From assembly GCF_000186265.1 (NCBI RefSeq), contig NC_014934.1, positions 4,030,001-4,094,000 of the forward strand: a stretch of DNA of 64,000 nucleotides, in the 5' to 3' direction. A program made the translations under genes and the position numbers. Shown one piece after another: positions 1 through 64,000 of this stretch. The stretch comes from Cellulophaga algicola DSM 14237. Lineage in GTDB: Bacteria; Bacteroidota; Bacteroidia; Flavobacteriales; Flavobacteriaceae. The notes beneath the pieces are model-generated. The model ran no database searches. It had not been told where the DNA came from and saw nothing but the letters and a program-made list of their open reading frames with translations. The first letter of the stretch is position 1. Each line of letters begins with the position of its first letter.

Positions 1-537
1 GGGCAGTATGTAGATCCACAAACAGATTTGATGGAAATTGTAGATACACACCATGTGCATGCAGATCTCATGGTTTTTGAAAAGGATGTTTATAAAATAG
101 CAAAAGGACAAAAAATAAACTTTAACGTGCACGCTATTCCAGGAAAGAAACTTGTAGCAGAAATTTATTCCATCAGTAAAACTTTTGAACAAAACCCAAA
201 AGCATTACATGTTCATGCAGAGATAGAGAACAAGGAAGGGAACCTAATTCCCGGAATGTATATTCAAGGACGTATTCAAACAGATGCGGTCATGGGTATT
301 GCATTTCCTGAAAGTGCTATTTCTATTGATGGAGAAAAGGCTTATGTTTTTAGTGCAGTTAAGGAGGGCGAGGATTGGAGTTTTGTTCCTATTGAAGTTG
401 TATTAGGAGAGAAAGATGGAGATTGGTATGGCATTAGTTTTTTAGAGCCAAATGCTTCTACTATTAAATATGCAATGAATAATGCTTATTATTTGATGGC
501 AGAAATGAAAAAAGGAACAGCAGAACACAGTCATTAG
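1..537 (+). CDS. RND efflux periplasmic adaptor (membrane fusion protein), 3' part
   Basis: The reading frame is open from the first base of the window (it begins GQYVDPQTDLMEIVDT), so this is the C-terminal part of a longer gene and the ATG at 31 is internal. The segment has the beta-barrel and membrane-proximal features of HlyD/CusB-type adaptors: a barrel stretch around 'KINFNVHAIPGKKLVAEIYS' and the NLIPGMYIQGRI turn that follows the barrel in metal-efflux adaptors. In this family the protein bridges an inner-membrane RND pump and an outer-membrane TolC-like channel in the periplasm. The C-terminus ends EHSH, and a His-rich metal ATPase lies two genes downstream. This suggests efflux of a divalent metal such as Zn, Co or Cd. 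It is followed after 10 bp by the Fur-family gene, probably in one operon. The pump itself must lie upstream of the window. Confidence 0.85.
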   Translation, partial: GQYVDPQTDLMEIVDTHHVHADLMVFEKDVYKIAKGQKINFNVHAIPGKKLVAEIYSISKTFEQNPKALHVHAEIENKEGNLIPGMYIQGRIQTDAVMGIAFPESAISIDGEKAYVFSAVKEGEDWSFVPIEVVLGEKDGDWYGISFLEPNASTIKYAMNNAYYLMAEMKKGTAEHSH

Positions 538-547
538 AATTAGTATT

Positions 548-964
548 ATGATAGGAGTGGAACAGGTACTTAGTGAAAAAGGAATTCGTCCCACAGCGAT
601 GCGAATCCTTATTTATAATTTTTTAGAGAAACAAAAAGTAGCCGTAGCATTATCAGATATTGAAAGCGATTTTGATAAAGCAGAGCGTACAACGGTATAT
701 AGAACCTTAAAAACGTTTGTAGAGAAAGCCCTTGTACATCAAATAGAAGATGGAACAGGGGTGTCAAAATATGCTTTATGTGAAGTAGATTGTAAGTGTG
801 AATTAGATCAGGATTTACACCTTCATTTTCATTGTAGGAGCTGTAATGAAACTGTTTGTTTAACTGAGTATAAAATTCCACATATTCAATTACCAAATGG
901 GTATGTTGCTGAAGATGTAAATTTGGTAATCAAAGGAATTTGTGAAAGGTGTACCACCTTATAA
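548..964 (+). CDS. Fur-family metal-responsive transcriptional regulator
   Basis: At 138 residues this is a normal length for the Fur/Zur/PerR family. The N-terminal winged helix carries the recognition-helix pattern ERTTVYRTLKTF (residues 47-58). The C-terminal half has a metal-site segment DLHLHFHC (89-96) and two CxxC pairs, CRSC (96-99) and CERC (132-135), that would hold the structural zinc. Proteins of this family bind DNA when loaded with metal and usually repress uptake or efflux genes. It sits between an RND adaptor gene (10 bp upstream) and a His-rich P-type ATPase gene (about 40 bp downstream), so control of this metal-efflux operon is the likely role. Which metal it senses, Zn or another, cannot be read from the sequence. 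Confidence 0.88.
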   Translation: MIGVEQVLSEKGIRPTAMRILIYNFLEKQKVAVALSDIESDFDKAERTTVYRTLKTFVEKALVHQIEDGTGVSKYALCEVDCKCELDQDLHLHFHCRSCNETVCLTEYKIPHIQLPNGYVAEDVNLVIKGICERCTTL

Positions 965-1005
965 TTGCACTATAGTTGCATTGTATTAAGTATGATATTT
1001 ATAGT

Positions 1006-2973
1006 ATGAAAAAAAAGAAAAACTTAAAAGATCTAAAAATAGATAAGCATCAAGGAGATCATCATCATGAGGATCATCATGGTCATACCCATGGTAGTGC
1101 AAATGGTTCCTCAAATATAATAACCTATCTACCGGCAATATTTAGTTTTACCATACTTGTATTAGGTATTGTGTTAGACTATTTAAAAGAGCCATTTTTC
1201 ACAAAGTGGATTCGGATTTCTTGGTATATTATTGCGTATATACCAGTAGGATGGCCGGTAATTAAAGAAGGCTGGAAAAGTATAAAAAATGGAGATTTTT
1301 TTACGGAGTTTCTTTTAATGACTATTGCCACCATTGGTGCTTTTGCTATTGGAGAATATCCAGAAGGAGTAACGGTAATGCTTTTTTATGCTGTGGGAGA
1401 ATTATTTCAAGATGCAGCTGTGAAAAGAGCCAAAGGAAACATTAAAGCGTTATTAGATGTAAGTCCTAAAGAAGCACTTGTATTCAGAAATAATATGTTT
1501 GTTGCCGTTCCTCCAGAAACAGTAGTTGTTGGTAGTATTGTACAGGTACGTGTGGGTGAAAAAATTCCACTTGATGGGATTTTAAAATCTGAAAAAGCAA
1601 GTATGAATACAGCAGCAATTACAGGAGAAAGTAAACCAGATTCCATAGTTTCAGGAGCTAAAGTATATGCGGGAAGTATTAACTTAGAGGGTGTTATTGA
1701 GATTGAAACGACCAAGGAGTTTAAAGATAGTTCAATTGCTAGGATATTAGAAATGGTACAGCATGCAACAGCACGTAAATCTAAAACAGAATTATTTATT
1801 CGGAAATTTGCTCGTATTTATACGCCAATTGTTGTTTTTCTAGCCATTGGCTTAACAGTGCTACCTTATTTTTTTGTCGCAGATTATATTTTTAGAGATT
1901 GGTTATATCGCGCGCTTATATTTTTAGTAATTTCTTGTCCTTGTGCTTTGGTAATTTCAATTCCACTCGGTTATTTTGGCGGATTAGGAGCTGCTTCTAG
2001 AAATGGAATTTTGTTTAAAGGGGCTTCCTTTTTAGATAAAATAACGAAGGTGAATACAGTGGTAATGGATAAGACTGGCACTGTAACTAAAGGAGTTTTT
2101 AAAATTCAAGAGATTGAAAATAAGTCCGTTTTGCCTACCAGTGATTTTATGAAATATGTATTGGCTATTGAGGAACAATCTACGCACCCAATTGCCAAAG
2201 CCTTAATGGAATATAATATAGAGGGCGATAAGTACAAGGCAACCAATGTATCAGAAATTGCTGGGAAAGGCTTGAAAGGAACGGTTAATGGAAAAACGGT
2301 TTTAGTAGGGAATAAAGCATTGATGATTTTAAATGCAATTGAAGTGCCTCTAGAAACTGAAGTCATTATTTCATCGGTGATTATGGTGAGTATTGATGCA
2401 AATTTTTCGGGGTATGTAACGATATCCGATGAGCTTAAAGAAGATGCACATCAAACAATACATGAACTTAGAGCCGCTGGAATTACTAAGATTATTATGC
2501 TTTCTGGGGATAAAGATGCTATTACGCAACAAATAGCAAAAGACTTAAAGATAGATTGGGCTAAGGGAGACTTATTACCTGAAGATAAGCTTAAAGAAGT
2601 AGAAAAATTGAAAGAGAACCCAGAAAATAGGGTTGCATTTATAGGGGATGGGATTAATGATGCACCCGTTTTAGCAGCTAGTGATGTGGGTATCGCCATG
2701 GGAGGATTAGGTAGTGATGTAGCTATTGAAACAGCAGCTATTATCATTCAAAATGATCAGCCTTCAAAAATCACTCGTGCTATAAAAATTGGCCGTGCCA
2801 CACGACGAATTATTTGGCAGAATATAGCTTTAGCATTTGGAGTAAAACTTGTGGTGCTTATTTTAGGTGCAGGAGGGATGGCAACAATGTGGGAAGCTGT
2901 ATTTGCAGATGTAGGAGTTGCACTTTTAGCTATTTTGAACGCCGTACGATTACAGAAAATGAATTGGGATTGA
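1006..2973 (+). CDS. Heavy-metal translocating P1B-type ATPase (Zn/Cd/Co type)
   Basis: The 655-residue P-type ATPase exports soft divalent metals across the inner membrane. Numbered from the ATG at 1006, the sequence shows a His-rich N-terminal tail (about 17-29, HHHEDHHGHTHG) in place of a CxxC metal-binding domain. It has an actuator TGES (206-209), the transmembrane CPC metal site (311-313), the phosphorylation motif DKTGT (355-359), an HP motif in STHPIAKAL and the hinge GDGINDAP. CPC with a His-rich tail fits the ZntA/CadA group rather than a copper pump. The TTG at 976 would add ten residues of unlikely sequence, so I chose the ATG at 1006. The gene follows a Fur-family regulator and an RND adaptor, and a strong hairpin terminator closes the unit. 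Confidence 0.9.
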   Translation: MKKKKNLKDLKIDKHQGDHHHEDHHGHTHGSANGSSNIITYLPAIFSFTILVLGIVLDYLKEPFFTKWIRISWYIIAYIPVGWPVIKEGWKSIKNGDFFTEFLLMTIATIGAFAIGEYPEGVTVMLFYAVGELFQDAAVKRAKGNIKALLDVSPKEALVFRNNMFVAVPPETVVVGSIVQVRVGEKIPLDGILKSEKASMNTAAITGESKPDSIVSGAKVYAGSINLEGVIEIETTKEFKDSSIARILEMVQHATARKSKTELFIRKFARIYTPIVVFLAIGLTVLPYFFVADYIFRDWLYRALIFLVISCPCALVISIPLGYFGGLGAASRNGILFKGASFLDKITKVNTVVMDKTGTVTKGVFKIQEIENKSVLPTSDFMKYVLAIEEQSTHPIAKALMEYNIEGDKYKATNVSEIAGKGLKGTVNGKTVLVGNKALMILNAIEVPLETEVIISSVIMVSIDANFSGYVTISDELKEDAHQTIHELRAAGITKIIMLSGDKDAITQQIAKDLKIDWAKGDLLPEDKLKEVEKLKENPENRVAFIGDGINDAPVLAASDVGIAMGGLGSDVAIETAAIIIQNDQPSKITRAIKIGRATRRIIWQNIALAFGVKLVVLILGAGGMATMWEAVFADVGVALLAILNAVRLQKMNWD

Positions 2974-3011
2974 AAATAAATTGTAAGAGTAAAAAGTACT
3001 TTTCAGAATAC

Positions 3012-3061
3012 GGATCTAAAAAAAATAACCCCTTCTTTAAAGCGGTTATTTTTTTAGGTCC
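3012..3061 (+). terminator. Rho-independent terminator after the metal-efflux operon
   Basis: The arm AAAAATAACC (3021-3030) pairs with GGTTATTTTT (3044-3053) around a short loop. The outer bases (GGATCT against AGGTCC) extend the stem with small bulges. The downstream arm is a T-run, as expected for intrinsic termination on the plus strand, about 40 bp after the ATPase stop. The symmetry means it could also stop transcripts arriving on the minus strand. Confidence 0.75.
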
Positions 3062-3076
3062 TTTTTAGTAGCTTAA

Positions 3077-3452
3077 CTATTTTTTCTCGTTAATTCTAAG
3101 TACTAAACCCTTTCCGAAGGTTACATAATACATAGGGTATATAAGAATGATGATAGCTAAAATTAAAAAAATCAAGCTTTTTGTCAAGAAGAAAATTAAT
3201 ACAAGCCCGAACATCACTATTTTAAAGATGCTTTCCTATTTAAAAGAAATTAACTCTAGCGTAAGCTCTTGATCATCAGCTATATTTAATTCTAATGTTT
3301 GGCTTATATATCATGATGCTTTAGCACAAACTGTATGAAGACCTGTTTCTACTTCAAATTCTTAAATCCCTTTCTTAAAGATCCCAAATTTATTCCCGTC
3401 TATATGAATTTTCAGCAATTTCGCTACTATTATTAATTAGTATCTTACCCAT
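3077..3452 (-). pseudogene. Decayed small membrane-protein gene (PEGA-like N-terminus plus hydrophobic C-terminus)
   Basis: Reading the minus strand from the ATG at 3452 gives MGKILINNSSEIAE. A frameshift then leads to KIHIDGNKFGIFKKGI, a stop (TAA), EFEVETGLHTVCAKAS, a stop (TGA), YISQTLELNIADDQELTLEL and so on, a stop (TAG), and finally a hydrophobic stretch ending YPMYYVTFGKGLVLRINEKK before TAG at 3077. The pieces form a coherent protein: an IYIDGNKVG/EFEV/G.HT. beta-domain of the kind used to display a small sugar-like or lipid-anchored fold, then one or two membrane helices. At least one indel and three in-frame stops make it non-functional. The TGA falls where related proteins, as I remember them, often have Trp. 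The homologous family is from memory and is an inference. Confidence 0.7.
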
Positions 3453-3469
3453 TTTTCATGTTTTAATAC

Positions 3470-4003
3470 TTAATCAATTTTATAGTTTATAGAATATACA
3501 TTACGTGCTAATTTTGGGTGCATACATGCTACTGCTTGGCTAACTTTTTCTAACTTTTTACCGGTATCATTCGTCAATACATAAACATAAACATTATCCG
3601 TAGAATGTTGTCTTATTAATAACTCTCCTTCTTCTACAGTCTCACGATTAAAACCATCTACTAAACAACATCCACGAAGGTCCTGACTTTCATATCTTAT
3701 GTTACCTATGTCGTCTAATAAGCCTTTTTCTTGAAGTTGTGCTTTAATACCCGCTAATTCTTGTTCTCCCTTTTTATTTAAAATACAAGCAAATATGCCA
3801 TATTCTCCAAATCCTGAATCTGTACCTTCCGATTCAGGTTCGTAATATTTTAATAATACTTGAGGCACTACTTTATGATTTTCTGATGCGGTATATCGCT
3901 TAAATGAAGGATCAATAAATCCTAAAAGTCCTTTTCCTGCACCCGTCGATTTCTTGAAAAATGATTTATCTAACATTTTTTTTGCTACCTCCTGATTCGT
4001 CAT
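3470..4003 (-). CDS. Conserved hypothetical protein, 177 residues
   Basis: I do not recognise this family. The 177-residue product has no signal peptide or membrane segment and looks like a soluble cytoplasmic protein with mixed alpha/beta composition. It contains a Gly-rich stretch (STGAGKGLLGF, about 19-29) that resembles a nucleotide-binding loop only superficially, and a pair of cysteines in DLRGCCLVDGF. The ATG at 4003 is the first in the frame. It stands alone: the decayed gene 3077-3452 lies just downstream on the same strand and the VIT/VWA gene ends just upstream at 4082. The gap to that gene is only 78 bp, so cotranscription from 6946 is possible. No function is proposed. Confidence 0.6.
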   Translation of the reverse strand: MTNQEVAKKMLDKSFFKKSTGAGKGLLGFIDPSFKRYTASENHKVVPQVLLKYYEPESEGTDSGFGEYGIFACILNKKGEQELAGIKAQLQEKGLLDDIGNIRYESQDLRGCCLVDGFNRETVEEGELLIRQHSTDNVYVYVLTNDTGKKLEKVSQAVACMHPKLARNVYSINYKID

Positions 4004-4081
4004 ATTATGTGTATTTGCTAATTATTTTTTTATAAAATTATACTATTAGTTACGCTGTTTTGTGTGATACTACAGCGAATT

Positions 4082-6946
4082 TTACTTCTTAAATTCAATT
4101 GTTCCTATATTAAAATCACCACTCTTAGCAGGTTCTAGTTGAAGGGTCAAGACTTCTTTTTGCTCATCTTTTGTTCCGAAGTTAGTATATACTAAGGCTC
4201 TTACGGTGACATTGCCCAATGCAGTTTGTTTTCTTGTACCATAAAAATTAACATCTATACCATATGCACCATCTATAGCATCCTTAAGTCTAAACTCTTC
4301 AGGGCCATATCCTTGAGTAATATCATAAGATATTCTCCCGCCTAAGCGCGTATTCTTGTTGCTATAACTACACTTTTCTTTATTAGGATCTGTAATCCAT
4401 AAATCAATATCTGTTTCATTAGCATCCCAGTCAATAACAATTCTAACATCTACAGGCATATGTTTTAGAAAACATGGGTTTATAAAAGAGACGTCTAATT
4501 TTTCCTTATGTTTGAAAATAATATTGTTGATATCATGAAGGGTGATTAATTCTATACCATTAAATCGAGACATAATATCTGCATCCCATTCTTTATCTAT
4601 GACACGGTATAAGTTATTAATCGCTTCCTGATTTTCTCCTAATTCGGCATAAGTAAGTCCTAAATCTATATAAGAATGTGGTTCAAAGGATCTTGTGTCT
4701 AGAACTTCTTTAAATACAGCTAATGCTTCGGTAAAGAACTTAAATTCAAAAAGTTTTCTACCTAAGGTGCGCAGTAATTCTGTATTTTCTAATTCTAATT
4801 CTGCAAGATTAGAAATTACACGTAAGCCTTCTTTCCTTTGGTTGTTTTGAAACATATAGGTAGCTACATCAAAGTAGAAAGATGGGTTTGTACCATTTTC
4901 GTCCTTTAGCTCTAAATATGTAGTATAGACATTTTCTTTTGCAACAGATTTCAAAGTATTGATATAAGGAGCTTTACTGTCCCATGTTGCAATTGTTATT
5001 TTAGGCTTGTTTTCCTTCTTTTTAGATCTTTTCTCACTAGACTTACTTTCAGAAGCAACTTCATCCATCGCCATTTCCATTTCCATATTAGCTTGTGGAG
5101 CGTCTGAAATTTCATCTCTTGAAACCATTTCTACTGGTTCAATATTTACATCATTTACGTTTGGTCTCTTAGGTACCGATTTTTGAATTGGTGGATTCTT
5201 CCACCAATTGTAATCTTCACTAAAGGTGCTACATAAACTTAAAATTCTATGCTTTTTGATATCTTTTTTTTGCTCATTTTTCATAGCAATGCGCTTAAAA
5301 TATTCCTCTTGTAATGAAGCAGGGGGAACAATTTCATAGCGTACATAATCTGCTACATCGTCTAAAACAATTAAAGACGTATTTGGAGTAACTAGGTTGA
5401 ATTTTTTTCCGTGTGACTTTATAGCAGCCACATTTTGATCTACGAGTAATGTTTTTAACTTTTTCTGCGCCCAAATACGTTCTCCTAAATTATGATCTAA
5501 TGCTTCGGCATTATCAATAAGTATACGCTTTGTTTCCGTAATTTCACCTCCAAAACCAAAATGCAAAGTTAATTCTGCTTTATCACCTTCAATTTTGCCA
5601 GACATACTGAAATTGTCGGTTATTTTTTCTCTATTATTCGGGAATATTTCTTTTATCTTGTTGGTGTCAAATTCGGCTCTAATAAACTGCTTTTGTTCGT
5701 GGGTAGCCTTATCAATGGCTTGATCTGTAGCGGATTCGAAAGCATTAATGTAGGTACCATTTGAACAAACAGCCATATATGCTAATAAACTGTGGTTTGC
5801 TATATTAGAAGTGTTAACGGCAATAATAGGCGATTCAAAATTGTTTTTATTTTTTTCACCGAAATTAGAAACTCCATCTGAAAATAATAGAATTTCTTCG
5901 GTTTTAAATGTTGAAAAATCTATTGCATTTATAGCAGTGCCACCATCATAATGTTCTGCTTTTAAATCGCTAATAAGCTTTTCATTTTTTCCATTTGTTA
6001 GATCATATGTTTTAGAGGAATGTATGGTATTGGAAAAAGTAACTAGCGTTACCTTGCCTTGTTTCATCCAATCAAAATATCCTTGAAGAATGGCAACTTC
6101 TTTCTCTAAATCTCTATTTTGTACTGAAGAAGAAACATCCCAAACCACAGTTGTTTTTTTTGGAGTTTTCTTTTTGCGTTGTTCAGGTGTTATATCAAGA
6201 TGGGTATAAAAATAATTATCTGAAGTAACAGACCCCTTATAGGTAATTACTTTAGACACCTTTTTAGGTTTTGGAATAGCAAAGCTTAGATTACTTTCCA
6301 ATGTTTTATTTTCTTCTTTATAGGTACTAATATAGGAGTTACGAGCTTCTGTAAATTTTAAATTAATTTGTGGGTCGTTGCTCTTTAGAATCTTTGGTTT
6401 GTTTAAAACGACTTCAACCTTCACAGAAAAGGTTTCTAATGCGTTTTTTATATGTAAAGGCAGTTGGTAAATATAATTAGCAGCATCTCCTTTAATTTCA
6501 TGTTCAAAGGCTATGATCGCTTTTTTATACCCTTTTGCAGGTATTGGGTAAACTCTAGCTTTAAAATTATTACCAGTAGTAACTTCTGCAAGTCCTGGGT
6601 CAACGTTTCTACGTGTTACCGCTTCAAAGGCTTGGGTGGCAGTCTCTTTATCAACAACAACACCTTCTCTCATTTCTCCATTTACATCTAATGCAAAACG
6701 AGAAATTGTTATTCCGTTACCTAATGGAAAATTTAATTCACCCTCCATTACGCGGTTATTAGCATTGTAAAATCGCATCTCTAATGTGGTGGTAGCAATA
6801 TTATCGATGACAAAAACATTAATATGGAGATCGCTTAATTGAATAGGTTTACTGGTGTCATCGGTGGTCTTAAGTATTGGAATCCCTTGTGCAAGGGCAA
6901 TTCTAGAGAAGATTAAGAACAAAATAAGAATAGAATGTTTTTTCAT
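4082..6946 (-). CDS. Secreted VIT / von Willebrand A / TPR / DUF2135 protein
   Basis: The 954-residue exported protein begins with a hydrophobic signal peptide ending near IALAQG (about residue 20). In order it has a VIT (vault/inter-alpha-trypsin) domain at about 25-160 and a von Willebrand A domain at about 265-430 with a MIDAS DxSxS (TTVVWDVSSS). A low-complexity Glu/Met-rich linker follows at about 600-650, then TPR-like helices at about 690-800. The C-terminal DUF2135/YfaP-like domain starts at about 825 (DIDLWITDPN, LGGRISYDITQGYGPEEF). VWA MIDAS sites bind proteins through a divalent metal. DUF2135 domains are known from secreted or surface proteins, but their ligand is unknown. It is likely periplasmic or surface exposed, since no transmembrane anchor is visible apart from the signal. 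It has its own long upstream region. Confidence 0.82.
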   Translation of the reverse strand: MKKHSILILFLIFSRIALAQGIPILKTTDDTSKPIQLSDLHINVFVIDNIATTTLEMRFYNANNRVMEGELNFPLGNGITISRFALDVNGEMREGVVVDKETATQAFEAVTRRNVDPGLAEVTTGNNFKARVYPIPAKGYKKAIIAFEHEIKGDAANYIYQLPLHIKNALETFSVKVEVVLNKPKILKSNDPQINLKFTEARNSYISTYKEENKTLESNLSFAIPKPKKVSKVITYKGSVTSDNYFYTHLDITPEQRKKKTPKKTTVVWDVSSSVQNRDLEKEVAILQGYFDWMKQGKVTLVTFSNTIHSSKTYDLTNGKNEKLISDLKAEHYDGGTAINAIDFSTFKTEEILLFSDGVSNFGEKNKNNFESPIIAVNTSNIANHSLLAYMAVCSNGTYINAFESATDQAIDKATHEQKQFIRAEFDTNKIKEIFPNNREKITDNFSMSGKIEGDKAELTLHFGFGGEITETKRILIDNAEALDHNLGERIWAQKKLKTLLVDQNVAAIKSHGKKFNLVTPNTSLIVLDDVADYVRYEIVPPASLQEEYFKRIAMKNEQKKDIKKHRILSLCSTFSEDYNWWKNPPIQKSVPKRPNVNDVNIEPVEMVSRDEISDAPQANMEMEMAMDEVASESKSSEKRSKKKENKPKITIATWDSKAPYINTLKSVAKENVYTTYLELKDENGTNPSFYFDVATYMFQNNQRKEGLRVISNLAELELENTELLRTLGRKLFEFKFFTEALAVFKEVLDTRSFEPHSYIDLGLTYAELGENQEAINNLYRVIDKEWDADIMSRFNGIELITLHDINNIIFKHKEKLDVSFINPCFLKHMPVDVRIVIDWDANETDIDLWITDPNKEKCSYSNKNTRLGGRISYDITQGYGPEEFRLKDAIDGAYGIDVNFYGTRKQTALGNVTVRALVYTNFGTKDEQKEVLTLQLEPAKSGDFNIGTIEFKK

Positions 6947-7173
6947 AATTTAATATTAGCAATAAGCTTAAAATAGAAGCATGTTATTTTTATAACGAAC
7001 ATTTATTCAGCTATTGTATAAATATAGGATTTAATACCTATTTATAGGCTGCTTTATTCTTTAGGAGACCAGATGTTTTTTAAATAGAAAAATAAAAGGA
7101 TGCGCTATTCTTATAATTGTGAATTAATAATTAGTATAAATGTCATTAAAAACGATGTCTATGACATAGTTGG

Positions 7174-7200
7174 TTGTTAACTGTTTGGCGCTGTTAACAA
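7174..7200. repeat. Inverted repeat TTGTTAAC-N11-GTTAACAA
   Basis: Perfect 8-bp arms at 7174-7181 and 7193-7200 lie in the long gap between the divergent genes starting at 6946 and 7378. They extend to 12 bp with one mismatch (7170-7181 against 7193-7204). A second inverted repeat, TGTCAT/ATGACA, lies just upstream at 7141-7146 and 7161-7166. No T-run follows, so a protein-binding site is more likely than a terminator. Which flanking gene it serves is unknown. Confidence 0.45.
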
Positions 7201-7294
7201 ACAATTCTACTTGTTTTATGGAAATTAATTAAAGGTAAATCAAGTAAAAGAGCTAAGAAAGTAGAGTGCTACGCTAATTACAAAGTATTAAAAA

Positions 7295-7338
7295 ATGATA
7301 AAAATCATATTCTATAGCTAATAATAGCGCCAGTTTTG
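7295..7338 (+). promoter_or_regulatory. Predicted CRP/FNR-type operator and -7 box for the 597-residue gene
   Basis: The 14-bp palindrome ATGATAAAAATCAT (7295-7308, centre 7301.5) is followed by CAGTTTTG (7331-7338), a 7-of-8 match to the Bacteroidota -7 consensus TAnnTTTG. The centre lies 36.5 bp before the last base of the box, which places the operator near -41.5 as in class II activation. The same layout recurs at the nap/moeA divergon and the porin gene in this window. The start codon lies 40 bp beyond the -7 box. The regulator is inferred and not encoded here. Confidence 0.5.
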
Positions 7339-7377
7339 ATCTAAATTATTCTATCAGAAATTATTAAAAACATTGTT

Positions 7378-9171
7378 ATGAAAGCACATTCTTTTCATAT
7401 TCCTGTAATGGGGATAGGTTTTACTATAGATACTCCATTAAAAGTTTCGCACCTTGGCATTGATTCTGCTATTTCCTTAGTAGACGATATTTTATTAGAA
7501 AAATTAAGAAAAATGTATGCCAACATATTTGACCAATCTTATATAGAAATAACAGAAGATTCTGAGGATTTTAGAGCCAAAAGGATTACTTCTTATTTAA
7601 ATTTAGTGAAGAGTATTGCTGAGAAAAAATTTACAGAACTCAAAAATATAACCGATGGAGCTAGCGAGAGTTTAAAAGAATATTTTGACTTTTTGCCAGA
7701 TACTTCTACGCTTAAACAACAGTTTAATAACTTAACAACTAAGTGTTGTACGGTGAATGAATTGAAGGATTTTTTAGAAGAGACTTTATGCATGGGGAGT
7801 ATAGATGTAAATATTATGACTAAAGTGGATAAAGAAAATTTCACTAAAAAAGAAAAATTACCTACTATTTATAATGATGCGCACGCTGCACTCAGAGGAT
7901 TTGCTCAAAGTGATTTAAAATCGTCCGTGATTTTCTCTGCCGGAATGAATCCTAGACTTTATAGTTATTTAGAAGAATTTGAAGATTTTTATCCTGATAA
8001 GGAAGGCGTATTAAAAAAGAAAATAGTATTAAAAGTAAGTGATTATAGATCTGCTTTGATTCAAGGTAAGTTTTTAGCAAAAAAAGGATTATGGGTATCA
8101 GAATATAGAATAGAATCTGGACTTAATTGTGGCGGACATGCCTTTGCAACAGACGGATATTTGTTAGGCCCTATTTTAGCCCAATTTAGAGACCAAAGAG
8201 AGGATTTTTTAACGGAGACAAGTAACATTTTTAAAAAAGCATTAAGCCTTAAAGATCGTTACATTCCAGAATCTATATTACCTGTTAAATTTACGGCTCA
8301 AGGAGGTGTAGGGACAGCCGAAGAGCATGAGTTTCTGCTAAGACATTATAAGGTAGATTCTATTGGATGGGGTACTCCTTTTTTATTGGTTCCAGAGGCT
8401 ACAACTGTAGATGACGAAACTTTAAATAAAATGGTGAAAGCTAAAGAAGATGAGCTGTATTTGAGTGATATTTCCCCATTAGGGATCCCTTTTCATAGCC
8501 TTAAAAGTAATACTAAAGATGAAGAAAAGAGAGCTTTAATTGCGAAAGATAGACCAGGGAGTTCTTGCCCCAAAAAATTTGTAGCCTTAAATAAAGAATT
8601 TACAGAAAAAGGTATTTGTACGGCTTCTCGCCAATATCAGCACTTAAGAATTAAGGATTTAGATAAAGAAAATCTGAACCCAGAAATGTACCAAAAAGAA
8701 TATGATAAAATCACTGAAAAATCTTGTACTTGTGTTGGTCTAGGAACTTCTGCCTTATTAAAATATAATCTGGACACAAAAACAGAAGGGAGCGGAGTTT
8801 CAATATGTCCAGGACCCAATTTGGCTTATTTTTCAAAGATTATGGGGTTAAAAGAAATTATTGGGCATATTTATGGACAATCAAATGTTATAGAAAGAAC
8901 AGATCGTCCTAATTTATTTATAAAAGAACTAACTATTTATATTACGTTCTTAGAAAAGAAGTTAAAAGAGACAGGAAATTTAATAGATCTTAAACAAAAA
9001 AAATATTTACTGGTTTTTGTTAAAAATTTAAAAGAAGGCGTTTTTTATTATAAAGAGACCTTTAATACGTGCAAAAAAGAGCTTGAAAACTCCTATGAGA
9101 AGGTGTTGGCCGATTTAGAAATAAATGAACAAATATTGAACCAGATAAAAGTAAAAATTGAAAATTCTTAA
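7378..9171 (+). CDS. Uncharacterised 597-residue protein, possible TIM-barrel oxidoreductase with cysteine clusters
   Basis: I know no characterised member. The N-terminus (HIPVMGIGFTIDTPLKVSHLGI, residues 7-28) and a central FTAQGGVGTAEEHEFL (305-320) followed by VDSIGWGTPFLLVPEA resemble the strand ends and glycine loops of nitropropane-dioxygenase or IMPDH-like TIM barrels. This is a visual resemblance only. Cysteines sit in conspicuous motifs: NCGGHAFATDG (C251), SSCPKK (C397), GICTASRQYQ (C414), KSCTCVGLG (C450, C452) and SICPGPN (C477). Together they could bind a metal or Fe-S cluster. There is no signal peptide or membrane helix, so it is probably cytoplasmic. The C-terminal 90 residues look helical. 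The promoter shares its architecture with the nitrate reductase genes, so a role in anaerobic or nitrogen-oxide metabolism is inferred. Confidence 0.75.
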   Translation: MKAHSFHIPVMGIGFTIDTPLKVSHLGIDSAISLVDDILLEKLRKMYANIFDQSYIEITEDSEDFRAKRITSYLNLVKSIAEKKFTELKNITDGASESLKEYFDFLPDTSTLKQQFNNLTTKCCTVNELKDFLEETLCMGSIDVNIMTKVDKENFTKKEKLPTIYNDAHAALRGFAQSDLKSSVIFSAGMNPRLYSYLEEFEDFYPDKEGVLKKKIVLKVSDYRSALIQGKFLAKKGLWVSEYRIESGLNCGGHAFATDGYLLGPILAQFRDQREDFLTETSNIFKKALSLKDRYIPESILPVKFTAQGGVGTAEEHEFLLRHYKVDSIGWGTPFLLVPEATTVDDETLNKMVKAKEDELYLSDISPLGIPFHSLKSNTKDEEKRALIAKDRPGSSCPKKFVALNKEFTEKGICTASRQYQHLRIKDLDKENLNPEMYQKEYDKITEKSCTCVGLGTSALLKYNLDTKTEGSGVSICPGPNLAYFSKIMGLKEIIGHIYGQSNVIERTDRPNLFIKELTIYITFLEKKLKETGNLIDLKQKKYLLVFVKNLKEGVFYYKETFNTCKKELENSYEKVLADLEINEQILNQIKVKIENS

Positions 9172-9274
9172 AGAATTCATAAAATACACCTTAAAAATGG
9201 AAGAATCATTATCATTTAGTTGTGTAATTCCTTTTGTTTAATTATATTTATTTTTGTCTAAACAAAAAAAAACT

Positions 9275-9502
9275 ATGGATATTTTAGAAGAAGCGACAAT
9301 CTTTGAAAAAGCCAAAATGAGTCATATGTCAACTAGTGATAGAGTAGTAGCTTCAAGAGAAGCAAAACGACTGATTTTAGCTATTAATGAGCAATATAAA
9401 GAAACAAAAGATGAAGATTTAATGGAGGTAATGAAAAGGTTAACTATTAAGAAAAAAAAGATTGAAATTAGATTAAAAGGAAAACCTGATTCAGGAATTT
9501 AA
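9275..9502 (+). CDS. Small hypothetical protein, 75 residues
   Basis: From the ATG at 9275 the product is 75 residues, charged and largely helical (KAKMSHMSTSDRVVASREAK, ending KKKKIEIRLKGKPDSGI). An in-frame TTG at 9254 would add seven residues but gives an unlikely Lys-rich start. No domain is recognised. It lies 103 bp after the 597-residue gene on the same strand and could be cotranscribed. The sequence just before it contains TATTTTTG (9249-9256), a match to the TAnnTTTG -7 element, so it may also have its own promoter with a very short leader. It is small and basic, possibly a nucleic-acid or protein partner, but nothing shows this. Confidence 0.55.
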   Translation: MDILEEATIFEKAKMSHMSTSDRVVASREAKRLILAINEQYKETKDEDLMEVMKRLTIKKKKIEIRLKGKPDSGI

Positions 9503-9713
9503 TATTTTGTAGGATGATATTTAATCAATTTTTTTTTAATCTATTCTATTTATCCTTTTTTAAGGGTGTTTAGAACTATATTTTTAGCGCTAACGAAAAA
9601 AAAATAAAGAATTTATATTCTTAGTTTCTTAGCCACTTAAAAGTAATAGGTTTTATAAAATATTTTGAAATTGATTCCTAATCTTTATAAATTCCAGATT
9701 TAAAACCTGGATT

Positions 9714-9775
9714 CAAATGGTGCTTATGTACTCCTAAATGGTCAATAGCCAAACAGGAATGCAAAGCACCATTTG
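9714..9775. repeat. Structured inverted repeat, 12-bp perfect arms
   Basis: CAAATGGTGCTT (9714-9725) is exactly complementary to AAGCACCATTTG (9764-9775). The 38-nt loop contains a smaller stem (TGGT/GCCA around CAATA). A further hairpin, TCCAG/CTGGA, lies at 9693-9711. The whole stretch 9503-9866 has no coding frame. It may be a bidirectional terminator region between convergent genes, a small RNA or a degenerate mobile repeat. There is no clear T-run after the main stem. Confidence 0.45.
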
Positions 9776-9866
9776 TTTTGTTTAAACCTTATTTTTTAGT
9801 AGCTGTATACTTAGAAATGCATCCTAATTATTTAATAGAGTAACTAGGTATATTTTGGATCCTAAT

Positions 9867-11123
9867 TTAGGATAACACTGTGCCAGAAATTGTTTCTATA
9901 ACAGCCAGTGCTGCTCTTTCTCCACTAATGATGGCAGCATTTAAAGAACCATTAAGTTGCGTGTCTCCCGCCAGAAAAATGCCTGATGTTAATCGCGTTT
10001 CAGACGGACTCATTTCATAACGTAAGTGATCTAAATTAGGTAGTGCCGTTGGTATATGGTACAGTTTTATAAAACGTGTACCTTCTATAGCACACTGTTC
10101 TTTGAGTTCTATTTGCACTCGTTTAATAAGTGCTTCTTCAGATAGGTTTTTATGATCTATAACTGTTACCGAAAGCAACTCTTTAGTAGCTGTTGTTGCC
10201 GTATTTAAACTGGTATGATAGAAAATGTTATTTACTACACTTTCTTTATTAGGTACAAGTCCGATTAAAGGTGTACGAATAGTTCTTTTTTCTACTTCAA
10301 AATATAGTGTATAGCAAGATTTCCATTCCGTTTTCTGATTCTTCAATCTAGAAATCAAATGACTTGCTTCTGTTGCAACAATAATAAAATCACTTGCTAA
10401 TTCTGTACCATCGGCAAGATCTATTTGCTTGTCTTTAACGGCACTTACTTTTGTGTTAAATTGAATTGTTGTACGTATTAATTTCTCTGAGAGTTGTTTT
10501 GGTATAGCTGCAATCCCAGATTTTGGCAAGGCTGCATAGCCTTCTCCAAACATTTTATAAATAAAATTGAACATTCTACTAGAAGTAGTTAACTTGTTTT
10601 CTAAAAAAATACCACTGAAAAAAGGAGAGAAAAAGTCGGTAATCATTTCATTAGAAAAACCAAATTCTTTTAAATACGATAATGTTGTTTGTTCTTTCTC
10701 TGAAAATATCTCTAAAACCGATTTTTGTTTTAATAACCGGTTTAATTTTAATATCAATAATTTATCAGAAAATAGACCTATTCCAGAAAGTAAAGTGGGG
10801 AAAAGTAAAGAAATATTTCTAATTGGGTCACCAATCACTAGCTGTTGACCGTTTTTAAAAATAGCAGCACCGGGTAAAAATTTTTGTAAATCTAAGGCTT
10901 TAAAATCTAGATATTTTTGAGCAGCAGGGTAGGCAGTTAAGAGTACTTGAAAACCATGATCTAATTGATAACCTTGGACAATATCTGTTTTTATTCTTCC
11001 TCCAATACTACCTGTAGCTTCAATAATAACAGGAGAGAAGCCATTTTGTTCAAGTACTTGAGCGGCAATTAAGCCACTAATACCTGCACCGATAATATGT
11101 ATTTTATGCTCCTGTTGTGCCAT
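9867..11123 (-). CDS. FAD-dependent oxidoreductase, phytoene-desaturase/amine-oxidase fold
   Basis: The 418-residue protein has an N-terminal Rossmann dinucleotide motif IIGAGISGLIAAQVLE (about 10-25), followed by an acidic strand end and a GGRI motif (about 41-44). Both are typical of the FAD-binding amine oxidase, phytoene desaturase and protoporphyrinogen oxidase superfamily. The C-terminal motif IFLAGDTQLNGSLNAAIISG (about 385-405) closes the FAD site, as GD...GS...A..SG does in these enzymes. It is probably a cytoplasmic or membrane-associated redox enzyme, and the substrate cannot be told. It is monocistronic and diverges from the glutathione peroxidase gene. It is not obviously part of a carotenoid cluster, since no crtB or crtI partner is near. 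Confidence 0.82.
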   Translation of the reverse strand: MAQQEHKIHIIGAGISGLIAAQVLEQNGFSPVIIEATGSIGGRIKTDIVQGYQLDHGFQVLLTAYPAAQKYLDFKALDLQKFLPGAAIFKNGQQLVIGDPIRNISLLFPTLLSGIGLFSDKLLILKLNRLLKQKSVLEIFSEKEQTTLSYLKEFGFSNEMITDFFSPFFSGIFLENKLTTSSRMFNFIYKMFGEGYAALPKSGIAAIPKQLSEKLIRTTIQFNTKVSAVKDKQIDLADGTELASDFIIVATEASHLISRLKNQKTEWKSCYTLYFEVEKRTIRTPLIGLVPNKESVVNNIFYHTSLNTATTATKELLSVTVIDHKNLSEEALIKRVQIELKEQCAIEGTRFIKLYHIPTALPNLDHLRYEMSPSETRLTSGIFLAGDTQLNGSLNAAIISGERAALAVIETISGTVLS

Positions 11124-11368
11124 GCTAAATTTTGTTTAATAATTTAAAAGTAATAATAAACAAAATTAGTATTTTTGAAGTAGGATTGCGTATCATTTTA
11201 ATTTTTTATCCTATTTAAAACTATTTATAATTCAACGGAAAGGATAAAATTAAAAGCTTAAGGAACTGCATATTCCTTAAAATAAGTAGTACCTCTATTT
11301 ATTAAGGGTATAACATAAATAGTACGATTCTAAAAGTGTAATAGTTAGTAACCACTTAAAAATAGATC

Positions 11369-11893
11369 ATGAAGTTAACGGATAAAGCAAAAGTAACACC
11401 GACAAATTCTAATGAATTGCAAAAGCGTTCTATTTATGATATAGCAATTAATGCCATAAATGGAACACCTATTTCTTTGAAAAAGTTCAAAGGGAAAAAA
11501 ATACTTTTTGTTAATGTAGCCTCAGAATGCGGCTTTACAAAACAATATGAAGATTTGCAAACCTTGAGTGATACCTATAAAGATAAGTTAGTTGTTATTG
11601 GGTCTCCTTGCAATCAGTTTGGAAAACAAGAACCTGGTGCTGCATCACAAATTCAGGAATTTTGTTCACTAAATTTTGGAGTTACTTTTTTACTCACAGA
11701 AAAGATAGCAGTGAAAGGGGCTAAGCAGCATCCTCTTTATGAATGGCTCACCCATAAATCATTAAACGGTAAAAAGAGTTCTAGTGTAAAATGGAATTTC
11801 CAAAAATACCTTGTAGATGATACAGGTCAATTTATAGATTATTATTTTTCGATAACGAAACCACTAAGCTCAAAAATAATTAAGCAGTTGTAA
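11369..11893 (+). CDS. Glutathione peroxidase family (thiol peroxidase)
   Basis: The 174-residue thioredoxin-fold peroxidase reduces hydrogen or lipid peroxides. The peroxidatic Cys54 lies in NVASECGFTKQY. The PCNQFGKQEPG motif (80-90) supplies the conserved Gln, and VKWNFQKYLVD supplies the Trp and Asn of the catalytic tetrad. Cys99 in QEFCSLNFGVTF fits the resolving cysteine of non-selenium enzymes that use thioredoxin. The first 20 residues are polar and not a signal peptide, so it is cytoplasmic. Its stop codon overlaps the start of the next gene (TAATG), which indicates translational coupling. It is divergent from the FAD oxidoreductase gene. Confidence 0.9.
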   Translation: MKLTDKAKVTPTNSNELQKRSIYDIAINAINGTPISLKKFKGKKILFVNVASECGFTKQYEDLQTLSDTYKDKLVVIGSPCNQFGKQEPGAASQIQEFCSLNFGVTFLLTEKIAVKGAKQHPLYEWLTHKSLNGKKSSSVKWNFQKYLVDDTGQFIDYYFSITKPLSSKIIKQL

Positions 11894-12315
11894 TGTCTCT
11901 AGCAATTATTGGGCTTTTAATAGATTTTGGATTGGTTGTTTTAATTTGGATGATACAATGTATTGTGTATCCAAGTTTTAGTTATTACAGTGCGGAAAAT
12001 CTTATCGTTTGGCATAATAAATATACCGCGCGCTTTAGTTTTATCGTTGTTCCATTAATAGTGCTTCAGCTTATTCTGTCTATTTACGAAGTGGTATCTG
12101 TAGCTAATTTATATACTATTTTACGTCTATTACTTATTGTTGCTCTTTGGTGCGCTACTTTTTTTCAATTTGTACCTATTCATACAAAAATATCAAATGG
12201 AAAAATCTCTAGTGAACTGCTTGTTTCTTTAGTGCATAAAAACTGGGTGAGAACCGTATTATGGACACTTTTATTTCTACTTAATTTATATTACTATCTA
12301 AGTTTTGCAGTGTAG
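11893..12315 (+). CDS. Small integral membrane protein, four predicted helices
   Basis: The 140-residue hydrophobic protein has about four membrane segments (approximately 5-25, 47-68, 76-95 and 115-137). It begins inside the stop codon of the glutathione peroxidase gene (TAATG overlap), so the two are almost certainly cotranslated. The sequence has a conserved-looking WMIQCIVYPSF near residue 20, WHNKYTARFSFIV near 45 and an HKNWVRT near 116. The pattern (YPSF, then W-H-x3-RF) is one I have seen in small uncharacterised Bacteroidota membrane proteins, but I know of no assigned function. Coupling to a peroxidase hints at membrane redox or lipid-peroxide stress. Confidence 0.7.
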   Translation: MSLAIIGLLIDFGLVVLIWMIQCIVYPSFSYYSAENLIVWHNKYTARFSFIVVPLIVLQLILSIYEVVSVANLYTILRLLLIVALWCATFFQFVPIHTKISNGKISSELLVSLVHKNWVRTVLWTLLFLLNLYYYLSFAV

Positions 12316-12322
12316 CGATACG

Positions 12323-12814
12323 CTATTCCAAAATTATAGCACCTAATTCTAACATAAAATCTTCTTCTTTTTTATTGCCAATTATAAAAGCAATTTCTTC
12401 TATAGTGTTGTCTTTATAATTAGGAAGGTCTAATTTACGACCTCTAAAAATTGGTGTCATCTCAGCTAAAGAAAAGGATAGGGTTTCCCATTTTTTTGAG
12501 GTGTTAAAATGAGTTATATACGAATGACTATCAGATTGTTTAGTTTTAAATCTCAACTTATAGCTTTTTCCATCGCCTTTAATTGTTATTGTAATTTTTG
12601 AATATGAAGAAGTGTCAAGGGCCTCAAATTGATATCTTAAAGATGAAAAACCGCCATTATCCTCTAATGAAACATGACCATCAAAAATACCTTTACCTTC
12701 TTTATTTTGATAAAATTTACCTGAAGATTTCCCTCCCATTACAACATCATCTATGACAGACCACGTAGAAATATCAGAATTTTCATCAAATTTAAAAACA
12801 GTTAAGGATTGCAT
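12323..12814 (-). CDS. CIA30-family protein
   Basis: The 163-residue protein matches the CIA30 beta-sandwich family (complex I intermediate-associated protein 30), a galactose-binding-like fold. Hallmarks are the opening WSVIDDVVMGGKSSGKF (19-35), the GHVSLEDNGGFSSLRY strand pair and ITITIKGDGKSYKLRFK, all typical of the family. In bacteria the function is not settled, and a carbohydrate or protein scaffold role is plausible. No signal peptide is present. It is the last gene after tamB and tamL on the minus strand, 52 bp from tamL, and it converges with the small membrane gene at only 7 bp. It may be part of the same transcript but need not share their function. Confidence 0.85.
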   Translation of the reverse strand: MQSLTVFKFDENSDISTWSVIDDVVMGGKSSGKFYQNKEGKGIFDGHVSLEDNGGFSSLRYQFEALDTSSYSKITITIKGDGKSYKLRFKTKQSDSHSYITHFNTSKKWETLSFSLAEMTPIFRGRKLDLPNYKDNTIEEIAFIIGNKKEEDFMLELGAIILE

Positions 12815-12866
12815 AGTTTCTTTATTTTTAATTTCTAAAATAAATTAGGTTTATGTACTCGTAATT

Positions 12867-15176
12867 TTAAAAAGGATATCCGATAGCAAAATTAAACATT
12901 AAGTTATTGTCTCCACCATCAAAAAAAGGAATCCTGCTTCGTTCTCCTTCCTCATAATATGGCACGCGTATTGGAGAAGCTAAATCTAATCGAATAACAA
13001 AACTTTGGATATCTACTCTTAATCCAAACCCCACGCCTACACCTAATTCTTTGATCCAGTTATTGCTAAATTTCCCTTTGCTATTTAGTTCTTCTATAAA
13101 GGCTATATCATCTTCGCTATCATCATCTGATGTTTCTACATCATAGGTTAACCAAACGTTTCCAGCATCAGCAAAAATGGCACCTTTTACATAAGAAAAA
13201 ATAGGAAATCTGTATTCAAGATTGGCTTCAAACTTTAAATTACCAGACTGGTCATAGTAAGAGGTAGTATCATCATCTTCAGAATAGAATGTTCCAGGAC
13301 CTAGTGAACGAATTTGAAATGCTCTAACACTATATGCACCTCCTGAGAAAAACTGCTTCGCGTAGGGTAGTGTAGTGGAATTTCCGTAAGGTACTCCAAT
13401 TCCGGCATAAGCTCTAGCTATAAACGTGTTTTCATTTTCCCAACGATGGTAATAGCGAACATCAACATCCATTTTTGCATATTGAGCATAATCTAGTCCA
13501 AAAGCAGTTTCTTTTCCTCCACTTAAAAGGTTTAACGTATTTCCTGCAATGTCAAAATTAGTTTCTAAAAATATTGGATTTGTTTTTTCTTCATTGGCTA
13601 ATTCATTATACGTGAATTTGTAATTGAGACCTGCAATAAATTGTTGCTCAAAACTATTTTCTAAATAAGGATTTTCATCCAAAATTTCTTCAAACTCCTC
13701 TGTGGTATTGGCTAAATTTACATAGTTAATGCTTATGGGTGTTAACTCGTGATAAACGTATTTGTTTTCATTCCATAAATAACCAAAGGAACTTGTGAAC
13801 GATGTTAAGGTGTACAAATCTGTTCGGCTTAAAAACTCTACACCAAGGCTAATTTTTGTTTTCGGAACATTATCTTTAAATAGGCTAGGGGAAAAGGGCA
13901 CCAATCTTGGTATGATTAAATCTGCAGTTAAACCACCACCAATACTACTGTTGTTATCACTTCCTGTAAGTTGCATTTCGTAAGAGAAATTTCCTGTGAT
14001 ACTTAAGGTCTCACCGCCTTTAAAAACATTTCTATTGCTATGCGATATAGCTAATCCTGGACCTGTAAATCCATTTGATTTTGTTAAAGCTTGAAGCTCA
14101 ATCCGTGCAGACCTTTTTGTTAATGGCGATAGATAAATATCCATATCTAATGATCCGGCGTCATCTGTATTTGCAGTGGTATCCTTTTCTTTAAATTGAA
14201 TGTTTACATATTTATAACTTCCTATGGATGATAGCCTGTTACTGGTAAGTTTTGCTGTATTTGCGTTGTATTTTTGCCCTTTTTCAAATAGAATATAAGG
14301 TTTAAGGCGCTTTGTTTTAAAAAACTCATTTTCTTGAATAAATTTTATACCATTCACAACGGTTGTCTCCTTTATCGTAGAGGTGTCTTCAATAGAATAT
14401 TTAGGGTAAACAGTAATAGAATCAATAGTGTAAGGAATGATAGATTTTTGTGGGGTATTTTTCTTTAGACGTAGGAGAAGATCAAATTTTGGAGTTTTAT
14501 AGTGGTTTGTATCCGCTTCAAAAATTAAAAAATCTGAATTAAAATTGTAATATCCACGTTGTTTTAATTGATGATCTATACGTTCTCGTTCATATTTTAA
14601 CACCGCTAAATCAAACCTAGTACCTGCTTTAATTGGGGTATCTGTAAGTATTTTTTCTATCTCCTTATAAATTGGAAGCGAGTCCTTCTGAATATTAAAG
14701 TTTTCTAAGCGATACGGTTGGGGTAAATTTGCGGAATACGTAACACTTCCATACTTGGGTGTTGTTTTTATTTCTGAACTTACCTTATTGTAAAAAAAGC
14801 CTCTATTATCTAAACGGTTGCGCATTAGCTCTTCTACGCGTTGGGTATTTACGTCGGATAAATAAACAGGTTCTTCTCCAATTTTTTTGTTCAACCATTT
14901 GTTTATAAAACCAGGCTTATCTTTTTGTGCCTTAAAATGATAGTAAAGACCCAATCTCATTCCTAAAAATTTAGAATTAGGTGAAGTTGGCAATAGCGTT
15001 AATAACTCTTCTTTTATTTTTTTAGTATTCAACGTATCTTCTTGCGCTTGCAGGTTTATTTCTGAGCCTGTATATAGCACCTCTCCCTCTGGTAAATATT
15101 TAGAAACACCGCAAGAGTAACAAATGAGTACAATTGCAAGACCAATAATATAGCTGTATTTAAAATGATTTTTCAA
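12867..15176 (-). CDS. tamL: TamL, BamA-family outer-membrane lipoprotein
   Basis: The 769-residue protein is the Bacteroidota partner of TamB in the translocation and assembly module. The N-terminus has a lipobox (about residues 18-22, CYSCG), so it is lipid-anchored, unlike proteobacterial TamA. POTRA-like repeats follow in the first half. The C-terminal half is a beta-barrel with an Omp85 signature FSGGAYSVRAFQIRSLGPG (about 605-623) and an aromatic C-terminus ending FNFAIGYPF. The start is a TTG at 15176, since no in-frame ATG lies between it and an upstream stop. It follows tamB after 40 bp. The pair would assemble outer-membrane proteins or move lipids between membranes. Confidence 0.88.
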   Translation of the reverse strand: MKNHFKYSYIIGLAIVLICYSCGVSKYLPEGEVLYTGSEINLQAQEDTLNTKKIKEELLTLLPTSPNSKFLGMRLGLYYHFKAQKDKPGFINKWLNKKIGEEPVYLSDVNTQRVEELMRNRLDNRGFFYNKVSSEIKTTPKYGSVTYSANLPQPYRLENFNIQKDSLPIYKEIEKILTDTPIKAGTRFDLAVLKYERERIDHQLKQRGYYNFNSDFLIFEADTNHYKTPKFDLLLRLKKNTPQKSIIPYTIDSITVYPKYSIEDTSTIKETTVVNGIKFIQENEFFKTKRLKPYILFEKGQKYNANTAKLTSNRLSSIGSYKYVNIQFKEKDTTANTDDAGSLDMDIYLSPLTKRSARIELQALTKSNGFTGPGLAISHSNRNVFKGGETLSITGNFSYEMQLTGSDNNSSIGGGLTADLIIPRLVPFSPSLFKDNVPKTKISLGVEFLSRTDLYTLTSFTSSFGYLWNENKYVYHELTPISINYVNLANTTEEFEEILDENPYLENSFEQQFIAGLNYKFTYNELANEEKTNPIFLETNFDIAGNTLNLLSGGKETAFGLDYAQYAKMDVDVRYYHRWENENTFIARAYAGIGVPYGNSTTLPYAKQFFSGGAYSVRAFQIRSLGPGTFYSEDDDTTSYYDQSGNLKFEANLEYRFPIFSYVKGAIFADAGNVWLTYDVETSDDDSEDDIAFIEELNSKGKFSNNWIKELGVGVGFGLRVDIQSFVIRLDLASPIRVPYYEEGERSRIPFFDGGDNNLMFNFAIGYPF

Positions 15177-15216
15177 TTTCTATGAGTTGTATGTTATGAT
15201 TTTAATCTTGTTAAAA

Positions 15217-18200
15217 CTAGTTGTCTACTTTGTCCTTTTCTTTACGGTCCTTTTTATCTTTTTCCTCTTTCTTAATAGGATTGAATAATTCGCTAAAACT
15301 ATTAAACTCTCTATTGAAAATTAATGCTACGCCCGTGATAATTAGCTGTCCATCAATTACGTTTTCATATTCATTTTTACGAAAGCCTTTTAAACGGTAC
15401 CTACCATCTTCTGATAATAAATATTCAAGGCTTACATTGCCAATTATAGGGGTTTCCTCTTCATTTGTTTGCGCACTACCTTCAACATCTACTGTGCTAC
15501 CTGCACTAACAATTAACCGATCATTGAATAGTTTTTTCTGAGCATTGATGTTTAATTGCGTTCTATCTTCTGGACTATCACCTTCATAATCTGTATAGCT
15601 ATCGAAGTCAAAACCTAATTCAAAACCAGACTTACCCAATAGCTTATCTGAAAATGTATTTAACTGATCAGAAAGTACTTTGCTTACATTATTTCTAGCG
15701 ATTGTTGCAGTACCACCACTACTACCATCACTACCTGAACTAGGGAAAAAACGATTTAATGTTAGTAATGAGAATACCTGTTTGTTCAATTCTGACTCTT
15801 GGTCATTTAGTTGTTGCACTTGTTCATAAACAGCGCCACTGAGGGAACTTTGCTCTTCTTCTGGCATGTCTAATTCAAAAGAAATCTCTGGGGTTAAAAT
15901 TTCTCCATCAACATTTAAATATACCAGAAACGAAAGTACTTGTTGGTATTTGCTTGAAATGCTAGAATCTTCACTAGAGGTAAGGCTTGCCATTAAGGGA
16001 CTGGCTGATGCCTCAACATTGTATATTGCAGTGATATCGAGATTAGCATCCGTTGGACTGCCTGTCCATGTAATTGTACTTCCACGTTTAATAGTAAATT
16101 TTCGTTTTACGACATTGTACAAGATTGTTTCATAATGCCCACTCTTTAATTCATACCTACCAGATAAACTCATGGCACCTGTAGTGTTCATGCCAAAATT
16201 TAAATTGGCTTCTCCAGAAATCTGAAGATTATCGCCTGTTTTTTTATCAATGATAACATTGAAAACAGCATCGTTATCAATTTCAATTATGGTATTTACT
16301 TTGTATCCTTTTAATATAGAAGAGGGTTCTTCTTCATCTTTTCTGGTTAGTATGGCATCAGGGTTTTCTTGATTTACAAAAATTACAACACCATCTCTTT
16401 CTTCAATGTCCAATTGTGATTCCGGAACTATGTATGTTATGTCTGTGCCTTTATCGACTTTAAATACTCCAGACACGACAGGTAGATTTAAGTCTCCTTT
16501 TACGGTAATATCAGCATTCATAAAAGCCTTTCCGTAAAAGAGGTCATTATCTTCTTTTGTGGAATTCATTACTTGAAAAGTATCCGCTTTTAACTGTAAA
16601 TCGAATACAGGATTCGTAAGTTCTGAAGTTTTTATAGCACCATTTATGGCAAATGAATTGCTATTGCTGTCTTGTATCGCAAAATTGTTAAAATAAATAC
16701 CTTCGTTGTTTACCTTGAGCTTTTCGTTGTTTATTTTAAATAGTGCATTTAATTGTGCCACTTTAAATTCTGCTTTATTAAAAGAAAAATCTCCGGTGTA
16801 TATCGGGTTTGTTGTTGTTCCATTAACTTTTACGTTTCCAGAAATAGCACCAGATGTGTTGGTGAAAGCACCTTCAGAAAAAGCTTCGATCACTTTTAAA
16901 TCTAACCTATTCAAGTCTAAATTTAAATTAAGATTTGCCCCAGTTTTAGCTGCGGTATAATCTCCTATTAAATTAAAATCGATACCTCCATCTTTTAAAG
17001 CCATATCAAAATTATATTGAGCATTGCCAGTAGCGTTAGCTTTTAAAACTAGATTTCCTAATGGGCTTTGAAGAGCTTTTAGCTGATTGATTTTAAAATC
17101 AGCAATAATACCTGTAGCGCCAAAGGGTTCTTCAATAATTAGACTACCCTCAACAAGGCCAGAGGCCAAAGCTTCATCTGGGTTTAGATAACTTAGAAAA
17201 GTTTGAAGCTTAAAATCGCTAAATACAATACCTATGTGCTCTTTTTGAGTGCCTTTTATAGCATTGGAAATACGGAGCTCTTGTGAGTTTCTTGTGAGCT
17301 TTACATGGTTAAATTCTAATCTGTTTTCACTAAATTTAATGCTGTTATCTTCTGGAATTGTCCATTGTTTTTTATTGAAAATTAATTCTGAAGGAAGAAT
17401 TCTAAATGTCGTAATATCTTTTGAAAGAGAGACTTCTGAACCAATATGCAATAGCTTTTGGTCTTCATCATAGGAGGTGAAATCCAATTGCATAGCACTG
17501 TTTTTTAATTCACCTTTAAATATTGTTTTCTTTATAAATATAGGGTCTGATGATAGTTCGTTAAAACCAGCCGTAAAATTTAAATCTTTAGCATCTCCAT
17601 GTATCAAAACATTTAAGCTGTCTATTGAACTCCCACTGTAAACAGCAGAAGGAACCAGCAGTGATGCATATAGCTTTTTAGTAACAGCATTAAAATTAGC
17701 CTTTATGGAGATAGTATCTAATTTTTCAATATCCCTAAAAAAAACATCGGTAAGAATAGGAGTAGGGCTAAGTTTAAAATCCATGCTTAAAACTATAGGG
17801 TTTAGCTTTGTTTTTACAGCCAAACTATCAGAAAAGTAACTAGTAATCTGTTCGTTTAAAGCAGAACTTACCTTCTCGATTGAACTGTTCGCTTTTATAC
17901 TTCCGTTAAAAAAATTACTGGTAACTACTACATTAGTCGTTAAAGAATCAATTTGAGTCTTTACCAATAAATCTCCCATTCTGTAAGGTTCATCATTAAA
18001 TACAGCAATGGTCTCATTAATGGTGGTGTTTAGTTTAAAAGCTTCTATAGAGCCTTTAAATTCTGAATTTATCTCAGTTGCCATTTTAATATTTTCATTG
18101 GTGATACCTAATGCATACAAATCAGCTCCTATAATATTTAAATTTAGTTTTACAACAGAGGCAATACTGTCTAATTTTAATTTAGTATTTGCTTGAAGAT

Positions 18201-20208
18201 TTAAATTTTCATCCTTGAAATTCAGGTTGAGATCTCCATTCCCATTTACAATTTTGCCATCGAGCTTAAGGTTTGAGAAATCATAAGTATTAAATTCTAA
18301 TTGTGTAAAATCAGTCTCTAGATAGGCATTTAAACTGTTGATGCTATTTCCATTACCCGAAAGATTCATGGTCATTGAAAGTGCACCCAGCTGTTCATTT
18401 TTAAGGAGTTTATCTAAACGGAGGCTGTCTACTTTTAATTTTCCTTCAAATGCTATTTGGTCTTTCGTACTATACTTTCCAGTAACTGTAGCAGTGCCTT
18501 CCGGTATCTTTAGCTCTAAATTTCCTTTGAGATTATCAGGACTTCCGCTAACTACAGCATTTAGTTTTATGGTGTTAGGGATAGAGATTCCTAAATCGCT
18601 TTCGGAAACAAAAGCAAGGATATCTTTTCTATTAGTGGAGGCTTGAATGGTATTAAAATCGAAAGATAATATATCGGGCTGCATACTATCGTAAAGCTTT
18701 CCTTTTGCAACAAGTTGTGTGTTTTCTCCCCAGTTTAGTTTTATATTAGAGAGGTCTATTTCTTTTAAAGTACCTGATGCATTTATGTTTCCTGTAAAAG
18801 GTTTGAGCGCTATTTTTTTCAAGTATTCGTTATGGGTTAACGCTGGTTGAAAGATAAAAGCATCTTTAAGATCTAACGTAATTTTGGGAAGCGTAAGGTT
18901 TAAACTAGCCTTTTCTGGAGCAGCTATCAGATCTTCAATAGAAGTAAATTTAAGTGCTGCAGCACCAAATATTGTACTATAATTTGTTTGTAGCTTTAAT
19001 TTAGAAATGACTGCAGCAGTATCATATAATTTTGCATCAAAACTTAAATCTTTTAATTGAAAACCACTCTTTTCATAAAATGAAAAAGCTTCTAAGGATA
19101 GCTTCGTTTTACCATTATCATAAAATAGATCATTAGCTTTTAGGCGTAGGTTAGAAATAGCTAATGCAGCAGGATTAAATGTTCCTGCAAGGGGTTTTTG
19201 TTTTCCAGAAATATAGGTGATATTATTCTTTTCAAAATCAATTTCATTTACCCGAACCATATATTCAGGCCATTCAAAATTAGTGGTTTTATTTACAAGT
19301 TGGTCTGTATTTTCGCTACTTAATTGAAGCTCTTCTTGTTTTAAATAAATTGTTGAATTGTTTAACGATAAGTAATTGACATCAAATATATTACTTTCTA
19401 AATCTAGCTTTTCTAAACTCAATTCAAAATCACCAATTTCAGCCTTAGCGACTATCTGGTCTGGAATAGAATTATATCTCGTAGTTACATGCTCAAGCTT
19501 AAATTTCCTTATGGATACATGTGGAAGTTGAGTGTCTGTTGTTTCTTCTGTTACAGGAAATTCTTTAGTCTGTTTGTAGGTAATAGTTGTATTATTTAAT
19601 TCGAAATTATCAACATCAAAATCCATGTTTTCTAAATCAAATTCTTCTAACGCTAAGTAAAGTTTTCCTAGTCGGATATCACTTTCTAAACCTAAAAAAC
19701 CATCATTGTATTTAATATCAAATTCAGAAAGAGAAATGGAACCAATAGTAAGGTCTAAGGGTTTACTTTCTTGAACAGTCTTAACGGTATCTTGTGTGGC
19801 AAATGCTTGAATTAAAAAATCAAAATTGAATTCTTCAACCCCCTCTTTTCTGCTAATGTTTGCTTTTACACCTTGCCATTCTAAAGATTTTAACGTTATG
19901 CCATTTCCAAAAATGATAGGAGCTAAAGGAAGGTTAGCCTCTAAAGTTTTGGAGTAAATTAAGGTATCTCCTTTTGTGTCCTCTAAGTAAAGTCCTTCTA
20001 AAAAGATATTTCCAGAAAAGGTTACGAAAAGTCGGTCTATACCTATTTTCGTATTGGTTTTCTCTGCTGCGTAATTTACGACCTTGGTAACGATGATATC
20101 TTGCCCCCACGGACTTCTTATAAATAGTATACTACATATAAAAAATAGCAGGAGTACAGCAAAAACTCTAAGTATTCGCTTTAGAATTCGTTTTTGTTTC
20201 TTTTTCAT
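15217..20208 (-). CDS. tamB: TamB, translocation and assembly module inner-membrane protein
   Basis: A very long protein (1663 residues from the ATG at 20208; a TTG at 20220 would add four). It has an N-terminal signal anchor (about 6-30) and then long runs of short amphipathic beta strands typical of the bridge-like AsmA/TamB lipid-transport group. The C-terminal DUF490 domain covers roughly the last 400 residues, with YNVVKRKFTIKRGSTITWTG and GSPTDANLDITAIY near 1370-1400. It ends in a Lys/Glu/Asp-rich tail. TamB spans the periplasm and works with TamL, whose gene follows by 40 bp. The neighbouring order tamB-tamL is the usual Bacteroidota arrangement. It is an ordinary full-length member with nothing unusual. 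Confidence 0.9.
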   Translation of the reverse strand: MKKKQKRILKRILRVFAVLLLFFICSILFIRSPWGQDIIVTKVVNYAAEKTNTKIGIDRLFVTFSGNIFLEGLYLEDTKGDTLIYSKTLEANLPLAPIIFGNGITLKSLEWQGVKANISRKEGVEEFNFDFLIQAFATQDTVKTVQESKPLDLTIGSISLSEFDIKYNDGFLGLESDIRLGKLYLALEEFDLENMDFDVDNFELNNTTITYKQTKEFPVTEETTDTQLPHVSIRKFKLEHVTTRYNSIPDQIVAKAEIGDFELSLEKLDLESNIFDVNYLSLNNSTIYLKQEELQLSSENTDQLVNKTTNFEWPEYMVRVNEIDFEKNNITYISGKQKPLAGTFNPAALAISNLRLKANDLFYDNGKTKLSLEAFSFYEKSGFQLKDLSFDAKLYDTAAVISKLKLQTNYSTIFGAAALKFTSIEDLIAAPEKASLNLTLPKITLDLKDAFIFQPALTHNEYLKKIALKPFTGNINASGTLKEIDLSNIKLNWGENTQLVAKGKLYDSMQPDILSFDFNTIQASTNRKDILAFVSESDLGISIPNTIKLNAVVSGSPDNLKGNLELKIPEGTATVTGKYSTKDQIAFEGKLKVDSLRLDKLLKNEQLGALSMTMNLSGNGNSINSLNAYLETDFTQLEFNTYDFSNLKLDGKIVNGNGDLNLNFKDENLNLQANTKLKLDSIASVVKLNLNIIGADLYALGITNENIKMATEINSEFKGSIEAFKLNTTINETIAVFNDEPYRMGDLLVKTQIDSLTTNVVVTSNFFNGSIKANSSIEKVSSALNEQITSYFSDSLAVKTKLNPIVLSMDFKLSPTPILTDVFFRDIEKLDTISIKANFNAVTKKLYASLLVPSAVYSGSSIDSLNVLIHGDAKDLNFTAGFNELSSDPIFIKKTIFKGELKNSAMQLDFTSYDEDQKLLHIGSEVSLSKDITTFRILPSELIFNKKQWTIPEDNSIKFSENRLEFNHVKLTRNSQELRISNAIKGTQKEHIGIVFSDFKLQTFLSYLNPDEALASGLVEGSLIIEEPFGATGIIADFKINQLKALQSPLGNLVLKANATGNAQYNFDMALKDGGIDFNLIGDYTAAKTGANLNLNLDLNRLDLKVIEAFSEGAFTNTSGAISGNVKVNGTTTNPIYTGDFSFNKAEFKVAQLNALFKINNEKLKVNNEGIYFNNFAIQDSNSNSFAINGAIKTSELTNPVFDLQLKADTFQVMNSTKEDNDLFYGKAFMNADITVKGDLNLPVVSGVFKVDKGTDITYIVPESQLDIEERDGVVIFVNQENPDAILTRKDEEEPSSILKGYKVNTIIEIDNDAVFNVIIDKKTGDNLQISGEANLNFGMNTTGAMSLSGRYELKSGHYETILYNVVKRKFTIKRGSTITWTGSPTDANLDITAIYNVEASASPLMASLTSSEDSSISSKYQQVLSFLVYLNVDGEILTPEISFELDMPEEEQSSLSGAVYEQVQQLNDQESELNKQVFSLLTLNRFFPSSGSDGSSGGTATIARNNVSKVLSDQLNTFSDKLLGKSGFELGFDFDSYTDYEGDSPEDRTQLNINAQKKLFNDRLIVSAGSTVDVEGSAQTNEEETPIIGNVSLEYLLSEDGRYRLKGFRKNEYENVIDGQLIITGVALIFNREFNSFSELFNPIKKEEKDKKDRKEKDKVDN

Positions 20209-20432
20209 TTGAAGCGACAAATATCTACTTTTTTAATTAAAGATATGTGCTTTACTCCATGTTAGATTAACCCAATAGCATTGTGTTTTAATAAAAAATT
20301 AGGGAGATCTACCTTTCTGTGTTAAGTATTATAAATACGCTATGAACACTGCATTTAATACCCCTATATGAATTTGGATGTATTTGATTAATATAGTTTG
20401 GTGTGTACTGACTCGTTTAGAGACATCATAGA

Positions 20433-21668
20433 TTAGGAGGTTGTGGAGTTTTTGTCCTTAAACCTTAACTCTCCCAATTCAATCCCAATCGCCGTTTTAG
20501 CAAGGATAGTAAATACAAAGGCTCCCATTGCCCAGATACCAATAGTTACGCCTATTTCTATTCCAGAAGGCAGGTATTCTACTATTTTACCGTAGGGTCC
20601 AGGAATAAAGCCAGGAACAATTAACCCAAAACCTTTTTCGATCCATATGGCGACAAATAGCATTCCACAACAGAGGTATAATATTTTAAGATTGTTTCTA
20701 AGTTTATTGAACGTAAGCATTATGGTGGCAAGTACATTTATAGGAATAGCCGTCCATATCCAAGGCAATAATGCCGTTTTACCGTGTAAACCAAAGAATA
20801 GGTAATAGGCACTTTCGCTATGATGTGTGGGTGCATAAAACTCTTTAAATAACTCAGAAACAAGCATAATCAAATTTATTTGAGCAGCCACGGTTACAAT
20901 CATCGCAATTTTTTTGATTGTTTTATCTTCTATTTTGAATGCTGTAAAGGAACGAATGATGGCTAAAACTAAAATGATAAGTGCAGGTCCTGCTGCAAAA
21001 GCAGATGCCAGGAAGCGAGGACCTAAGAGTGCATTATTCCAAAAAGGGCGTGCTTGTAATCCTTGATATAAAAAAGCAGTCACTAAGTGTATACCTACAG
21101 CCCAAAATACGGATAGAACAGCGCCTGGTACATATACACTTTTCTTAGCTTCCTTGTTTTGATAATGTTTAAAAAGGATATAAAATGGAATGCTGATATT
21201 TATAAAAAGATAACCATTTAAAACAATAACATCCCAAGTTAGCATGGAGTTGGGAAAGTTAAAAACACCTATTCCGGGAATCATATGCCATAAAACAGAA
21301 GGTCCACCCATATCTGCAACAACAAAGGCTAAACACATGATTAAAGCGGCCACGGCAAGTCCTTCTCCAATTAATACCGCTTGTTTAAAATCGATATCTT
21401 TTAAGACATAGGTTGGCATCACTAACATGACGGCAGCTGCGGCAACCCCCACCAAAAAAGTAAAGTTAGAGATATAGAGCCCCCAACTAACCCGGTCAGA
21501 CATACCTGTAGCACTAAGTCCCTCCTCTAATTGAATGGAATAGCAATACATACCTATGAGCATCACGAGTGTTAAGAATCCCATCCAAAGATGATACTTT
21601 TTAGATCCTTTGGTAATCGTATCTAAACTATCGATTACTAAGCTTTTAAATACTTTAAATGTTCCCAT
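20433..21668 (-). CDS. NrfD/PsrC-type membrane quinol-oxidising subunit
   Basis: The 411-residue polytopic protein has about ten membrane segments and belongs to the NrfD/PsrC/DmsC group. These proteins take electrons from membrane quinol and pass them to a partner Fe-S protein. Recognisable stretches are WGLYISNFTFLVGVAAAA (about 43-60), a strongly conserved strand for this family, and WHMIPGIGVFNFPNSMLTWDV. It is the last gene of the operon, directly after the NrfC-like Fe-S protein, so the two would form the quinol dehydrogenase for NapA in place of NapC or NapH. The gap of 92 bp to the Fe-S gene is somewhat longer than elsewhere in the operon, but no promoter is evident there. Confidence 0.88.
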   Translation of the reverse strand: MGTFKVFKSLVIDSLDTITKGSKKYHLWMGFLTLVMLIGMYCYSIQLEEGLSATGMSDRVSWGLYISNFTFLVGVAAAAVMLVMPTYVLKDIDFKQAVLIGEGLAVAALIMCLAFVVADMGGPSVLWHMIPGIGVFNFPNSMLTWDVIVLNGYLFINISIPFYILFKHYQNKEAKKSVYVPGAVLSVFWAVGIHLVTAFLYQGLQARPFWNNALLGPRFLASAFAAGPALIILVLAIIRSFTAFKIEDKTIKKIAMIVTVAAQINLIMLVSELFKEFYAPTHHSESAYYLFFGLHGKTALLPWIWTAIPINVLATIMLTFNKLRNNLKILYLCCGMLFVAIWIEKGFGLIVPGFIPGPYGKIVEYLPSGIEIGVTIGIWAMGAFVFTILAKTAIGIELGELRFKDKNSTTS

Positions 21669-21760
21669 TGTATATTGTTTTAAATCAATTAGCCAAGAAT
21701 TAACTACGATTCTAAGCGTTGCGATTTATAGGTCTTTTTTTATTAAAACAGTGTTTTTAG

Positions 21761-22897
21761 TTAGTCCATAAAGTACCAGAACTTAGGTTCTGTACCTAAA
21801 TCTTCTTTTAGTCTAAACACTTTTTTATTTTCTAGTACCCATCGTATGGTGCTGTTTGGGTCTAATAGGTTTCCAAAAATTCTAGCTCCAGTTGGACAAG
21901 CTTCTACACAGGCTGGGTTTTTTCCTTTCCGGGTACGTTGCACACAGAAAGTACATTTTTCCATGACCCCTTTTTTACGCATTCTGTTTCCTAAGTAATG
22001 TTGGTTTTTGTTTACTTCTTTTTCGGGTACTTCAGGTTTACTCCAATTAAATCTTCTACCATCATATGGGCAAGCGGCCATACAATAGCGACAACCAACA
22101 CACCAGTCATAATCAATAACGACAAGACCATCTTCTTCTTTCCAAGTGGCTTGTACTGGGCACACCTCTACACAAGGTGGGTTATCACAATGAAAACATT
22201 GTGTACCCATATAAAAGTGACCTTCTGCAGGCACTTCATGGTAATAATTGTCATCTGCTTTGTCAAACTTAAAGCCTTCTCCGTCTTTCATTTCGTGAAT
22301 TCGGATGTATTGCATTTCGGAGTTTCTATCTTGGTTATTCTCTTCTACACAGGCACTTACGCAATTCATATACCCTTGGCATTTTGAGATGTTGAATGCA
22401 TACCCAAAGAGCACATCTTCTGCCGCATTTTCTGCGGTCATATTTATACGTTTATCGGTTCTTAATTCATAAGAACGCATAAGTCTGTCTATAGTCCCTT
22501 TTTTCTCATCATCGGTCATTAGTTTATAGTTTCCTTTAAACTGTTCTTCCCAATCAATTTGAGCTTTTTCTTTACTATCATCTCCTGTAGTTACACTGCA
22601 CGAAGTACTTACGGCTCCTGCACCAATAAGAAGACTAGCTGTTAATTTTCTAAAAGCGCTTCTTCTATCCATTTTTACATCAAAGACCTGGTCAAAGCCA
22701 TCTTTGTGTCTTTCTTCGCCTATAGATGCATTGATTGCTGCTTCGTAAAATTCATCAGCACTTAATTCTTCTTCTACTTGTTCCTTAGGAGTGCTACTAC
22801 AGCTTCCTTCAGATTTACCGCAACCACAAGAACCCGAAGCTTCTTTTTTATTGTTTAGACCTAGGTCTAGAGAGTACCATTTTTTATTATCGCTCAT
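21761..22897 (-). CDS. NrfC/NapG-type 4x[4Fe-4S] ferredoxin subunit with Tat-like signal
   Basis: The 378-residue electron-transfer subunit has four cysteine groups that would bind four [4Fe-4S] clusters: CQGYMNCVSAC (173-183), CFHCDNPPCVEVC (234-246), CVGCRYCMAAC (266-276) and CTFCVQRTRKGKNPACVEAC (315-334). A twin-arginine-like motif DRRSAFRKL (77-85), a hydrophobic stretch and VSTSC (96-100) suggest Tat export with lipidation. They come after an unusually long n-region that contains its own Cys-rich patch CGCGKSEGSC (24-33). It sits between the tetraheme lipoprotein and the NrfD-like gene, so it probably relays electrons from quinol via NrfD to the cytochromes and NapA. The N-terminal patch has no obvious equivalent in classical NrfC. 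Confidence 0.85.
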   Translation of the reverse strand: MSDNKKWYSLDLGLNNKKEASGSCGCGKSEGSCSSTPKEQVEEELSADEFYEAAINASIGEERHKDGFDQVFDVKMDRRSAFRKLTASLLIGAGAVSTSCSVTTGDDSKEKAQIDWEEQFKGNYKLMTDDEKKGTIDRLMRSYELRTDKRINMTAENAAEDVLFGYAFNISKCQGYMNCVSACVEENNQDRNSEMQYIRIHEMKDGEGFKFDKADDNYYHEVPAEGHFYMGTQCFHCDNPPCVEVCPVQATWKEEDGLVVIDYDWCVGCRYCMAACPYDGRRFNWSKPEVPEKEVNKNQHYLGNRMRKKGVMEKCTFCVQRTRKGKNPACVEACPTGARIFGNLLDPNSTIRWVLENKKVFRLKEDLGTEPKFWYFMD

Positions 22898-22907
22898 ACC
22901 TTTATTT

Positions 22908-23537
22908 TTAGTGATCTAAACCTTCTTTGCGTTCTATAGCCGTTTGTGTATTAAATTGTACAGGCCATCTTTTTTCAAAACTAGGACGGTGTGGATTGTG
23001 ACAATTAACACACGTATTTGATGCTCTTGGAGGAGCCCAGCCGGCTACTTTTTTACCATGTGCACCACCTTTCCAGTCCTCAAATTGGCTTGAGTGACAT
23101 TGTGCACAGAGTTTGTAGCTTAGATTGAAATCTATATTTTTACCTGTAAGGGTATTTAAGTTATTCATATCGGCTCCATTATGGCAGGTTGCACAGTTCA
23201 TAGCATCACTATTCGCATGGTTTAACTTAATATCCCAGTGCGCTTTTTTTGCATCTGCGCCCATCATTTGTGAAACAGGTTTGCTGTGACATTCTATGCA
23301 GGCAAAAGATTTTATCTGTCCTTTTCGTTCCGGAATTAGGAAGGTAAACTCTCCTTCAGTAATTTTAATTAACGCTGTACCTGCTAATAGTTCTTCAGAA
23401 GAAAGGGGACCGTGATACGGTTTACTTTCTCCTTCTATTTTGTCAGATATAGAATGATATTCTCCTTCTTCTTTACAAGAGAATAAGGATACTCCTAGAA
23501 GTACTACTACGTAATATATGAGCGTTCTATTTTTCAT
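22908..23537 (-). CDS. Tetraheme cytochrome c lipoprotein of the nap operon
   Basis: The 209-residue protein has a lipobox near residue 21 (VSLFSCKEE), so it is a membrane-anchored lipoprotein facing the periplasm. Four c-type heme motifs follow: CIECH (80-84), CATCH (115-119), CAQCH (144-148) and CVNCH (176-180). Extra histidines (AHW, LNH, GAHGKK) are possible axial ligands, and the layout is like cytochrome c3/NrfB-type tetrahemes. It overlaps the next upstream gene by 11 bp. In the operon it would pass electrons from the Fe-S/NrfD module to the NapB-like cytochrome. The C-terminus ends soon after the last heme and no catalytic pocket is apparent. The precise partner order is inferred. Confidence 0.8.
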   Translation of the reverse strand: MKNRTLIYYVVVLLGVSLFSCKEEGEYHSISDKIEGESKPYHGPLSSEELLAGTALIKITEGEFTFLIPERKGQIKSFACIECHSKPVSQMMGADAKKAHWDIKLNHANSDAMNCATCHNGADMNNLNTLTGKNIDFNLSYKLCAQCHSSQFEDWKGGAHGKKVAGWAPPRASNTCVNCHNPHRPSFEKRWPVQFNTQTAIERKEGLDH

Positions 23538-24243
23538 TTAGTTGATCGAATTGTCTCAGAAATGTACTGGTATCAACATTTGGCTGAATATTATTTTTTG
23601 GTAAATGGCATTGTCTGCAGTTTATCCGTTCTGGATGAGACACCCTTATTTCTTTAGGAGCACTTGGTCCTCCATGACAAGAAATACAATTTTCTCGCAT
23701 TTGAAGTTGGTGTGGTATCATTGGCGGACTCCCTAATAAAGCATTGTTTGCACCTACGCCCACTTTTGGTGGTTCTGGTTTTGAAAAGGAAAACCCTTTA
23801 AACGTAGTAGCTGTATTTTTAGTAACATGGCATTGACGACAGTTTACCATTTCTGGATGTGGAGTAATAGGCGCATAGGCATCAAATTTTTCTACAAAGC
23901 CACCATTCTTATGACATTGGATACACGTATTACCTCCAAAACTACGTTCTTTTGCTACGGGGTGTGGAATACTCGGTGGTGCTCCCGGATAGGCTCTATT
24001 ATCATAATAAGTATCCAGAGACCGTTGGTGATTTTCATCAACAGGCATATTTAAATAGTCTAAACCTGCATCATCAAATCGTCTGAAAGCGCCACTTTCT
24101 GAAGGGATAAAGTTTCCTGTAGGCGTTTCAATAACCGGCATATAGGCTTCTTCCAGCCCCTGTTGGTAGCTGTAGTTCCAAATAACAATGAATGCTATGA
24201 AAATTACTACAAAAAATGATATGATCCCGAGTCTCTTTTTCAT
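23527..24243 (-). CDS. NapB-like cytochrome with four heme motifs (duplicated diheme unit)
   Basis: The 238-residue protein has an N-terminal membrane anchor (about 5-22). It carries CxxCH motifs at 107-111 (CIQCH), 135-139 (CRQCH), 186-190 (CISCH) and 209-213 (CRQCH). Each half repeats a NapB-type unit: a PPxIPH stretch (89-94 and 173-178) is followed by a heme, then PHP or SHPE, then CRQCH. NapB usually has only two hemes and passes electrons to NapA. This looks like a tandem NapB duplication giving a tetraheme. It follows napA by 3 bp and overlaps the lipoprotein gene by 11 bp, which fits tight coupling with the catalytic subunit. Confidence 0.85.
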   Translation of the reverse strand: MKKRLGIISFFVVIFIAFIVIWNYSYQQGLEEAYMPVIETPTGNFIPSESGAFRRFDDAGLDYLNMPVDENHQRSLDTYYDNRAYPGAPPSIPHPVAKERSFGGNTCIQCHKNGGFVEKFDAYAPITPHPEMVNCRQCHVTKNTATTFKGFSFSKPEPPKVGVGANNALLGSPPMIPHQLQMRENCISCHGGPSAPKEIRVSHPERINCRQCHLPKNNIQPNVDTSTFLRQFDQLNEK

Positions 24244-24246
24244 AGT

Positions 24247-26574
24247 CTATACTCTTTCAACTTTAACTGCACATTTTTTATAATCAGGTTCTTTAGAGAT
24301 AGGGCAGAAGGCATCCAAGGTTACATCGTTAATAAGCATATTTTCATCAAAGAAAGGAACAAATACTTGCCCTTTTGTGGGGAGACCTCTTTCGTTAATA
24401 GAGGCTGGTAGTACACAAGAACCTCGACGAGAAGTAACTTTAATATTTTCTCCATTTCGTACGCCAAGAGATTTTGCATCGTCTGGATGGAACTCTACAT
24501 ACGCATTTGGCATAGCTTGATGTAATACAGGAATTCGTCTAGTCATAGATCCTGTGTGCCAATGCTCTACAACACGGCCAGTGTTTAACCAGAATGGGTA
24601 TTCTTGATCTGGTTTTTCCGGAGCTTCTTCAAAAGGACGTTGCCATATTACTGCTTTACCATCTGGTTTGCCATAAAAATGAAAGTCTTCACCATTAGAA
24701 CATGCAGGATCATATTTAGCATTGTAACGCCATTGAGTAGACTTACCATCTACATATGGCCAAATAGCACCAGACTCTTTCTTTAAGACTTCAAGTGGTG
24801 CCATTCCGTGTTTTGCACCCTCGTGGAATTGTCTGTATTCATTATATATTTCTTCTACGTGATTTTCTTTGCTATATGGGAATAGGTCTGCAAACCCCAT
24901 TCGTTTCGCTACTTCAATAAACATCCAAGTATCTGGTGTTGTATCTCCAGGCCCTTCTATCATTTTCTGCCAATACTGTGTTCTACGCTCAGAGTTACCA
25001 TAGAGTCCGCCTTTTTCAATATGCCATGAAGCAGGAAGAATAACATCTGCTACGTCTGAAGTAGGGGTAGGAAAAACGTCTGAAACAACCACGAAGCATG
25101 ATTTTTTTTCCATTGCAGGACGGTACCGGCCGGTTTTAGGTAGCGAGACTAATGGATTTGTAGCCTGTATCCATATAAAATTTATATCGCCACGATCTAC
25201 TGCTCTAAACATTTCGGTAGCATGATAGGTGGGTTTCGATGGAATACGTTCCACAGGAACTTTCCATATTTTAGCTGCCATTTCTCTATCCTTCTTATTG
25301 GTCACTACACCATGTGGTAATTTATGAGTAAAAGTTCCTACTTCACGAGCAGTGCCACAAGCAGATGGCTGCCCTGTTAATGAAAAAGGTCCGTTTCCTG
25401 GTTGTGAAATTTTACCGGTGAGTAAATGAATATTGTAAACGAGGTTGTTAATCCATGTTCCTCGAGTATGTTGGTTCATTCCCATGCACCAGTAAGACAC
25501 TACTTTTTTATTTGGATCTCCATAAATAGAAGCCAAGTACTTAATATCTTTTACAGATACTTTAGAATATTTAGAAACCTTCTCTGGACTATAATCTTTT
25601 AGAAATTCTTTATACGCTTCAAAGTCTATTTTTTCAGGTTTATCGGTAAATGTAAAATTGTCTTCTAAACCGTATCCAATGTTTGTAAGCCCTTTACTAA
25701 AGCTACAGTGTTTCTCTACAAAAGATTTGTTTACCCATCCGTTTTTTATAATTTCATAACAAATGGCATTTGCAACAGCTAGATCTGTTTGAGGTTCAAA
25801 TAAAATAGACCTGTCCGAAGCGGTACTTGATCGTGTTGTTCGTGTTGCAAAATCAATAATTTTAGCACCACGTCTTGATTTTTGTTCTAACATTCTGGAG
25901 AATAATACAGGATGCATTTCTGCCATATTATTTCCCCAAGTGATAAAATAATCTGCGTGATCTATATCTTCATAACAACCCATAGGTTCATCTGCTCCGA
26001 AAGAAGTTAAGAACCCAGTAACCGCGCTTGCCATGCATAATCTTGCATTACAATCTAGGTTATTAGTACCAATAGCTCCTTTCATGAATTTAGAAGCAAT
26101 ATACCCTTCTGGAATGGTAGACTGGCCTGATGTATACATGGCAACAGCATCTTTACCGTGCTGGGCAATAGTTTCTTTCATTTTAGAAGCAACAAGGTCT
26201 AAAGCTTCACTTATTGGTGTTTGAACATATTTTCCATTTTTCTTTACTAACGCGTGTGTGAGTCTATCCTTAGATTGAATACACATAATTTGATGGTATC
26301 CCTTAACACATAATAAGCCTTTATTTACAGAAGAATTTGGATCCCCTTTAACGGCTATAGCTTTTCCGTTTTCAGTACCTACAAGAATACCGCAACCTAC
26401 ACCGCAGAATCTACAAGGTCCTTTTTTCCAATCTAAATTGGCATTTTCAGGAATTCCTTTTTCTTGTTCACTGGCGAATATAATACCAGGAAACATGGAT
26501 GCAGCAGCTGTAATAGCAGACAACATTGCCATTTTTTTTATAAAACTCCTTCTATTTGTTACAGAATCGTACAT
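24247..26574 (-). CDS. napA: NapA, periplasmic nitrate reductase catalytic subunit
   Basis: The 775-residue molybdopterin enzyme reduces nitrate to nitrite in the periplasm. It begins with a Tat signal (NRRSFIKK, 7-14). The [4Fe-4S] ligands are CRFCGVGC (54, 57, 61) and Cys89 in KGLLCVKG. The Mo-ligand region is NNLDCNARLCMASAV, with Cys180 as the expected metal ligand. Bis-MGD contact stretches such as GMNQHTRGTW and VVSDVFPTPTSDVADVILP are present. Length and motifs fit NapA rather than membrane NarG. It lies between the napD-like chaperone gene (8 bp upstream) and the tetraheme NapB-like gene (3 bp downstream). Its transcript starts at the divergent promoter shared with moeA, which makes its cofactor. 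Confidence 0.93.
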   Translation of the reverse strand: MYDSVTNRRSFIKKMAMLSAITAAASMFPGIIFASEQEKGIPENANLDWKKGPCRFCGVGCGILVGTENGKAIAVKGDPNSSVNKGLLCVKGYHQIMCIQSKDRLTHALVKKNGKYVQTPISEALDLVASKMKETIAQHGKDAVAMYTSGQSTIPEGYIASKFMKGAIGTNNLDCNARLCMASAVTGFLTSFGADEPMGCYEDIDHADYFITWGNNMAEMHPVLFSRMLEQKSRRGAKIIDFATRTTRSSTASDRSILFEPQTDLAVANAICYEIIKNGWVNKSFVEKHCSFSKGLTNIGYGLEDNFTFTDKPEKIDFEAYKEFLKDYSPEKVSKYSKVSVKDIKYLASIYGDPNKKVVSYWCMGMNQHTRGTWINNLVYNIHLLTGKISQPGNGPFSLTGQPSACGTAREVGTFTHKLPHGVVTNKKDREMAAKIWKVPVERIPSKPTYHATEMFRAVDRGDINFIWIQATNPLVSLPKTGRYRPAMEKKSCFVVVSDVFPTPTSDVADVILPASWHIEKGGLYGNSERRTQYWQKMIEGPGDTTPDTWMFIEVAKRMGFADLFPYSKENHVEEIYNEYRQFHEGAKHGMAPLEVLKKESGAIWPYVDGKSTQWRYNAKYDPACSNGEDFHFYGKPDGKAVIWQRPFEEAPEKPDQEYPFWLNTGRVVEHWHTGSMTRRIPVLHQAMPNAYVEFHPDDAKSLGVRNGENIKVTSRRGSCVLPASINERGLPTKGQVFVPFFDENMLINDVTLDAFCPISKEPDYKKCAVKVERV

Positions 26575-26582
26575 AGCTATAT

Positions 26583-26816
26583 TTATTGTGGGGTGTTAAA
26601 ACCTGAAACTAAAGCCAATAATTTAAGGCTACTTAGAGCTTCAATTTTTTCCTTTAAAATTTCGTCTTCCTTTTCGTTTTCCGTATCGGTGACCAAGGCT
26701 AGAATATCTTGATTCTCAGCAGGGATTACTTCACACTGATCAAAACTTTTTAAAGTAATCAGTAATTCTTCTTTCTTTCCCTTCATCGGATGAGCTAGAT
26801 AACTTTTAATAGGCAT
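26583..26816 (-). CDS. NapD-like chaperone for the Tat signal of NapA
   Basis: The 77-residue protein (MPIKSYLAHPMKGKKEELLI...) has the size and alternating strand-helix pattern of NapD, a ferredoxin-like cytoplasmic chaperone that binds the twin-arginine signal of NapA and proofreads its export. Features are the N-terminal strand followed by a helix (KKEELLITLKSF), a central strand (ENQDILALVTD) and a C-terminal helix, strand and tail (LKLLALVSGFN). NapD sequences are poorly conserved, so the call rests on size, fold pattern and the position directly before napA at 8 bp. It is the first gene of the operon, downstream of the predicted shared promoter. Confidence 0.7.
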   Translation of the reverse strand: MPIKSYLAHPMKGKKEELLITLKSFDQCEVIPAENQDILALVTDTENEKEDEILKEKIEALSSLKLLALVSGFNTPQ

Positions 26817-26876
26817 ACAAAATCATTTATGTTGTGTGTGAGACTCATTTTTTTTAACAAATCCCTAACATTTTAG

Positions 26877-26951
26877 CAAAAATCCGTAAACAATCGTAAT
26901 AAAAAGATGATAATTATCATAGGTAGTATTAAAATATGAGCGCTATATTTG
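26877..26951. promoter_or_regulatory. Divergent nap/moeA promoter pair with one CRP/FNR-type operator
   Basis: The perfect palindrome ATGATAATTATCAT (26907-26920, centre 26913.5) lies between two outward -7 boxes. TATATTTG on the plus strand (26944-26951) exactly matches TAnnTTTG. GATTTTTG on the minus strand (26877-26884) matches 7 of 8. The centre is 37.5 and 36.5 bp from the last base of the respective boxes, so one bound activator would sit near -41.5 for both transcripts. No -33 TTG is apparent on the plus side. The same layout occurs at 7295-7338 and 30400-30443. A FNR/CRP-family regulator is inferred. Confidence 0.6.
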
Positions 26952-26991
26952 AGCGGAAATAACGGTTATATAGGTTCTTAAAATTAGTTAA

Positions 26992-28191
26992 ATGGAGAAG
27001 AATTCGACTTTGATAAGCATACAAGCAGCGCAAGCATTAGTTTTAAAATATAGCTCAGTGACTTCGGTGATAGTAGAAATGGATCTTTGTAATGCTTTAG
27101 ATTATGTTCTTGCCATAAATGTTATTTCAGAAATTGATATGCCTCCTTTTAGACAGGCAGCAATGGATGGCTATGCTTTTAGCATTAGTAGCGCTATAAC
27201 ATATACTGTTGTTGCGGAAATAAAGGCGGGAGATAATGCTAATCCAATATTAAAAGAAGGAGAAGCCGTTAGAATATTTACGGGAGCTCCAGTACCTACC
27301 ACTGCAAATGCAGTAATAATGCAAGAGAAAGTAGCCATTCAAGGACACAAAATGACGGTGCAAATGCCTTTAGTTGTAGAGATGAATATAAGACCAAAAG
27401 GCTCCCAAATTAAAAGAGGAGCAATGGCCTTAGCGAAAGGCACTAAGATAAAAGGCGCGCATATTGGTTTTTTGGCTAGTATAGGCATTACAAAGGTTAG
27501 CGTTTATGCTAAACCATCTATTGCTATTGTCGTTACCGGAAATGAACTGAAAGCGGCAGGTACCCCTTTGGAGTATGGAGAAATTTATGAATCAAATGGT
27601 ACAATGCTTTCTGCTGTATTGCAGGAATTGGGGTATTTAAAAACTTCAATCATTACGGTTGCAGATGATTATGACCAAACAAAAACTACTTTAAAAGAGG
27701 CTATTCAAGTACATGATATCGTGTTGGTTACCGGTGGAGTATCTGTAGGAGATTATGATTTTGTTGGAAAAGCATTGAAAGCTATTGGGGTAAAAGAAAT
27801 TTTTTATAAAGTAAAGCAAAAACCAGGAAAACCTTTATTCTTTGGAAAAATGGGTTCGGTATCCATATTCGGACTCCCTGGGAATCCAGCAGCGGCATTA
27901 AGTTGTTTTTATATTTATGTGTATCCACTTTTAAAAAAGGGAGAAGGTGCTACCAACACCCAATTACTAAGTATCTTTATGCCTATAACCTCAGATTATG
28001 ATGTTAAAGGAGATCGGGCTCAATTTTTAAAGGCACAAATAGAAGAAGATGGTGTACAAATTTTAGAAGGACAAAGTTCTGCATTCGCAGGTAGTTTTGG
28101 TGCCGCTAATGCATTGGTGTTTATCCCTGAACATACTCCTAAAATAAAAAAAGGAGAACGGGTTAAAACAATTCTCTTACCCATAAAATAA
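26992..28191 (+). CDS. moeA: MoeA, molybdopterin molybdenumtransferase
   Basis: The 399-residue protein inserts molybdate into adenylated molybdopterin in the final step of molybdenum cofactor assembly in the cytoplasm. It shows the MoeA/gephyrin E-domain features: MPPFRQAAMDGYAF (about 51-64), IFTGAPVPTTANAVIMQE (about 95-112), a central IVVTGNEL strand with the GGVSVGDYDF loop (about 250-259), and SIFGLPGNPAAALSCF (about 298-313). Full length for the family. It starts 40 bp after its predicted -7 box at the promoter shared with napD/napA, so cofactor supply and nitrate reductase would be induced together. It is followed after 10 bp by the modE-like gene. Confidence 0.92.
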   Translation: MEKNSTLISIQAAQALVLKYSSVTSVIVEMDLCNALDYVLAINVISEIDMPPFRQAAMDGYAFSISSAITYTVVAEIKAGDNANPILKEGEAVRIFTGAPVPTTANAVIMQEKVAIQGHKMTVQMPLVVEMNIRPKGSQIKRGAMALAKGTKIKGAHIGFLASIGITKVSVYAKPSIAIVVTGNELKAAGTPLEYGEIYESNGTMLSAVLQELGYLKTSIITVADDYDQTKTTLKEAIQVHDIVLVTGGVSVGDYDFVGKALKAIGVKEIFYKVKQKPGKPLFFGKMGSVSIFGLPGNPAAALSCFYIYVYPLLKKGEGATNTQLLSIFMPITSDYDVKGDRAQFLKAQIEEDGVQILEGQSSAFAGSFGAANALVFIPEHTPKIKKGERVKTILLPIK

Positions 28192-28201
28192 AGCCATACA
28201 A

Positions 28202-28543
28202 ATGAGTAATTTTAAAATTAAAAGTAGGGTTTGGATTGAAGTAGGAGATAATGTTCTTGTTGGGGAAGGAAGAATAAAGCTTCTTAAAGCAATTGAAGTA
28301 GAGGGTTCCTTAGCGAAAGCAGCAAAATCTATTGGAATGTCTTATAAGAAAGCATGGACCCTTGTAGATGCCGTAAACAAATCTGCCAATGAAGCTGTAG
28401 TTACCAAAACTGTAGGAGGTACAAAAGGCGGCGGTACCGTTATTACTCCGTATGGGAATAAACTTATAGCAGCTTTTGAAACTATTAATAAAAACTGTTG
28501 GGAATTTTTAGACCAACAAATGAAAGAATTAAATCAATTATAA
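28202..28543 (+). CDS. ModE N-terminal-domain-like winged-helix regulator
   Basis: The 113-residue protein is the DNA-binding half only of ModE: a winged helix with GRIKLLKAIEVEGSLAKAAKSIGMSYKKAWTLVDAVN (residues 22-58) and the Gly-rich wing GGTKGGGTVITPYG (78-91). Full-length ModE has C-terminal molybdate-binding TOBE domains, and these are absent here. In single-domain members molybdate sensing is doubtful, and the role may be repression or activation of molybdenum genes. It lies between moeA (10 bp) and moaE (3 bp) on one transcript, which supports a link to cofactor supply. No molybdate-transport genes are in the window. Confidence 0.85.
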   Translation: MSNFKIKSRVWIEVGDNVLVGEGRIKLLKAIEVEGSLAKAAKSIGMSYKKAWTLVDAVNKSANEAVVTKTVGGTKGGGTVITPYGNKLIAAFETINKNCWEFLDQQMKELNQL

Positions 28544-28546
28544 TAT

Positions 28547-28987
28547 ATGTCATCACCCTATAAAAACGTTTTTAGTCAAGGTCCTATATCTTCAGAATTT
28601 ATAGCGCAGTCCATTACCAAACATCAATCTAAAACAGGAATAGGAGCTCATAACATATTCCTAGGACAGGTGAGGGCAGATACCATAGACGGAAAAATAG
28701 TTGCAGCCATAGATTATTCTGCTTATGAAGATATGGCAAATAAGAAATTCCATGAAGTCCGGGAAGCTACTTTTGAAAAATTTGAATTAAGCTGTATGCA
28801 TATTTATCATAGTCTTGGTGCTGTAAAAACGGGGGAAATATGCCTATTTGTATTTGTTTCTTCGCCAAGGCGAAAAGTGGTCTTTGAAGCCTTGGAGTAT
28901 GTTGTGGAAAAAATTAAAGCCGAGGTGCCTGTTTTTGGTAAGGAAATTTTTGAAGATGATTCCTACCAATGGAAAGTAAATAGTTAG
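28547..28987 (+). CDS. moaE: MoaE, molybdopterin synthase large (catalytic) subunit
   Basis: The 146-residue protein transfers sulfur from thiocarboxylated MoaD to cyclic pyranopterin monophosphate, making molybdopterin. Family features are HNIFLGQVRADTIDGK (about 36-51), the DYSAYEDMA segment (about 57-65), the IYHSLGAVKTGEICLFVFVSSPRR strand-loop (about 85-108) and the C-terminal VPVFGKEIFEDDSYQWK (about 127-143). In E. coli the active lysine lies in PxWKxE. Here the matching segment reads PVFGKE, with the lysine one position later, a form I associate with Bacteroidota. Its partner MoaD is not in the window. It is the last gene of the moeA transcript, converging on the porin gene. Confidence 0.88.
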   Translation: MSSPYKNVFSQGPISSEFIAQSITKHQSKTGIGAHNIFLGQVRADTIDGKIVAAIDYSAYEDMANKKFHEVREATFEKFELSCMHIYHSLGAVKTGEICLFVFVSSPRRKVVFEALEYVVEKIKAEVPVFGKEIFEDDSYQWKVNS

Positions 28988-29020
28988 TGGCTAATAGCAA
29001 CAATGTAATAGTTTACGTAA

Positions 29021-29059
29021 ATAAAAAAAAGGGTGCGACCTTAAGTGTCAACACCCTTT
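29021..29059 (-). terminator. Terminator for the porin gene, possibly bidirectional
   Basis: The arms AAAGGGTG (29028-29035) and CACCCTTT (29052-29059) form a hairpin between the convergent moaE and porin genes. On the minus strand the stem is followed by an eight-base T-run, as in an intrinsic terminator for the gene ending at 29085. On the plus strand no T-run follows, so termination there is weaker. Confidence 0.75.
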
Positions 29060-29084
29060 AGAATAAATTACTGTTTGTTACTTC

Positions 29085-30377
29085 TTACTCGTTTTTATTC
29101 AAATTTGTTTTAAACAGCGTAGGGTTAATAGTAAGTTGTACCCAACCCCAATTATTTGTATTATCATTAGGGCGTCCACCTTTTACAATACTCATACTTT
29201 CTGAAGCAAACATTTGCGAGTAGCCTATGTTCAACTTAACAAAAGGCATCAATTTTTGTGTGTACACCACATCTATTTCCGTACCCAAATATTTAGCTGC
29301 ATCATCAGTTAAATCTGCATTTGCACTAAAATAATGTCCCTTTATAAGCAAGTTAGATTTTTCTCCAGTGGTAATTACAGCTTTTGCATATACATCATTA
29401 AGCCCTACGTTATTGGCATGATTCCCCACATAGAAATAATCCATAAATCCATTAAACTTGTGATTTGTACCGTATAAAGGGAAAAAAGATTTATTTTTAG
29501 ATGCTCCCTCTTGATCCGTACCGCTAAGTAATTCAATACCTAAACCATAAGTTACTTTATCGGTGGCATAAGTACCTTCTAAGGAAACTTGGTAACCTGC
29601 TAAGTCTGTTGTGGCATTTGCTTTGCCAAATTGATAGTACGCACTACCAACAAAATTAAATTTTTCTATAGGGAATTCAAAATAAGAACCTAAGGTTTGT
29701 CTATAAGAAACTCCATCTGCAATATTATTAGCATCGCCAGTAAAATCTTGGAATCCTGCATTTAAAAACAATAAACTTGCGCTAGTGTTTTCCCATGATT
29801 TTTTTAGGTATGCATACTGCATTGTTTTATACGAGAAAAACCCCTGAATCGTATAGGCATTACCTTCGATAGCTTCTTGCTCTTGACTAAAGGCCCCTCC
29901 TAAATCAAACATAAAATTGTCTTTTTTATATTTAAGAATAGCAGCATCATGAAAACGCCCTTGCATTGCCCAGTCTACACCTCCAAAAATACGTTGGTCG
30001 TCATATGATATAACTTGTCTCCCTAATTTTGTAGACCAGTTTTCATTGATTTGTAATTGTGCCCAAGCTTGGAATAATGAAAAAGAATCATTACCGTCTA
30101 CATCAAGTAATTGTCGGGTATCACCCCAAGTACTCACATCTTGTACAGCTATAAATAACTGCAATTTATCAGCTTCGTAACCCATATTTAATCGCGTTCG
30201 TTGCTTTACAAAAGCAGCAGGGTCTGCATCATCAAGAAAAAGGTTGCTGTACCCATGGCGGTATTCAAAGCGGGACCTTAAATCGGCACTTATATCAAAA
30301 GTCTGCGCGGTAAGTTGTAGTGTTATTAAAACAAAAAAGAATAAAAATACATAGGTAGTTCTTTGGTTACTCATCAT
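29085..30377 (-). CDS. Outer-membrane porin, alginate-export (AlgE-like) family
   Basis: The 430-residue secreted protein has a signal peptide (about 1-25, ending LTAQT) and many alternating amphipathic strands of a large beta-barrel. The N-terminal region DISADLRSRFEYRHGYSN and KQRTRLNMGYEADKLQLFIAVQDVSTWGD fits the alginate-export domain of outer-membrane porins. In Bacteroidota such porins occur near nitrate or nitrite respiration genes as well as near polysaccharide genes. Here it lies next to the nap/moe divergon and carries the same operator layout, so passage of nitrate or nitrite is the favoured inference. No alginate-handling partner is adjacent. The start may be either of two consecutive ATGs (30377 or 30374). 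Confidence 0.82.
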   Translation of the reverse strand: MMSNQRTTYVFLFFFVLITLQLTAQTFDISADLRSRFEYRHGYSNLFLDDADPAAFVKQRTRLNMGYEADKLQLFIAVQDVSTWGDTRQLLDVDGNDSFSLFQAWAQLQINENWSTKLGRQVISYDDQRIFGGVDWAMQGRFHDAAILKYKKDNFMFDLGGAFSQEQEAIEGNAYTIQGFFSYKTMQYAYLKKSWENTSASLLFLNAGFQDFTGDANNIADGVSYRQTLGSYFEFPIEKFNFVGSAYYQFGKANATTDLAGYQVSLEGTYATDKVTYGLGIELLSGTDQEGASKNKSFFPLYGTNHKFNGFMDYFYVGNHANNVGLNDVYAKAVITTGEKSNLLIKGHYFSANADLTDDAAKYLGTEIDVVYTQKLMPFVKLNIGYSQMFASESMSIVKGGRPNDNTNNWGWVQLTINPTLFKTNLNKNE

Positions 30378-30399
30378 CTCTAATTTAGATATTAAAGTG

Positions 30400-30443
30400 C
30401 AAAGATTGTATAATTACATGCAAACAAAGATGACTTTTATCAT
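30400..30443 (-). promoter_or_regulatory. Predicted CRP/FNR-type operator and -7 box for the porin gene
   Basis: ATGACTTTTATCAT (plus-strand reading, 30430-30443, centre 30436.5) carries ATGA-N6-TCAT. On the minus strand AATCTTTG (30407-30400) matches TAnnTTTG at 7 of 8. The spacing from centre to the last base of the box is 36.5 bp, the same as at 7295-7338 and the nap side of the divergon. The start codon lies about 23 bp beyond. This places the porin in the predicted nap regulon. Confidence 0.5.
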
Positions 30444-30513
30444 CTAAGTTTAAAGATTTGCTCTATAAATTAAAGTCGTTTTTTAGTGAATTATGAATAA
30501 AAAAGCGGCAATT

Positions 30514-30963
30514 TTAAACTCCAGGATTCCATCCTAGAGCAATAGCAACTTGTTTATCTTCTTTAATTATAGAACGAATCATATAGGGTCTATCCATGTC
30601 TACATTTCCAATATTCTGCTCAATAGGTGCCCCATCGATAAGAACAGTTCCTGTAAAATTAGTTAAGGGTTGATGTCCGAGCCCATATCTATTATCTTCT
30701 ACTAATAATAACATAAGCATTTTTTCTGGATCGGCACTAGAGCAATAAATGCCAAGATCATCCCAGAGGTACACGTTGTTTTTGGTTTGCTTTATGGGTT
30801 CAATACGGCTGGCTTCTCCTAATATTTTTTTTAGCGTTGTATAGTTGGTAGGAAAAGTAATATTTACCTCATTTATATTAATTTGATCTGGAGTACAGGT
30901 AACCGTAATACTACTAAGGTTACCCTTTCTTTTGCTGATATCTCTAAAATCAAATAATCCCAT
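30514..30963 (-). CDS. Hypothetical protein, 149 residues
   Basis: From the ATG at 30963 the product is 149 residues. A TTG nine bases upstream would add only three. The start MGLFDFRDISKRKGNLSSI is soluble with no signal peptide. The middle has a PTNYTTLKKILGEASRI stretch and NVYLWDDLGIYCSSADPEKMLMLLL, and the end has DRPYMIRSIIKEDKQVAIALGW. The pattern is that of small Bacteroidota proteins of unknown function, resembling a DUF7738-type fold by memory, which I cannot verify. It lies upstream of the porin gene on the same strand with 137 bp between them. A long hairpin covers its 5' leader (30969-31004), pointing to post-transcriptional or repressor control. Confidence 0.6.
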   Translation of the reverse strand: MGLFDFRDISKRKGNLSSITVTCTPDQININEVNITFPTNYTTLKKILGEASRIEPIKQTKNNVYLWDDLGIYCSSADPEKMLMLLLVEDNRYGLGHQPLTNFTGTVLIDGAPIEQNIGNVDMDRPYMIRSIIKEDKQVAIALGWNPGV

Positions 30964-30968
30964 AAGAT

Positions 30969-31004
30969 GCAAGGTACTCTTTTTTTAAAGAGTTTTATCC
31001 TTGC
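30969..31004. repeat. Nested hairpin just upstream of the 149-residue gene
   Basis: The outer arms GCAAGG (30969-30974) and CCTTGC (30999-31004) enclose an inner stem ACTCTTT (30976-30982) and AAAGAGT (30987-30993) with a T4 loop. It begins 6 bp before the ATG at 30963 of the minus-strand gene and so would fold in its 5' leader. It may be a regulatory hairpin or a terminator-like structure. The pairing is clear and the function is inferred. Confidence 0.5.
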
Positions 31005-31206
31005 AAAAAATAGAAAGCACCCCTAATTGGTCAGTAAGCCCCTTAAGGGTACTACAGGGCAGTTGTACTTTTGATTTTTAGTGTATTTTTTCCATAAAAC
31101 AGTAGTGCTTACTTGTGTTTTGTAGCTTAAAAAGGATCAGTATAAAATTGTACTGTACTAAAATTATCAATTATTAAACATCACCTATAAAATTAATTTT
31201 TAGCAT

Positions 31207-31581
31207 ATGAAGACCAATTATGAAGTGCGCTATGCAGCATCTCCTGAAGATGTAAAAAGCTATGATACGAACAAACTAAGAGATAATTTTTTGATTAAAG
31301 ATTTGATGACACCAGATGTTATCAATTTTGTGTATAGCCATTATGATAGATATATAGTGGGTAGTGCAGTACCTGTAACTACACCCTTAAAGTTAGAAAG
31401 TATAGATGTATTAAAAGCTAGCTATTTTTTAGAAAGAAGAGAGTTAGGAATTATAAATATTGGTAACAAGGGTATTGTTACTGTTGATGGAGTAGAATAT
31501 GTATTAGCGCATAAAGAAGCGCTGTATGTAGGTAAAGGGTCTAAAGTAGTGGTTTTTTCTAGTAGTTATACTTTTATTTAG
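31207..31581 (+). pseudogene. kduI: Truncated 5' part of kduI (5-keto-4-deoxyuronate isomerase)
   Basis: The frame begins [20 protein letters not shown], then [19 protein letters not shown], then [16 protein letters not shown], the N-terminal beta-rich part of KduI. KduI is the isomerase for 5-keto-4-deoxyuronate from pectin or alginate-type uronates. The family is about 280 residues. Here it stops after 124, with similarity ending near residue 119 (about nt 31563). The sequence then runs in another frame into the C-terminus of an MFS sugar transporter. A deletion joined the two genes, removing more than half of kduI. The metal-binding His region, which lies in the lost C-terminal half, is absent, so no activity is expected. 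Confidence 0.8.
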
Positions 31582-31585
31582 GGTA

Positions 31586-31852
31586 TGGCCTCTAACTTTA
31601 GAAGGCTTAGGTAAATTTACAAAAACAGGTTCTGCCTTATTAATTATGGCAATTTCGGGTGGTGCTATAATACCGCCACTTTATGGTAGGATTGTAGACG
31701 CAAATAAGTTAAATTTAGTAGCAGAAGGAATGAATCAATCAGATGCTGTAGCAAATGCAGCAACACAAAGTTATTGGGTTTTAATTCCTTGTTATGCGTA
31801 TATCCTTTTTTATGCACTATGGGGACACAGAATTAAAAATTGGCATAAATAA
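31586..31852 (+). pseudogene. C-terminal remnant of an MFS sugar transporter (FucP/GluP-like)
   Basis: In one frame from 31586 the sequence reads WPLTLEGLGKFTKTGSALLI, then MAISGGAIIPPLYGRIVD, then SYWVLIPCYAYILFYALWGHRI, ending NWHK. The GLGK-x2-KTGSALLxMAISGGAIIPxLxG segment is characteristic of the last helices of FucP/GluP-type sugar:H+ symporters. About 85-90 residues remain of some 420-450. No start codon remains apart from an internal ATG at 31646. The upstream part was lost in the same deletion that truncated kduI. Both were probably part of a uronate/alginate or pectin utilisation locus. Only nagB downstream remains intact. Confidence 0.8.
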
Positions 31853-31929
31853 TACGTAAAAAAGAAGTAGTATACTGACTGTTAGCGTCAAAAAAAAATA
31901 AAATAATTTAACTGTAATATATAAGCATT

Positions 31930-33858
31930 ATGTTAAAAAGTAGTATCGATAAAGCAACAGGTTTTGAAAAGAGATTTGAAAATATAGGCACTTTAGTTTT
32001 TGAAAATTCAACAAAGGCTTCTAAAGAGGTTGCTAAAGAAATTGCTGATTTAATAAAAGTAAAACAAGCACAAAAACAACCGTGTATATTAGGTTTAGCT
32101 ACAGGGTCTTCTCCTAAAGGCTTGTATGCAGAACTGGTGCGTTTACATAAGGAAGAGAATTTGAGTTTTAAAAATGTAATAGCATTCAATTTAGATGAAT
32201 ATTACCCTATGGAACCTGATTCTATGAATAGTTATGTCCGTTTCATGAAGGAACAACTTTTTGATCATATTGATATTCTTCCAGAAAATTATCATGTGCC
32301 AGATGGTTTATTGACAAAAGCTGCTATTGCCGATTATTGTGACCAATATGAAGCTAAAATTGAAGCCTTAGGAGGTCTTGATTTACAAATCTTAGGAATT
32401 GGAGGTAATGGACATATAGGGTTTAATGAATCTGGCTCGCTACAAAACTCAAAGACACGTTTGGTAGCCTTAGACCATATCACTAGAGTTGCAGCTAGTG
32501 GCGATTTTTCTGGATTAGAAAATACTCCTAGAACAGCAATTACATTAGGAGTTAAAAAAATAATGGAAGCTAAAAGAGTTATTCTTATGGCTTGGGGGGA
32601 AGGTAAATCAAACATCATAAAAGCGTCAGCAGAAGGTGAAGTTACAAGTCGTGTACCCGCATCATTTTTACAAGAACACAATAATGCTACTTTTATTTTA
32701 GATCAAGCAGCAGCGTCTAAATTAACAAGGATTAATACCCCATGGCTCGTAGAAAAAATTATTTGGACAGATCAACTGATTAAGAAAGCGGTTTTGAGCC
32801 TTGCCATCCGTTTGAAGAAACCTATTTTGATGTTGACCGATGCTGATTACATTGAAAACGGAATGAGTGATTTACTAGCTGATTCTGGTCCAGCTTATGA
32901 TATCAATATAACCATATTTAATAAGTTACAAAATACGATTACAGGTTGGCCTGGAGGAAAACCAAATGCCGAAGATGATAAACGACCTGAACGTGCTGAA
33001 CCTGCCAAAAAACGAGTATTAATTTTTAGCCCGCACCCAGATGACGATATCATTAGTATGGGAGGTACCTTTAAAAGATTGCATGAACAAGGGCATGAAG
33101 TTCATATTGGATATCAAACATCAGGAAATATAGCTGTTGCCGATGATGAAGCGCTTCGTTTTGCAAGTTTTGTATGTGATTATAATGAAAAATTTAAGAT
33201 AGAAAGTGCAGAAGCTGTCGCTATTTATAAAAAGGCGGTTACATTTCTAAAAAATAAAAAATCTAGTGAAATAGATATTGAAGAGGTTCGGTACATTAAA
33301 GGATTAATTAGAAAAGGAGAAGCTAGAGCTACCTGTCACTTTATAGGTATTCCTGATGAACAAATCCATTTTATGGAATTGCCGTTTTATGAGACTGGTG
33401 CTATTAAAAAGAACCCAATCGGAATTGCAGATGTACAGATTACATCAGATTTAATCGAGAAAATTAAACCCCATCAAATATTTGCAGCAGGAGATTTAGC
33501 AGATCCACACGGTACCCACAAAGTCTGTTTAGATGCTATTTTTGAAGCTGTAAAAAGCTTGAAGCCTAAAAAGTTTATGAAAGATTGTTGGGTTTGGTTG
33601 TACAGAGGTGCTTGGCAAGAATGGGGAATTGATGAAATAGAAATGGCAGTTCCTATGGGGCCAGACCAAGTTTTAGAAAAACGGAAAGGTATTTTTAAAC
33701 ACCAATCTCAAAAAGATGGAGTCGTATTTCAAGGTGCAGATAGTAGAGAGTTTTGGCAACGTGCAGAAGATAGAAATCAAGAAACGGCAGATTTGTATGA
33801 TGAGTTAGGCTTATCACATTACGCTGCTATGGAAGCTTTTGTAAGATGGCATTACTAA
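31930..33858 (+). CDS. nagB: Glucosamine-6-phosphate deaminase fused to a PIG-L deacetylase domain
   Basis: The 642-residue protein has two parts. Residues 1-about 285 are a NagB domain with the ring-opening and catalytic signatures NLDEYYPME (about 89-97) and GIGGNGHIGFNESGS. It converts glucosamine-6-phosphate to fructose-6-phosphate and ammonia. Residues about 355-640 are a PIG-L/LmbE-type deacetylase domain with the zinc motif SPHPDDD (about 366-372) and a later DPHGTH. This long form is usual in Bacteroidota and suggests coupled deacetylation and deamination of amino-sugar phosphates. It lies downstream of the decayed uronate genes. A small broken gene overlaps its 3' end by 13 bp. Confidence 0.92.
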   Translation: MLKSSIDKATGFEKRFENIGTLVFENSTKASKEVAKEIADLIKVKQAQKQPCILGLATGSSPKGLYAELVRLHKEENLSFKNVIAFNLDEYYPMEPDSMNSYVRFMKEQLFDHIDILPENYHVPDGLLTKAAIADYCDQYEAKIEALGGLDLQILGIGGNGHIGFNESGSLQNSKTRLVALDHITRVAASGDFSGLENTPRTAITLGVKKIMEAKRVILMAWGEGKSNIIKASAEGEVTSRVPASFLQEHNNATFILDQAAASKLTRINTPWLVEKIIWTDQLIKKAVLSLAIRLKKPILMLTDADYIENGMSDLLADSGPAYDINITIFNKLQNTITGWPGGKPNAEDDKRPERAEPAKKRVLIFSPHPDDDIISMGGTFKRLHEQGHEVHIGYQTSGNIAVADDEALRFASFVCDYNEKFKIESAEAVAIYKKAVTFLKNKKSSEIDIEEVRYIKGLIRKGEARATCHFIGIPDEQIHFMELPFYETGAIKKNPIGIADVQITSDLIEKIKPHQIFAAGDLADPHGTHKVCLDAIFEAVKSLKPKKFMKDCWVWLYRGAWQEWGIDEIEMAVPMGPDQVLEKRKGIFKHQSQKDGVVFQGADSREFWQRAEDRNQETADLYDELGLSHYAAMEAFVRWHY

Positions 33859-34175
33859 GTTTTCCAAAGCTGATTAAACTAGAACCACAGGTTTGTATGC
33901 TGAAAAAAGAGGCTGTATTATTTAAAAGTCAGGAACCATTATTTTGCCTTAAAAAAGAGAAAATTATTCCTACTTATTGAGATTACTTATGCTTTATAAA
34001 TTGGATTTCAGGAGAATTTGATTTATTACTTCAACAGCAATCAGAAATACTGAAAGTATATTTTCCCAATGGTTGGTTAAGTGTACGTACTATCGTGAAT
34101 GTAAATGAAGAAAGGTTTATAGTAGTTCATGTTCAAGGAAAACCTAGAATCTCCTATCAAAAAAATGCTAGATAA
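33846..34175 (+). pseudogene. Small gene interrupted by one in-frame TGA
   Basis: An ATG at 33846 overlaps the 3' end of nagB by 13 bp. The frame runs without shift to TAA at 34173-34175 except for a single TGA at 33978-33980 (codon 45). The upstream part is MALLSFPKLIKLEPQVC and more, ending EKIIPTY. After the TGA the reading DYLCFINWISGEFDLLLQQQ, then YFPNGWLSVRTIV, then FIVVHVQGKPRISYQKNAR looks like a real protein. Without the TGA it would encode about 109 residues. A single point mutation (for example TGG to TGA) explains it. The family is not recognised. Overlap with nagB suggests translational coupling in the ancestor. Confidence 0.55.
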
Positions 34176-34262
34176 AGTAGCGTTACTTTATAAGCAATTC
34201 CTATATTTTATTGCTCTTAAAGCTATGCAAAAGGCTTTATAGAAATTTGTAAATTTAAAAAT

Positions 34263-34298
34263 AGAAACCTTAAATGATCGTATTCATTTAAGGTTTCT
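34263..34298. terminator. Perfect 15-bp hairpin between convergent genes
   Basis: AGAAACCTTAAATGA (34263-34277) and TCATTTAAGGTTTCT (34284-34298) pair perfectly around a 6-nt loop. It lies between the nagB region on the plus strand and the gene ending at 34397 on the minus strand. T-rich tracts follow at a few bases' distance on both strands. It is probably a bidirectional terminator. Confidence 0.7.
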
Positions 34299-34396
34299 AA
34301 ATATTGATTTTTTGTCTTCACCTCTTTATTAAGGCTATAATTGATAGACTTTTCTTTTAATTATTAAGTGTTGTTTTCTAATAATTCGGAATCAGC

Positions 34397-35752
34397 TTAT
34401 TGCGCCCTTTTACTTATAATTTCTCCTGTTTCATTTCCTTCGCTAGTGCCATCCGGATGGTAATAAATATAATCAAAAATAGCCTCTTGTTTTGCGCTTA
34501 CAATAGCTCCAGCCTTTAAATCGGCGATTTGGAAAGGGTCATTTTGAAGGATTCCTGAAATAGTTGAACCTTCCCATTTGGTTACTTCAATCCACATCCA
34601 TTCTTGCCCATCTTCATCAGTCTTAAACGGTGCTTTTAAAAGTATAGCATAACCAGGTTCAAGTCCGTTATTAAATAACTTTTGAAATTCAGGCAGTTTC
34701 TGTTTTGCACGATTACTCGCAGAAAGAATATCCTCCTCATGCTCAATGAACGTAATAGCATCGGTAGCACCAAAGATTGTGCTGATCAGTTCTTGCTGTT
34801 CTTCTTGTGGTGAAGAATAGCCTTTAGTATTAAATACAATCTGAAATTGTGTATTGTAATCATCTCCTTCCTGAGGTTCTACAGATTTTAGCTGTAAAAC
34901 TCCTTTTTTTAATGCATTTTCTTCAAGAGAATTTAGTAATCTGCTTTTAACACTGTCATTAGCAATGTTATTAATGTCTAGCAATACTGTAGAATCTTTA
35001 GTTATTTTTGGCAGTTCTAGTAACGTTTGTCCTAACAAATTAATAAGACTCGCATAAGAATTACTGTCACGACAACTAATGTTTTCAATAGAGATGTCTG
35101 GCAAACAGAATTTTCTCATACCTAATGTTACGGCCCTGCAGAAATCACCATCACCATCTCTATATAAGTGAATAGTAAACTGACTTGTAATATCTTTTGT
35201 TTCTGCCGTAAAACTAGCAACTCTATCCTTTTTCCATGAAGTACTATTGAAGGTTTCATAGGTTATGTAATCCGTTACCATCGCAGTAGATGAATGAATT
35301 AAGCTATCAATTATAGAATTAATCTGGATTTGATCTGCTATTACATTTTCGTGGGTACCTGAAAAATTAATTAAAACTGCTTTTTTGGGACTTTGAAGAC
35401 TGTTCATTTCTTCCTCAGAGAGGTTATGGGCAGAATGTTGAAGGTAGTCCATACTAGGTGCAGGATACTCGTTTTTTGGATTTGAAAATTGTGTAATAGT
35501 ATATTTATTTTCTTTAACGGGAGCAGTAATAGAATCTGCTAATTTATAGGTAGGCAATAATTTTGCGACGAGTTGTTCTATTTTAAATGTAGAAATACTA
35601 TCCTTTTCTTCAATGGAGTATATACCATATGAAGTATGAAAATCACTATTTTTAATGGCAACTGTTGGGGTCATATTTGCTTTTTTATCTTTTTTCTTTT
35701 CAGAGCAACTTAAAATAAAACAGGATAAAAAGATGAAAATTAGATATTTCAT
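34397..35752 (-). CDS. Lipoprotein with C-terminal DUF2314 domain
   Basis: The 451-residue protein begins with a short hydrophobic signal and a lipobox, FILSCSEKK (Cys16), so it is a lipoprotein. The first 350 residues are a large uncharacterised region with several SxSxT strands. The C-terminal part EPGYAILLKAPFKTDEDGQE (about 362-381), the following MWIEVTKWEGSTISGILQND, and YIYYHPDGTSEGNETGEII match DUF2314, a small domain of unknown function found in bacterial proteins and sometimes alongside ankyrin repeats. Its placement on a lipoprotein is as seen here. It has no obvious operon partner: the gap to the 219-residue gene upstream is 125 bp. Confidence 0.72.
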   Translation of the reverse strand: MKYLIFIFLSCFILSCSEKKKDKKANMTPTVAIKNSDFHTSYGIYSIEEKDSISTFKIEQLVAKLLPTYKLADSITAPVKENKYTITQFSNPKNEYPAPSMDYLQHSAHNLSEEEMNSLQSPKKAVLINFSGTHENVIADQIQINSIIDSLIHSSTAMVTDYITYETFNSTSWKKDRVASFTAETKDITSQFTIHLYRDGDGDFCRAVTLGMRKFCLPDISIENISCRDSNSYASLINLLGQTLLELPKITKDSTVLLDINNIANDSVKSRLLNSLEENALKKGVLQLKSVEPQEGDDYNTQFQIVFNTKGYSSPQEEQQELISTIFGATDAITFIEHEEDILSASNRAKQKLPEFQKLFNNGLEPGYAILLKAPFKTDEDGQEWMWIEVTKWEGSTISGILQNDPFQIADLKAGAIVSAKQEAIFDYIYYHPDGTSEGNETGEIISKRAQ

Positions 35753-35877
35753 GGTGGTGGTTTTTTAGATATAATTGAAAATTAAATTAAGCAGCCAAAT
35801 AAGGTATTTATCCTACTTTATTTTGTTAAGATAAAGACTTTCTATTAATTATAGCCCTATTTGGAGTATTCCTTCTC

Positions 35878-36537
35878 TTAATCTGGATTGATCTTGCTAT
35901 AGATCTTTCCTTTCCAAAAAAGCGCTTCGCTAGGTTCTAAAGTATTTTTAAACTTAAAGTCAAATTCGGCTTTTATGATCCCGTTATCGTACAGGGGTTT
36001 ATCTATTTTTATCGTCCCACTCCTTAAATGGAAATTATGTATTCCCAAATCTCTAATGCTATTGAATAGTACTGTAGCAGCGCATAAATCATTTTGTAAT
36101 TCTAATTTTAAAGTACTGTGTGTAGAAACATTATCTAATGATTTTCCTTTTATAGCCCCATTTTGTAGTCTTTTAAATGTGATGTAATCTGTTCCTGAAT
36201 ATTCATACATTCTAGTTTCGGATTGCAAGGAGTGGTATATATGTGTTGTATCAATAATTTTATAAAAAGCCTGTAAAGAATCTTTATATATTTTTCCAGT
36301 TTTATCTTTCATTCCATCAATTTCTGCGGGACAATAACCATCACAGCTCAATTGACCGTGTCTGTTTCTATAAATCCCTTCTAAATAATTCCATTCCTTA
36401 TTAAAAGAAAAGTCTCCTTCTAAATGTTGAGTCCACTCAATTTTTATGCTGTTTGAAGTAGCTGTAGTTTTTTCAATCGTTTTAAAAGAAAGAAAGAGTA
36501 ACAATAAAAATGAAATAACTGTAATTTTTATTTTCAT
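35878..36537 (-). CDS. Secreted hypothetical protein, 219 residues
   Basis: The N-terminus MKIKITVISFLLLLFLSF is a signal peptide, so the product is exported. The mature part begins near residue 25 with IKIEWTQHLEGDFSF. A pair of cysteines in LSCDGYCPAEIDG (about 64-76) may form a disulfide. The remainder is beta-rich with a TIKIDKPLYDNGIIKAEFDFKF stretch near the end. I do not recognise the family. It precedes the DUF2314 lipoprotein on the same strand, 125 bp apart, and the RDD-family gene lies 143 bp upstream. These could be a loose set of envelope proteins, but no functional link is visible. Confidence 0.65.
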   Translation of the reverse strand: MKIKITVISFLLLLFLSFKTIEKTTATSNSIKIEWTQHLEGDFSFNKEWNYLEGIYRNRHGQLSCDGYCPAEIDGMKDKTGKIYKDSLQAFYKIIDTTHIYHSLQSETRMYEYSGTDYITFKRLQNGAIKGKSLDNVSTHSTLKLELQNDLCAATVLFNSIRDLGIHNFHLRSGTIKIDKPLYDNGIIKAEFDFKFKNTLEPSEALFWKGKIYSKINPD

Positions 36538-36680
36538 AAGGCTGATAAGTGTTTTAAATCGCTATTCAAATTATTAGACTATAAGAAACGACGCTAATTG
36601 TATAAAAAATAGTAGTGTTCATCACAATATTAATGATAAGCGTATTGCGCTAACTACTATAGATACTTTGTTTGTTAGAA

Positions 36681-37187
36681 TTATTCATTTTGCATCATTT
36701 TAAGGATCGTTTTTTTCTCTTTGCGCCATATCGTATACGTTAATGTTTTCTCATTATGATAATAAATATCTTCACTCCATGCCGTACCTTCAGAAATAGC
36801 ATAAACTATAAGGTTTAAAAATTGCAACTTATTTTTAGCAAAAGATCTCAAAACAGAAGGTTTATTACAATAATCATCAATAACTTCAAAACCAAGTAGC
36901 AGTTTGCCAAAGGTGCGACCAGTTAAAGTTTCTAAGATAGGATTAATTAAAAAAAGACAAAGTAGGGCCAGAAGTACAGGATGCATGTTGAAGTCTGTAT
37001 AGGCGCTAATTAAAAAAAACAAGCCGTAATAAAATAGAAAATCTAATAGCTTAGATAAGATTCTTAGGTTAAATTTTTTAACGTTGGGGTTGTATTTAAA
37101 CTCAAAGTCAATAGAAATATATTTGCCACTTTTAGCCTTTCGGTTTATCGTTTTATAAGTTTTTAATTCTGATATTTTTAAACTCAT
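36681..37187 (-). CDS. RDD-family membrane protein
   Basis: The 168-residue protein has two or three membrane segments in the middle (about 42-60, 68-88 and possibly 110-130) and matches RDD-domain proteins. It has an arginine near the start of the first helix (NLRILSKLLDFLFYYGLFFL), Asp residues within and after it, and the hydrophobic LLCLFLINPILETLTGRTFGKLLLGFEVIDD block typical of the family. RDD proteins are small inner-membrane proteins of uncertain function, some implicated in ion exchange. It follows the fatty-acid hydroxylase gene after 12 bp, so these two genes are probably one transcript. Confidence 0.8.
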   Translation of the reverse strand: MSLKISELKTYKTINRKAKSGKYISIDFEFKYNPNVKKFNLRILSKLLDFLFYYGLFFLISAYTDFNMHPVLLALLCLFLINPILETLTGRTFGKLLLGFEVIDDYCNKPSVLRSFAKNKLQFLNLIVYAISEGTAWSEDIYYHNEKTLTYTIWRKEKKTILKMMQNE

Positions 37188-37199
37188 TTTTTAAAGTGA

Positions 37200-37856
37200 T
37201 TACCCTTTTTTCTTTTCTGTTTTAAATAGCTTATCCCACAAGAAGGTATAAAATCCGTAGTTTTTATAAAATAATTGATGATGATTCTTATGAAAATAAT
37301 TTGTAGTAAAAATTAAGAAATGAGCATTTTGCCGATGACCATTTAAGTGTGTAATTACTCCGTAAAACCAATTGAAAACTAGAAAAGCTATAAATCCATA
37401 GATATTTAACGAAAATAATAGTGCTACGACCGTGAGTAATAAACCAAAGAAAACAGCTTCCCATGGAGACATATAGTATAAGCTAACACAATTAAAACGG
37501 TCTGTATGCTCATGGTGTTTTAAATGAATTTTCTTTAAAAAACCAATGTTATGGGATGCCCAATGGAGTGCATACATTAAAAAATCCATCACTAAAAATA
37601 AAAGTATAAAAGTCAATACTATATTCATGTTAGAAAAAACGATGATTCCTTTAACCCATAATATATAACCAGGAATAGCAATTAAAATATTTAAGAAAAG
37701 GGTAAGCAAGGAAAATAGCACCTCTTTTTTTGTAAGTATTGTTTGATGATTATAGGCTTTATCCCAAAAGTAACTGACCCCTATATTTAATATATAAGCA
37801 AGGATATTTAAGGAAATTAATACTGAGAAAAATATAGTGAAGTCCTTTATATCCAT
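37200..37856 (-). CDS. Sterol desaturase / fatty acid hydroxylase superfamily membrane protein
   Basis: The 218-residue integral membrane protein has several hydrophobic helices and the His-box pattern of the diiron fatty-acid hydroxylase superfamily: HWASH (about 98-102), HLKHHEH (about 111-117), HLNGH (about 170-174) and HKNHH (about 189-193). Enzymes of this type hydroxylate or desaturate lipids or carotenoids using oxygen and a non-heme diiron site. In marine Flavobacteriaceae relatives modify carotenoids or fatty acids, and the substrate here is unknown. The ATG at 37856 is the first in the frame. It is followed by the RDD-family gene after 12 bp. Confidence 0.85.
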   Translation of the reverse strand: MDIKDFTIFFSVLISLNILAYILNIGVSYFWDKAYNHQTILTKKEVLFSLLTLFLNILIAIPGYILWVKGIIVFSNMNIVLTFILLFLVMDFLMYALHWASHNIGFLKKIHLKHHEHTDRFNCVSLYYMSPWEAVFFGLLLTVVALLFSLNIYGFIAFLVFNWFYGVITHLNGHRQNAHFLIFTTNYFHKNHHQLFYKNYGFYTFLWDKLFKTEKKKG

Positions 37857-37903
37857 ATATTGTTTTTTAAGAGAACGTTATGCATTTTGTTTTTATGCGA
37901 AAA

Positions 37904-38473
37904 TCAATCATTAAATAAGGAATCAATTATCTTTTCTTCAATCCAATAATTTAAGTAAGGTTTTAATTTTATGGCACCGGGTATATGGCTCCATCGTTCA
38001 TTCTCATAGACCATTACTATTTTAAAATCTTTGCTGGTCACTATTAACTTTTTATCATCATCATACCAATAACGAGCTCCATATAGTTTTTTAAAATGTT
38101 TTCTCCCCTTATCCATAAGTGCTTCTGTTGCCTTATCCGTAAATTCTATATGAGTTTCAGACACATAATCTACTAAGGCATAAGCTTTATTTTTGTCCTT
38201 TATAATTTTGCCTATTTCAATGATTTTAGAATTTTTAATTTCAGTTTTAAAGTTGGGGTTGCTATGAAGTTCTCCAAGAAATGAACTGATCTGATCTTCA
38301 GGAATTTGTTCTTTAAACTTAGGGTATAAAGTAGCGTAAAATTCTTCTGTTTTTTTATGCTCTACTATTTGAAAAAGAGTAGCTAAATAGGAGGTAACCA
38401 GACTTTTACTTTGAGAGAAAACTGGAAACGTAAAAAGCATGAAAATAATAATCAGAAGAAGTTTGTTTTTCAT
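37904..38473 (-). CDS. Secreted hypothetical protein, 189 residues
   Basis: The N-terminus MKNKLLLIIIFMLFTFPVFS is a signal peptide ending near residue 20, so the product is exported. The mature protein is charged and probably alpha/beta, with KTEEFYATLYPKFKEQIPED near 39-58 and SKDFKIVMVYENERWSHIPG in the C-terminal third. This resembles nuclear-transport-factor-2-like or DUF4440-like secreted proteins in outline, but I cannot support the family. It lies 47 bp upstream of the fatty-acid hydroxylase gene on the same strand, so the three genes (this, hydroxylase, RDD) may be an operon transcribed from about 38.5 kb. Confidence 0.65.
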   Translation of the reverse strand: MKNKLLLIIIFMLFTFPVFSQSKSLVTSYLATLFQIVEHKKTEEFYATLYPKFKEQIPEDQISSFLGELHSNPNFKTEIKNSKIIEIGKIIKDKNKAYALVDYVSETHIEFTDKATEALMDKGRKHFKKLYGARYWYDDDKKLIVTSKDFKIVMVYENERWSHIPGAIKLKPYLNYWIEEKIIDSLFND

Positions 38474-38739
38474 TTTATTGCTGTTATTCTAGTCATTTAA
38501 AGTTATGATTACTACCCATAAAGAGATTCTTTACACCCTAAATATAGATTAATTCAAGGTAGTTTTACTTTTACATTCTGAAATTATGAATATTTCAACG
38601 TGCCATTCTTTCTAATTACCATAATGTCAACCTTACTTTTTAGTAACCTGAAGTGCTTGAATTATGAAAGACTAACTTACTGAGATTCGTTTTGCAATTA
38701 ATCATGTTTTATTATCTTTGAAACTTTTAAATTTCATCC

Positions 38740-39534
38740 ATGGATATAGTAAAAAGAAACAACGTTAAAGTCCTCGGGAACGGCTCTAAGGTTATCATGT
38801 TTGCACATGGTTTTGGCTGTGATCAAAATATGTGGCGTTTTATAACCCCTTCTTTTACGGACAACTATAAAATAATTCTATTTGATTATGTAGGTTCTGG
38901 GAATTCGGATTTAAGTGCGTATAACACTCAAAAATATGATTCTTTATATGGTTATGCTCAGGATGTAATAGATATTTGTCATGAAATGAATCTTCATAAT
39001 GTTGTGTTTGTGGGGCATTCTGTTAGTTCAATCATTGGTACATTAGCCTCTTTGCAATCTCCAGGTATCTTTGAACGATTAATCTTTGTATCACCATCGC
39101 CACGGTATATTAATGATATGGATTATAAAGGTGGTTTTTCAAAAGAAGATCTAGAGGGGCTGTTAGAAGTAATGTCTAATAATTATACAGGTTGGGCTAA
39201 TCTGTTGGCACCTATGGTAATGCAAAATCCAGAAAGACCTGGTTTAACCAAAGAACTTGAAAATAGTTTTTGTACCTCTGATCCATTCGTAACAAGACAA
39301 TTCGCGAAGGTTACTTTTTTCTCAGACAATCGTGAGGATTTAAAAAAAATAAAAATACCTACGTTAATTCTTCAATGTACAGATGATGCTATTGCTCCTA
39401 GCAATGTGGGTGCATATATACATCAACAAATTACAGGGAGTACATTAGTAAAAATGAAAGCTAAAGGTCATTGTCCACATATGAGTCATCCGGAAGAAAC
39501 AATTGGTTGCATTAAAGAATTTTTAGAACAGTAA
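38740..39534 (+). CDS. Alpha/beta hydrolase, RsbQ/KAI2-like
   Basis: The 264-residue alpha/beta hydrolase resembles RsbQ, a stress-signalling partner of PAS-domain phosphatases, and the KAI2/D14 hydrolases. Features are the oxyanion loop FAHGFGCDQNMWRFI (about 21-35), DYVGSGNSDLS (about 49-59), the nucleophile elbow GHSVSS (Ser about 96), a late Asp (CTDDAIAP) and the catalytic His in GHCPHMSHPEE. The length is right for the family. It starts 18 bp before a PAS-domain histidine kinase gene. An RsbQ partner next to a PAS protein mirrors the Bacillus RsbQ-RsbP pair, where the hydrolase binds and activates a PAS sensor. The small-molecule ligand is not known. Confidence 0.85.
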   Translation: MDIVKRNNVKVLGNGSKVIMFAHGFGCDQNMWRFITPSFTDNYKIILFDYVGSGNSDLSAYNTQKYDSLYGYAQDVIDICHEMNLHNVVFVGHSVSSIIGTLASLQSPGIFERLIFVSPSPRYINDMDYKGGFSKEDLEGLLEVMSNNYTGWANLLAPMVMQNPERPGLTKELENSFCTSDPFVTRQFAKVTFFSDNREDLKKIKIPTLILQCTDDAIAPSNVGAYIHQQITGSTLVKMKAKGHCPHMSHPEETIGCIKEFLEQ

Positions 39535-39552
39535 CTACTAAAAACTTAATGC

Positions 39553-40734
39553 ATGAGTATTAATTTGGAAAATCATAAAGAGTTTTATCATACTTCCCCA
39601 GGGTTTAATTTTACGTTATCAGATGCTGGTGATGTGCTGTTTATCAATCAAAAATTTAGAGAATGTCTAGGCTATGATCTAGTGGAGCCTTTGAAAATTA
39701 ACGATATACTTACCTCAGGAAGTGTCATTTTTTTTCAAGTTCATCTTCAGCCAATGATAGATCTGCAACATAAAGCAGATGAAGTTTTTTTGTCCTTTAA
39801 AACAAAAACAGGGAATACGGTACCAGTACTTTTAAATGCTATTCGGTTAGTAGAAGGAGAAATCCCTAAAATTCATTTTGCAGGTATTAATATTTCCCAA
39901 CGCAATAACTATGAAAAGGAAATACTTCATGCTCGAGATGTTGCAGAAAAAGCACTTTTAGATAATTTAGAGCATATTCGTTTAAAAAAAGAACTAGAGT
40001 ACAGTCAGCATCAAATAGAAGTACAGCTGCAGAAAATTGCTAATTATTCAGAGCAGCATAAGCAAATAGATAAAGTACTTTCTCATGACCTTCAAGAACC
40101 CATTAGAAAAATAAGTATTTTTGCAAGCCTTATAGAAAATATAGATCCTGAAATAGAAAAAAATATTTCAAAAATCCTCAAATCATCAGAACGTTTACGT
40201 AAACTTTTGAACCGTATGCAGCGTTTACATGCGATTGAAAATGCAAGTCTAAACCTTAGCAATGTTAGTCTAAAAGACATTATTGAAAAAGCAAAAAATA
40301 AGCTTGATATTAAGGATAGCTCATTGCAAATTACACATATAGATTCTCTTATATTTCCTGCAGATCATGACCAATTAGTTAATTTGTTCTCAGAACTGTT
40401 AGATAACTCCTTAAAGTATAAAAGAAATGAAACTCCATTAGTTATAAAGGTTACTACGGATCATTTTATGCAAAATACATTTATTGAGACAGAGGATAAA
40501 TTTCAATATGGAAAATACGTACGGGTTACCTATTCTGATAATGGTTCAGGTTTTGAAAATACATATGCGGAAACTGTTTTTGAGTTGTTTTCAAAATTAC
40601 ATATGGATAAGGGCTTAGGGTTTGGCCTTACACTGGTAAAAAGGATTATGAGCTTACACAGAGGCACCGTTAAACTAAAATCTATAGAAAATGAAGGAAC
40701 AACATTAACAATGCTTTTTCCTTTAGAAGCATAA
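39553..40734 (+). CDS. PAS-domain sensor histidine kinase, probable partner of the RsbQ-like hydrolase
   Basis: The 393-residue protein has an N-terminal PAS domain (about 10-120, LSDAGDVLFINQKFRECLGY) and a coiled coil (about 125-170). The histidine phosphotransfer motif is KVLSHDLQEPIRKI (His about 180), followed by a HATPase domain with an N-box (ELLDNSLKYKR), G1 (YSDNGSGFE) and a GLGFGLTLVKR G2 region. No membrane segment is present, so it is a cytoplasmic kinase. The RsbQ-like hydrolase gene lies 18 bp upstream, so the PAS domain may receive a signal from a product of that hydrolase. No response regulator is adjacent; a single-domain receiver lies at 51.2 kb. Confidence 0.85.
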   Translation: MSINLENHKEFYHTSPGFNFTLSDAGDVLFINQKFRECLGYDLVEPLKINDILTSGSVIFFQVHLQPMIDLQHKADEVFLSFKTKTGNTVPVLLNAIRLVEGEIPKIHFAGINISQRNNYEKEILHARDVAEKALLDNLEHIRLKKELEYSQHQIEVQLQKIANYSEQHKQIDKVLSHDLQEPIRKISIFASLIENIDPEIEKNISKILKSSERLRKLLNRMQRLHAIENASLNLSNVSLKDIIEKAKNKLDIKDSSLQITHIDSLIFPADHDQLVNLFSELLDNSLKYKRNETPLVIKVTTDHFMQNTFIETEDKFQYGKYVRVTYSDNGSGFENTYAETVFELFSKLHMDKGLGFGLTLVKRIMSLHRGTVKLKSIENEGTTLTMLFPLEA

Positions 40735-41289
40735 TCTTATAAACTTAGTATACCCCAAATTAGCTCTAATCATACACCTGCTTATCTATAAAATGATTTT
40801 ATAAATTAGCACTTTTTTATTTTCTAAGTCAAATAATTATATGGATTGAAGTAAAACAAAAACGTATTGCTAGGTATATTTGTTCCTAATAATTTGATGT
40901 GGTATAGAAATGCTGAATTTCATATAGTACCCAATTTTTACTACTTAAAATAGTAGCCGTTATTTTGGTGAATTGATTTTCTCAATTTTATTTTAAAGCC
41001 GTTTTATTTACTCACAGAAATAGAGACGTATTTATTATTTTTTTTACTAAAATTTTCTAGATTATTTTTAGATTTGAATAGGATTTTGATGAAAGGAAGC
41101 AATACTTTTAATTATAGGAGATATGAGGTCCTTTTTTAAAGCGTACCAACGTCTAATTCATCAATTACAAGTATTTGGTAGCGGCCTAACATATTTTTAT
41201 AAGAGCGGACTAAATTAGTAGCCGTACAATACATCATTTTATACATACAATTTTCAGAATACACTAACAGTTTTGTAGTACTATTACTT
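40735..41289. other. Long intergenic stretch with a possible transposase-helper remnant
   Basis: No intact gene is present. On the minus strand a 36-codon frame (41246 to 41136) reads with RYQILVIDELDVGTL, which resembles the Walker B region of IS21 IstB-type ATPases. The rest of the gene is missing and the match is short. The decamer TAGTAGCCGT occurs twice in the stretch. Otherwise the sequence is AT-rich and I see no clear promoter. Confidence 0.3.
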
Positions 41290-43791
41290 ATGAATGACAA
41301 ATTAAACCATGAAAATATTACTTTTCTAGAGGATGGAGGGCAAATGGGAGAACTTATGCGTCTCTATCCATGGAGTGACACTGCATTGGGAGCTCCTGAA
41401 AAATGGCCCCAAAGTTTAAAAAGTACATTGTCTCTGGTATTAAATTCTCACTATCCCATGTTATTGTATTGGGGACCAAACTATTATTGTTTTTATAATG
41501 ATGCCTTCAGAATTAGTTTAGGAAGTAAAGGGAAGCACCCTCGTATTTTAGGGATGAAAGGGGAAGAGGCGTGGAGTGAAATGTGGAGTACCTTAGGTCC
41601 TTTGTTAGATGGGGTAATTACTGATGGAAAACCAACTTGGCGTGAAAATATGTTTCTGCCTATTAATAGAAATGGTACACTAGAAGATGCTTATTGGACT
41701 TTTGGGTATAGTGCTATTAAAAATGAAGCTAATGTAATTTCAGGAGTACTCACCATATGCACAGAAACAACCGCTAGCGTTGAAGCAGTAAAAAAACTAG
41801 AAAAAAGCGAAGACGATCTTAAATTTGCCATTGATGCTACAGATTTAGGAACATGGGATTATGACCCTTTGAATGATAAACTAAAGACAAATGACCGGAT
41901 AAAAGGTTGGTTTGGTTTAGATGCTAAAGAAGAAATAGAATTATACCAAGCTACAAATGCTATTATTGAAGAAGACCGGGAAAGAGTTAATGCTACTATT
42001 CTCAATGTTTTTGATTTTAACTCTGGCGGTAAATATGATATTACTTATACTATAAGAAATAAACAAAATGGACAGGAAAGATACGTTAGAGCACTAGGGA
42101 GAGCATGGTTTAATGAAGACAAAATAGCATATCGTTTTAATGGAACTTTACAAGATATTACCGATCAACAAAAGAGTTTAGAAAAATTAAGAGTTAATGA
42201 AAGTCGCTTTAGACGTTTGGTGAAAGAAATTCCTGTAGGAATATGTATATTAAGTGTAGATAATTATGTCATTAATGTAGTTAATGATATGGCGTTACTT
42301 ATCTGGCAAAAAACCTTAGAAGAATCCCATAACCAACCATTGTTTAGTGTTTTAACAGAGATTAAAGAAGGTATAATTCCAATATTTGAAGCACTTATAG
42401 CAACAAAAAAGGCCCAATATGGTAATGAATATCCGTTTGTTCTGGAGCGTAATGGAATAAAAGAAACTGGGTATTTCAATTTTATTTTTGAACCCGTACT
42501 TAATCAAGGAGAAGTTTCTGAAATAATGCTGGTAGCTTTTGAAGTTACAGCTGCGGTAAAAGCCAGATTTGAGTTGGAAGAATCGGAACGACAATTCAAA
42601 AATTTTGTAATGCAATCTCCTGTATCAATGGGAATTCTACGAGGTTATGAGTTAAAAGTTGAAATGGCTAATGATAGTTTATTAAAGACTTTTTGGCGTA
42701 AAAAAATGCATGAAGTAGAAGGGAAAGGATTATTAGAATTATTTCCAAACCTTAAGGATTCTAAATACCCTCAGGTTATGCATCATATATTAGATACCGG
42801 AATTCCAGTTTCAGAAAAAGAGTCCTATGTAACTTTTGAAGAAAAAGGGAGTCGCTGGGAGTTTTATGTAGATTATGATTATGTTCCTTTGAGAGATTTA
42901 GACGGGACCGTAAGTGGCATAATGTTTACAACAACAGACGTTACAGATCGTGTAGAAGCAAGACAAAAGACAGAGCTTTTTTCTAAAAATTTAGAGAACC
43001 AAGTTATTCAAAGAACCAATCAATTGAAAGAAGCTAATGATAAACTGCAACTCTCCATTCGAAGTTTAGAAAATAGAAATAAAGAATTAGAAGCTTTTGC
43101 CTACGTTTCTAGCCATGATTTGCAAGAGCCATTGCGTAAAATTCAAATGTTTGCAGATAGAGTAGCGAGCAGAGATTTAGAGAATTTATCGGATAAAGGT
43201 GTTCAAGATTTTAATAAGATTATTAGTTCGGCAGAACGCATGCGGACACTAATTGAAGATTTGTTAGCATTTTCCCGTACGTCTAATCACGAAGCTAAAT
43301 TTGAAAAAGTAGATTTACAGGTGTTATTAAAAGATGTTATTGATACGCTTTCTGATAAAATTAAAGCAACTAAAACAAGCTTAGAATATGATGCTTTGGT
43401 GACGGCTTCCGTAATTCCTTTTCAAATTCGGCAAATTTTTCAAAATATTTTAGAAAACGCAATGAAGTTTGCAAAAGAAGGTGTCTCCCCAATTATTAAA
43501 ATTAAGACATTGCAAGTTTCTGGAGAACATCTAGAACATCTAAATCTTTTGCCAGAAAACACCTATACTGAAATTACCTTTATGGATAATGGCATAGGGT
43601 TCGCTCCTCAATATGGAGAACAAATATTTGAACTTTTTCAACGCTTACACGGAAAATTAGAGTATAAGGGTACAGGTATTGGTTTAGCAATTGTAAAAAA
43701 GATTGCAGAGAATCATCATGGTACTATTATTGGCATCGGCAAAGAAGGTGTAGGTGCAGAATTCAAGCTTTATTTACCCTTGTCTTCTTAG
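41290..43791 (+). CDS. Multi-PAS sensor histidine kinase
   Basis: The 833-residue cytoplasmic kinase (no membrane helix) has several sensor modules in order: a domain at about 25-160 opening WSDTALGAPEKWPQSLKST, typical of cyanobacteriochrome or phytochrome-like kinases in Bacteroidota; PAS domains at about 180-290, 300-420 and 430-560 (each with LRxxDGTVxGIMF-like ends); and a coiled coil (about 565-610). The kinase core follows with SSHDLQEPLRKIQMF (phosphorylated His about 619), an N-box (NILENAMKFAKE) and GIGFAPQYGEQIFELFQRLHGK plus GTGIGLAIVKKI. The input signal is unknown, and no cognate receiver is adjacent. Confidence 0.88.
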   Translation: MNDKLNHENITFLEDGGQMGELMRLYPWSDTALGAPEKWPQSLKSTLSLVLNSHYPMLLYWGPNYYCFYNDAFRISLGSKGKHPRILGMKGEEAWSEMWSTLGPLLDGVITDGKPTWRENMFLPINRNGTLEDAYWTFGYSAIKNEANVISGVLTICTETTASVEAVKKLEKSEDDLKFAIDATDLGTWDYDPLNDKLKTNDRIKGWFGLDAKEEIELYQATNAIIEEDRERVNATILNVFDFNSGGKYDITYTIRNKQNGQERYVRALGRAWFNEDKIAYRFNGTLQDITDQQKSLEKLRVNESRFRRLVKEIPVGICILSVDNYVINVVNDMALLIWQKTLEESHNQPLFSVLTEIKEGIIPIFEALIATKKAQYGNEYPFVLERNGIKETGYFNFIFEPVLNQGEVSEIMLVAFEVTAAVKARFELEESERQFKNFVMQSPVSMGILRGYELKVEMANDSLLKTFWRKKMHEVEGKGLLELFPNLKDSKYPQVMHHILDTGIPVSEKESYVTFEEKGSRWEFYVDYDYVPLRDLDGTVSGIMFTTTDVTDRVEARQKTELFSKNLENQVIQRTNQLKEANDKLQLSIRSLENRNKELEAFAYVSSHDLQEPLRKIQMFADRVASRDLENLSDKGVQDFNKIISSAERMRTLIEDLLAFSRTSNHEAKFEKVDLQVLLKDVIDTLSDKIKATKTSLEYDALVTASVIPFQIRQIFQNILENAMKFAKEGVSPIIKIKTLQVSGEHLEHLNLLPENTYTEITFMDNGIGFAPQYGEQIFELFQRLHGKLEYKGTGIGLAIVKKIAENHHGTIIGIGKEGVGAEFKLYLPLSS

Positions 43792-43927
43792 AGGTAGTTA
43801 TTTTGATGTATAGCTTTAGTTTTTAATTATGTGGCACTGATAGGAACATGAGAACAATAAGGGTTCTAATGATATGCTGCTTAGATTGTTTTTGATGCTC
43901 TTAAAAATCTAAGTGGATCATAAGGGA

Positions 43928-44488
43928 TTATCTCCCGACATCTTCTAGAAGCCATGGGTCTATTTGGTCTTCATTGTTTTTATGAAGTACAACCATATCT
44001 CCAGTAGTTTCAAAAATGACAGCTTTAACCTCAGAAAGTTTCACCACATTTGCTTCTCGGAGTTTTGAGCGTAAATCTCCTTCTGTAACACGTACTTTTT
44101 TCATATTTTCTTTCAAGATAAGCTCCCCATCCATTAGTAACGTTGGTTGGTTATCTATTAAGTCCCTAAATTTTTTATAACGACGAAAGTATGCTGCTGC
44201 TAATTGGAGTCCATAAACAATTACGAGACCTATGGCACCTTCTATTAAGCTCACGGTGTTAGATAATATGGTCGTGGCAACCATAGATCCTATAGATACA
44301 GTCATTGCAAAATCAAAACTAGACATTTTAGAGAAACTTCTCTTTCCAAACAATCGTGTGTATATAATAATAGCCAAATAAATACCTACGGCAGAAAGAG
44401 TAATCAATGCTATAGACTGTTGGTCAATATTTAAAAGTTTATCAAGTATGGGAGAATTTGTGGATTGTATCAGTACAGGAAGTATCAT
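43928..44488 (-). CDS. DUF421 (YetF-like) membrane protein
   Basis: From the ATG at 44488 the protein has 186 residues. A TTG further upstream would add 16 residues of unlikely sequence. It has three N-terminal membrane helices (about 20-110) and a C-terminal DUF421 cytoplasmic domain with LIDNQPTLLMDGELILKENM (about 125-145) and LREANVVKLSEVKAVIFETTG. These are the hallmarks of YetF/YdfS-type proteins. Bacillus members influence spore germination or general stress functions, and the biochemical role is unknown. It lies between the kinase gene (convergent) and a divergent small cytoplasmic gene. Confidence 0.82.
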   Translation of the reverse strand: MILPVLIQSTNSPILDKLLNIDQQSIALITLSAVGIYLAIIIYTRLFGKRSFSKMSSFDFAMTVSIGSMVATTILSNTVSLIEGAIGLVIVYGLQLAAAYFRRYKKFRDLIDNQPTLLMDGELILKENMKKVRVTEGDLRSKLREANVVKLSEVKAVIFETTGDMVVLHKNNEDQIDPWLLEDVGR

Positions 44489-44800
44489 AATTGTTGCTTT
44501 GGTTGTTAAGTAATATAGTGCAATAACGCATCGCAATAAAGTTAATACTTACACTTGTTCCTGATTAACTGTATACCAAAAATTAGGTGTTTTATTGATT
44601 AATAAACCATTGATTTTTTGGATATTCAAATTTGATGCGATTTTACGTCTTCTAAAAAAGGACAACTTAAATTATCAGGGTTCATTTTTTGTTTAAATGG
44701 GTTCATAAATATCTTTTTTTTGCAATATTTTTAATAGAGACAGAAGTTGTTCTTTAAAGCGAATAACTGCTGTTCGTATAAACCTATAAAATAAAGGAAG

Positions 44801-45199
44801 ATGAATCAAGAAATAAATGATGCGTTAAATGAGATTACAGAAATCCATTTATCATTAAAAGAAATATATCAAAAGCTTTCAGAAGAAAGTAATACAGCTT
44901 TAAAAGATACCTATGAAAAGAAGAAGAATCATTTTGAAGAATTATATAAAGAAATGATACAACTTATTTACAATTTAGGCGGCAAATACATTGAATGTAA
45001 AAATCCAACAGAACAAGAATTACAAGATCTCATCGCAATGATTTCTACTAATAAAGGGGCAATATCTAATGAGAAAATAGAAGGAAAGATAGAAACTTTT
45101 AAAGATGTGGCAAGGCAAAAATATGAGGTGGTTCTTAAAGCGCATAATTTTTCTGAAGATGAAGAAGAGGTTCTAAAAAATCATTTGAGAAAACTATAG
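44801..45199 (+). CDS. Hypothetical helical protein, 132 residues
   Basis: The 132-residue cytoplasmic protein is almost all helix: NEITEIHLSLKEIYQKL, then KKKNHFEELYKEMIQLIYNLGGKYIE, ending VLKNHLRKL. It has no signal peptide or membrane segment and no recognised domain. The pattern of heptad-like hydrophobics suggests a coiled coil or helical bundle, reminiscent of ferritin-like or DUF2383-type stress proteins, but I cannot support either. It is 15 bp upstream of a decayed SemiSWEET gene on the same strand and diverges from the DUF421 gene, in a neighbourhood of stress genes. Confidence 0.55.
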   Translation: MNQEINDALNEITEIHLSLKEIYQKLSEESNTALKDTYEKKKNHFEELYKEMIQLIYNLGGKYIECKNPTEQELQDLIAMISTNKGAISNEKIEGKIETFKDVARQKYEVVLKAHNFSEDEEEVLKNHLRKL

Positions 45200-45214
45200 C
45201 TTTAATGATCTCTT

Positions 45215-45489
45215 ATGGAACTTGAAGAAATTGTTGGGTTTTAGCACGTGTATTTACTACAGGTGCTGCTCTACCTCAAATTATAAAGGCTTGGAAGACA
45301 AAAGAAGTAAATGATGTCTCAACATGGATGTTTATTGTATGAATTCTAGGGGTTTCGTTATAGACTGCTTATGGTTTTTTTCTTAAAGATTATCCAATAC
45401 TTATTACAAACGGAATTTCTACTTGCTTGATTGGTTTGATGTTATTGTTAATTTTTAAATATAGAGCAACAACAACAAATGCTAATTAA
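45215..45489 (+). pseudogene. Decayed SemiSWEET-type sugar transporter gene (PQ-loop, MtN3)
   Basis: After a short start MELEEIVGF, a frameshift leads into ARVFTTGAALPQIIKAWKTK, then EVNDVSTWMFIV, a stop (TGA), ILGVSL, a stop (TAG) and TAYGFFLKDYPILITNGIST, ending TAA at 45487-45489. PQ-IIK-WKTK and the following helices are typical of SemiSWEET (about 90 residues, three membrane helices), which move sugars by facilitated diffusion. Both internal stops stand where SemiSWEETs usually have Trp, which fits TGG to TGA or TAG changes. At least one frameshift plus two stops make it non-functional. The gene begins 15 bp after the helical hypothetical protein. Confidence 0.8.
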
Positions 45490-45499
45490 TGAAAACTAT

Positions 45500-45547
45500 A
45501 AAGAGAGTAGGTAGGCTTTAGACTTAACTACGCTCTTTATTTTTAGT
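45500..45547. terminator. Hairpin terminator between convergent genes
   Basis: AAAGAGAGTAG (45500-45510) pairs with CTACGCTCTTT (45528-45538) with one mismatch. A T-rich run follows on the plus strand to about 45555. It lies between the decayed transporter (plus) and the FAD protein gene ending at 45571 (minus), and probably ends transcripts from both. Confidence 0.75.
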
Positions 45548-45570
45548 TTTTTTTTCAAGTTTATTATTTA

Positions 45571-47325
45571 CTATTCAACGTCAGCTTTAAATTCATTGAT
45601 GAGATGGCCAACAGCAAGGCTACTTGCTAATTCACATGCTTGCAATCCAAAAGAATAGGGTCTTAAACCGGAAGTGTGTGTAAAGGATAAATCATATACA
45701 TACGGAACTGGATTTTCCTGTACATCAATTATTTGAAAATTGGTAGAAACACCAATCCCTTTTAATCTTAAGTACCAATTTTTTTCATTTTTGATAAGAT
45801 TATCTTGGCTTTTATCACCAATTAAAGCATACATTTTTTTAATATTAGCCACTTTACTTTTTGCAGGACTAATAGTACCAGAGGTCACTAAAGATTGAAA
45901 TGGAAAATTGTCTAATGAGATGGATTTCTGACCAGAACACGTAATAAATTTTTTATATGAAATCTTTTCACTTGCCACTGCTATTACCGTTTCCTTCTTA
46001 TCATTAGAATTAGCACTTAGAATCTTGACCGCACCTTTTTTAAGTTCTAATTTTCCTTTTCTATGAAGTGCTAGCATTATTTTTGCAGACTCTAATGGCA
46101 TTGCAGCAATTACATTTAGTAGAAATGGCATCACTTCGGTATTAAAAATATAGTGATCTTCGGCAGATAATAATTCTGCATGAAAATTTAAGGTATACAT
46201 AAGATCATCAATAACTTCTTTCCAATAAACGGGTTCTTCTAAGTTTGCCGCTTTTTGGGCTTCTTTTAATTCTGATTGCATCCCTTTAAAAGGATCTGAA
46301 TACTCGTGCATCTCAGACATTTTTTTTACGAATTCTAGAATTCCAAAATCTTCATTTTTTAGTAATGCAACAATTTCAAGTAATTCATCAGTGTATAACG
46401 CTTTTCTTAAGGTAGGTTTACATACGCAATCAAAATAAGTGTTTAAGTTTAGAAACCCATTTTCATCAACCAAATCAAGCAATGTTTTTTTGGTTATATG
46501 CCTATACACCTCTCTTAAGGGCTCTTTTTGTTCATATTGTAAATGAGGAAGCCAGCCATTTAAATCATGTAAAACAATTTTAAATTCCTCCGTATGTTTG
46601 TCAGGAATATATTCAATTTCTGAATCATTAATTGTAAAATGACCATGTCTTCTGGATAAAGAAGAAACTACATCAAAAGCACTTAAAGAAGCCCCCAGAA
46701 CACCAACGGTGTAGTTGTCATAATCTCCTTTTTTGGGTAGTATTTTGTTTATAGGCCAAGGAGATGCAAAATAACCTATTTCAGGATGATCATCATTGAT
46801 CCATTCATGACCTGAAGCGATAATGACCGAATTACATTCAACTGATTTTTTATTTAGAATCTTTAGTTCAAATTTTGGTATATCGCCCTTTTTGACAATG
46901 TCAACTACCTCTGAGTTACAGCATTCTTTCATAGTAATACCTGCATTTCTTAAAATTTCTTGGTAATGTTCGTATTCACTTTTAAAATAGTGACCAAGAA
47001 CTAGTCTTGGATAAATTGCCGTTTCAGAAATTTCGTAAGGTGTTAAACTCAATGTTTTTAAATGCTCAACGGACTGCCTTTGTAACCAAGTAGCTAGCGA
47101 CTGGCTTAGCATTGGAATTTCTTCTGATGAAATGTTAGACATATTACACATTTCTGTATATTTCTCTGAATAAGGCATACCCACACCCGCATTATCTTCC
47201 TTTTCAAATACATAAATTGTTTTAAGTTCTTTTGAGACAATTGCTATATTTTCAGCCAAGTTTTTTAAAATATAAATGGCTGTTGGACCACTTCCTACAA
47301 TCCCTAAGCTTTTTTTCATGCCCAT
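45571..47325 (-). CDS. FAD/NAD(P)-binding protein (NAD_binding_9-type)
   Basis: The 584-residue cytoplasmic protein starts with a Rossmann FAD motif SLGIVGSGPTAIYILKNL (about 5-22), then an acidic strand end (YVFEKEDNAGVGMPYSE). A second dinucleotide motif follows near 205 (VGVLGASLSAFDVVSSLSRR). This arrangement matches the FAD-NAD(P)-binding protein group (NAD_binding_9), whose substrates are mostly unknown; some are tied to biosynthesis clusters, but none is near here. The C-terminus ends with a LRPYSFGLQACELASSLAVG segment, which could be the last FAD contact. It is monocistronic on the minus strand. Confidence 0.8.
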   Translation of the reverse strand: MGMKKSLGIVGSGPTAIYILKNLAENIAIVSKELKTIYVFEKEDNAGVGMPYSEKYTEMCNMSNISSEEIPMLSQSLATWLQRQSVEHLKTLSLTPYEISETAIYPRLVLGHYFKSEYEHYQEILRNAGITMKECCNSEVVDIVKKGDIPKFELKILNKKSVECNSVIIASGHEWINDDHPEIGYFASPWPINKILPKKGDYDNYTVGVLGASLSAFDVVSSLSRRHGHFTINDSEIEYIPDKHTEEFKIVLHDLNGWLPHLQYEQKEPLREVYRHITKKTLLDLVDENGFLNLNTYFDCVCKPTLRKALYTDELLEIVALLKNEDFGILEFVKKMSEMHEYSDPFKGMQSELKEAQKAANLEEPVYWKEVIDDLMYTLNFHAELLSAEDHYIFNTEVMPFLLNVIAAMPLESAKIMLALHRKGKLELKKGAVKILSANSNDKKETVIAVASEKISYKKFITCSGQKSISLDNFPFQSLVTSGTISPAKSKVANIKKMYALIGDKSQDNLIKNEKNWYLRLKGIGVSTNFQIIDVQENPVPYVYDLSFTHTSGLRPYSFGLQACELASSLAVGHLINEFKADVE

Positions 47326-47464
47326 GCTTTATTTAGTTTCTAATTCAAATTAAACCTACAGTTCAACTTATTTTCTAACGAACTCAAAGTAAAAAAGTAA
47401 AACCCTAAAAACCAACTACAGTATAGTGGGTAATAAGGGTTATACTCATCCGTTTATTTATAAT

Positions 47465-49279
47465 TTATAGGGTGTAAATTTGGCAACAATAACCAGGGAT
47501 GGTTAATTTTCCTGTCCAATTTTGCCCATCTGTTTCTTCTTCCACATGGTTAATTCCTTTGATTTCTAAATCTGAGAAATCAGAATCATACCCTTTCCAA
47601 GAGCTATTAAAACGCAGTTTCCAATCATGATTATCTTCTAGACCAATTCCATAATCTATGTAATCCATATTGCTAAAGTTCATAATAATAAGTACATGTT
47701 CTTCTTGGTTTCTATCTTCTCTGATATAGGCCAAAATTTTAGTCTCATCATTAAAATGAACTATTTTAATACCCTGATCTCTTAATCCTGCGGTTCTATC
47801 TTCCTTACCAGTTCTTAAGAACACCAAGTCCCGCACTAGTTTTTGTATGCCTTGATGTTTTTCATATTTTCCCCAATCTAAAGCTTCTGTATCTTGAAAA
47901 TATTTATCTTCTATAAACTCTTGACCTTGAAAAAGCATAGGAATACCAGGAGCAGTTAGTGTTAATGCTATACCAAGAATGGCACGTTTTTTTGCAAAGG
48001 AACTATCAGCCTCTCCAGGTTGTATTTCTTCTGGCACTCTAGCTTTGCCGTTGGCAACTTCGTCATGAGATTCTGTATAGATAATTCTTGTGAATACATC
48101 ATTACCATACTTAAATTCTAGCGCATCTACTATTTTTTGCAAATCTCTAGAATTGTCATAGGTATCTTCTAAAACCTCTCTTACAGGATGTACAAAATTC
48201 ATATCCCATTGGCTCCCGTACCCTAATCCATTATGTTCAATAGCATCTGTAACTTTATTTTCACCTTTTAAATCTTCTGCTATCGTCAATACCTGAGGGT
48301 ATTTCTGTTGTAGTTCTGCATTTATATCGCGCATTAAAATATTACCTTCTTCTATTTCAGTATCATACCCAAGTCCGCCTCCTTCATATCTTATATAAGA
48401 AGTAGCATCCATGCGCAAACCATCACATTTATATTTCTCTATCCACATTAAGGCATTATCTCTAAGATATTGTCTTACTTCAGGTCTACCATAATCGGGT
48501 CTAGTATCTCCCCAAGGGGTCTGACTCCTATGATCGTTGTAAAAATAAATTCCCCCTTTATCATTTTCTCCCCATCCATCAAACTGCCATAAATCTACAT
48601 CAGACGGACCTAAATGATTGTACACAACATCGATGATGACAGCAATTCCTTTTTCATGAGCAGCTTTTATTAATCTAGCAAAACCATCTGGTCCTCCATA
48701 ATCTTGTTCAATAGCAAATGGATGTGCGGGGTTGTAACCCCATGAAATTCCGCCTGCAAATTCTGCAACGGGTAATAATTCTATACAATTTATTCCTAGG
48801 TCTTGTAAGTAGGGTAATTTTTCTATAACGCTATCAAAATTGGCAACCTTATCAGCATCTTTTCTATTAAATGTGCCCACATGGAGTTCATAAATTACTA
48901 GTTCATTCCAACTAGCCATTTTAAACGTATCAGCACCCCAATCAAAATCAAGTTTTCTAACTATAGAATTACCAATACTACTAGTAACTTCAAAAGCATA
49001 TGGATCGTTGCGTTCATATTCTTGATTATTCGTATGAATAATATATTTATATTCATTGCCTTCCTTAACCGAATCAAAAGCAGCTGCCCAATACCCATTT
49101 TCTTCTAGCCCAAGAGGCATATTTGTTCTATTCCAGTCGTTAAAAGACCCCATTACATAAACTTTTTCTGCATTTGGAGCCCAAACCCTAAAAGTAGTTT
49201 TACCTTCTTTTAAAACAGCTCCCATTCCCCGAGATTTGTCTATGGTCATATCCATCTCTTTATATTCTAATTCAGCCAT
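47465..49279 (-). CDS. GH13 alpha-glucan branching-type enzyme
   Basis: The 604-residue enzyme has an N-terminal CBM48 (about 20-105, TTFRVWAPNAEKVYVMGSFN) and a GH13 barrel (about 125-490). The catalytic motifs are VVYNHLGPS, CDGLRMDATSYI (nucleophile Asp), LTIAEDLKGE (acid/base Glu) and YTESHDEVANG (third acidic residue). It fits 1,4-alpha-glucan branching enzyme or maltooligosyl-trehalose trehalohydrolase-like proteins. The size, shorter than classic GlgB at 700 or more, and the GGGLGYDTE insertion leave the exact activity open. No signal peptide is present, so it acts on cytoplasmic glycogen or maltodextrin. No glg neighbours lie in the window; the flanking genes are an FAD protein and a membrane protein. 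Confidence 0.85.
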   Translation of the reverse strand: MAELEYKEMDMTIDKSRGMGAVLKEGKTTFRVWAPNAEKVYVMGSFNDWNRTNMPLGLEENGYWAAAFDSVKEGNEYKYIIHTNNQEYERNDPYAFEVTSSIGNSIVRKLDFDWGADTFKMASWNELVIYELHVGTFNRKDADKVANFDSVIEKLPYLQDLGINCIELLPVAEFAGGISWGYNPAHPFAIEQDYGGPDGFARLIKAAHEKGIAVIIDVVYNHLGPSDVDLWQFDGWGENDKGGIYFYNDHRSQTPWGDTRPDYGRPEVRQYLRDNALMWIEKYKCDGLRMDATSYIRYEGGGLGYDTEIEEGNILMRDINAELQQKYPQVLTIAEDLKGENKVTDAIEHNGLGYGSQWDMNFVHPVREVLEDTYDNSRDLQKIVDALEFKYGNDVFTRIIYTESHDEVANGKARVPEEIQPGEADSSFAKKRAILGIALTLTAPGIPMLFQGQEFIEDKYFQDTEALDWGKYEKHQGIQKLVRDLVFLRTGKEDRTAGLRDQGIKIVHFNDETKILAYIREDRNQEEHVLIIMNFSNMDYIDYGIGLEDNHDWKLRFNSSWKGYDSDFSDLEIKGINHVEEETDGQNWTGKLTIPGYCCQIYTL

Positions 49280-49528
49280 TTTTTTTATTTTTTAGATTCA
49301 ATTTACGCTAGCCTAAAGTAGCTCTAGAACTTTAGTAGCACTACCTCAAAAGGTTTTTTTGTTAACCCAAAATTTTAAAAAAGCATTAATTTTTTAGCTA
49401 TAAAAATTCTTGTTCATGGGACTATATTTTAAATTTATTTTTTATCGATTGTGTTAAATCTTGGTCGGAATAGAATAATACTAATATAGAAAGTATAGTA
49501 ATTTTCGTGGCACAAACACGAGAGAACA

Positions 49529-50071
49529 ATGAACATAAGTAACTACACAAAAAGAGCAATTATTGGGGGCATAATTTCTTTACTCATCATTATGACAGGA
49601 ACCTTCTTATTAGGAGAACTAAGCGGGTATGAGGCAAAAGTTTTAATCAAACATTCCTTATCAGGCCTAAATATGTTATGCAATACAATTGTACTAGCTT
49701 CTGCCACTATTTTGGCATTGCTTTTAACCTTATTAAGTTTAAGTTCTGGATCTAATACCAAATTAAAAAGAGATCATTACCTATCTGTTTTGCAAATTGC
49801 TAAAACGGTAACCGGAGTATTTATAATGGCCTTGATGTCTTTTTTAATTTTTAATTTACCAATTACGGAATCTGACAATGTACCAAACAACTGGTTCAAT
49901 GCTATATATTACGCAAGTTTAATTGTTTCTAGCATTCTAAGTTCTGCACTCATAGTTGTTGTACTGATGCTTTACAATACCGTTGTTAATATCATCAGAA
50001 TTGTTGGATTAGGAGAAAAAGACCATCCTTTAACTTTAAAGGAAGATGATGAGGAGATATTGGGAGAGTAA
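49529..50071 (+). CDS. Integral membrane protein, four helices, unknown
   Basis: The 180-residue protein has four clear hydrophobic segments (about 12-32, 47-70, 88-108 and 125-150) and a charged cytoplasmic tail ending LTLKEDDEEILGE. No domain is recognised. The third helix has the sequence KTVTGVFIMALMSFLIFNLP. It diverges from the GH13 gene. The upstream region is AT-rich with no evident operator. It is probably an inner-membrane protein of the stress-gene block. Confidence 0.65.
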   Translation: MNISNYTKRAIIGGIISLLIIMTGTFLLGELSGYEAKVLIKHSLSGLNMLCNTIVLASATILALLLTLLSLSSGSNTKLKRDHYLSVLQIAKTVTGVFIMALMSFLIFNLPITESDNVPNNWFNAIYYASLIVSSILSSALIVVVLMLYNTVVNIIRIVGLGEKDHPLTLKEDDEEILGE

Positions 50072-50106
50072 TTTAATAAATGTACCTGTTTAGTATAAAA
50101 ATATTA

Positions 50107-50137
50107 AAAAATCCCAAATGAGATATTTGGGATTTTT
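50107..50137. terminator. Strong bidirectional terminator
   Basis: AAAAATCCCAAAT (50107-50119) and ATTTGGGATTTTT (50125-50137) form a perfect 13-bp stem with a 5-nt loop. The A-run and T-run at the ends serve both strands. It lies between the convergent membrane protein (ends 50071) and the SDR gene (ends 50151). Confidence 0.88.
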
Positions 50138-50150
50138 GAGTTGTTTTAAT

Positions 50151-51002
50151 TTAGCCACCAACGACAATACCCCCATTAATATGTAGAATTTGCCCAGTCA
50201 TATAGCAGGAATCTTCTGCTGCTAAATAGACATAAGCTGGTGCTACTTCTGAAGGCTGTCCGCATCTTCCTAGCGGAGTATTTTTTCCAAATTCGCCAAT
50301 GTCTGTCATAGTTGCAGGAATTAAAGGAGTCCAAATAGGACCAGGCGCCACACCATTTACAAGAATTCCTTTTGGTGCTAATTGCGCCGATAAGGATCGT
50401 GTAAAAGAAGTTATCGCTCCTTTGGTAGAAGCGTAATCTACTAATTCATTATGACCTTTGTATCCTGTAATAGAAGTGGTGTTAATTATCCTAGCACCTT
50501 TTTCCATGTACTGGTATGCTTGCTGTGTAAGGTATATCATTGACAGGATATTGGTTTTAAAAGTTTCTTCTAAGTGTTCTACTGATATATTAGAAAAATC
50601 TTCTTCCACATATTGGGTAGCCGCATTATTCACTAGAATATCTATTTTTCCATAGGTTTTAATAACAGTTTCTATTAACTCCTGGCAATAAGCATAATTT
50701 TTAAGGTCACCACTAATTTTGATACAGTTTCTTCCTTCTTTTTCGACCATTTCTGACGTTTCTTCAGCATCTTTTCGCTCGTTAAGGTAAGCAATGGCAA
50801 TATCTGCACCTTCTCTTGCAAAATGTACAGCAATTGCGCGGCCAATGCCGCTATCACCACCTGTAATTAATGCAACTTTACCTTCTAATTTTCCGCTACC
50901 CTTATAACTGTCTTTTATTATTTCAGGTTTTTCATTCATATTAACCTCTAGGCCTGGCCGTCCTATTTCTTTTTCATCTTTTTCTTTTAATATCTTGCTC
51001 AT
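50151..51002 (-). CDS. Short-chain dehydrogenase/reductase, YghA-like general stress type
   Basis: The 283-residue SDR has an extended N-terminus (about 40 residues, GRPGLEVNMNEKPEI) before the Rossmann motif ALITGGDSGIGRAIAVHFAREG (about 44-65). It has an NNAATQYV stretch (about 127) and the catalytic Ser (NTTSITGY, about 172-180) and YxxxK (YASTKGA, about 188-194). It ends in an ILHINGGIVVGG tail. This long-N-terminal form is typical of YghA/GsdP-type oxidoreductases, NADP-dependent and induced by stress. The substrate is unknown. It is followed after a terminator by the membrane-protein gene and preceded by a receiver-domain gene on the same strand. Confidence 0.85.
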   Translation of the reverse strand: MSKILKEKDEKEIGRPGLEVNMNEKPEIIKDSYKGSGKLEGKVALITGGDSGIGRAIAVHFAREGADIAIAYLNERKDAEETSEMVEKEGRNCIKISGDLKNYAYCQELIETVIKTYGKIDILVNNAATQYVEEDFSNISVEHLEETFKTNILSMIYLTQQAYQYMEKGARIINTTSITGYKGHNELVDYASTKGAITSFTRSLSAQLAPKGILVNGVAPGPIWTPLIPATMTDIGEFGKNTPLGRCGQPSEVAPAYVYLAAEDSCYMTGQILHINGGIVVGG

Positions 51003-51195
51003 GGGTTCTAAGTATTACGTAGTGAATTGTTAAGTTGAGTTGATACAGCCTATGGCGATATCTTACTTACAAAGAAAAACTTGTTTATAGAAAATGATTG
51101 ATGCTAAAGAATGAAAAACTACCGTAATCTCTTTGGGGCATTAAAATTGGATAAAAGATACCTGCTACATATGTTCATGCTTTAATAAAGCTGGG

Positions 51196-51642
51196 TTAAG
51201 CTTTAAGAATAAAGTCTTCTTTTTTAAAGTTGCATAAGAAATCTGGCCAGTTCATACTTAAAATTTTCTTCATACAATTTTTTAAATCTTGAAACCTATT
51301 TGGTTTAATGATGTAAAGGTTGGCCCCCTTTTCATAGCAACACTGTATATCTTGTCCAGAAGATGAAGTTGAATACATGGCTATAATTACATTTTTAAGA
51401 CGCTCATGAGTTCTAATATAATCCAAGCACTCTATGCCATTCATGATAGGCATATTTAAGTCTAAAAAAATCATATCAGGAATTACGGAAACGTTTTCCT
51501 CAAAAAAAGAAACGGCTTCTTTACCATTTATAAATTCTTCTAATTCAAAATTTACATTTAAGCTCTCAAGGCCTTCTATAAAAAAAGCTCTGTCATCTTC
51601 ATCGTCATCAACTAACCACAGGTTAAATTTACTATCGGTCAT
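51196..51642 (-). CDS. Single-domain response regulator (RcpA-type receiver)
   Basis: The 148-residue protein is a CheY-like receiver with no output domain: DDDEDDRAFFIEGLE (acid pocket about 12-26), the phosphorylated Asp in MIFLDLNMPIMNG (about 59-71), the conserved Thr/Ser near 88-92 (AMYSTSSSG) and Lys in IIKPNRFQDLK (about 112). The DDDEDDR...FLDLNMP pattern is that of cyanobacterial RcpA-like single receivers that pair with bacteriophytochrome-type PAS kinases. A multi-PAS kinase of that style is encoded at 41.3-43.8 kb, so it may be a partner. It lies upstream of the SDR gene on the same strand with a 190-bp gap. Confidence 0.82.
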   Translation of the reverse strand: MTDSKFNLWLVDDDEDDRAFFIEGLESLNVNFELEEFINGKEAVSFFEENVSVIPDMIFLDLNMPIMNGIECLDYIRTHERLKNVIIAMYSTSSSGQDIQCCYEKGANLYIIKPNRFQDLKNCMKKILSMNWPDFLCNFKKEDFILKA

Positions 51643-51884
51643 AATTCTAATGATTTTTAAGCTTTTCTGCTCCTGTAATTTAATGAATTTTTTAATTGAT
51701 GGAACTAAAAAAATCAGAAAAATGAACTCATGTGTTATTGCAACTCTAATTTAATAGATAGTGCATATTTAGAACTTACAATAGGAGATAGCATTCTTAT
51801 ACATATTTCTATTATTACATCTAGCGTCATGTATATCAGCAAAAAATCTTGGAGATTGCGTTAATCTATGTTAAGTGTCTAAAC

Positions 51885-51892
51885 TAATTTTG
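51885..51892 (+). promoter_or_regulatory. -7 box TAATTTTG for the Pmp3-like gene
   Basis: TAATTTTG matches TAnnTTTG exactly and lies 22 bp before the ATG at 51915, the normal distance for a short Bacteroidota leader. A TTG at 51856-51858 is somewhat far for the usual -33 element. It is a plausible promoter for the 50-residue membrane peptide. Confidence 0.4.
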
Positions 51893-51914
51893 TGAAAACT
51901 AAAAACAAACAATT

Positions 51915-52067
51915 ATGTCAATAGTAACAATACTTTTAAATATTTTCTTACCGCCATTAGCGGTATTCCTAAAACATGGATTAGGAACTACATTTCTTGT
52001 GAGTCTTATTCTTACACTAATTGGCTGGTTACCAGGAGTAATTCATGCTTTTATCGTGAATAAATAG
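51915..52067 (+). CDS. YqaE/Pmp3-family small membrane protein, 50 residues
   Basis: A 50-residue frame from the ATG at 51915 reads MSIVTILLNIFLPPLAVFLK, then HGLGTTFLVSLILTLIGWLPGV, then IHAFIVNK. It is the size and pattern of the UPF0057 (Pmp3/YqaE/SNA1) family: a first helix with PPLAVF, a short polar stretch and a second helix with the GWLPGVIHA signature. These proteolipids sit in the membrane and are induced by osmotic and cold stress; loss in yeast makes the membrane hyperpolarised. It lies between the receiver gene (divergent) and the catalase gene, with its own terminator after it. It is too short for many gene finders. Confidence 0.85.
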   Translation: MSIVTILLNIFLPPLAVFLKHGLGTTFLVSLILTLIGWLPGVIHAFIVNK

Positions 52068-52088
52068 GATTTCAATATTTTATAGTAT

Positions 52089-52124
52089 AAAAGTCATTTT
52101 GTGAGCAATGGCTTTTCTTTTTTT
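52089..52124 (+). terminator. Terminator after the Pmp3-like gene
   Basis: AAAAGTCATT (52089-52098) pairs with AATGGCTTTT (52107-52116) with one G-T wobble, and CTTTTTTT follows at 52117-52124. It is a standard intrinsic terminator 22 bp after the stop. Confidence 0.8.
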
Positions 52125-52266
52125 CCATATTTTCTTAAAAAAAATGTGGGTCTTTATTTCGCATTTGAGTTAATCTTTCTGTTTTTTAAGTCATTTAAAA
52201 TAAAAACTTCCCTATAGCTTTATCAAAGATTAAGAGTGCACATAGTGTATTCTAAAACCACAAAAA

Positions 52267-54396
52267 ATGAAAGATAATAAGGAGACCACAAAAAAAGATA
52301 AACAACTTGATACCTATAGGGTAGATTATAACGATAAGGCACTAACAACGCGACAAGGATTAAAGGTAAATGATACCAATAACTCCTTAAAGGCAGGTCC
52401 TCGAGGAGCCACGTTACTTGAAGACTTTTTGTTAAGAGAAAAAATCCACAATTTTGACCACGAACGTATTCCAGAAAGGATTGTACATGCTAGAGGTAGC
52501 GCGGCACATGGTTATTTTGAATTATATGAAAGTATTGAGGAATATTCTAAAGCAGGTATTTTCACAGATACCGCTAGAAAAACTCCTGTTTTTGCACGGT
52601 TTTCTACGGTTGCAGGTTCAAAAGGCTCCACAGATTTAGCACGAGACGTTAGGGGTTTTGCTGTTAAATTCTATACGGAAGAAGGGACTTGGGATTTAGT
52701 AGGAAATAACATGCCTATTTTTTTTATTCAAGATGCAATGAAATTTCCGGATTTAATACATTCAGTGAAACCTGAACCGAACAATGAAATTCCGCAAGCA
52801 GCATCTGCTCACGATACTTTTTATGATTTTGTATCCTTAACGACTGAAACACTACACAACCATATTTGGGTCATGAGTGATCGGGGTATACCTCGCAGTC
52901 TACGTATGATGGAAGGTTTTGGAATTCATACCTTCCGATTGATAAATAAAAAAGGGGAAGCACATTTTGTAAAATTTCATTGGAAACCAAAAATGGGTGT
53001 CCATTCGGTAACCTGGGACGAAGCGGTAAAAATTAGTGGAGCAGACGCTGACTTTCATAGACGAGATTTGTGGGAGGCTATTGATTCAGGACAATTTCCA
53101 GAATGGGAATTAGGACTTCAAATTATTCCAGAAGCAGACGAGCATAAATTCGATTTTGATTTACTCGACCCTACAAAATTGATTCCAGAAGAAATGGTTC
53201 CTGTAAAAATCATAGGTAGAATGGTTTTAAACAGAAATCCTGATAATTTTTTCGCAGAAACAGAACAAGTTGCTTTTTTACCAGGGAATATTGTGCCAGG
53301 TATAGATTTTACCAATGATCCGTTACTTCAAGGACGCTTATTCTCTTATAGAGACACACAATTATCACGATTAGGGAGTCATAATTTTCATCAGTTACCC
53401 ATTAATAAATCTATTGCTCCCGTGCATAACAATCAAAGAGACGGACACATGCAAATGGAAATTCCGAAAGGAAATACCGCATATTTTCCAAATTCTTTAG
53501 GAGGTGGTTGTCCGTATTTATCTTCTGTTGAGGAAGGCGGATTTGAATCGTATCAAGAGCGAATCGATGCAGATAAAATACGATCTCGCAGCGAAAGTTT
53601 TAGTGACCATTTTTCTCAACCAGCCTTATTTTATAGAAGTTTAGCTTCTTGGGAAAAAAATCATGTGATAGGCGCGTATTCTTTTGAACTAGGGAAGTGC
53701 ACTCATGATCATATAAAACAACGTATGTTGTGGCTTATCGCTCAAATTGATGAGGCTTTAGCAAATGAAGTGGCAGGGAATCTTGGAATGAAAGTGCCGG
53801 ATGATATAGAACGGCCAATTAACCAAGCTATTGGTGCCAATGCTAATGTTGAGGAACATCAACCTAAAAAGAAAAAGATATACTTAGAGGAATCTCCAGA
53901 ATTGAGTCAGGCTCATACAAAATTTGAGACCATTGCGACACGGAAAATTGCATTCTTAGTCTCTGATGGTTTTCATATGAAAGATTTTGATGCCATGAAA
54001 AAAGCGCTGGAAGCAGAAAATGCTGTCGTAAAAATTGTAGCGCCTCATGGTGGTACAGTGGTGTGTGATGAAAAAATGGAATATAAAGTTGATGCTGCAA
54101 TTATGACAACAGAGAGTGTATTGTTTGATGCTATTTATATTCCTGGAGGTAAAAAATCTGTAGCTGCTTTATTGAATACCTCTAAATTTACTAAGTTTAT
54201 CAATGAAGGTTTTAAGCATTGTAAAGCAATTGCTGCCGACGATGAAGGAGAATTATTAATTGATGCTAGTGCATTTGCAAAATATAAAAAAGATAAGGCT
54301 ATTTTAATAAATAAAGGCGCAAAAGATTTCATTGCAGCAATAGCAAAACACCGTAATTGGGAACGCATGGAAGTTGCAGAAAAGATAGCAGTTTAG
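52267..54396 (+). CDS. katE: Large-subunit catalase (HPII/KatE type)
   Basis: The 709-residue monofunctional heme catalase dismutates hydrogen peroxide. The core has the active-site His in [18 protein letters not shown] (His about 75), Asn in [19 protein letters not shown] (about 148), and the proximal Tyr region [18 protein letters not shown] (Tyr about 363). The C-terminal about 150 residues ([23 protein letters not shown] and so on) are a DJ-1/PfpI-like flavodoxin-fold domain, which marks the large subunit (clade 2) type. Length is normal for the clade. It starts about 140 bp after the Pmp3 terminator and ends in its own terminator, so it is monocistronic. It is the strongest oxidative-stress gene in the window, with a peroxidase and a peroxiredoxin also present. 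Confidence 0.93.
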
Positions 54397-54405
54397 CTAA
54401 GTGTC

Positions 54406-54443
54406 ATGCCTAGAGAATGAATGAATTTTCTAGGCATTTTTTA
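54406..54443 (+). terminator. Terminator after katE
   Basis: ATGCCTAGA (54406-54414) pairs with TCTAGGCAT (54429-54437), a perfect 9-bp stem, followed by TTTTTTAT. It stands 10 bp after the katE stop, a classic intrinsic terminator. Confidence 0.85.
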
Positions 54444-54515
54444 TGGTACTTATACTTCAAAGTAATAATTAAAGATGATGTAAAACAAGTTAGGGTAGCG
54501 TGAGGAGAATACATT

Positions 54516-55790
54516 CTATTCTTCTTCTTTCTCCATTTGAGAACTAATAAAAGGTATTCTAGGAGCTAAAAAATACCCTGTTAAACTCGCAAATAATATC
54601 GGAATAAAGTGTCCAAAACCTGTCAGAGTAGCAAGTAGGATAGTGGTACTCATAGGTGTTCGTGTTACACAGGAATTTATTGCAGCCATACAACTAACTA
54701 TTGCTAAGGATAGGTTTATTGTTGGGAATATTTTATGAATGATAAGTCCTAATGTTGCTCCTACAAAAAAAAGAGGAATAATAAATCCGCCTCGCCAACC
54801 TGACGTTACAGTTATTGAAATTGCAATGATTTTTAAAATTAAAATAGCGAGTAGTAACTTCAATGAAAAATCACCCAATAGTAATTCATTAATTTCATGA
54901 TGTCCAAAGTATCTGGTTACTGGAAAATAATAAGCTATACTACCTAGTAAAATACCACCAATAAAAGTTTTGATATAAATCGGTATTTGTAATTTTTCAA
55001 AAACGAATTTAAAAAATTTGATGCAAAAAATAAAGCCCCAACCCAAAGCGGCTCCTATAATTGCAAATACAACTGCATACCCAAAATCAAAAATTCCTGA
55101 ATATTTATATGCAGATAAATCCCATGTTGGGCCAAGACCTAAGTGAATTATGAGAGCAAAAACCAAATAACTAAAGCAACTAGCGACAAATGCAGGAATA
55201 ATTGCCCTGTAATATTCAACCGCATGTTTATGATGGAGTATTTCCAGCGAAAATAAACTTCCACCTAAAGGAGCTCCAAATAAAGCCGTAAAACCAGAAG
55301 CCATTCCCGCAATACTTAATGATCTTAATTCTTCCCCTTTAAGTCTAAAAATTTTACCAATCCATGTACCCGTTGAGCCCGTTATTTGTACTAATGGAGC
55401 TTCTGGTCCAAGACTACCTCCTGAAGCTACACACAACAATGAAGATAGTATCATTGATAGGTTGTTTTTTGGGTCAAGCTTTCCTTTATTAAATCTTATG
55501 TTGTTAACAATTAAATTTATTTCTCCAGGGTCTCCAATGAAGTAAATTATCAAACCTGCAAATAGTCCGCAAGTTGCCATTAAGGGGATGACGAGCCAAC
55601 CATCAAAAAAGGCTAGTTGATGTGTTAAAAATTCAAGTACAATCCAATAAATACCAGCGATTATACCACCTATCAAACCGAGAAATGCCCATAACAAAAA
55701 AGACCTGCTAAAAACGAAAGGGTTAAATTTTACGGGTTGATCTAAAATGTTTAAGTAATTTACTAATTTTTTTCTACGCTTTAATTTCAC
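54516..55790 (-). CDS. ClC-family chloride channel/transporter
   Basis: The 424-residue membrane protein has the ClC motifs: GGSLGPEAPLVQITGSTG (about 122-139; usual pattern GxxGP), GAPLGGSLFSLEILHHK (about 171-187) and GWRGGFIIPLFFVGATLG (about 333-350, the GxFxP-type site). About ten membrane helices are predicted. In the first motif the residue that is the gating Glu of antiporters (GREGP) appears as Leu (GSLGP), so a channel-like or altered transport mode is possible. The start codon is GTG at 55790, since no ATG lies in the right place. No CBS domains are present. It is a plausible anion transporter in the stress block. Confidence 0.85.
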   Translation of the reverse strand: MKLKRRKKLVNYLNILDQPVKFNPFVFSRSFLLWAFLGLIGGIIAGIYWIVLEFLTHQLAFFDGWLVIPLMATCGLFAGLIIYFIGDPGEINLIVNNIRFNKGKLDPKNNLSMILSSLLCVASGGSLGPEAPLVQITGSTGTWIGKIFRLKGEELRSLSIAGMASGFTALFGAPLGGSLFSLEILHHKHAVEYYRAIIPAFVASCFSYLVFALIIHLGLGPTWDLSAYKYSGIFDFGYAVVFAIIGAALGWGFIFCIKFFKFVFEKLQIPIYIKTFIGGILLGSIAYYFPVTRYFGHHEINELLLGDFSLKLLLAILILKIIAISITVTSGWRGGFIIPLFFVGATLGLIIHKIFPTINLSLAIVSCMAAINSCVTRTPMSTTILLATLTGFGHFIPILFASLTGYFLAPRIPFISSQMEKEEE

Positions 55791-56183
55791 GTTTTCTAAT
55801 CAATTTTATTGTTCGTAGGTAATCGCTGTCTTAAACCGTAAAAATACTAAATAAAAGAGTGAAGATTATTGCATTAAATAAGAAGTTTTCGCGCTAAATA
55901 AAGTTGTAGATAAGTAATTTATTCTTTTTTAATTGTTGTTTATGTATCTCCTCATAAAGGTTCAAAATTAACGTTCCAATAACTTTTAAATAGTTACAAA
56001 AGAAAATAGAAAATTCACGATAAGTAGAAGGAAAAACAAAAACCTCATTGAGTTTTATAAGGATTTTTTGTTAATATATCTTTTGTCTATTTTTTAGAGT
56101 ATAGCTACAAACTACCTAGTAAGAACCTTAAAAAAATATTACTTTCTGATAGTAATTTATTGTGATAAATGAGCAATTAGACT
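55791..56183. other. Intergenic stretch, nothing assigned
   Basis: This AT-rich gap of about 390 bp separates the ClC gene from the serine hydrolase gene, both on the minus strand. I see no coding frame, no strong hairpin and no clear operator. It must hold the ClC promoter. Confidence 0.5.
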
Positions 56184-57137
56184 TTATTGATTGGCAATGC
56201 GTAGGCTTTGTTTTTTAACAGCATCCATTACTGCTGTGTGGACTCGGAACGTATTTTTGAAATTACCTAAATCTCTCGCATTATTTTCTAAGACAATAAC
56301 CTGTGTTTTATCCTGTGGGTAATAATAACAGGCCGATACAAAACCAGGTGAATAACCTAATGCTCCAATTTGAATATTCTCTTCTCCTTCTTTGAAAAGT
56401 AAACCATAACCATATTCCCCAGTGTCAAAAATAGGATGGATTCTTGTGGCATATTTAGTGGTCATTAGTTTTAAGGATTCTTTGGTAACTAATTGACCTG
56501 AATACAGTTTTTGACTCCATTTTTTTAAGTCCGTTGCATTAGAAATAAATCCTCCTGCAGGAACATAATTTTCTAAACTATTAGGAGCAAAAATTAAAAT
56601 CCCTTGTTCATTTTCAACATATCCTTTAACAAGATTATGGTATTTTTTATGCTGTGGGTGAAATGTATTTTTGAGCTTATGTTCTTCAAAGAGTTCAGTA
56701 GCACTTATTTCGAAGCTTTTACCTGTAATTTTTTCAAGAATTTGAGCAAGTAATTCATACCCTAATTGCGAGTATTTAAATTGCGTTCCCTCAGTAAATT
56801 CAAGGGGTTTTTCTATATCTGAAATCCCGTGTGTATGCGTAAGTAAATGGTGGATAGTTATTTTTTTGGACCAAGGCTGCTTAATTTTTTCAAGATAGTT
56901 ATGAATCGTGTCTTCTAGTCTAAGATTGCCTTTTTCAAATTCTCGTAAAATTAGAACTGCGGTAATCTGTTTACTTATGGAACCAATAACAAATTGGTCA
57001 CTAAACTTAATCTTAGTTTTAGGATCTAAATCTGAAAAACCTACAGCATTAGAATAAATAGTAGTAGTGTCTGTAGCGACTAAAATAACACCATTAAATT
57101 CATGCTTATGAACTATAGCATCAATTGAGGAGACCAA
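56184..57137 (-). CDS. Serine hydrolase, beta-lactamase/class C type, start codon uncertain
   Basis: The protein (317 residues from the TTG at 57137) has class C beta-lactamase/DD-peptidase motifs: SISK (about 53-56, nucleophile Ser), the Tyr of SQLGYELLAQ (about 123), and a GYG/GALGYSPG segment near the end. It hydrolyses a peptide or ester substrate, and most members are esterase- or peptidase-like. The true N-terminus is probably longer: an in-frame extension to 57233 reads CKKISILILGIILVLSYQT, a good signal peptide, but its first codon is ATA where an ATG is expected (57231-57233). The product would then be exported. If the ATA is real, the gene is barely translated or silenced, or initiates at the TTG without export. 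Confidence 0.72.
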   Translation of the reverse strand: MVSSIDAIVHKHEFNGVILVATDTTTIYSNAVGFSDLDPKTKIKFSDQFVIGSISKQITAVLILREFEKGNLRLEDTIHNYLEKIKQPWSKKITIHHLLTHTHGISDIEKPLEFTEGTQFKYSQLGYELLAQILEKITGKSFEISATELFEEHKLKNTFHPQHKKYHNLVKGYVENEQGILIFAPNSLENYVPAGGFISNATDLKKWSQKLYSGQLVTKESLKLMTTKYATRIHPIFDTGEYGYGLLFKEGEENIQIGALGYSPGFVSACYYYPQDKTQVIVLENNARDLGNFKNTFRVHTAVMDAVKKQSLRIANQ

Positions 57138-57346
57138 ATTACTATAGCTTTCTTTGTTCTCCTGACCGTTTGTTTGATAAGAGAGTACTAGGATAATGCC
57201 TAAAATTAAAATGCTAATTTTCTTACAGTGTATTTAACTTATGTTTTAAACTGCTTTTTGAAAGGTTGGAAAATTAAAAAAGGGAATATATAGTTTATTT
57301 AATAACAACTAAACTATTGTTTTTATAAATTGATTAACTACTTATT

Positions 57347-59086
57347 TTACTCATATGCAGTTCCATTATTTTCTATCTGCCAATCAGGCATATACGTGGA
57401 AGATTTTAATATTTTTAAGCGATCATTATACCTAATATCAACTTTTATTAAAGCGTCGAAATTTGTTAAATCTGGAATTTTAATAAGGTAAGGATTATGT
57501 TTTATGTATACTTCTTTAAGTTTTGTAAATTGTACCAGAGAAGATAAATCTGTTACTGAACTTACATAAAATTCAAATACTTCTAAGTTACTGTTTGAAT
57601 AAAGAGAAGATGGAATTTCTGATAAAGTATACATTGATACTTTTAATTGTCTTAAATGCTTAAGGTTTTTTATAAAACGAATACTATTGGTGGTACTTTC
57701 TATACTTATTGTTTCAATATTATTAGACGCTTCTAAATTTTCAGGGAATGTAAATTGATTATTTACAGCACGTATTTTCAAAGTTTTCAATTTTTTTAAT
57801 CCTCCTAATCCATATAGAAACTTTAAGCGTGTCATAAATTCTAAGTGTATATCCGTTAGTGCTAAATTGCTTGAAAACGAAAGCGGAATTTCTCTTAACT
57901 GATTACATTCATAAAACCGAACGCTTCTTAGGGATTTCATGTTTTTAATTTCAGAAATATCAGCTATTTCACTATGGCTAAAATTCAGTTCATTAAGGTT
58001 TTCTAAATCCGAAAAGTTCTTGGGTAAGTTTTTCAATTTAGTTTGGCCTATTGCTAAGGATTCTAACGATTTGCAGGTTGCAATGCCCGTTATATTTTGC
58101 AGGTTTTTAAGCTCTTCTAAGCGGATAGTTTTAAAATTACAAGAACTCATATCAAGATTGATATCTGTTAATGCAGGTAGCCCTATAATTTCAATGTGAT
58201 CTAATGTATTAAAAGTATTAATCCCGTCTATAGCGTTTAAAGAATCATTGTAGGAGAAACTAAAGTTTTGTAATTTAAGTAGTTTAGAAAAATCACCTTT
58301 TAAATTTCTTAAACCAGTTCCTTTGAGAAAGACGGTAGTAAGGTTTTGATAATTTGCAATACCTGAGACGTCTTTTAAATAAGGTAAGCTGGAAAGATTA
58401 AGTGAATTTAATTTTTCACTAAAATTATCTGGAAAAACACGCATACTTCCACCAACGATAGTTAGCCTTTCTAGTTTCTTTAATGCACTAATTTTAGTAT
58501 AATCTTTAAAATTGGAACCAACAGATAAAGTGAAGTCATTAATTCTATTATGAGCTTTAAATACAGGAAGGGTTTTAAGACTATTGCTTTTAAGATAAAG
58601 ACTTTCTAAGGTGGTACTCGCTGATAAAACATTTATATTTTCAAGGTTAGGAGCAACTATTCTTATAGCTTTCAAGGAAGTGAGGAGCACAAATTCTTTA
58701 GGAAGTTTTTTACCTGAAAAATTAAGCCTTAGATTTTTTAATTGGGATAAATTTGGTAGCCCGCTTAAATTTTGAAGGAGTGAGTCAGCATAAATATTTA
58801 AAGTAGATAAACTATCAAATTTTATATTAGAAAATTCTTTAGGTAATTTCGGTAAATCAATAATTAGAGATAGAGATTTAAAAGTAGATAAGTTTTTAAT
58901 TTTTTCTAAATGAGATGTCGAATCTATGATAAAGGAACATCTATAGAAATTAGGAGAGTTTTTACAATTTTGAATTTCTTTTGCTGAAAAATGGTTTATA
59001 TTTTTTTCAACAGTACTATTACCAGGTTGAGAAAAGGCTATATTTATAAAAAATAAAAAAAATATAAGTAAAAATCTAGTATTCAT
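57347..59086 (-). CDS. Secreted leucine-rich repeat protein
   Basis: The 579-residue protein begins with a signal peptide (MNTRFLLIFFLFFINIAFSQ). It then has about twenty leucine-rich repeats with the pattern LxxLxxLxLxxNxLxxLP (for example NLSQLKNLRLNFSGKKLP, LESLYLKSNSLKTLP, LQNFSFSYNDSLNAIDG). LRR solenoids bind proteins or surface ligands. The absence of a visible sorting domain or anchor leaves secretion or the outer surface equally possible. It ends in ENNGTAYE. Its neighbours are the serine hydrolase (260 bp downstream) and the RbsD/FucU gene (147 bp upstream), both on the same strand, with no obvious link. It is not part of a T9SS cargo set that I can see. Confidence 0.8.
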   Translation of the reverse strand: MNTRFLLIFFLFFINIAFSQPGNSTVEKNINHFSAKEIQNCKNSPNFYRCSFIIDSTSHLEKIKNLSTFKSLSLIIDLPKLPKEFSNIKFDSLSTLNIYADSLLQNLSGLPNLSQLKNLRLNFSGKKLPKEFVLLTSLKAIRIVAPNLENINVLSASTTLESLYLKSNSLKTLPVFKAHNRINDFTLSVGSNFKDYTKISALKKLERLTIVGGSMRVFPDNFSEKLNSLNLSSLPYLKDVSGIANYQNLTTVFLKGTGLRNLKGDFSKLLKLQNFSFSYNDSLNAIDGINTFNTLDHIEIIGLPALTDINLDMSSCNFKTIRLEELKNLQNITGIATCKSLESLAIGQTKLKNLPKNFSDLENLNELNFSHSEIADISEIKNMKSLRSVRFYECNQLREIPLSFSSNLALTDIHLEFMTRLKFLYGLGGLKKLKTLKIRAVNNQFTFPENLEASNNIETISIESTTNSIRFIKNLKHLRQLKVSMYTLSEIPSSLYSNSNLEVFEFYVSSVTDLSSLVQFTKLKEVYIKHNPYLIKIPDLTNFDALIKVDIRYNDRLKILKSSTYMPDWQIENNGTAYE

Positions 59087-59233
59087 TTTTATTCTTTTAC
59101 CATATTAAGAAGGAGGGAGTAAGTTCACAGAATAGAGTTTTACCCATAGAAATTACAGCCTAATCAGGTTTTTTAATTCTTTTATTTTTTTAAAGTGTTA
59201 CGGTTTCTTTTTCAGGAAATAAACTACAAAGTA

Positions 59234-59668
59234 CTAAAAACGACTTTCTTCAGCCATTTTTACGACACCAACAATTAAAATCAAATTAGCGAAACGGCGT
59301 TGTTCACCTGTTTGAATGATTAAGGTGGTGGCTGGTTCTCTAATTTTATCATAGAAAGCCCAACGTTCCATCTCGTCCCAAGTTACCTCTCCTAATAATT
59401 TTTTATAAGCACCATGTATTTCAGCATTCGCTTCTGCAGGTTTTTCCATAACGATTGCACCTTGAACAGGGCATACCTCTAATATGCCTTCAAGTACCGT
59501 AAGTGCATCTAATAGTCCAGGACGAAAGTTAAGGTGTACCGTGGTAGAATTAGGACCTGTCATGGCACCGACCGGCAAATTGCCATCTGCAATGACTACT
59601 TGTGCAAAATGGCCAGAACGCGCAAGCGCTTCCATAATGGTTGGGTGTATTACTGGAGTTTTTAGCAT
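59234..59668 (-). CDS. RbsD/FucU-family sugar mutarotase
   Basis: From the ATG at 59668 the protein has 144 residues, the normal size; a longer start at 59713 would add a hydrophobic leader not typical of the family. Motifs: VIHPTIMEALARSGHFAQVVIADGNLP (the catalytic His of the family, about residue 20), and QTGEQRRFANLILIVGV near the end, the FucU/RbsD signature. It interconverts anomers of fucose or ribose-type sugars. An SDR gene lies 81 bp upstream, and the pair resembles fucose-type mutarotase plus dehydrogenase. The PL7 lyase upstream suggests a sugar-acid alternative, but the substrate is inferred only. Confidence 0.82.
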   Translation of the reverse strand: MLKTPVIHPTIMEALARSGHFAQVVIADGNLPVGAMTGPNSTTVHLNFRPGLLDALTVLEGILEVCPVQGAIVMEKPAEANAEIHGAYKKLLGEVTWDEMERWAFYDKIREPATTLIIQTGEQRRFANLILIVGVVKMAEESRF

Positions 59669-59749
59669 AAATATATCTTTAGGAAAAATGGAAATAAGAA
59701 ATACTAGGAGCATATTTAGCGCTTAGTATTTCCTATTTTAAACAATTAA

Positions 59750-60520
59750 TTACATGTTGTAAACGCCACCATTGATGTCTAATGTAGCTCCTGTAATAAA
59801 GCCATCGTATTCAGAAGCAAGATATAAAACTGCTCGCGCTACATCATCTGCGTTACCTGCACGTTGGATTGGAATTCCGGCTGTTGTTGCAGCTGCTGAT
59901 TCTTTTGTCGTATGCGTATTATGAAATGAAGTACCCAGGATAAGTCCCGGAGACACAGCATTTACTCGAGTACCTTGAGGTCCTAATTCTGCAGAAAGTG
60001 CTCTTGTAAAGGTTAAGATAGCACCTTTGCTGGTAGAATAAGCAAGAGACCCTGGATGACCACCTTTACGGCCAGCTAGTGATGCCAAGTTAACAATACT
60101 ACTGTTATCATTTTTTGCGAGGTAAGGAGCTGCAGCTTTTGTTACGAACATCATAGAGGTAAGGTTTATGTCCATTACCTTGTGCCAGAATTCAGCTTCC
60201 ATTTCGTTAAGCATTCTACGTGCAACTAATGAACCTGCATTGTTAATCAAGATGTTCAAACTACCAAAAGCTGCTATTGTTTTTTCGACCATGGCATTCG
60301 CATCGGCTTCTTTTGTTAAGTCACCAGCTATAGCAACTGCTTTTTGACCTTTACTAGTTGCGTATTCAACCAATTGGTTTGCCGTATCAGCACTGGAAAA
60401 ATAGTGGATGGCAACATTGGCTCCACTGTCAATAAAATGTCTCGTGATAGCTTCTCCAATTCCTTGTGCACCAGCAGTAATAAGGATGTTTTTACCTGTT
60501 AATTTAGTATTATTTTTCAT
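59750..60520 (-). CDS. Short-chain dehydrogenase/reductase (FabG-like)
   Basis: The 256-residue SDR (from the ATG at 60520) has ILITAGAQGIGEAITRHFIDSG (about 12-33), NNAGSLVARRML (about 90), a Ser region IVNLASLAGRKG (about 140) and the YSTSKGA catalytic Tyr/Lys (about 155-161). The first Gly motif reads AGAQGIG rather than TGGxxGIG, still a functional form. It is one of two SDRs in the window. It lies with the RbsD/FucU gene (81 bp) and 285 bp downstream of the alginate lyase gene. Flavobacterial alginate loci often have an SDR reducing the unsaturated uronate DEH, so that is a reasonable but unproven role; sugar dehydrogenation with FucU is the alternative. Confidence 0.85.
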   Translation of the reverse strand: MKNNTKLTGKNILITAGAQGIGEAITRHFIDSGANVAIHYFSSADTANQLVEYATSKGQKAVAIAGDLTKEADANAMVEKTIAAFGSLNILINNAGSLVARRMLNEMEAEFWHKVMDINLTSMMFVTKAAAPYLAKNDNSSIVNLASLAGRKGGHPGSLAYSTSKGAILTFTRALSAELGPQGTRVNAVSPGLILGTSFHNTHTTKESAAATTAGIPIQRAGNADDVARAVLYLASEYDGFITGATLDINGGVYNM

Positions 60521-60805
60521 ATATATTCTTATAGTAATAACGATAATAATCAAAGTAAAATTACTACTTATCGTTATAAATATTTTTTTTTATTTTGTAA
60601 ATATTATTTAATAAGTCACGTGTTTTCAAAAACAGAAACGGAACGGGTCATTTTTTCTCATCAACTACTTTGTACTTATTGCAAGTACTAAATGTATTCT
60701 TACGTACGTTAGTTAAAACTAAATTAATAGCAGAAAAGAAGGCTAAATTTAATCTACTACACAATTAATGAGCAATTTACTGCACAGCTTAGTCTATACA
60801 ATTCT

Positions 60806-61921
60806 TTATTTCAAATCATTTTTAGTGAAATAACCTTCATTAGACACTGCGGCATCACTCACAGATATACTTGCTGTTTTAAACCAAACCTCAGCATAGT
60901 TTCCATCTGCATATTGTTTTTGAATATCACCTCCATGGGTTTCCGCACCAGAACACCAGTTTTTATTTACTTCAGGAGATTTTCCATTTGTTTGGTTATA
61001 TGCGCCAAGCTTAAAGAAACAACCTTCGCCTGTGTAAGCTTCTTTGCGTTCCACTCCGTCTTGACCTATTGGTACAAATAACTCTTGGGTTTGTTTAGGG
61101 ATGTCTGCAGTTGTTGTATATTCTGATGCTATCAAGTTTTTTGTAAACGTTTTGGTTTCATGTCCTTCACTAGTAAATTTCAAAGTCATCATACCGTCTT
61201 TAACTTCAACTTCATAACTAAATTCTTCACCTAAAGCAATGCCATCTTTAGGTTCATCGGGATAAGTACTTTCACCAGTACCCACAACAGAAAAGTCATT
61301 GCCCCAAACGGCAGAAGAATAATCCCATCTTCCAGAATTATCATCTCCTGCCGTATTAATTTCGTAATGCCAAAAAACAGCACCTTTAGTGTGACCTGGG
61401 AATTTTTTGTAAAATATTTTAAGCGGTTCGTTTTCATGTGCATCAGCGCTATGAATCTGACCCACTACTACAGCGTATGATGCTGCAACTCTAGCATCTC
61501 CTGTAGCAGAAACATTCATTACTTTAAGAGTAGCTGTCAATTTATCATTAGCAGTTTTTGGATACCATTTTTTTACTTGCGCTAATTCTGTTCTTGTGTT
61601 ATTAGACGTTCCATGCGTGTCTCCACCATTTGGTGCCTTAAAAACAATCCAATCGCTATCACTATCATGTGCGGTATAAAAGAAATTTTTATCTTCAAAA
61701 TTAGTTGCAATACCCGCATTTGAACCGTCACCCAAAATTAATTTCCAGTCCTCAAAAAATGGAATAACGTCGCTTGCGTAAACGGTTTTTTTAACTTCTT
61801 TATCATCCGTACTGGGTGTTGTTGTATTCGTTTTCTTTTCAGTATTACCACAGCTATTTAGTATTAAAAAAATACCAAGTGTTAAGAACGTTGCAACTGA
61901 TGTGAGCGTTTTTTTATGCAT
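60806..61921 (-). CDS. Alginate lyase, polysaccharide lyase family 7 lipoprotein
   Basis: The 371-residue protein (from the ATG at 61921) has a lipobox near residue 24 (ILNSCGNTEK), so it is a lipoprotein. PL7 hallmarks, in order: the TRTELAQ strand (about 103-109), VVVGQIHSADAHENEPLKIF (about 145-164; QIH is the catalytic strand) and GCFFKLGAYNQTNGKSP near the end, with the Tyr region of the YxKAGxYxQ motif. PL7 enzymes cleave alginate by beta-elimination. Some cysteines (GCFF, NWCSG) may form a disulfide. It likely acts at the outer membrane or cell surface on algal alginate. No SusC/D pair or PUL partner is in the window apart from the SDR and RbsD/FucU genes downstream. Confidence 0.88.
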   Translation of the reverse strand: MHKKTLTSVATFLTLGIFLILNSCGNTEKKTNTTTPSTDDKEVKKTVYASDVIPFFEDWKLILGDGSNAGIATNFEDKNFFYTAHDSDSDWIVFKAPNGGDTHGTSNNTRTELAQVKKWYPKTANDKLTATLKVMNVSATGDARVAASYAVVVGQIHSADAHENEPLKIFYKKFPGHTKGAVFWHYEINTAGDDNSGRWDYSSAVWGNDFSVVGTGESTYPDEPKDGIALGEEFSYEVEVKDGMMTLKFTSEGHETKTFTKNLIASEYTTTADIPKQTQELFVPIGQDGVERKEAYTGEGCFFKLGAYNQTNGKSPEVNKNWCSGAETHGGDIQKQYADGNYAEVWFKTASISVSDAAVSNEGYFTKNDLK

Positions 61922-62532
61922 TTTAATGATGTTTGATTTCAAATTGTATGGTTCGTAGTTGAATTAGATACTTTTGTATGAGTGGAGTGGAAGCAACTAT
62001 TTTTTTTCGTTTCTGTCTACGCACGTTGGGATACCTTTTATTTTGATTTACTTCTCGTTAAGAAAACCAACGCTTAAATATAGAGAAAACTTAGAATTAA
62101 ATAACAGTCCTAACATTACTACCTGTTTTTGTGATATGCAGGTTTCTTTTTCAAAATGATGATTTATGCTCATCATCTGTAATTTGTTGTATCATTTTTT
62201 TACAAGTATTTTCACATGTGTTACTTTCACTTAAATAAGTTTGGTGCGATGTACATTTAATGTTTACCTACTGTTTTATCTTCTAATGCTAGCATTAAAT
62301 ATACCTTTCCAAACGCTAAACACCTTCTTTTTGGCTTTTTATAGGGCTGATTGCTGCTAAAGATTCACTAGTTAAAGCGTAGTGCTTTTTATAAATAGTT
62401 TAGTTATTGACAGATACAAACTGAGTTTTTAAAAATAATAAAATCTTCGTAATGATAATTATTAGTGTATTGTTATATGTTTTCTCCTAGTAGACGTTTT
62501 AGGGGTATATTAGTTTTTATATAAAATAGGTG
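61922..62532. other. Long intergenic stretch, no gene recognised
   Basis: This 610-bp AT-rich gap precedes the alginate lyase gene (minus strand) and holds its promoter region. It contains an inverted repeat ATGATGA/TCATCAT (62156-62162 and 62170-62176) and a near-palindrome TAATGATAATTATTA at 62450-62464. A 61-codon frame on the plus strand has no recognisable features and I do not treat it as a gene. Confidence 0.45.
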
Positions 62533-62904
62533 TTAATCTTCTTCTATTTTATTGCTATGGAATAGAGGCAACGGAGGTGGTGGCATTGGAGTCAAATAAT
62601 CAAACAAAATTCTTAGTTCTATAGTGTCCTTTACTTCTTCTTTTACTTTGTCAAAAGAACGGGTTATTTTTATTAATAACTCTTTGAGTTGCTTTCCATT
62701 TTTTGAATTATTAAGAGTGACTTGAATAAAGGCTTTATTTGGTGATTCAGCATAATAGGGAACTGCGCCATTGTTGAGATAATGTCTTTTTAAAATTCGC
62801 TTTAGTTCAGTTATTGAATATCCCTCATCAATTAATAGGGAGTCTGTTTTTATATCTAAAACGTTACAGTATTTTGTTGGTTTACCTCGATAATAATAGG
62901 GCAT
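62533..62904 (-). CDS. Hypothetical protein, 123 residues, Pro-rich tail
   Basis: The 123-residue cytoplasmic protein has no signal or membrane segment. The core is mixed alpha/beta (NVLDIKTDSLLIDEGYSITE, then IKITRSFDKVKEEVKDTIEL), and the C-terminus has a short polyproline stretch (MPPPPLPLFH). No domain recognised. It lies 77 bp downstream of the peroxiredoxin-like gene on the same strand and may share its transcript. The start MPYYYRGKPTKYC at 62904 is the first ATG. Confidence 0.5.
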   Translation of the reverse strand: MPYYYRGKPTKYCNVLDIKTDSLLIDEGYSITELKRILKRHYLNNGAVPYYAESPNKAFIQVTLNNSKNGKQLKELLIKITRSFDKVKEEVKDTIELRILFDYLTPMPPPPLPLFHSNKIEED

Positions 62905-62981
62905 TATTTGTTTTTTACTTTTTTAAGTACACTACATTAAAAAACACCTAGCCCCATATTGATTGAGTTTCTAGAATGTAA

Positions 62982-63632
62982 TTATGACAGGTTTTTCAAG
63001 GCCTCAACAACCTCATCTGGCTCGGAACGTATTCTATAATCAACATTAACATAGTTCCATTGTACGACTCCATCTTTTCCTAACACAAACGTAGCCGGTA
63101 TTGGTAAAATATGACCATTACCATTATTTATTTTTTCTAAATCTAGCTCGCGATCTACACGCATATGTTCTGCTAAAAACTCAGGAACTTCCCAAGCTAT
63201 ACCATATTGCGAAGCAACTTTTGCATCTTGGTCAGACAATACAATAAAACCCATATCATTAATTTCATTTTTTGTCATAGATCCATCGGGTACTTGCGGA
63301 CTTATGGCAACTAATGTAGCACCTAGTGCATGAATATCGTTTAATCGGGCTTGCAAGGCTCTAAGTTGTAAATTGCAATATGGACACCAATTACCACGAT
63401 AAAAGGTGATAACAAGAGGACCTTTGTCTAATAAGCTATCTAGAGAAATCAGTTTTCCTTCAGGATTAGGTAGTTCAAAAATTGGAGCTTTTTCGCCAAC
63501 TTTTATGGCATTATTTCCTTGTTGAAATTCTTTTGCTTTGTTAATAATAGCATCAACACCTTCCATGAACTCTGGATTAGCTTTTCGTCCAGCGGCAATT
63601 TTAGCATCAGTTTGTTCTCTTAAGTTTTTCAT
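62982..63632 (-). CDS. Peroxiredoxin-like (AhpC/TSA family) protein with CxxC
   Basis: The 216-residue protein is a thioredoxin-fold peroxiredoxin/redoxin: VITFYRGNWCPYCNLQLRALQ (about 74-94) has both the TSA-type VITFYRG start and a CPYC pair, like AhpC/TSA-like redoxins that use a CxxC. VAISPQVP and GFIVLSDQDAKVA are the usual strand motifs, and IPATFVLGKDGVVQW near 177 is the typical late TSA strand. It probably reduces peroxide or acts as a thiol-disulfide reductase in the cytoplasm. It is one of three peroxide-related proteins in the window (with GPx and KatE). The 5' region (63.6-64.0 kb) has no recognised gene. Confidence 0.85.
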   Translation of the reverse strand: MKNLREQTDAKIAAGRKANPEFMEGVDAIINKAKEFQQGNNAIKVGEKAPIFELPNPEGKLISLDSLLDKGPLVITFYRGNWCPYCNLQLRALQARLNDIHALGATLVAISPQVPDGSMTKNEINDMGFIVLSDQDAKVASQYGIAWEVPEFLAEHMRVDRELDLEKINNGNGHILPIPATFVLGKDGVVQWNYVNVDYRIRSEPDEVVEALKNLS

Positions 63633-64000
63633 TATTTTGTATAATTATATAATGTTGTTCTTTACTGTTTTAATGTAAAATTCTATGACCTAATACATTA
63701 AGGGATTGTAGCCATAGGAGGCTAAATTTTAATCTTTATGATCAATTACGTGTTTGCTTTCGATAATTTTCAAAGGAAAACAGGGGCAATATAATAACAC
63801 AAATTTTTCTAGGGGCGACTAAAGTAAACATTTTCGAAACATGTTATGGTTAAACGTTTCATACCCTAGAGTTCCAGTTCCTTAGTATTGTCCTTTTAAG
63901 ATACGCGTAATTGTTCGCTAAACAGGTGTAGGTAAAATGTTTTTACAGTTTTATAAAGATCAGCGTAAATGCCTATTAGATAGTGCGCGTAAAAGTCCGT
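63633..64000. other. Intergenic edge of the window
   Basis: No coding frame, RNA or strong hairpin was seen in these 368 bases. They must contain the promoter of the peroxiredoxin-like gene. The sequence at the very end may belong to a neighbouring gene outside the window. Confidence 0.4.

Follow-up and report, generated by a model that had tools for sequence, protein, structure and literature searches.

Class II FNR promoters, divergent promoters that share an operator and ModE operators are all known kinds of regulatory arrangement, and the half-site of E. coli FNR is TTGAT. In E. coli K-12 (NC_000913), an exact CGTTAT-N12-ATAACG repeat, CGTTATATTGTCGCCTACATAACG, stands just before modA, and we take this repeat to be a ModE site; a paper by Studholme and Pau from 2003 reportedly deals with sites of this kind. 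Single-domain ModE proteins have been described in Desulfovibrio and D. psychrophila, with a sensing mechanism that is called not clear (excerpt of PMC545781). For Bacteroidota promoters, an excerpt of PMC9723704 places the TAnnTTTG box at -12 to -5 in Flavobacterium psychrophilum, and neither Fnr nor Crp occurs in its text. CRP/FNR homologues of a Flavobacteriales bin have been located near MalR, with a role in carbon sensing predicted (excerpt of PMC8510549).

The locus analysed here, in which the nap operon and the moeA operon run in opposite directions, resembles FNR/CRP class II promoters in having a palindromic TGAyNNNNrTCA whose distance to the -7 box is constant, and in the presence of such sites before hemN, the cbb3 oxidase, nap and an Fnr-like gene. 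Unlike that of E. coli FNR, the half-site is [A/C]TGA, and unlike known class II FNR/CRP promoters, those found here are of the Bacteroidota TAnnTTTG type, with one operator placed for two divergent promoters at offsets that differ by one base. A second element, on the moeA promoter, is comparable to the E. coli modA operator, since both are 24-bp inverted repeats with near-identical half-sites and regulators with homologous DNA-binding domains; 17 of the 24 letters are shared with the modA repeat, and 19/24 in the corresponding element of locus L010. The target differs, being moeA-modE-moaE here and modABC in E. coli, and in contrast to the E. coli system the -7 box lies within the left half of the repeat and the regulator has no molybdate-binding domain. 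A DNA-binding domain alone is also what the ModE of Desulfovibrio and D. psychrophila consists of, whereas the site predicted for Desulfovibrio, CGGTCACG-N14-CGTGACCG, is unlike the E. coli-type site found here (excerpt of PMC545781). The combination of a shared FNR-type site, a sensor-less ModE and a -7 box inside a ModE-type operator is new; no title or abstract opening among those retrieved deals, for Flavobacteriaceae, with either a ModE operator or a regulon of class II FNR sites, an earlier mention for the phylum being possible.

Gene map and promoter elements

The window, by which we mean the whole 64,000-nucleotide stretch analysed (C1:4030001-4094000), belongs to a single-contig genome of 4,888,353 bases, and the features of the locus are collected in Table 1. 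The genes napD and moeA are divergent, with the operator ATGATAATTATCAT between both. Relatives of MoeA are found in Aquimarina (51 and 54%) and in other Flavobacteriales, the napD-like frame gave no Pfam or NCBIfam match, and comparison of 26500-27200 with Rfam revealed no known RNA, even when matches as weak as E 1 were admitted. Elsewhere in the window, a 124-aa frame at 31207-31581 covers just positions 2-117 of the 277-position KduI model (5-dehydro-4-deoxy-D-glucuronate isomerase), so that the gene looks truncated or broken.

Table 1. Regulatory elements and genes of the nap-moeA locus (positions in the window).
Feature	Position	Strand	Remarks
FNR-type operator ATGATAATTATCAT, predicted for both promoters	26907..26920	.	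centre 26913.5
nap -7 box GATTTTTG	26877..26884	-	5/6 letters of TAnnTTTG, one mismatch
moeA -7 box TATATTTG	26944..26951	+	exact TAnnTTTG
Putative ModE-type operator CGCTATATTTGAGCGGAAATAACG	26941..26964	.	covers -15 to +9, with the moeA -7 box and the predicted start
napD-like, leading gene of nap operon	26592..26816	-	from position and conservation beside napA
napA, catalytic subunit of periplasmic nitrate reductase	24247..26574	-	
Remaining nap operon	20433..24243	-	
NapB-like cytochrome, nap operon	23527-24243	-	
Multihaem cytochrome, nap operon	22908-23537	-	
4Fe-4S protein, nap operon	21761-22897	-	
NrfD-like protein, nap operon	20433-21668	-	
moeA	26992..28191	+	
modE-like gene	28202..28543	+	ModE DNA-binding domain only, 113 aa
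moaE	28547..28987	+	

The operator core TGATAATTATCA (26908-26919) carries the TGA and TCA half-sites, and the full 14-mer has a single copy in the 4.89 Mb genome. The letters and coordinates that the initial annotation assigned to the operator and the boxes are correct, and so are its distances of 37.5 and 36.5 bp, which separate the operator centre and the final G of the respective boxes. As Bacteroidota sigma-A promoters, the two differ in their match to TAnnTTTG, exact at moeA and with one mismatch at nap. When the last G of each box is set at -5, after the placement given in the excerpt of PMC9723704, the nap start is predicted near 26872, with the operator centre at about -41.5, and the moeA start near 26956, with the operator centre at -42.5. 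The exactness of the moeA box had been combined with the apparent lack of a -33 element into an argument for dependence on an activator; the exact match stands, but the second part does not discriminate, given that no placed -33 TTG element was found at moeA promoters either with or without an operator, and that any TTG 16-28 upstream is seen at 2/23 moeA promoters with the operator versus 10/45 without. A sigma-70 scan was also tried and set aside (6 found versus 3.1 +/- 1.8 expected), as it is not informative for this phylum.

Operator-to-box spacing across the genome

The pattern TGAYNNNNRTCAN{9,39}TANNTTTG, searched over the whole genome with its reversed form as control, gave 41 matches, compared with 15 for the control. 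Among these 41 sites, in which TGAYNNNNRTCA is followed by TAnnTTTG, 23 have a gap of 23, while the other 30 gaps average 0.60. A gap of 23 is the nap-side spacing and likewise corresponds to an operator centre at -41.5 under the same box placement; the nap box itself, owing to its mismatch, is absent from the 41 strict matches. Two matches in the genome have gap 24, namely moeA and C1:2146584. The same peak was found in the relative genomes G018 (19/29 sites at gap 23) and G036 (11/19) when gaps 15-33 were searched, and across the three genera represented by these and our own genome the other gaps average 0.4-0.6. In both relatives a gap of 24 is found at a single site, which precedes moeA. 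G018 has strict matches in both directions from a common operator, with gap 23 towards nap (G018:C13:24017-24059, minus strand) and gap 24 towards moeA (24048-24091, plus strand), and has an exact TATTTTTG at the position of the nap -7 box. The initial annotation had named spacing as its main evidence and proposed a genome-wide search; the peak at one spacing, judged against the other gaps, did not refute its reading. Its description of a symmetric class II layout is supported by the nap spacing and has to be amended on the moeA side, which lies one base beyond the regulon norm.

The genes behind the gap-23 sites, for which we took the longest of the frames that begin no more than 450 nt away, could be assigned for 22/23 sites of our own genome (one had no frame), and at 16/23 the frame starts at most 51 nt from the box. 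A Pfam scan covered 20 of the 22 frames, the other two being the CRP/FNR-type gene L038 and a frame that starts 443 nt away. Among them are hemN (TIGR00538, 6.1e-127), ccoN (TIGR00780, 8.5e-184), L032 (the gene of the Fnr-like protein), three Usp genes and genes for a ferritin-like protein, for a cytochrome c and for a PAS/GAF histidine kinase. Others, for DHBP synthase, glycerol-3-phosphate dehydrogenase, asparaginase, MlaE and a chloride channel, are not obviously tied to low oxygen and count against the reading that we prefer. Outside the window, 13/23 gap-23 sites of the genome fall within about 105 kb (G000:C1 3387727-3492769, partly L130-L133 and L154-L165), a region that also holds five CRP/FNR-type genes, at least one of them a receiver-CRP fusion, and two Usp genes, and that we read as a low-oxygen or stress island.

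Operator placement across the family

A napD gene was detected in 69/397 genomes, and with 6 further loci a total of 75 napD loci could be compared. In 36 of them moeA is divergent and adjacent, in the other 39 it is not (it lies 0.8 kb off in L069 and 1.1 kb off in L047, and none was seen in the examined stretch of the remaining non-adjacent loci). A full operator precedes napD in 53/75 loci; the 22/75 without it weigh against the reading that we prefer. Over the 53 loci the nap-side box score peaks at a start-to-start offset of 35 (mean 4.30 of 6, against 1.3-2.9 elsewhere at offsets 12-59), with TTT at offset 35 in 45/53. Since TTT is also found at this offset in 16/20 of the loci with an operator and without an adjacent moeA, the nap-side spacing is independent of moeA.

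On the moeA side, 33 operators could be evaluated, and an exact box was found at offset 36 in 24 of them, at 35 in 2, at 37 in 1 and at no other offset from 12 to 59. The one-base difference thus described for the window (gap 24 at 26908-26951, against the main regulon peak of 23) is also seen at G018:C13:24048-24091 and G036:C6:184586-184629, and persists across genera (24/33 operators).

The 36 napD-moeA regions were classified by script as one operator for both sides (18), two operators (6), a single nap-side operator (6), a single moeA-side operator (2), other (1) and none, under the strict rule (3). Because the two regions classed as single moeA-side, L096 and L113, have a nap box at offset 34, the count of shared operators becomes 20/36 (18 by script, 2 read by hand). 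The nap-side rule is a loose one, as 5 or more of the 6 box letters are present in 11 of these 20 regions and 4 in the other 9; it is satisfied at offset 35 in 18/20 rows, compared with 0-12 at the other offsets from 20 to 59, of which offset 25 gives the highest count. The shared operator is the commonest layout among the 36 regions, but it is not obligatory. One operator that would act on both nap and moeA, as originally proposed, is the arrangement predicted for these 20 regions.

An alternative that has to be considered is that the operator serves nap alone, moeA being driven by a ModE-controlled promoter without an activator. This would suit the 6/36 regions with the operator on the nap side only and the moeA spacing one base off the regulon norm. 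On the other hand, it leaves the constancy of the moeA distance at 36 hard to understand, and it fails to explain the 6 two-operator regions, in which one operator, distinct from that on the nap side, retains an offset of 36 or 37 to the moeA box. Together with the few moeA promoters away from nap that carry an operator (see below), these observations make a nap-only operator unlikely.

A ModE-type inverted repeat on the moeA promoter

The moeA box TATATTTG is also part of an inverted repeat, CGCTATATTTGAGCGGAAATAACG, an element missed by the initial annotation, and for that reason conservation of the box cannot be credited solely to a promoter. Allowing up to 2 mismatches, CGTTAT-N12-ATAACG is found in 34/36 moeA-adjacent napD loci (the exceptions are L016 and L017) and, under the same scoring, in 2/38 other napD loci (L047 excluded). 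Its usual form on the moeA side is nearly always CGyTATATTTGnnnnnnnATAACG. Across the family, CGYTATNTTTGN7ATAACG gave 69 sites in 68/299 genomes versus 2 for the reversed pattern, and when all 69 sites were examined, moeA was the first query gene downstream at 68. The repeat, again with at most 2 mismatches, also tracks modE: among 37 moeA-type loci in which modE was sought in the examined stretch, it is present in 19/22 with a modE match and in 0/15 without, 9 of these 15 being distant MoeA paralogues (32-35% identity). What is found at this promoter is a CGTTAT...ATAACG-type repeat linked to a modE gene, as expected of a ModE operator.

Could the stretch 26941-26964 be merely a strong promoter with a conserved flank? 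The left half of the repeat does contain the -7 consensus, and the column counts of the alignment used rows chosen by a relaxed form of the repeat, so that they cannot prove it. Moreover, the bare pattern CGNTAT-N12-ATANCG with one mismatch is common by chance: it was found at 84 places per strand in our own genome against 172 for the reversed pattern, is not enriched and proves nothing by itself, so that the evidence has to come from conservation and from the longer pattern. Conservation of the whole repeat beside moeA and its near absence from other napD loci scored alike, together with its association with modE, argue against such a reading. In addition, L021, L041 and L043 retain the repeat intact while the -7 box becomes TATATTCG, meaning that the conserved unit there is the repeat and not the promoter box. 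We regard a promoter-only explanation as very improbable and continue with the repeat as a putative ModE operator.

How the two elements combine could be assessed at 68 moeA promoters with the ModE-type element (L218 was excluded, having no moeA). An FNR-type operator lies 34-37 before the moeA box in 18/24 promoters beside nap versus 5/44 elsewhere (Fisher 1.9e-7, a value that is indicative only, as the genomes are related). This distribution suggests that the core control of moeA is the ModE-type element, the FNR-type operator being present mostly where nap adjoins. The 39/44 moeA promoters away from nap and without the operator are compatible with an operator that serves nap alone, whereas the 5/44 that have it at 34-36 with no adjacent nap rather speak against this.

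Candidate regulators

A search for genes of the CRP/FNR family, suggested by the initial annotation, was productive, as 8 proteins of the genome score above the HTH_Crp_2 cut-off. An E-xxx-R motif is present in 6/8 of them, in the stretch that we take to be the recognition helix, as would be needed to read TGA. The best candidate for the activator is the Fnr-like L032 protein (about C1:2228817-2229512), the sole one of the 8 with an N-terminal CxxC, encoded about 2.8 kb from ccoN and matching NCBIfam Fnr at 2.7e-30 (105.5 bits, below the cut-off of 228). Oxygen-sensing FNR binds a [4Fe-4S] cluster through cysteines, and the cysteine motif observed in L032 is this CxxC. A strict class II site is found at the Fnr-like gene in our own genome and in 4/4 near homologues (L254-L257, two genera); five more distant homologues are without the strict site, with an operator near the gene in 4/5. 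Some genomes speak against this assignment: G228 has an exact nap-side site and yet neither a PF13545 (HTH_Crp_2) match nor an Fnr-like homologue was found in it, and in G130 and G332 a close L032 homologue is lacking despite the nap operators. Co-occurrence across genomes singled out no one regulator.

It is conceivable, if somewhat doubtful, that the activator is instead a receiver-CRP fusion (L037 or L034 type) or some other paralogue of the CRP/FNR family, with a phosphorelay or a nitrogen oxide in place of oxygen as signal. Such an alternative bears on which protein activates and leaves the shared layout intact. The presence of the E-xxx-R motif in 6/8 of the genome's own CRP/FNR proteins would allow it; G130 and G332 keep the receiver-CRP type (about 68% identity), and Usp genes with class II sites adjoin the L037 gene. 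Against it stand the strict class II site of the Fnr-like gene itself, conserved in L254-L257, the proximity of that gene to ccoN with its own site, and genome G349, in which the Fnr-like protein is the sole bearer of E-xxx-R among 4 PF13545 matches. Several genomes have, some 7-10 kb away from napD, a second gene for an Fnr-like protein with a CxxC, whose helix reads GTTEEQVIR at G195:C4:123643, G185:C6:366636 and G203:C9:253141 and GTTDEQVIR at G421:C1:337479; matches of about 35% in G005, G010 and G016 may be of this second type.

The ModE-like protein of 113 aa matches TIGR00637 at 3.7e-25 (87.9 bits, under the cut-off of 98.5) and the E. coli ModE structures (1b9m) at 4.8e-14 over residues 18-95, the DNA-binding domain; no Pfam match was found at 0.001. 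It has the winged-helix DNA-binding domain of ModE and ends before the C-terminal TOBE/MOP molybdate domains. At E 0.001 the genome yielded neither a TOBE domain (PF03459) nor modA, and as the protein has no molybdate domain either, these results give no support to a molybdate signal. Several relatives have a TauE/SafE-family permease after modE in their moeA operon (L041:6566-7309, L043:6525-7289, with matches also in L011, L012 and L013) and, as our own genome has no detectable modA, such a permease is a candidate molybdate transporter. In L043 modE is apparently in two pieces (6189-6525), and the moeA of L007 (G014:C1:2778282-2779478) has one internal stop.

A possible scheme of control and its meaning

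On balance, we consider it likely that nap and moeA share a class II FNR-type site, with ModE-type repression acting on moeA only. Sequence comparison shows the two elements, how they are spaced and conserved, and how they are linked to nap and modE; from this we infer that activation takes place, with the Fnr-like protein as the activator, as well as repression by ModE and oxygen as the signal. In this scheme, one CRP/FNR-family dimer would bind the central operator and contact RNA polymerase in class II fashion at both promoters, at -41.5 for nap and -42.5 for moeA, so that nitrate reductase and its cofactor genes would be switched on jointly, most likely at low oxygen. The ModE-like protein, encoded by the second gene of the moeA operon, would probably bind the repeat over the moeA -7 box and predicted start and block polymerase, which could create negative feedback on moeA-modE-moaE and not on nap.

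We further hypothesise, more tentatively and as a possibility slightly less likely than not, that the moeA promoter is a two-input gate, where polymerase competes with the single-domain ModE for a common set of base pairs and the shared FNR-type site provides activation of both operons. If so, ModE would either read cofactor status by another route or act as plain negative feedback, and nap would be free of the ModE brake, its cofactor supply not. Across related genera, the operator between neighbouring promoters is variously common to both, doubled, or confined to one side. The regulon follows a precise spacing rule in Bacteroidota-type promoters. The ModE-type operator is close to the E. coli form although its regulator is without a molybdate sensor, and the old question of what a single-domain ModE senses becomes testable at one short promoter. 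Taken as a whole, the locus lays out in testable form a way in which nitrate-respiring flavobacteria may couple the enzyme to the supply of its cofactor.
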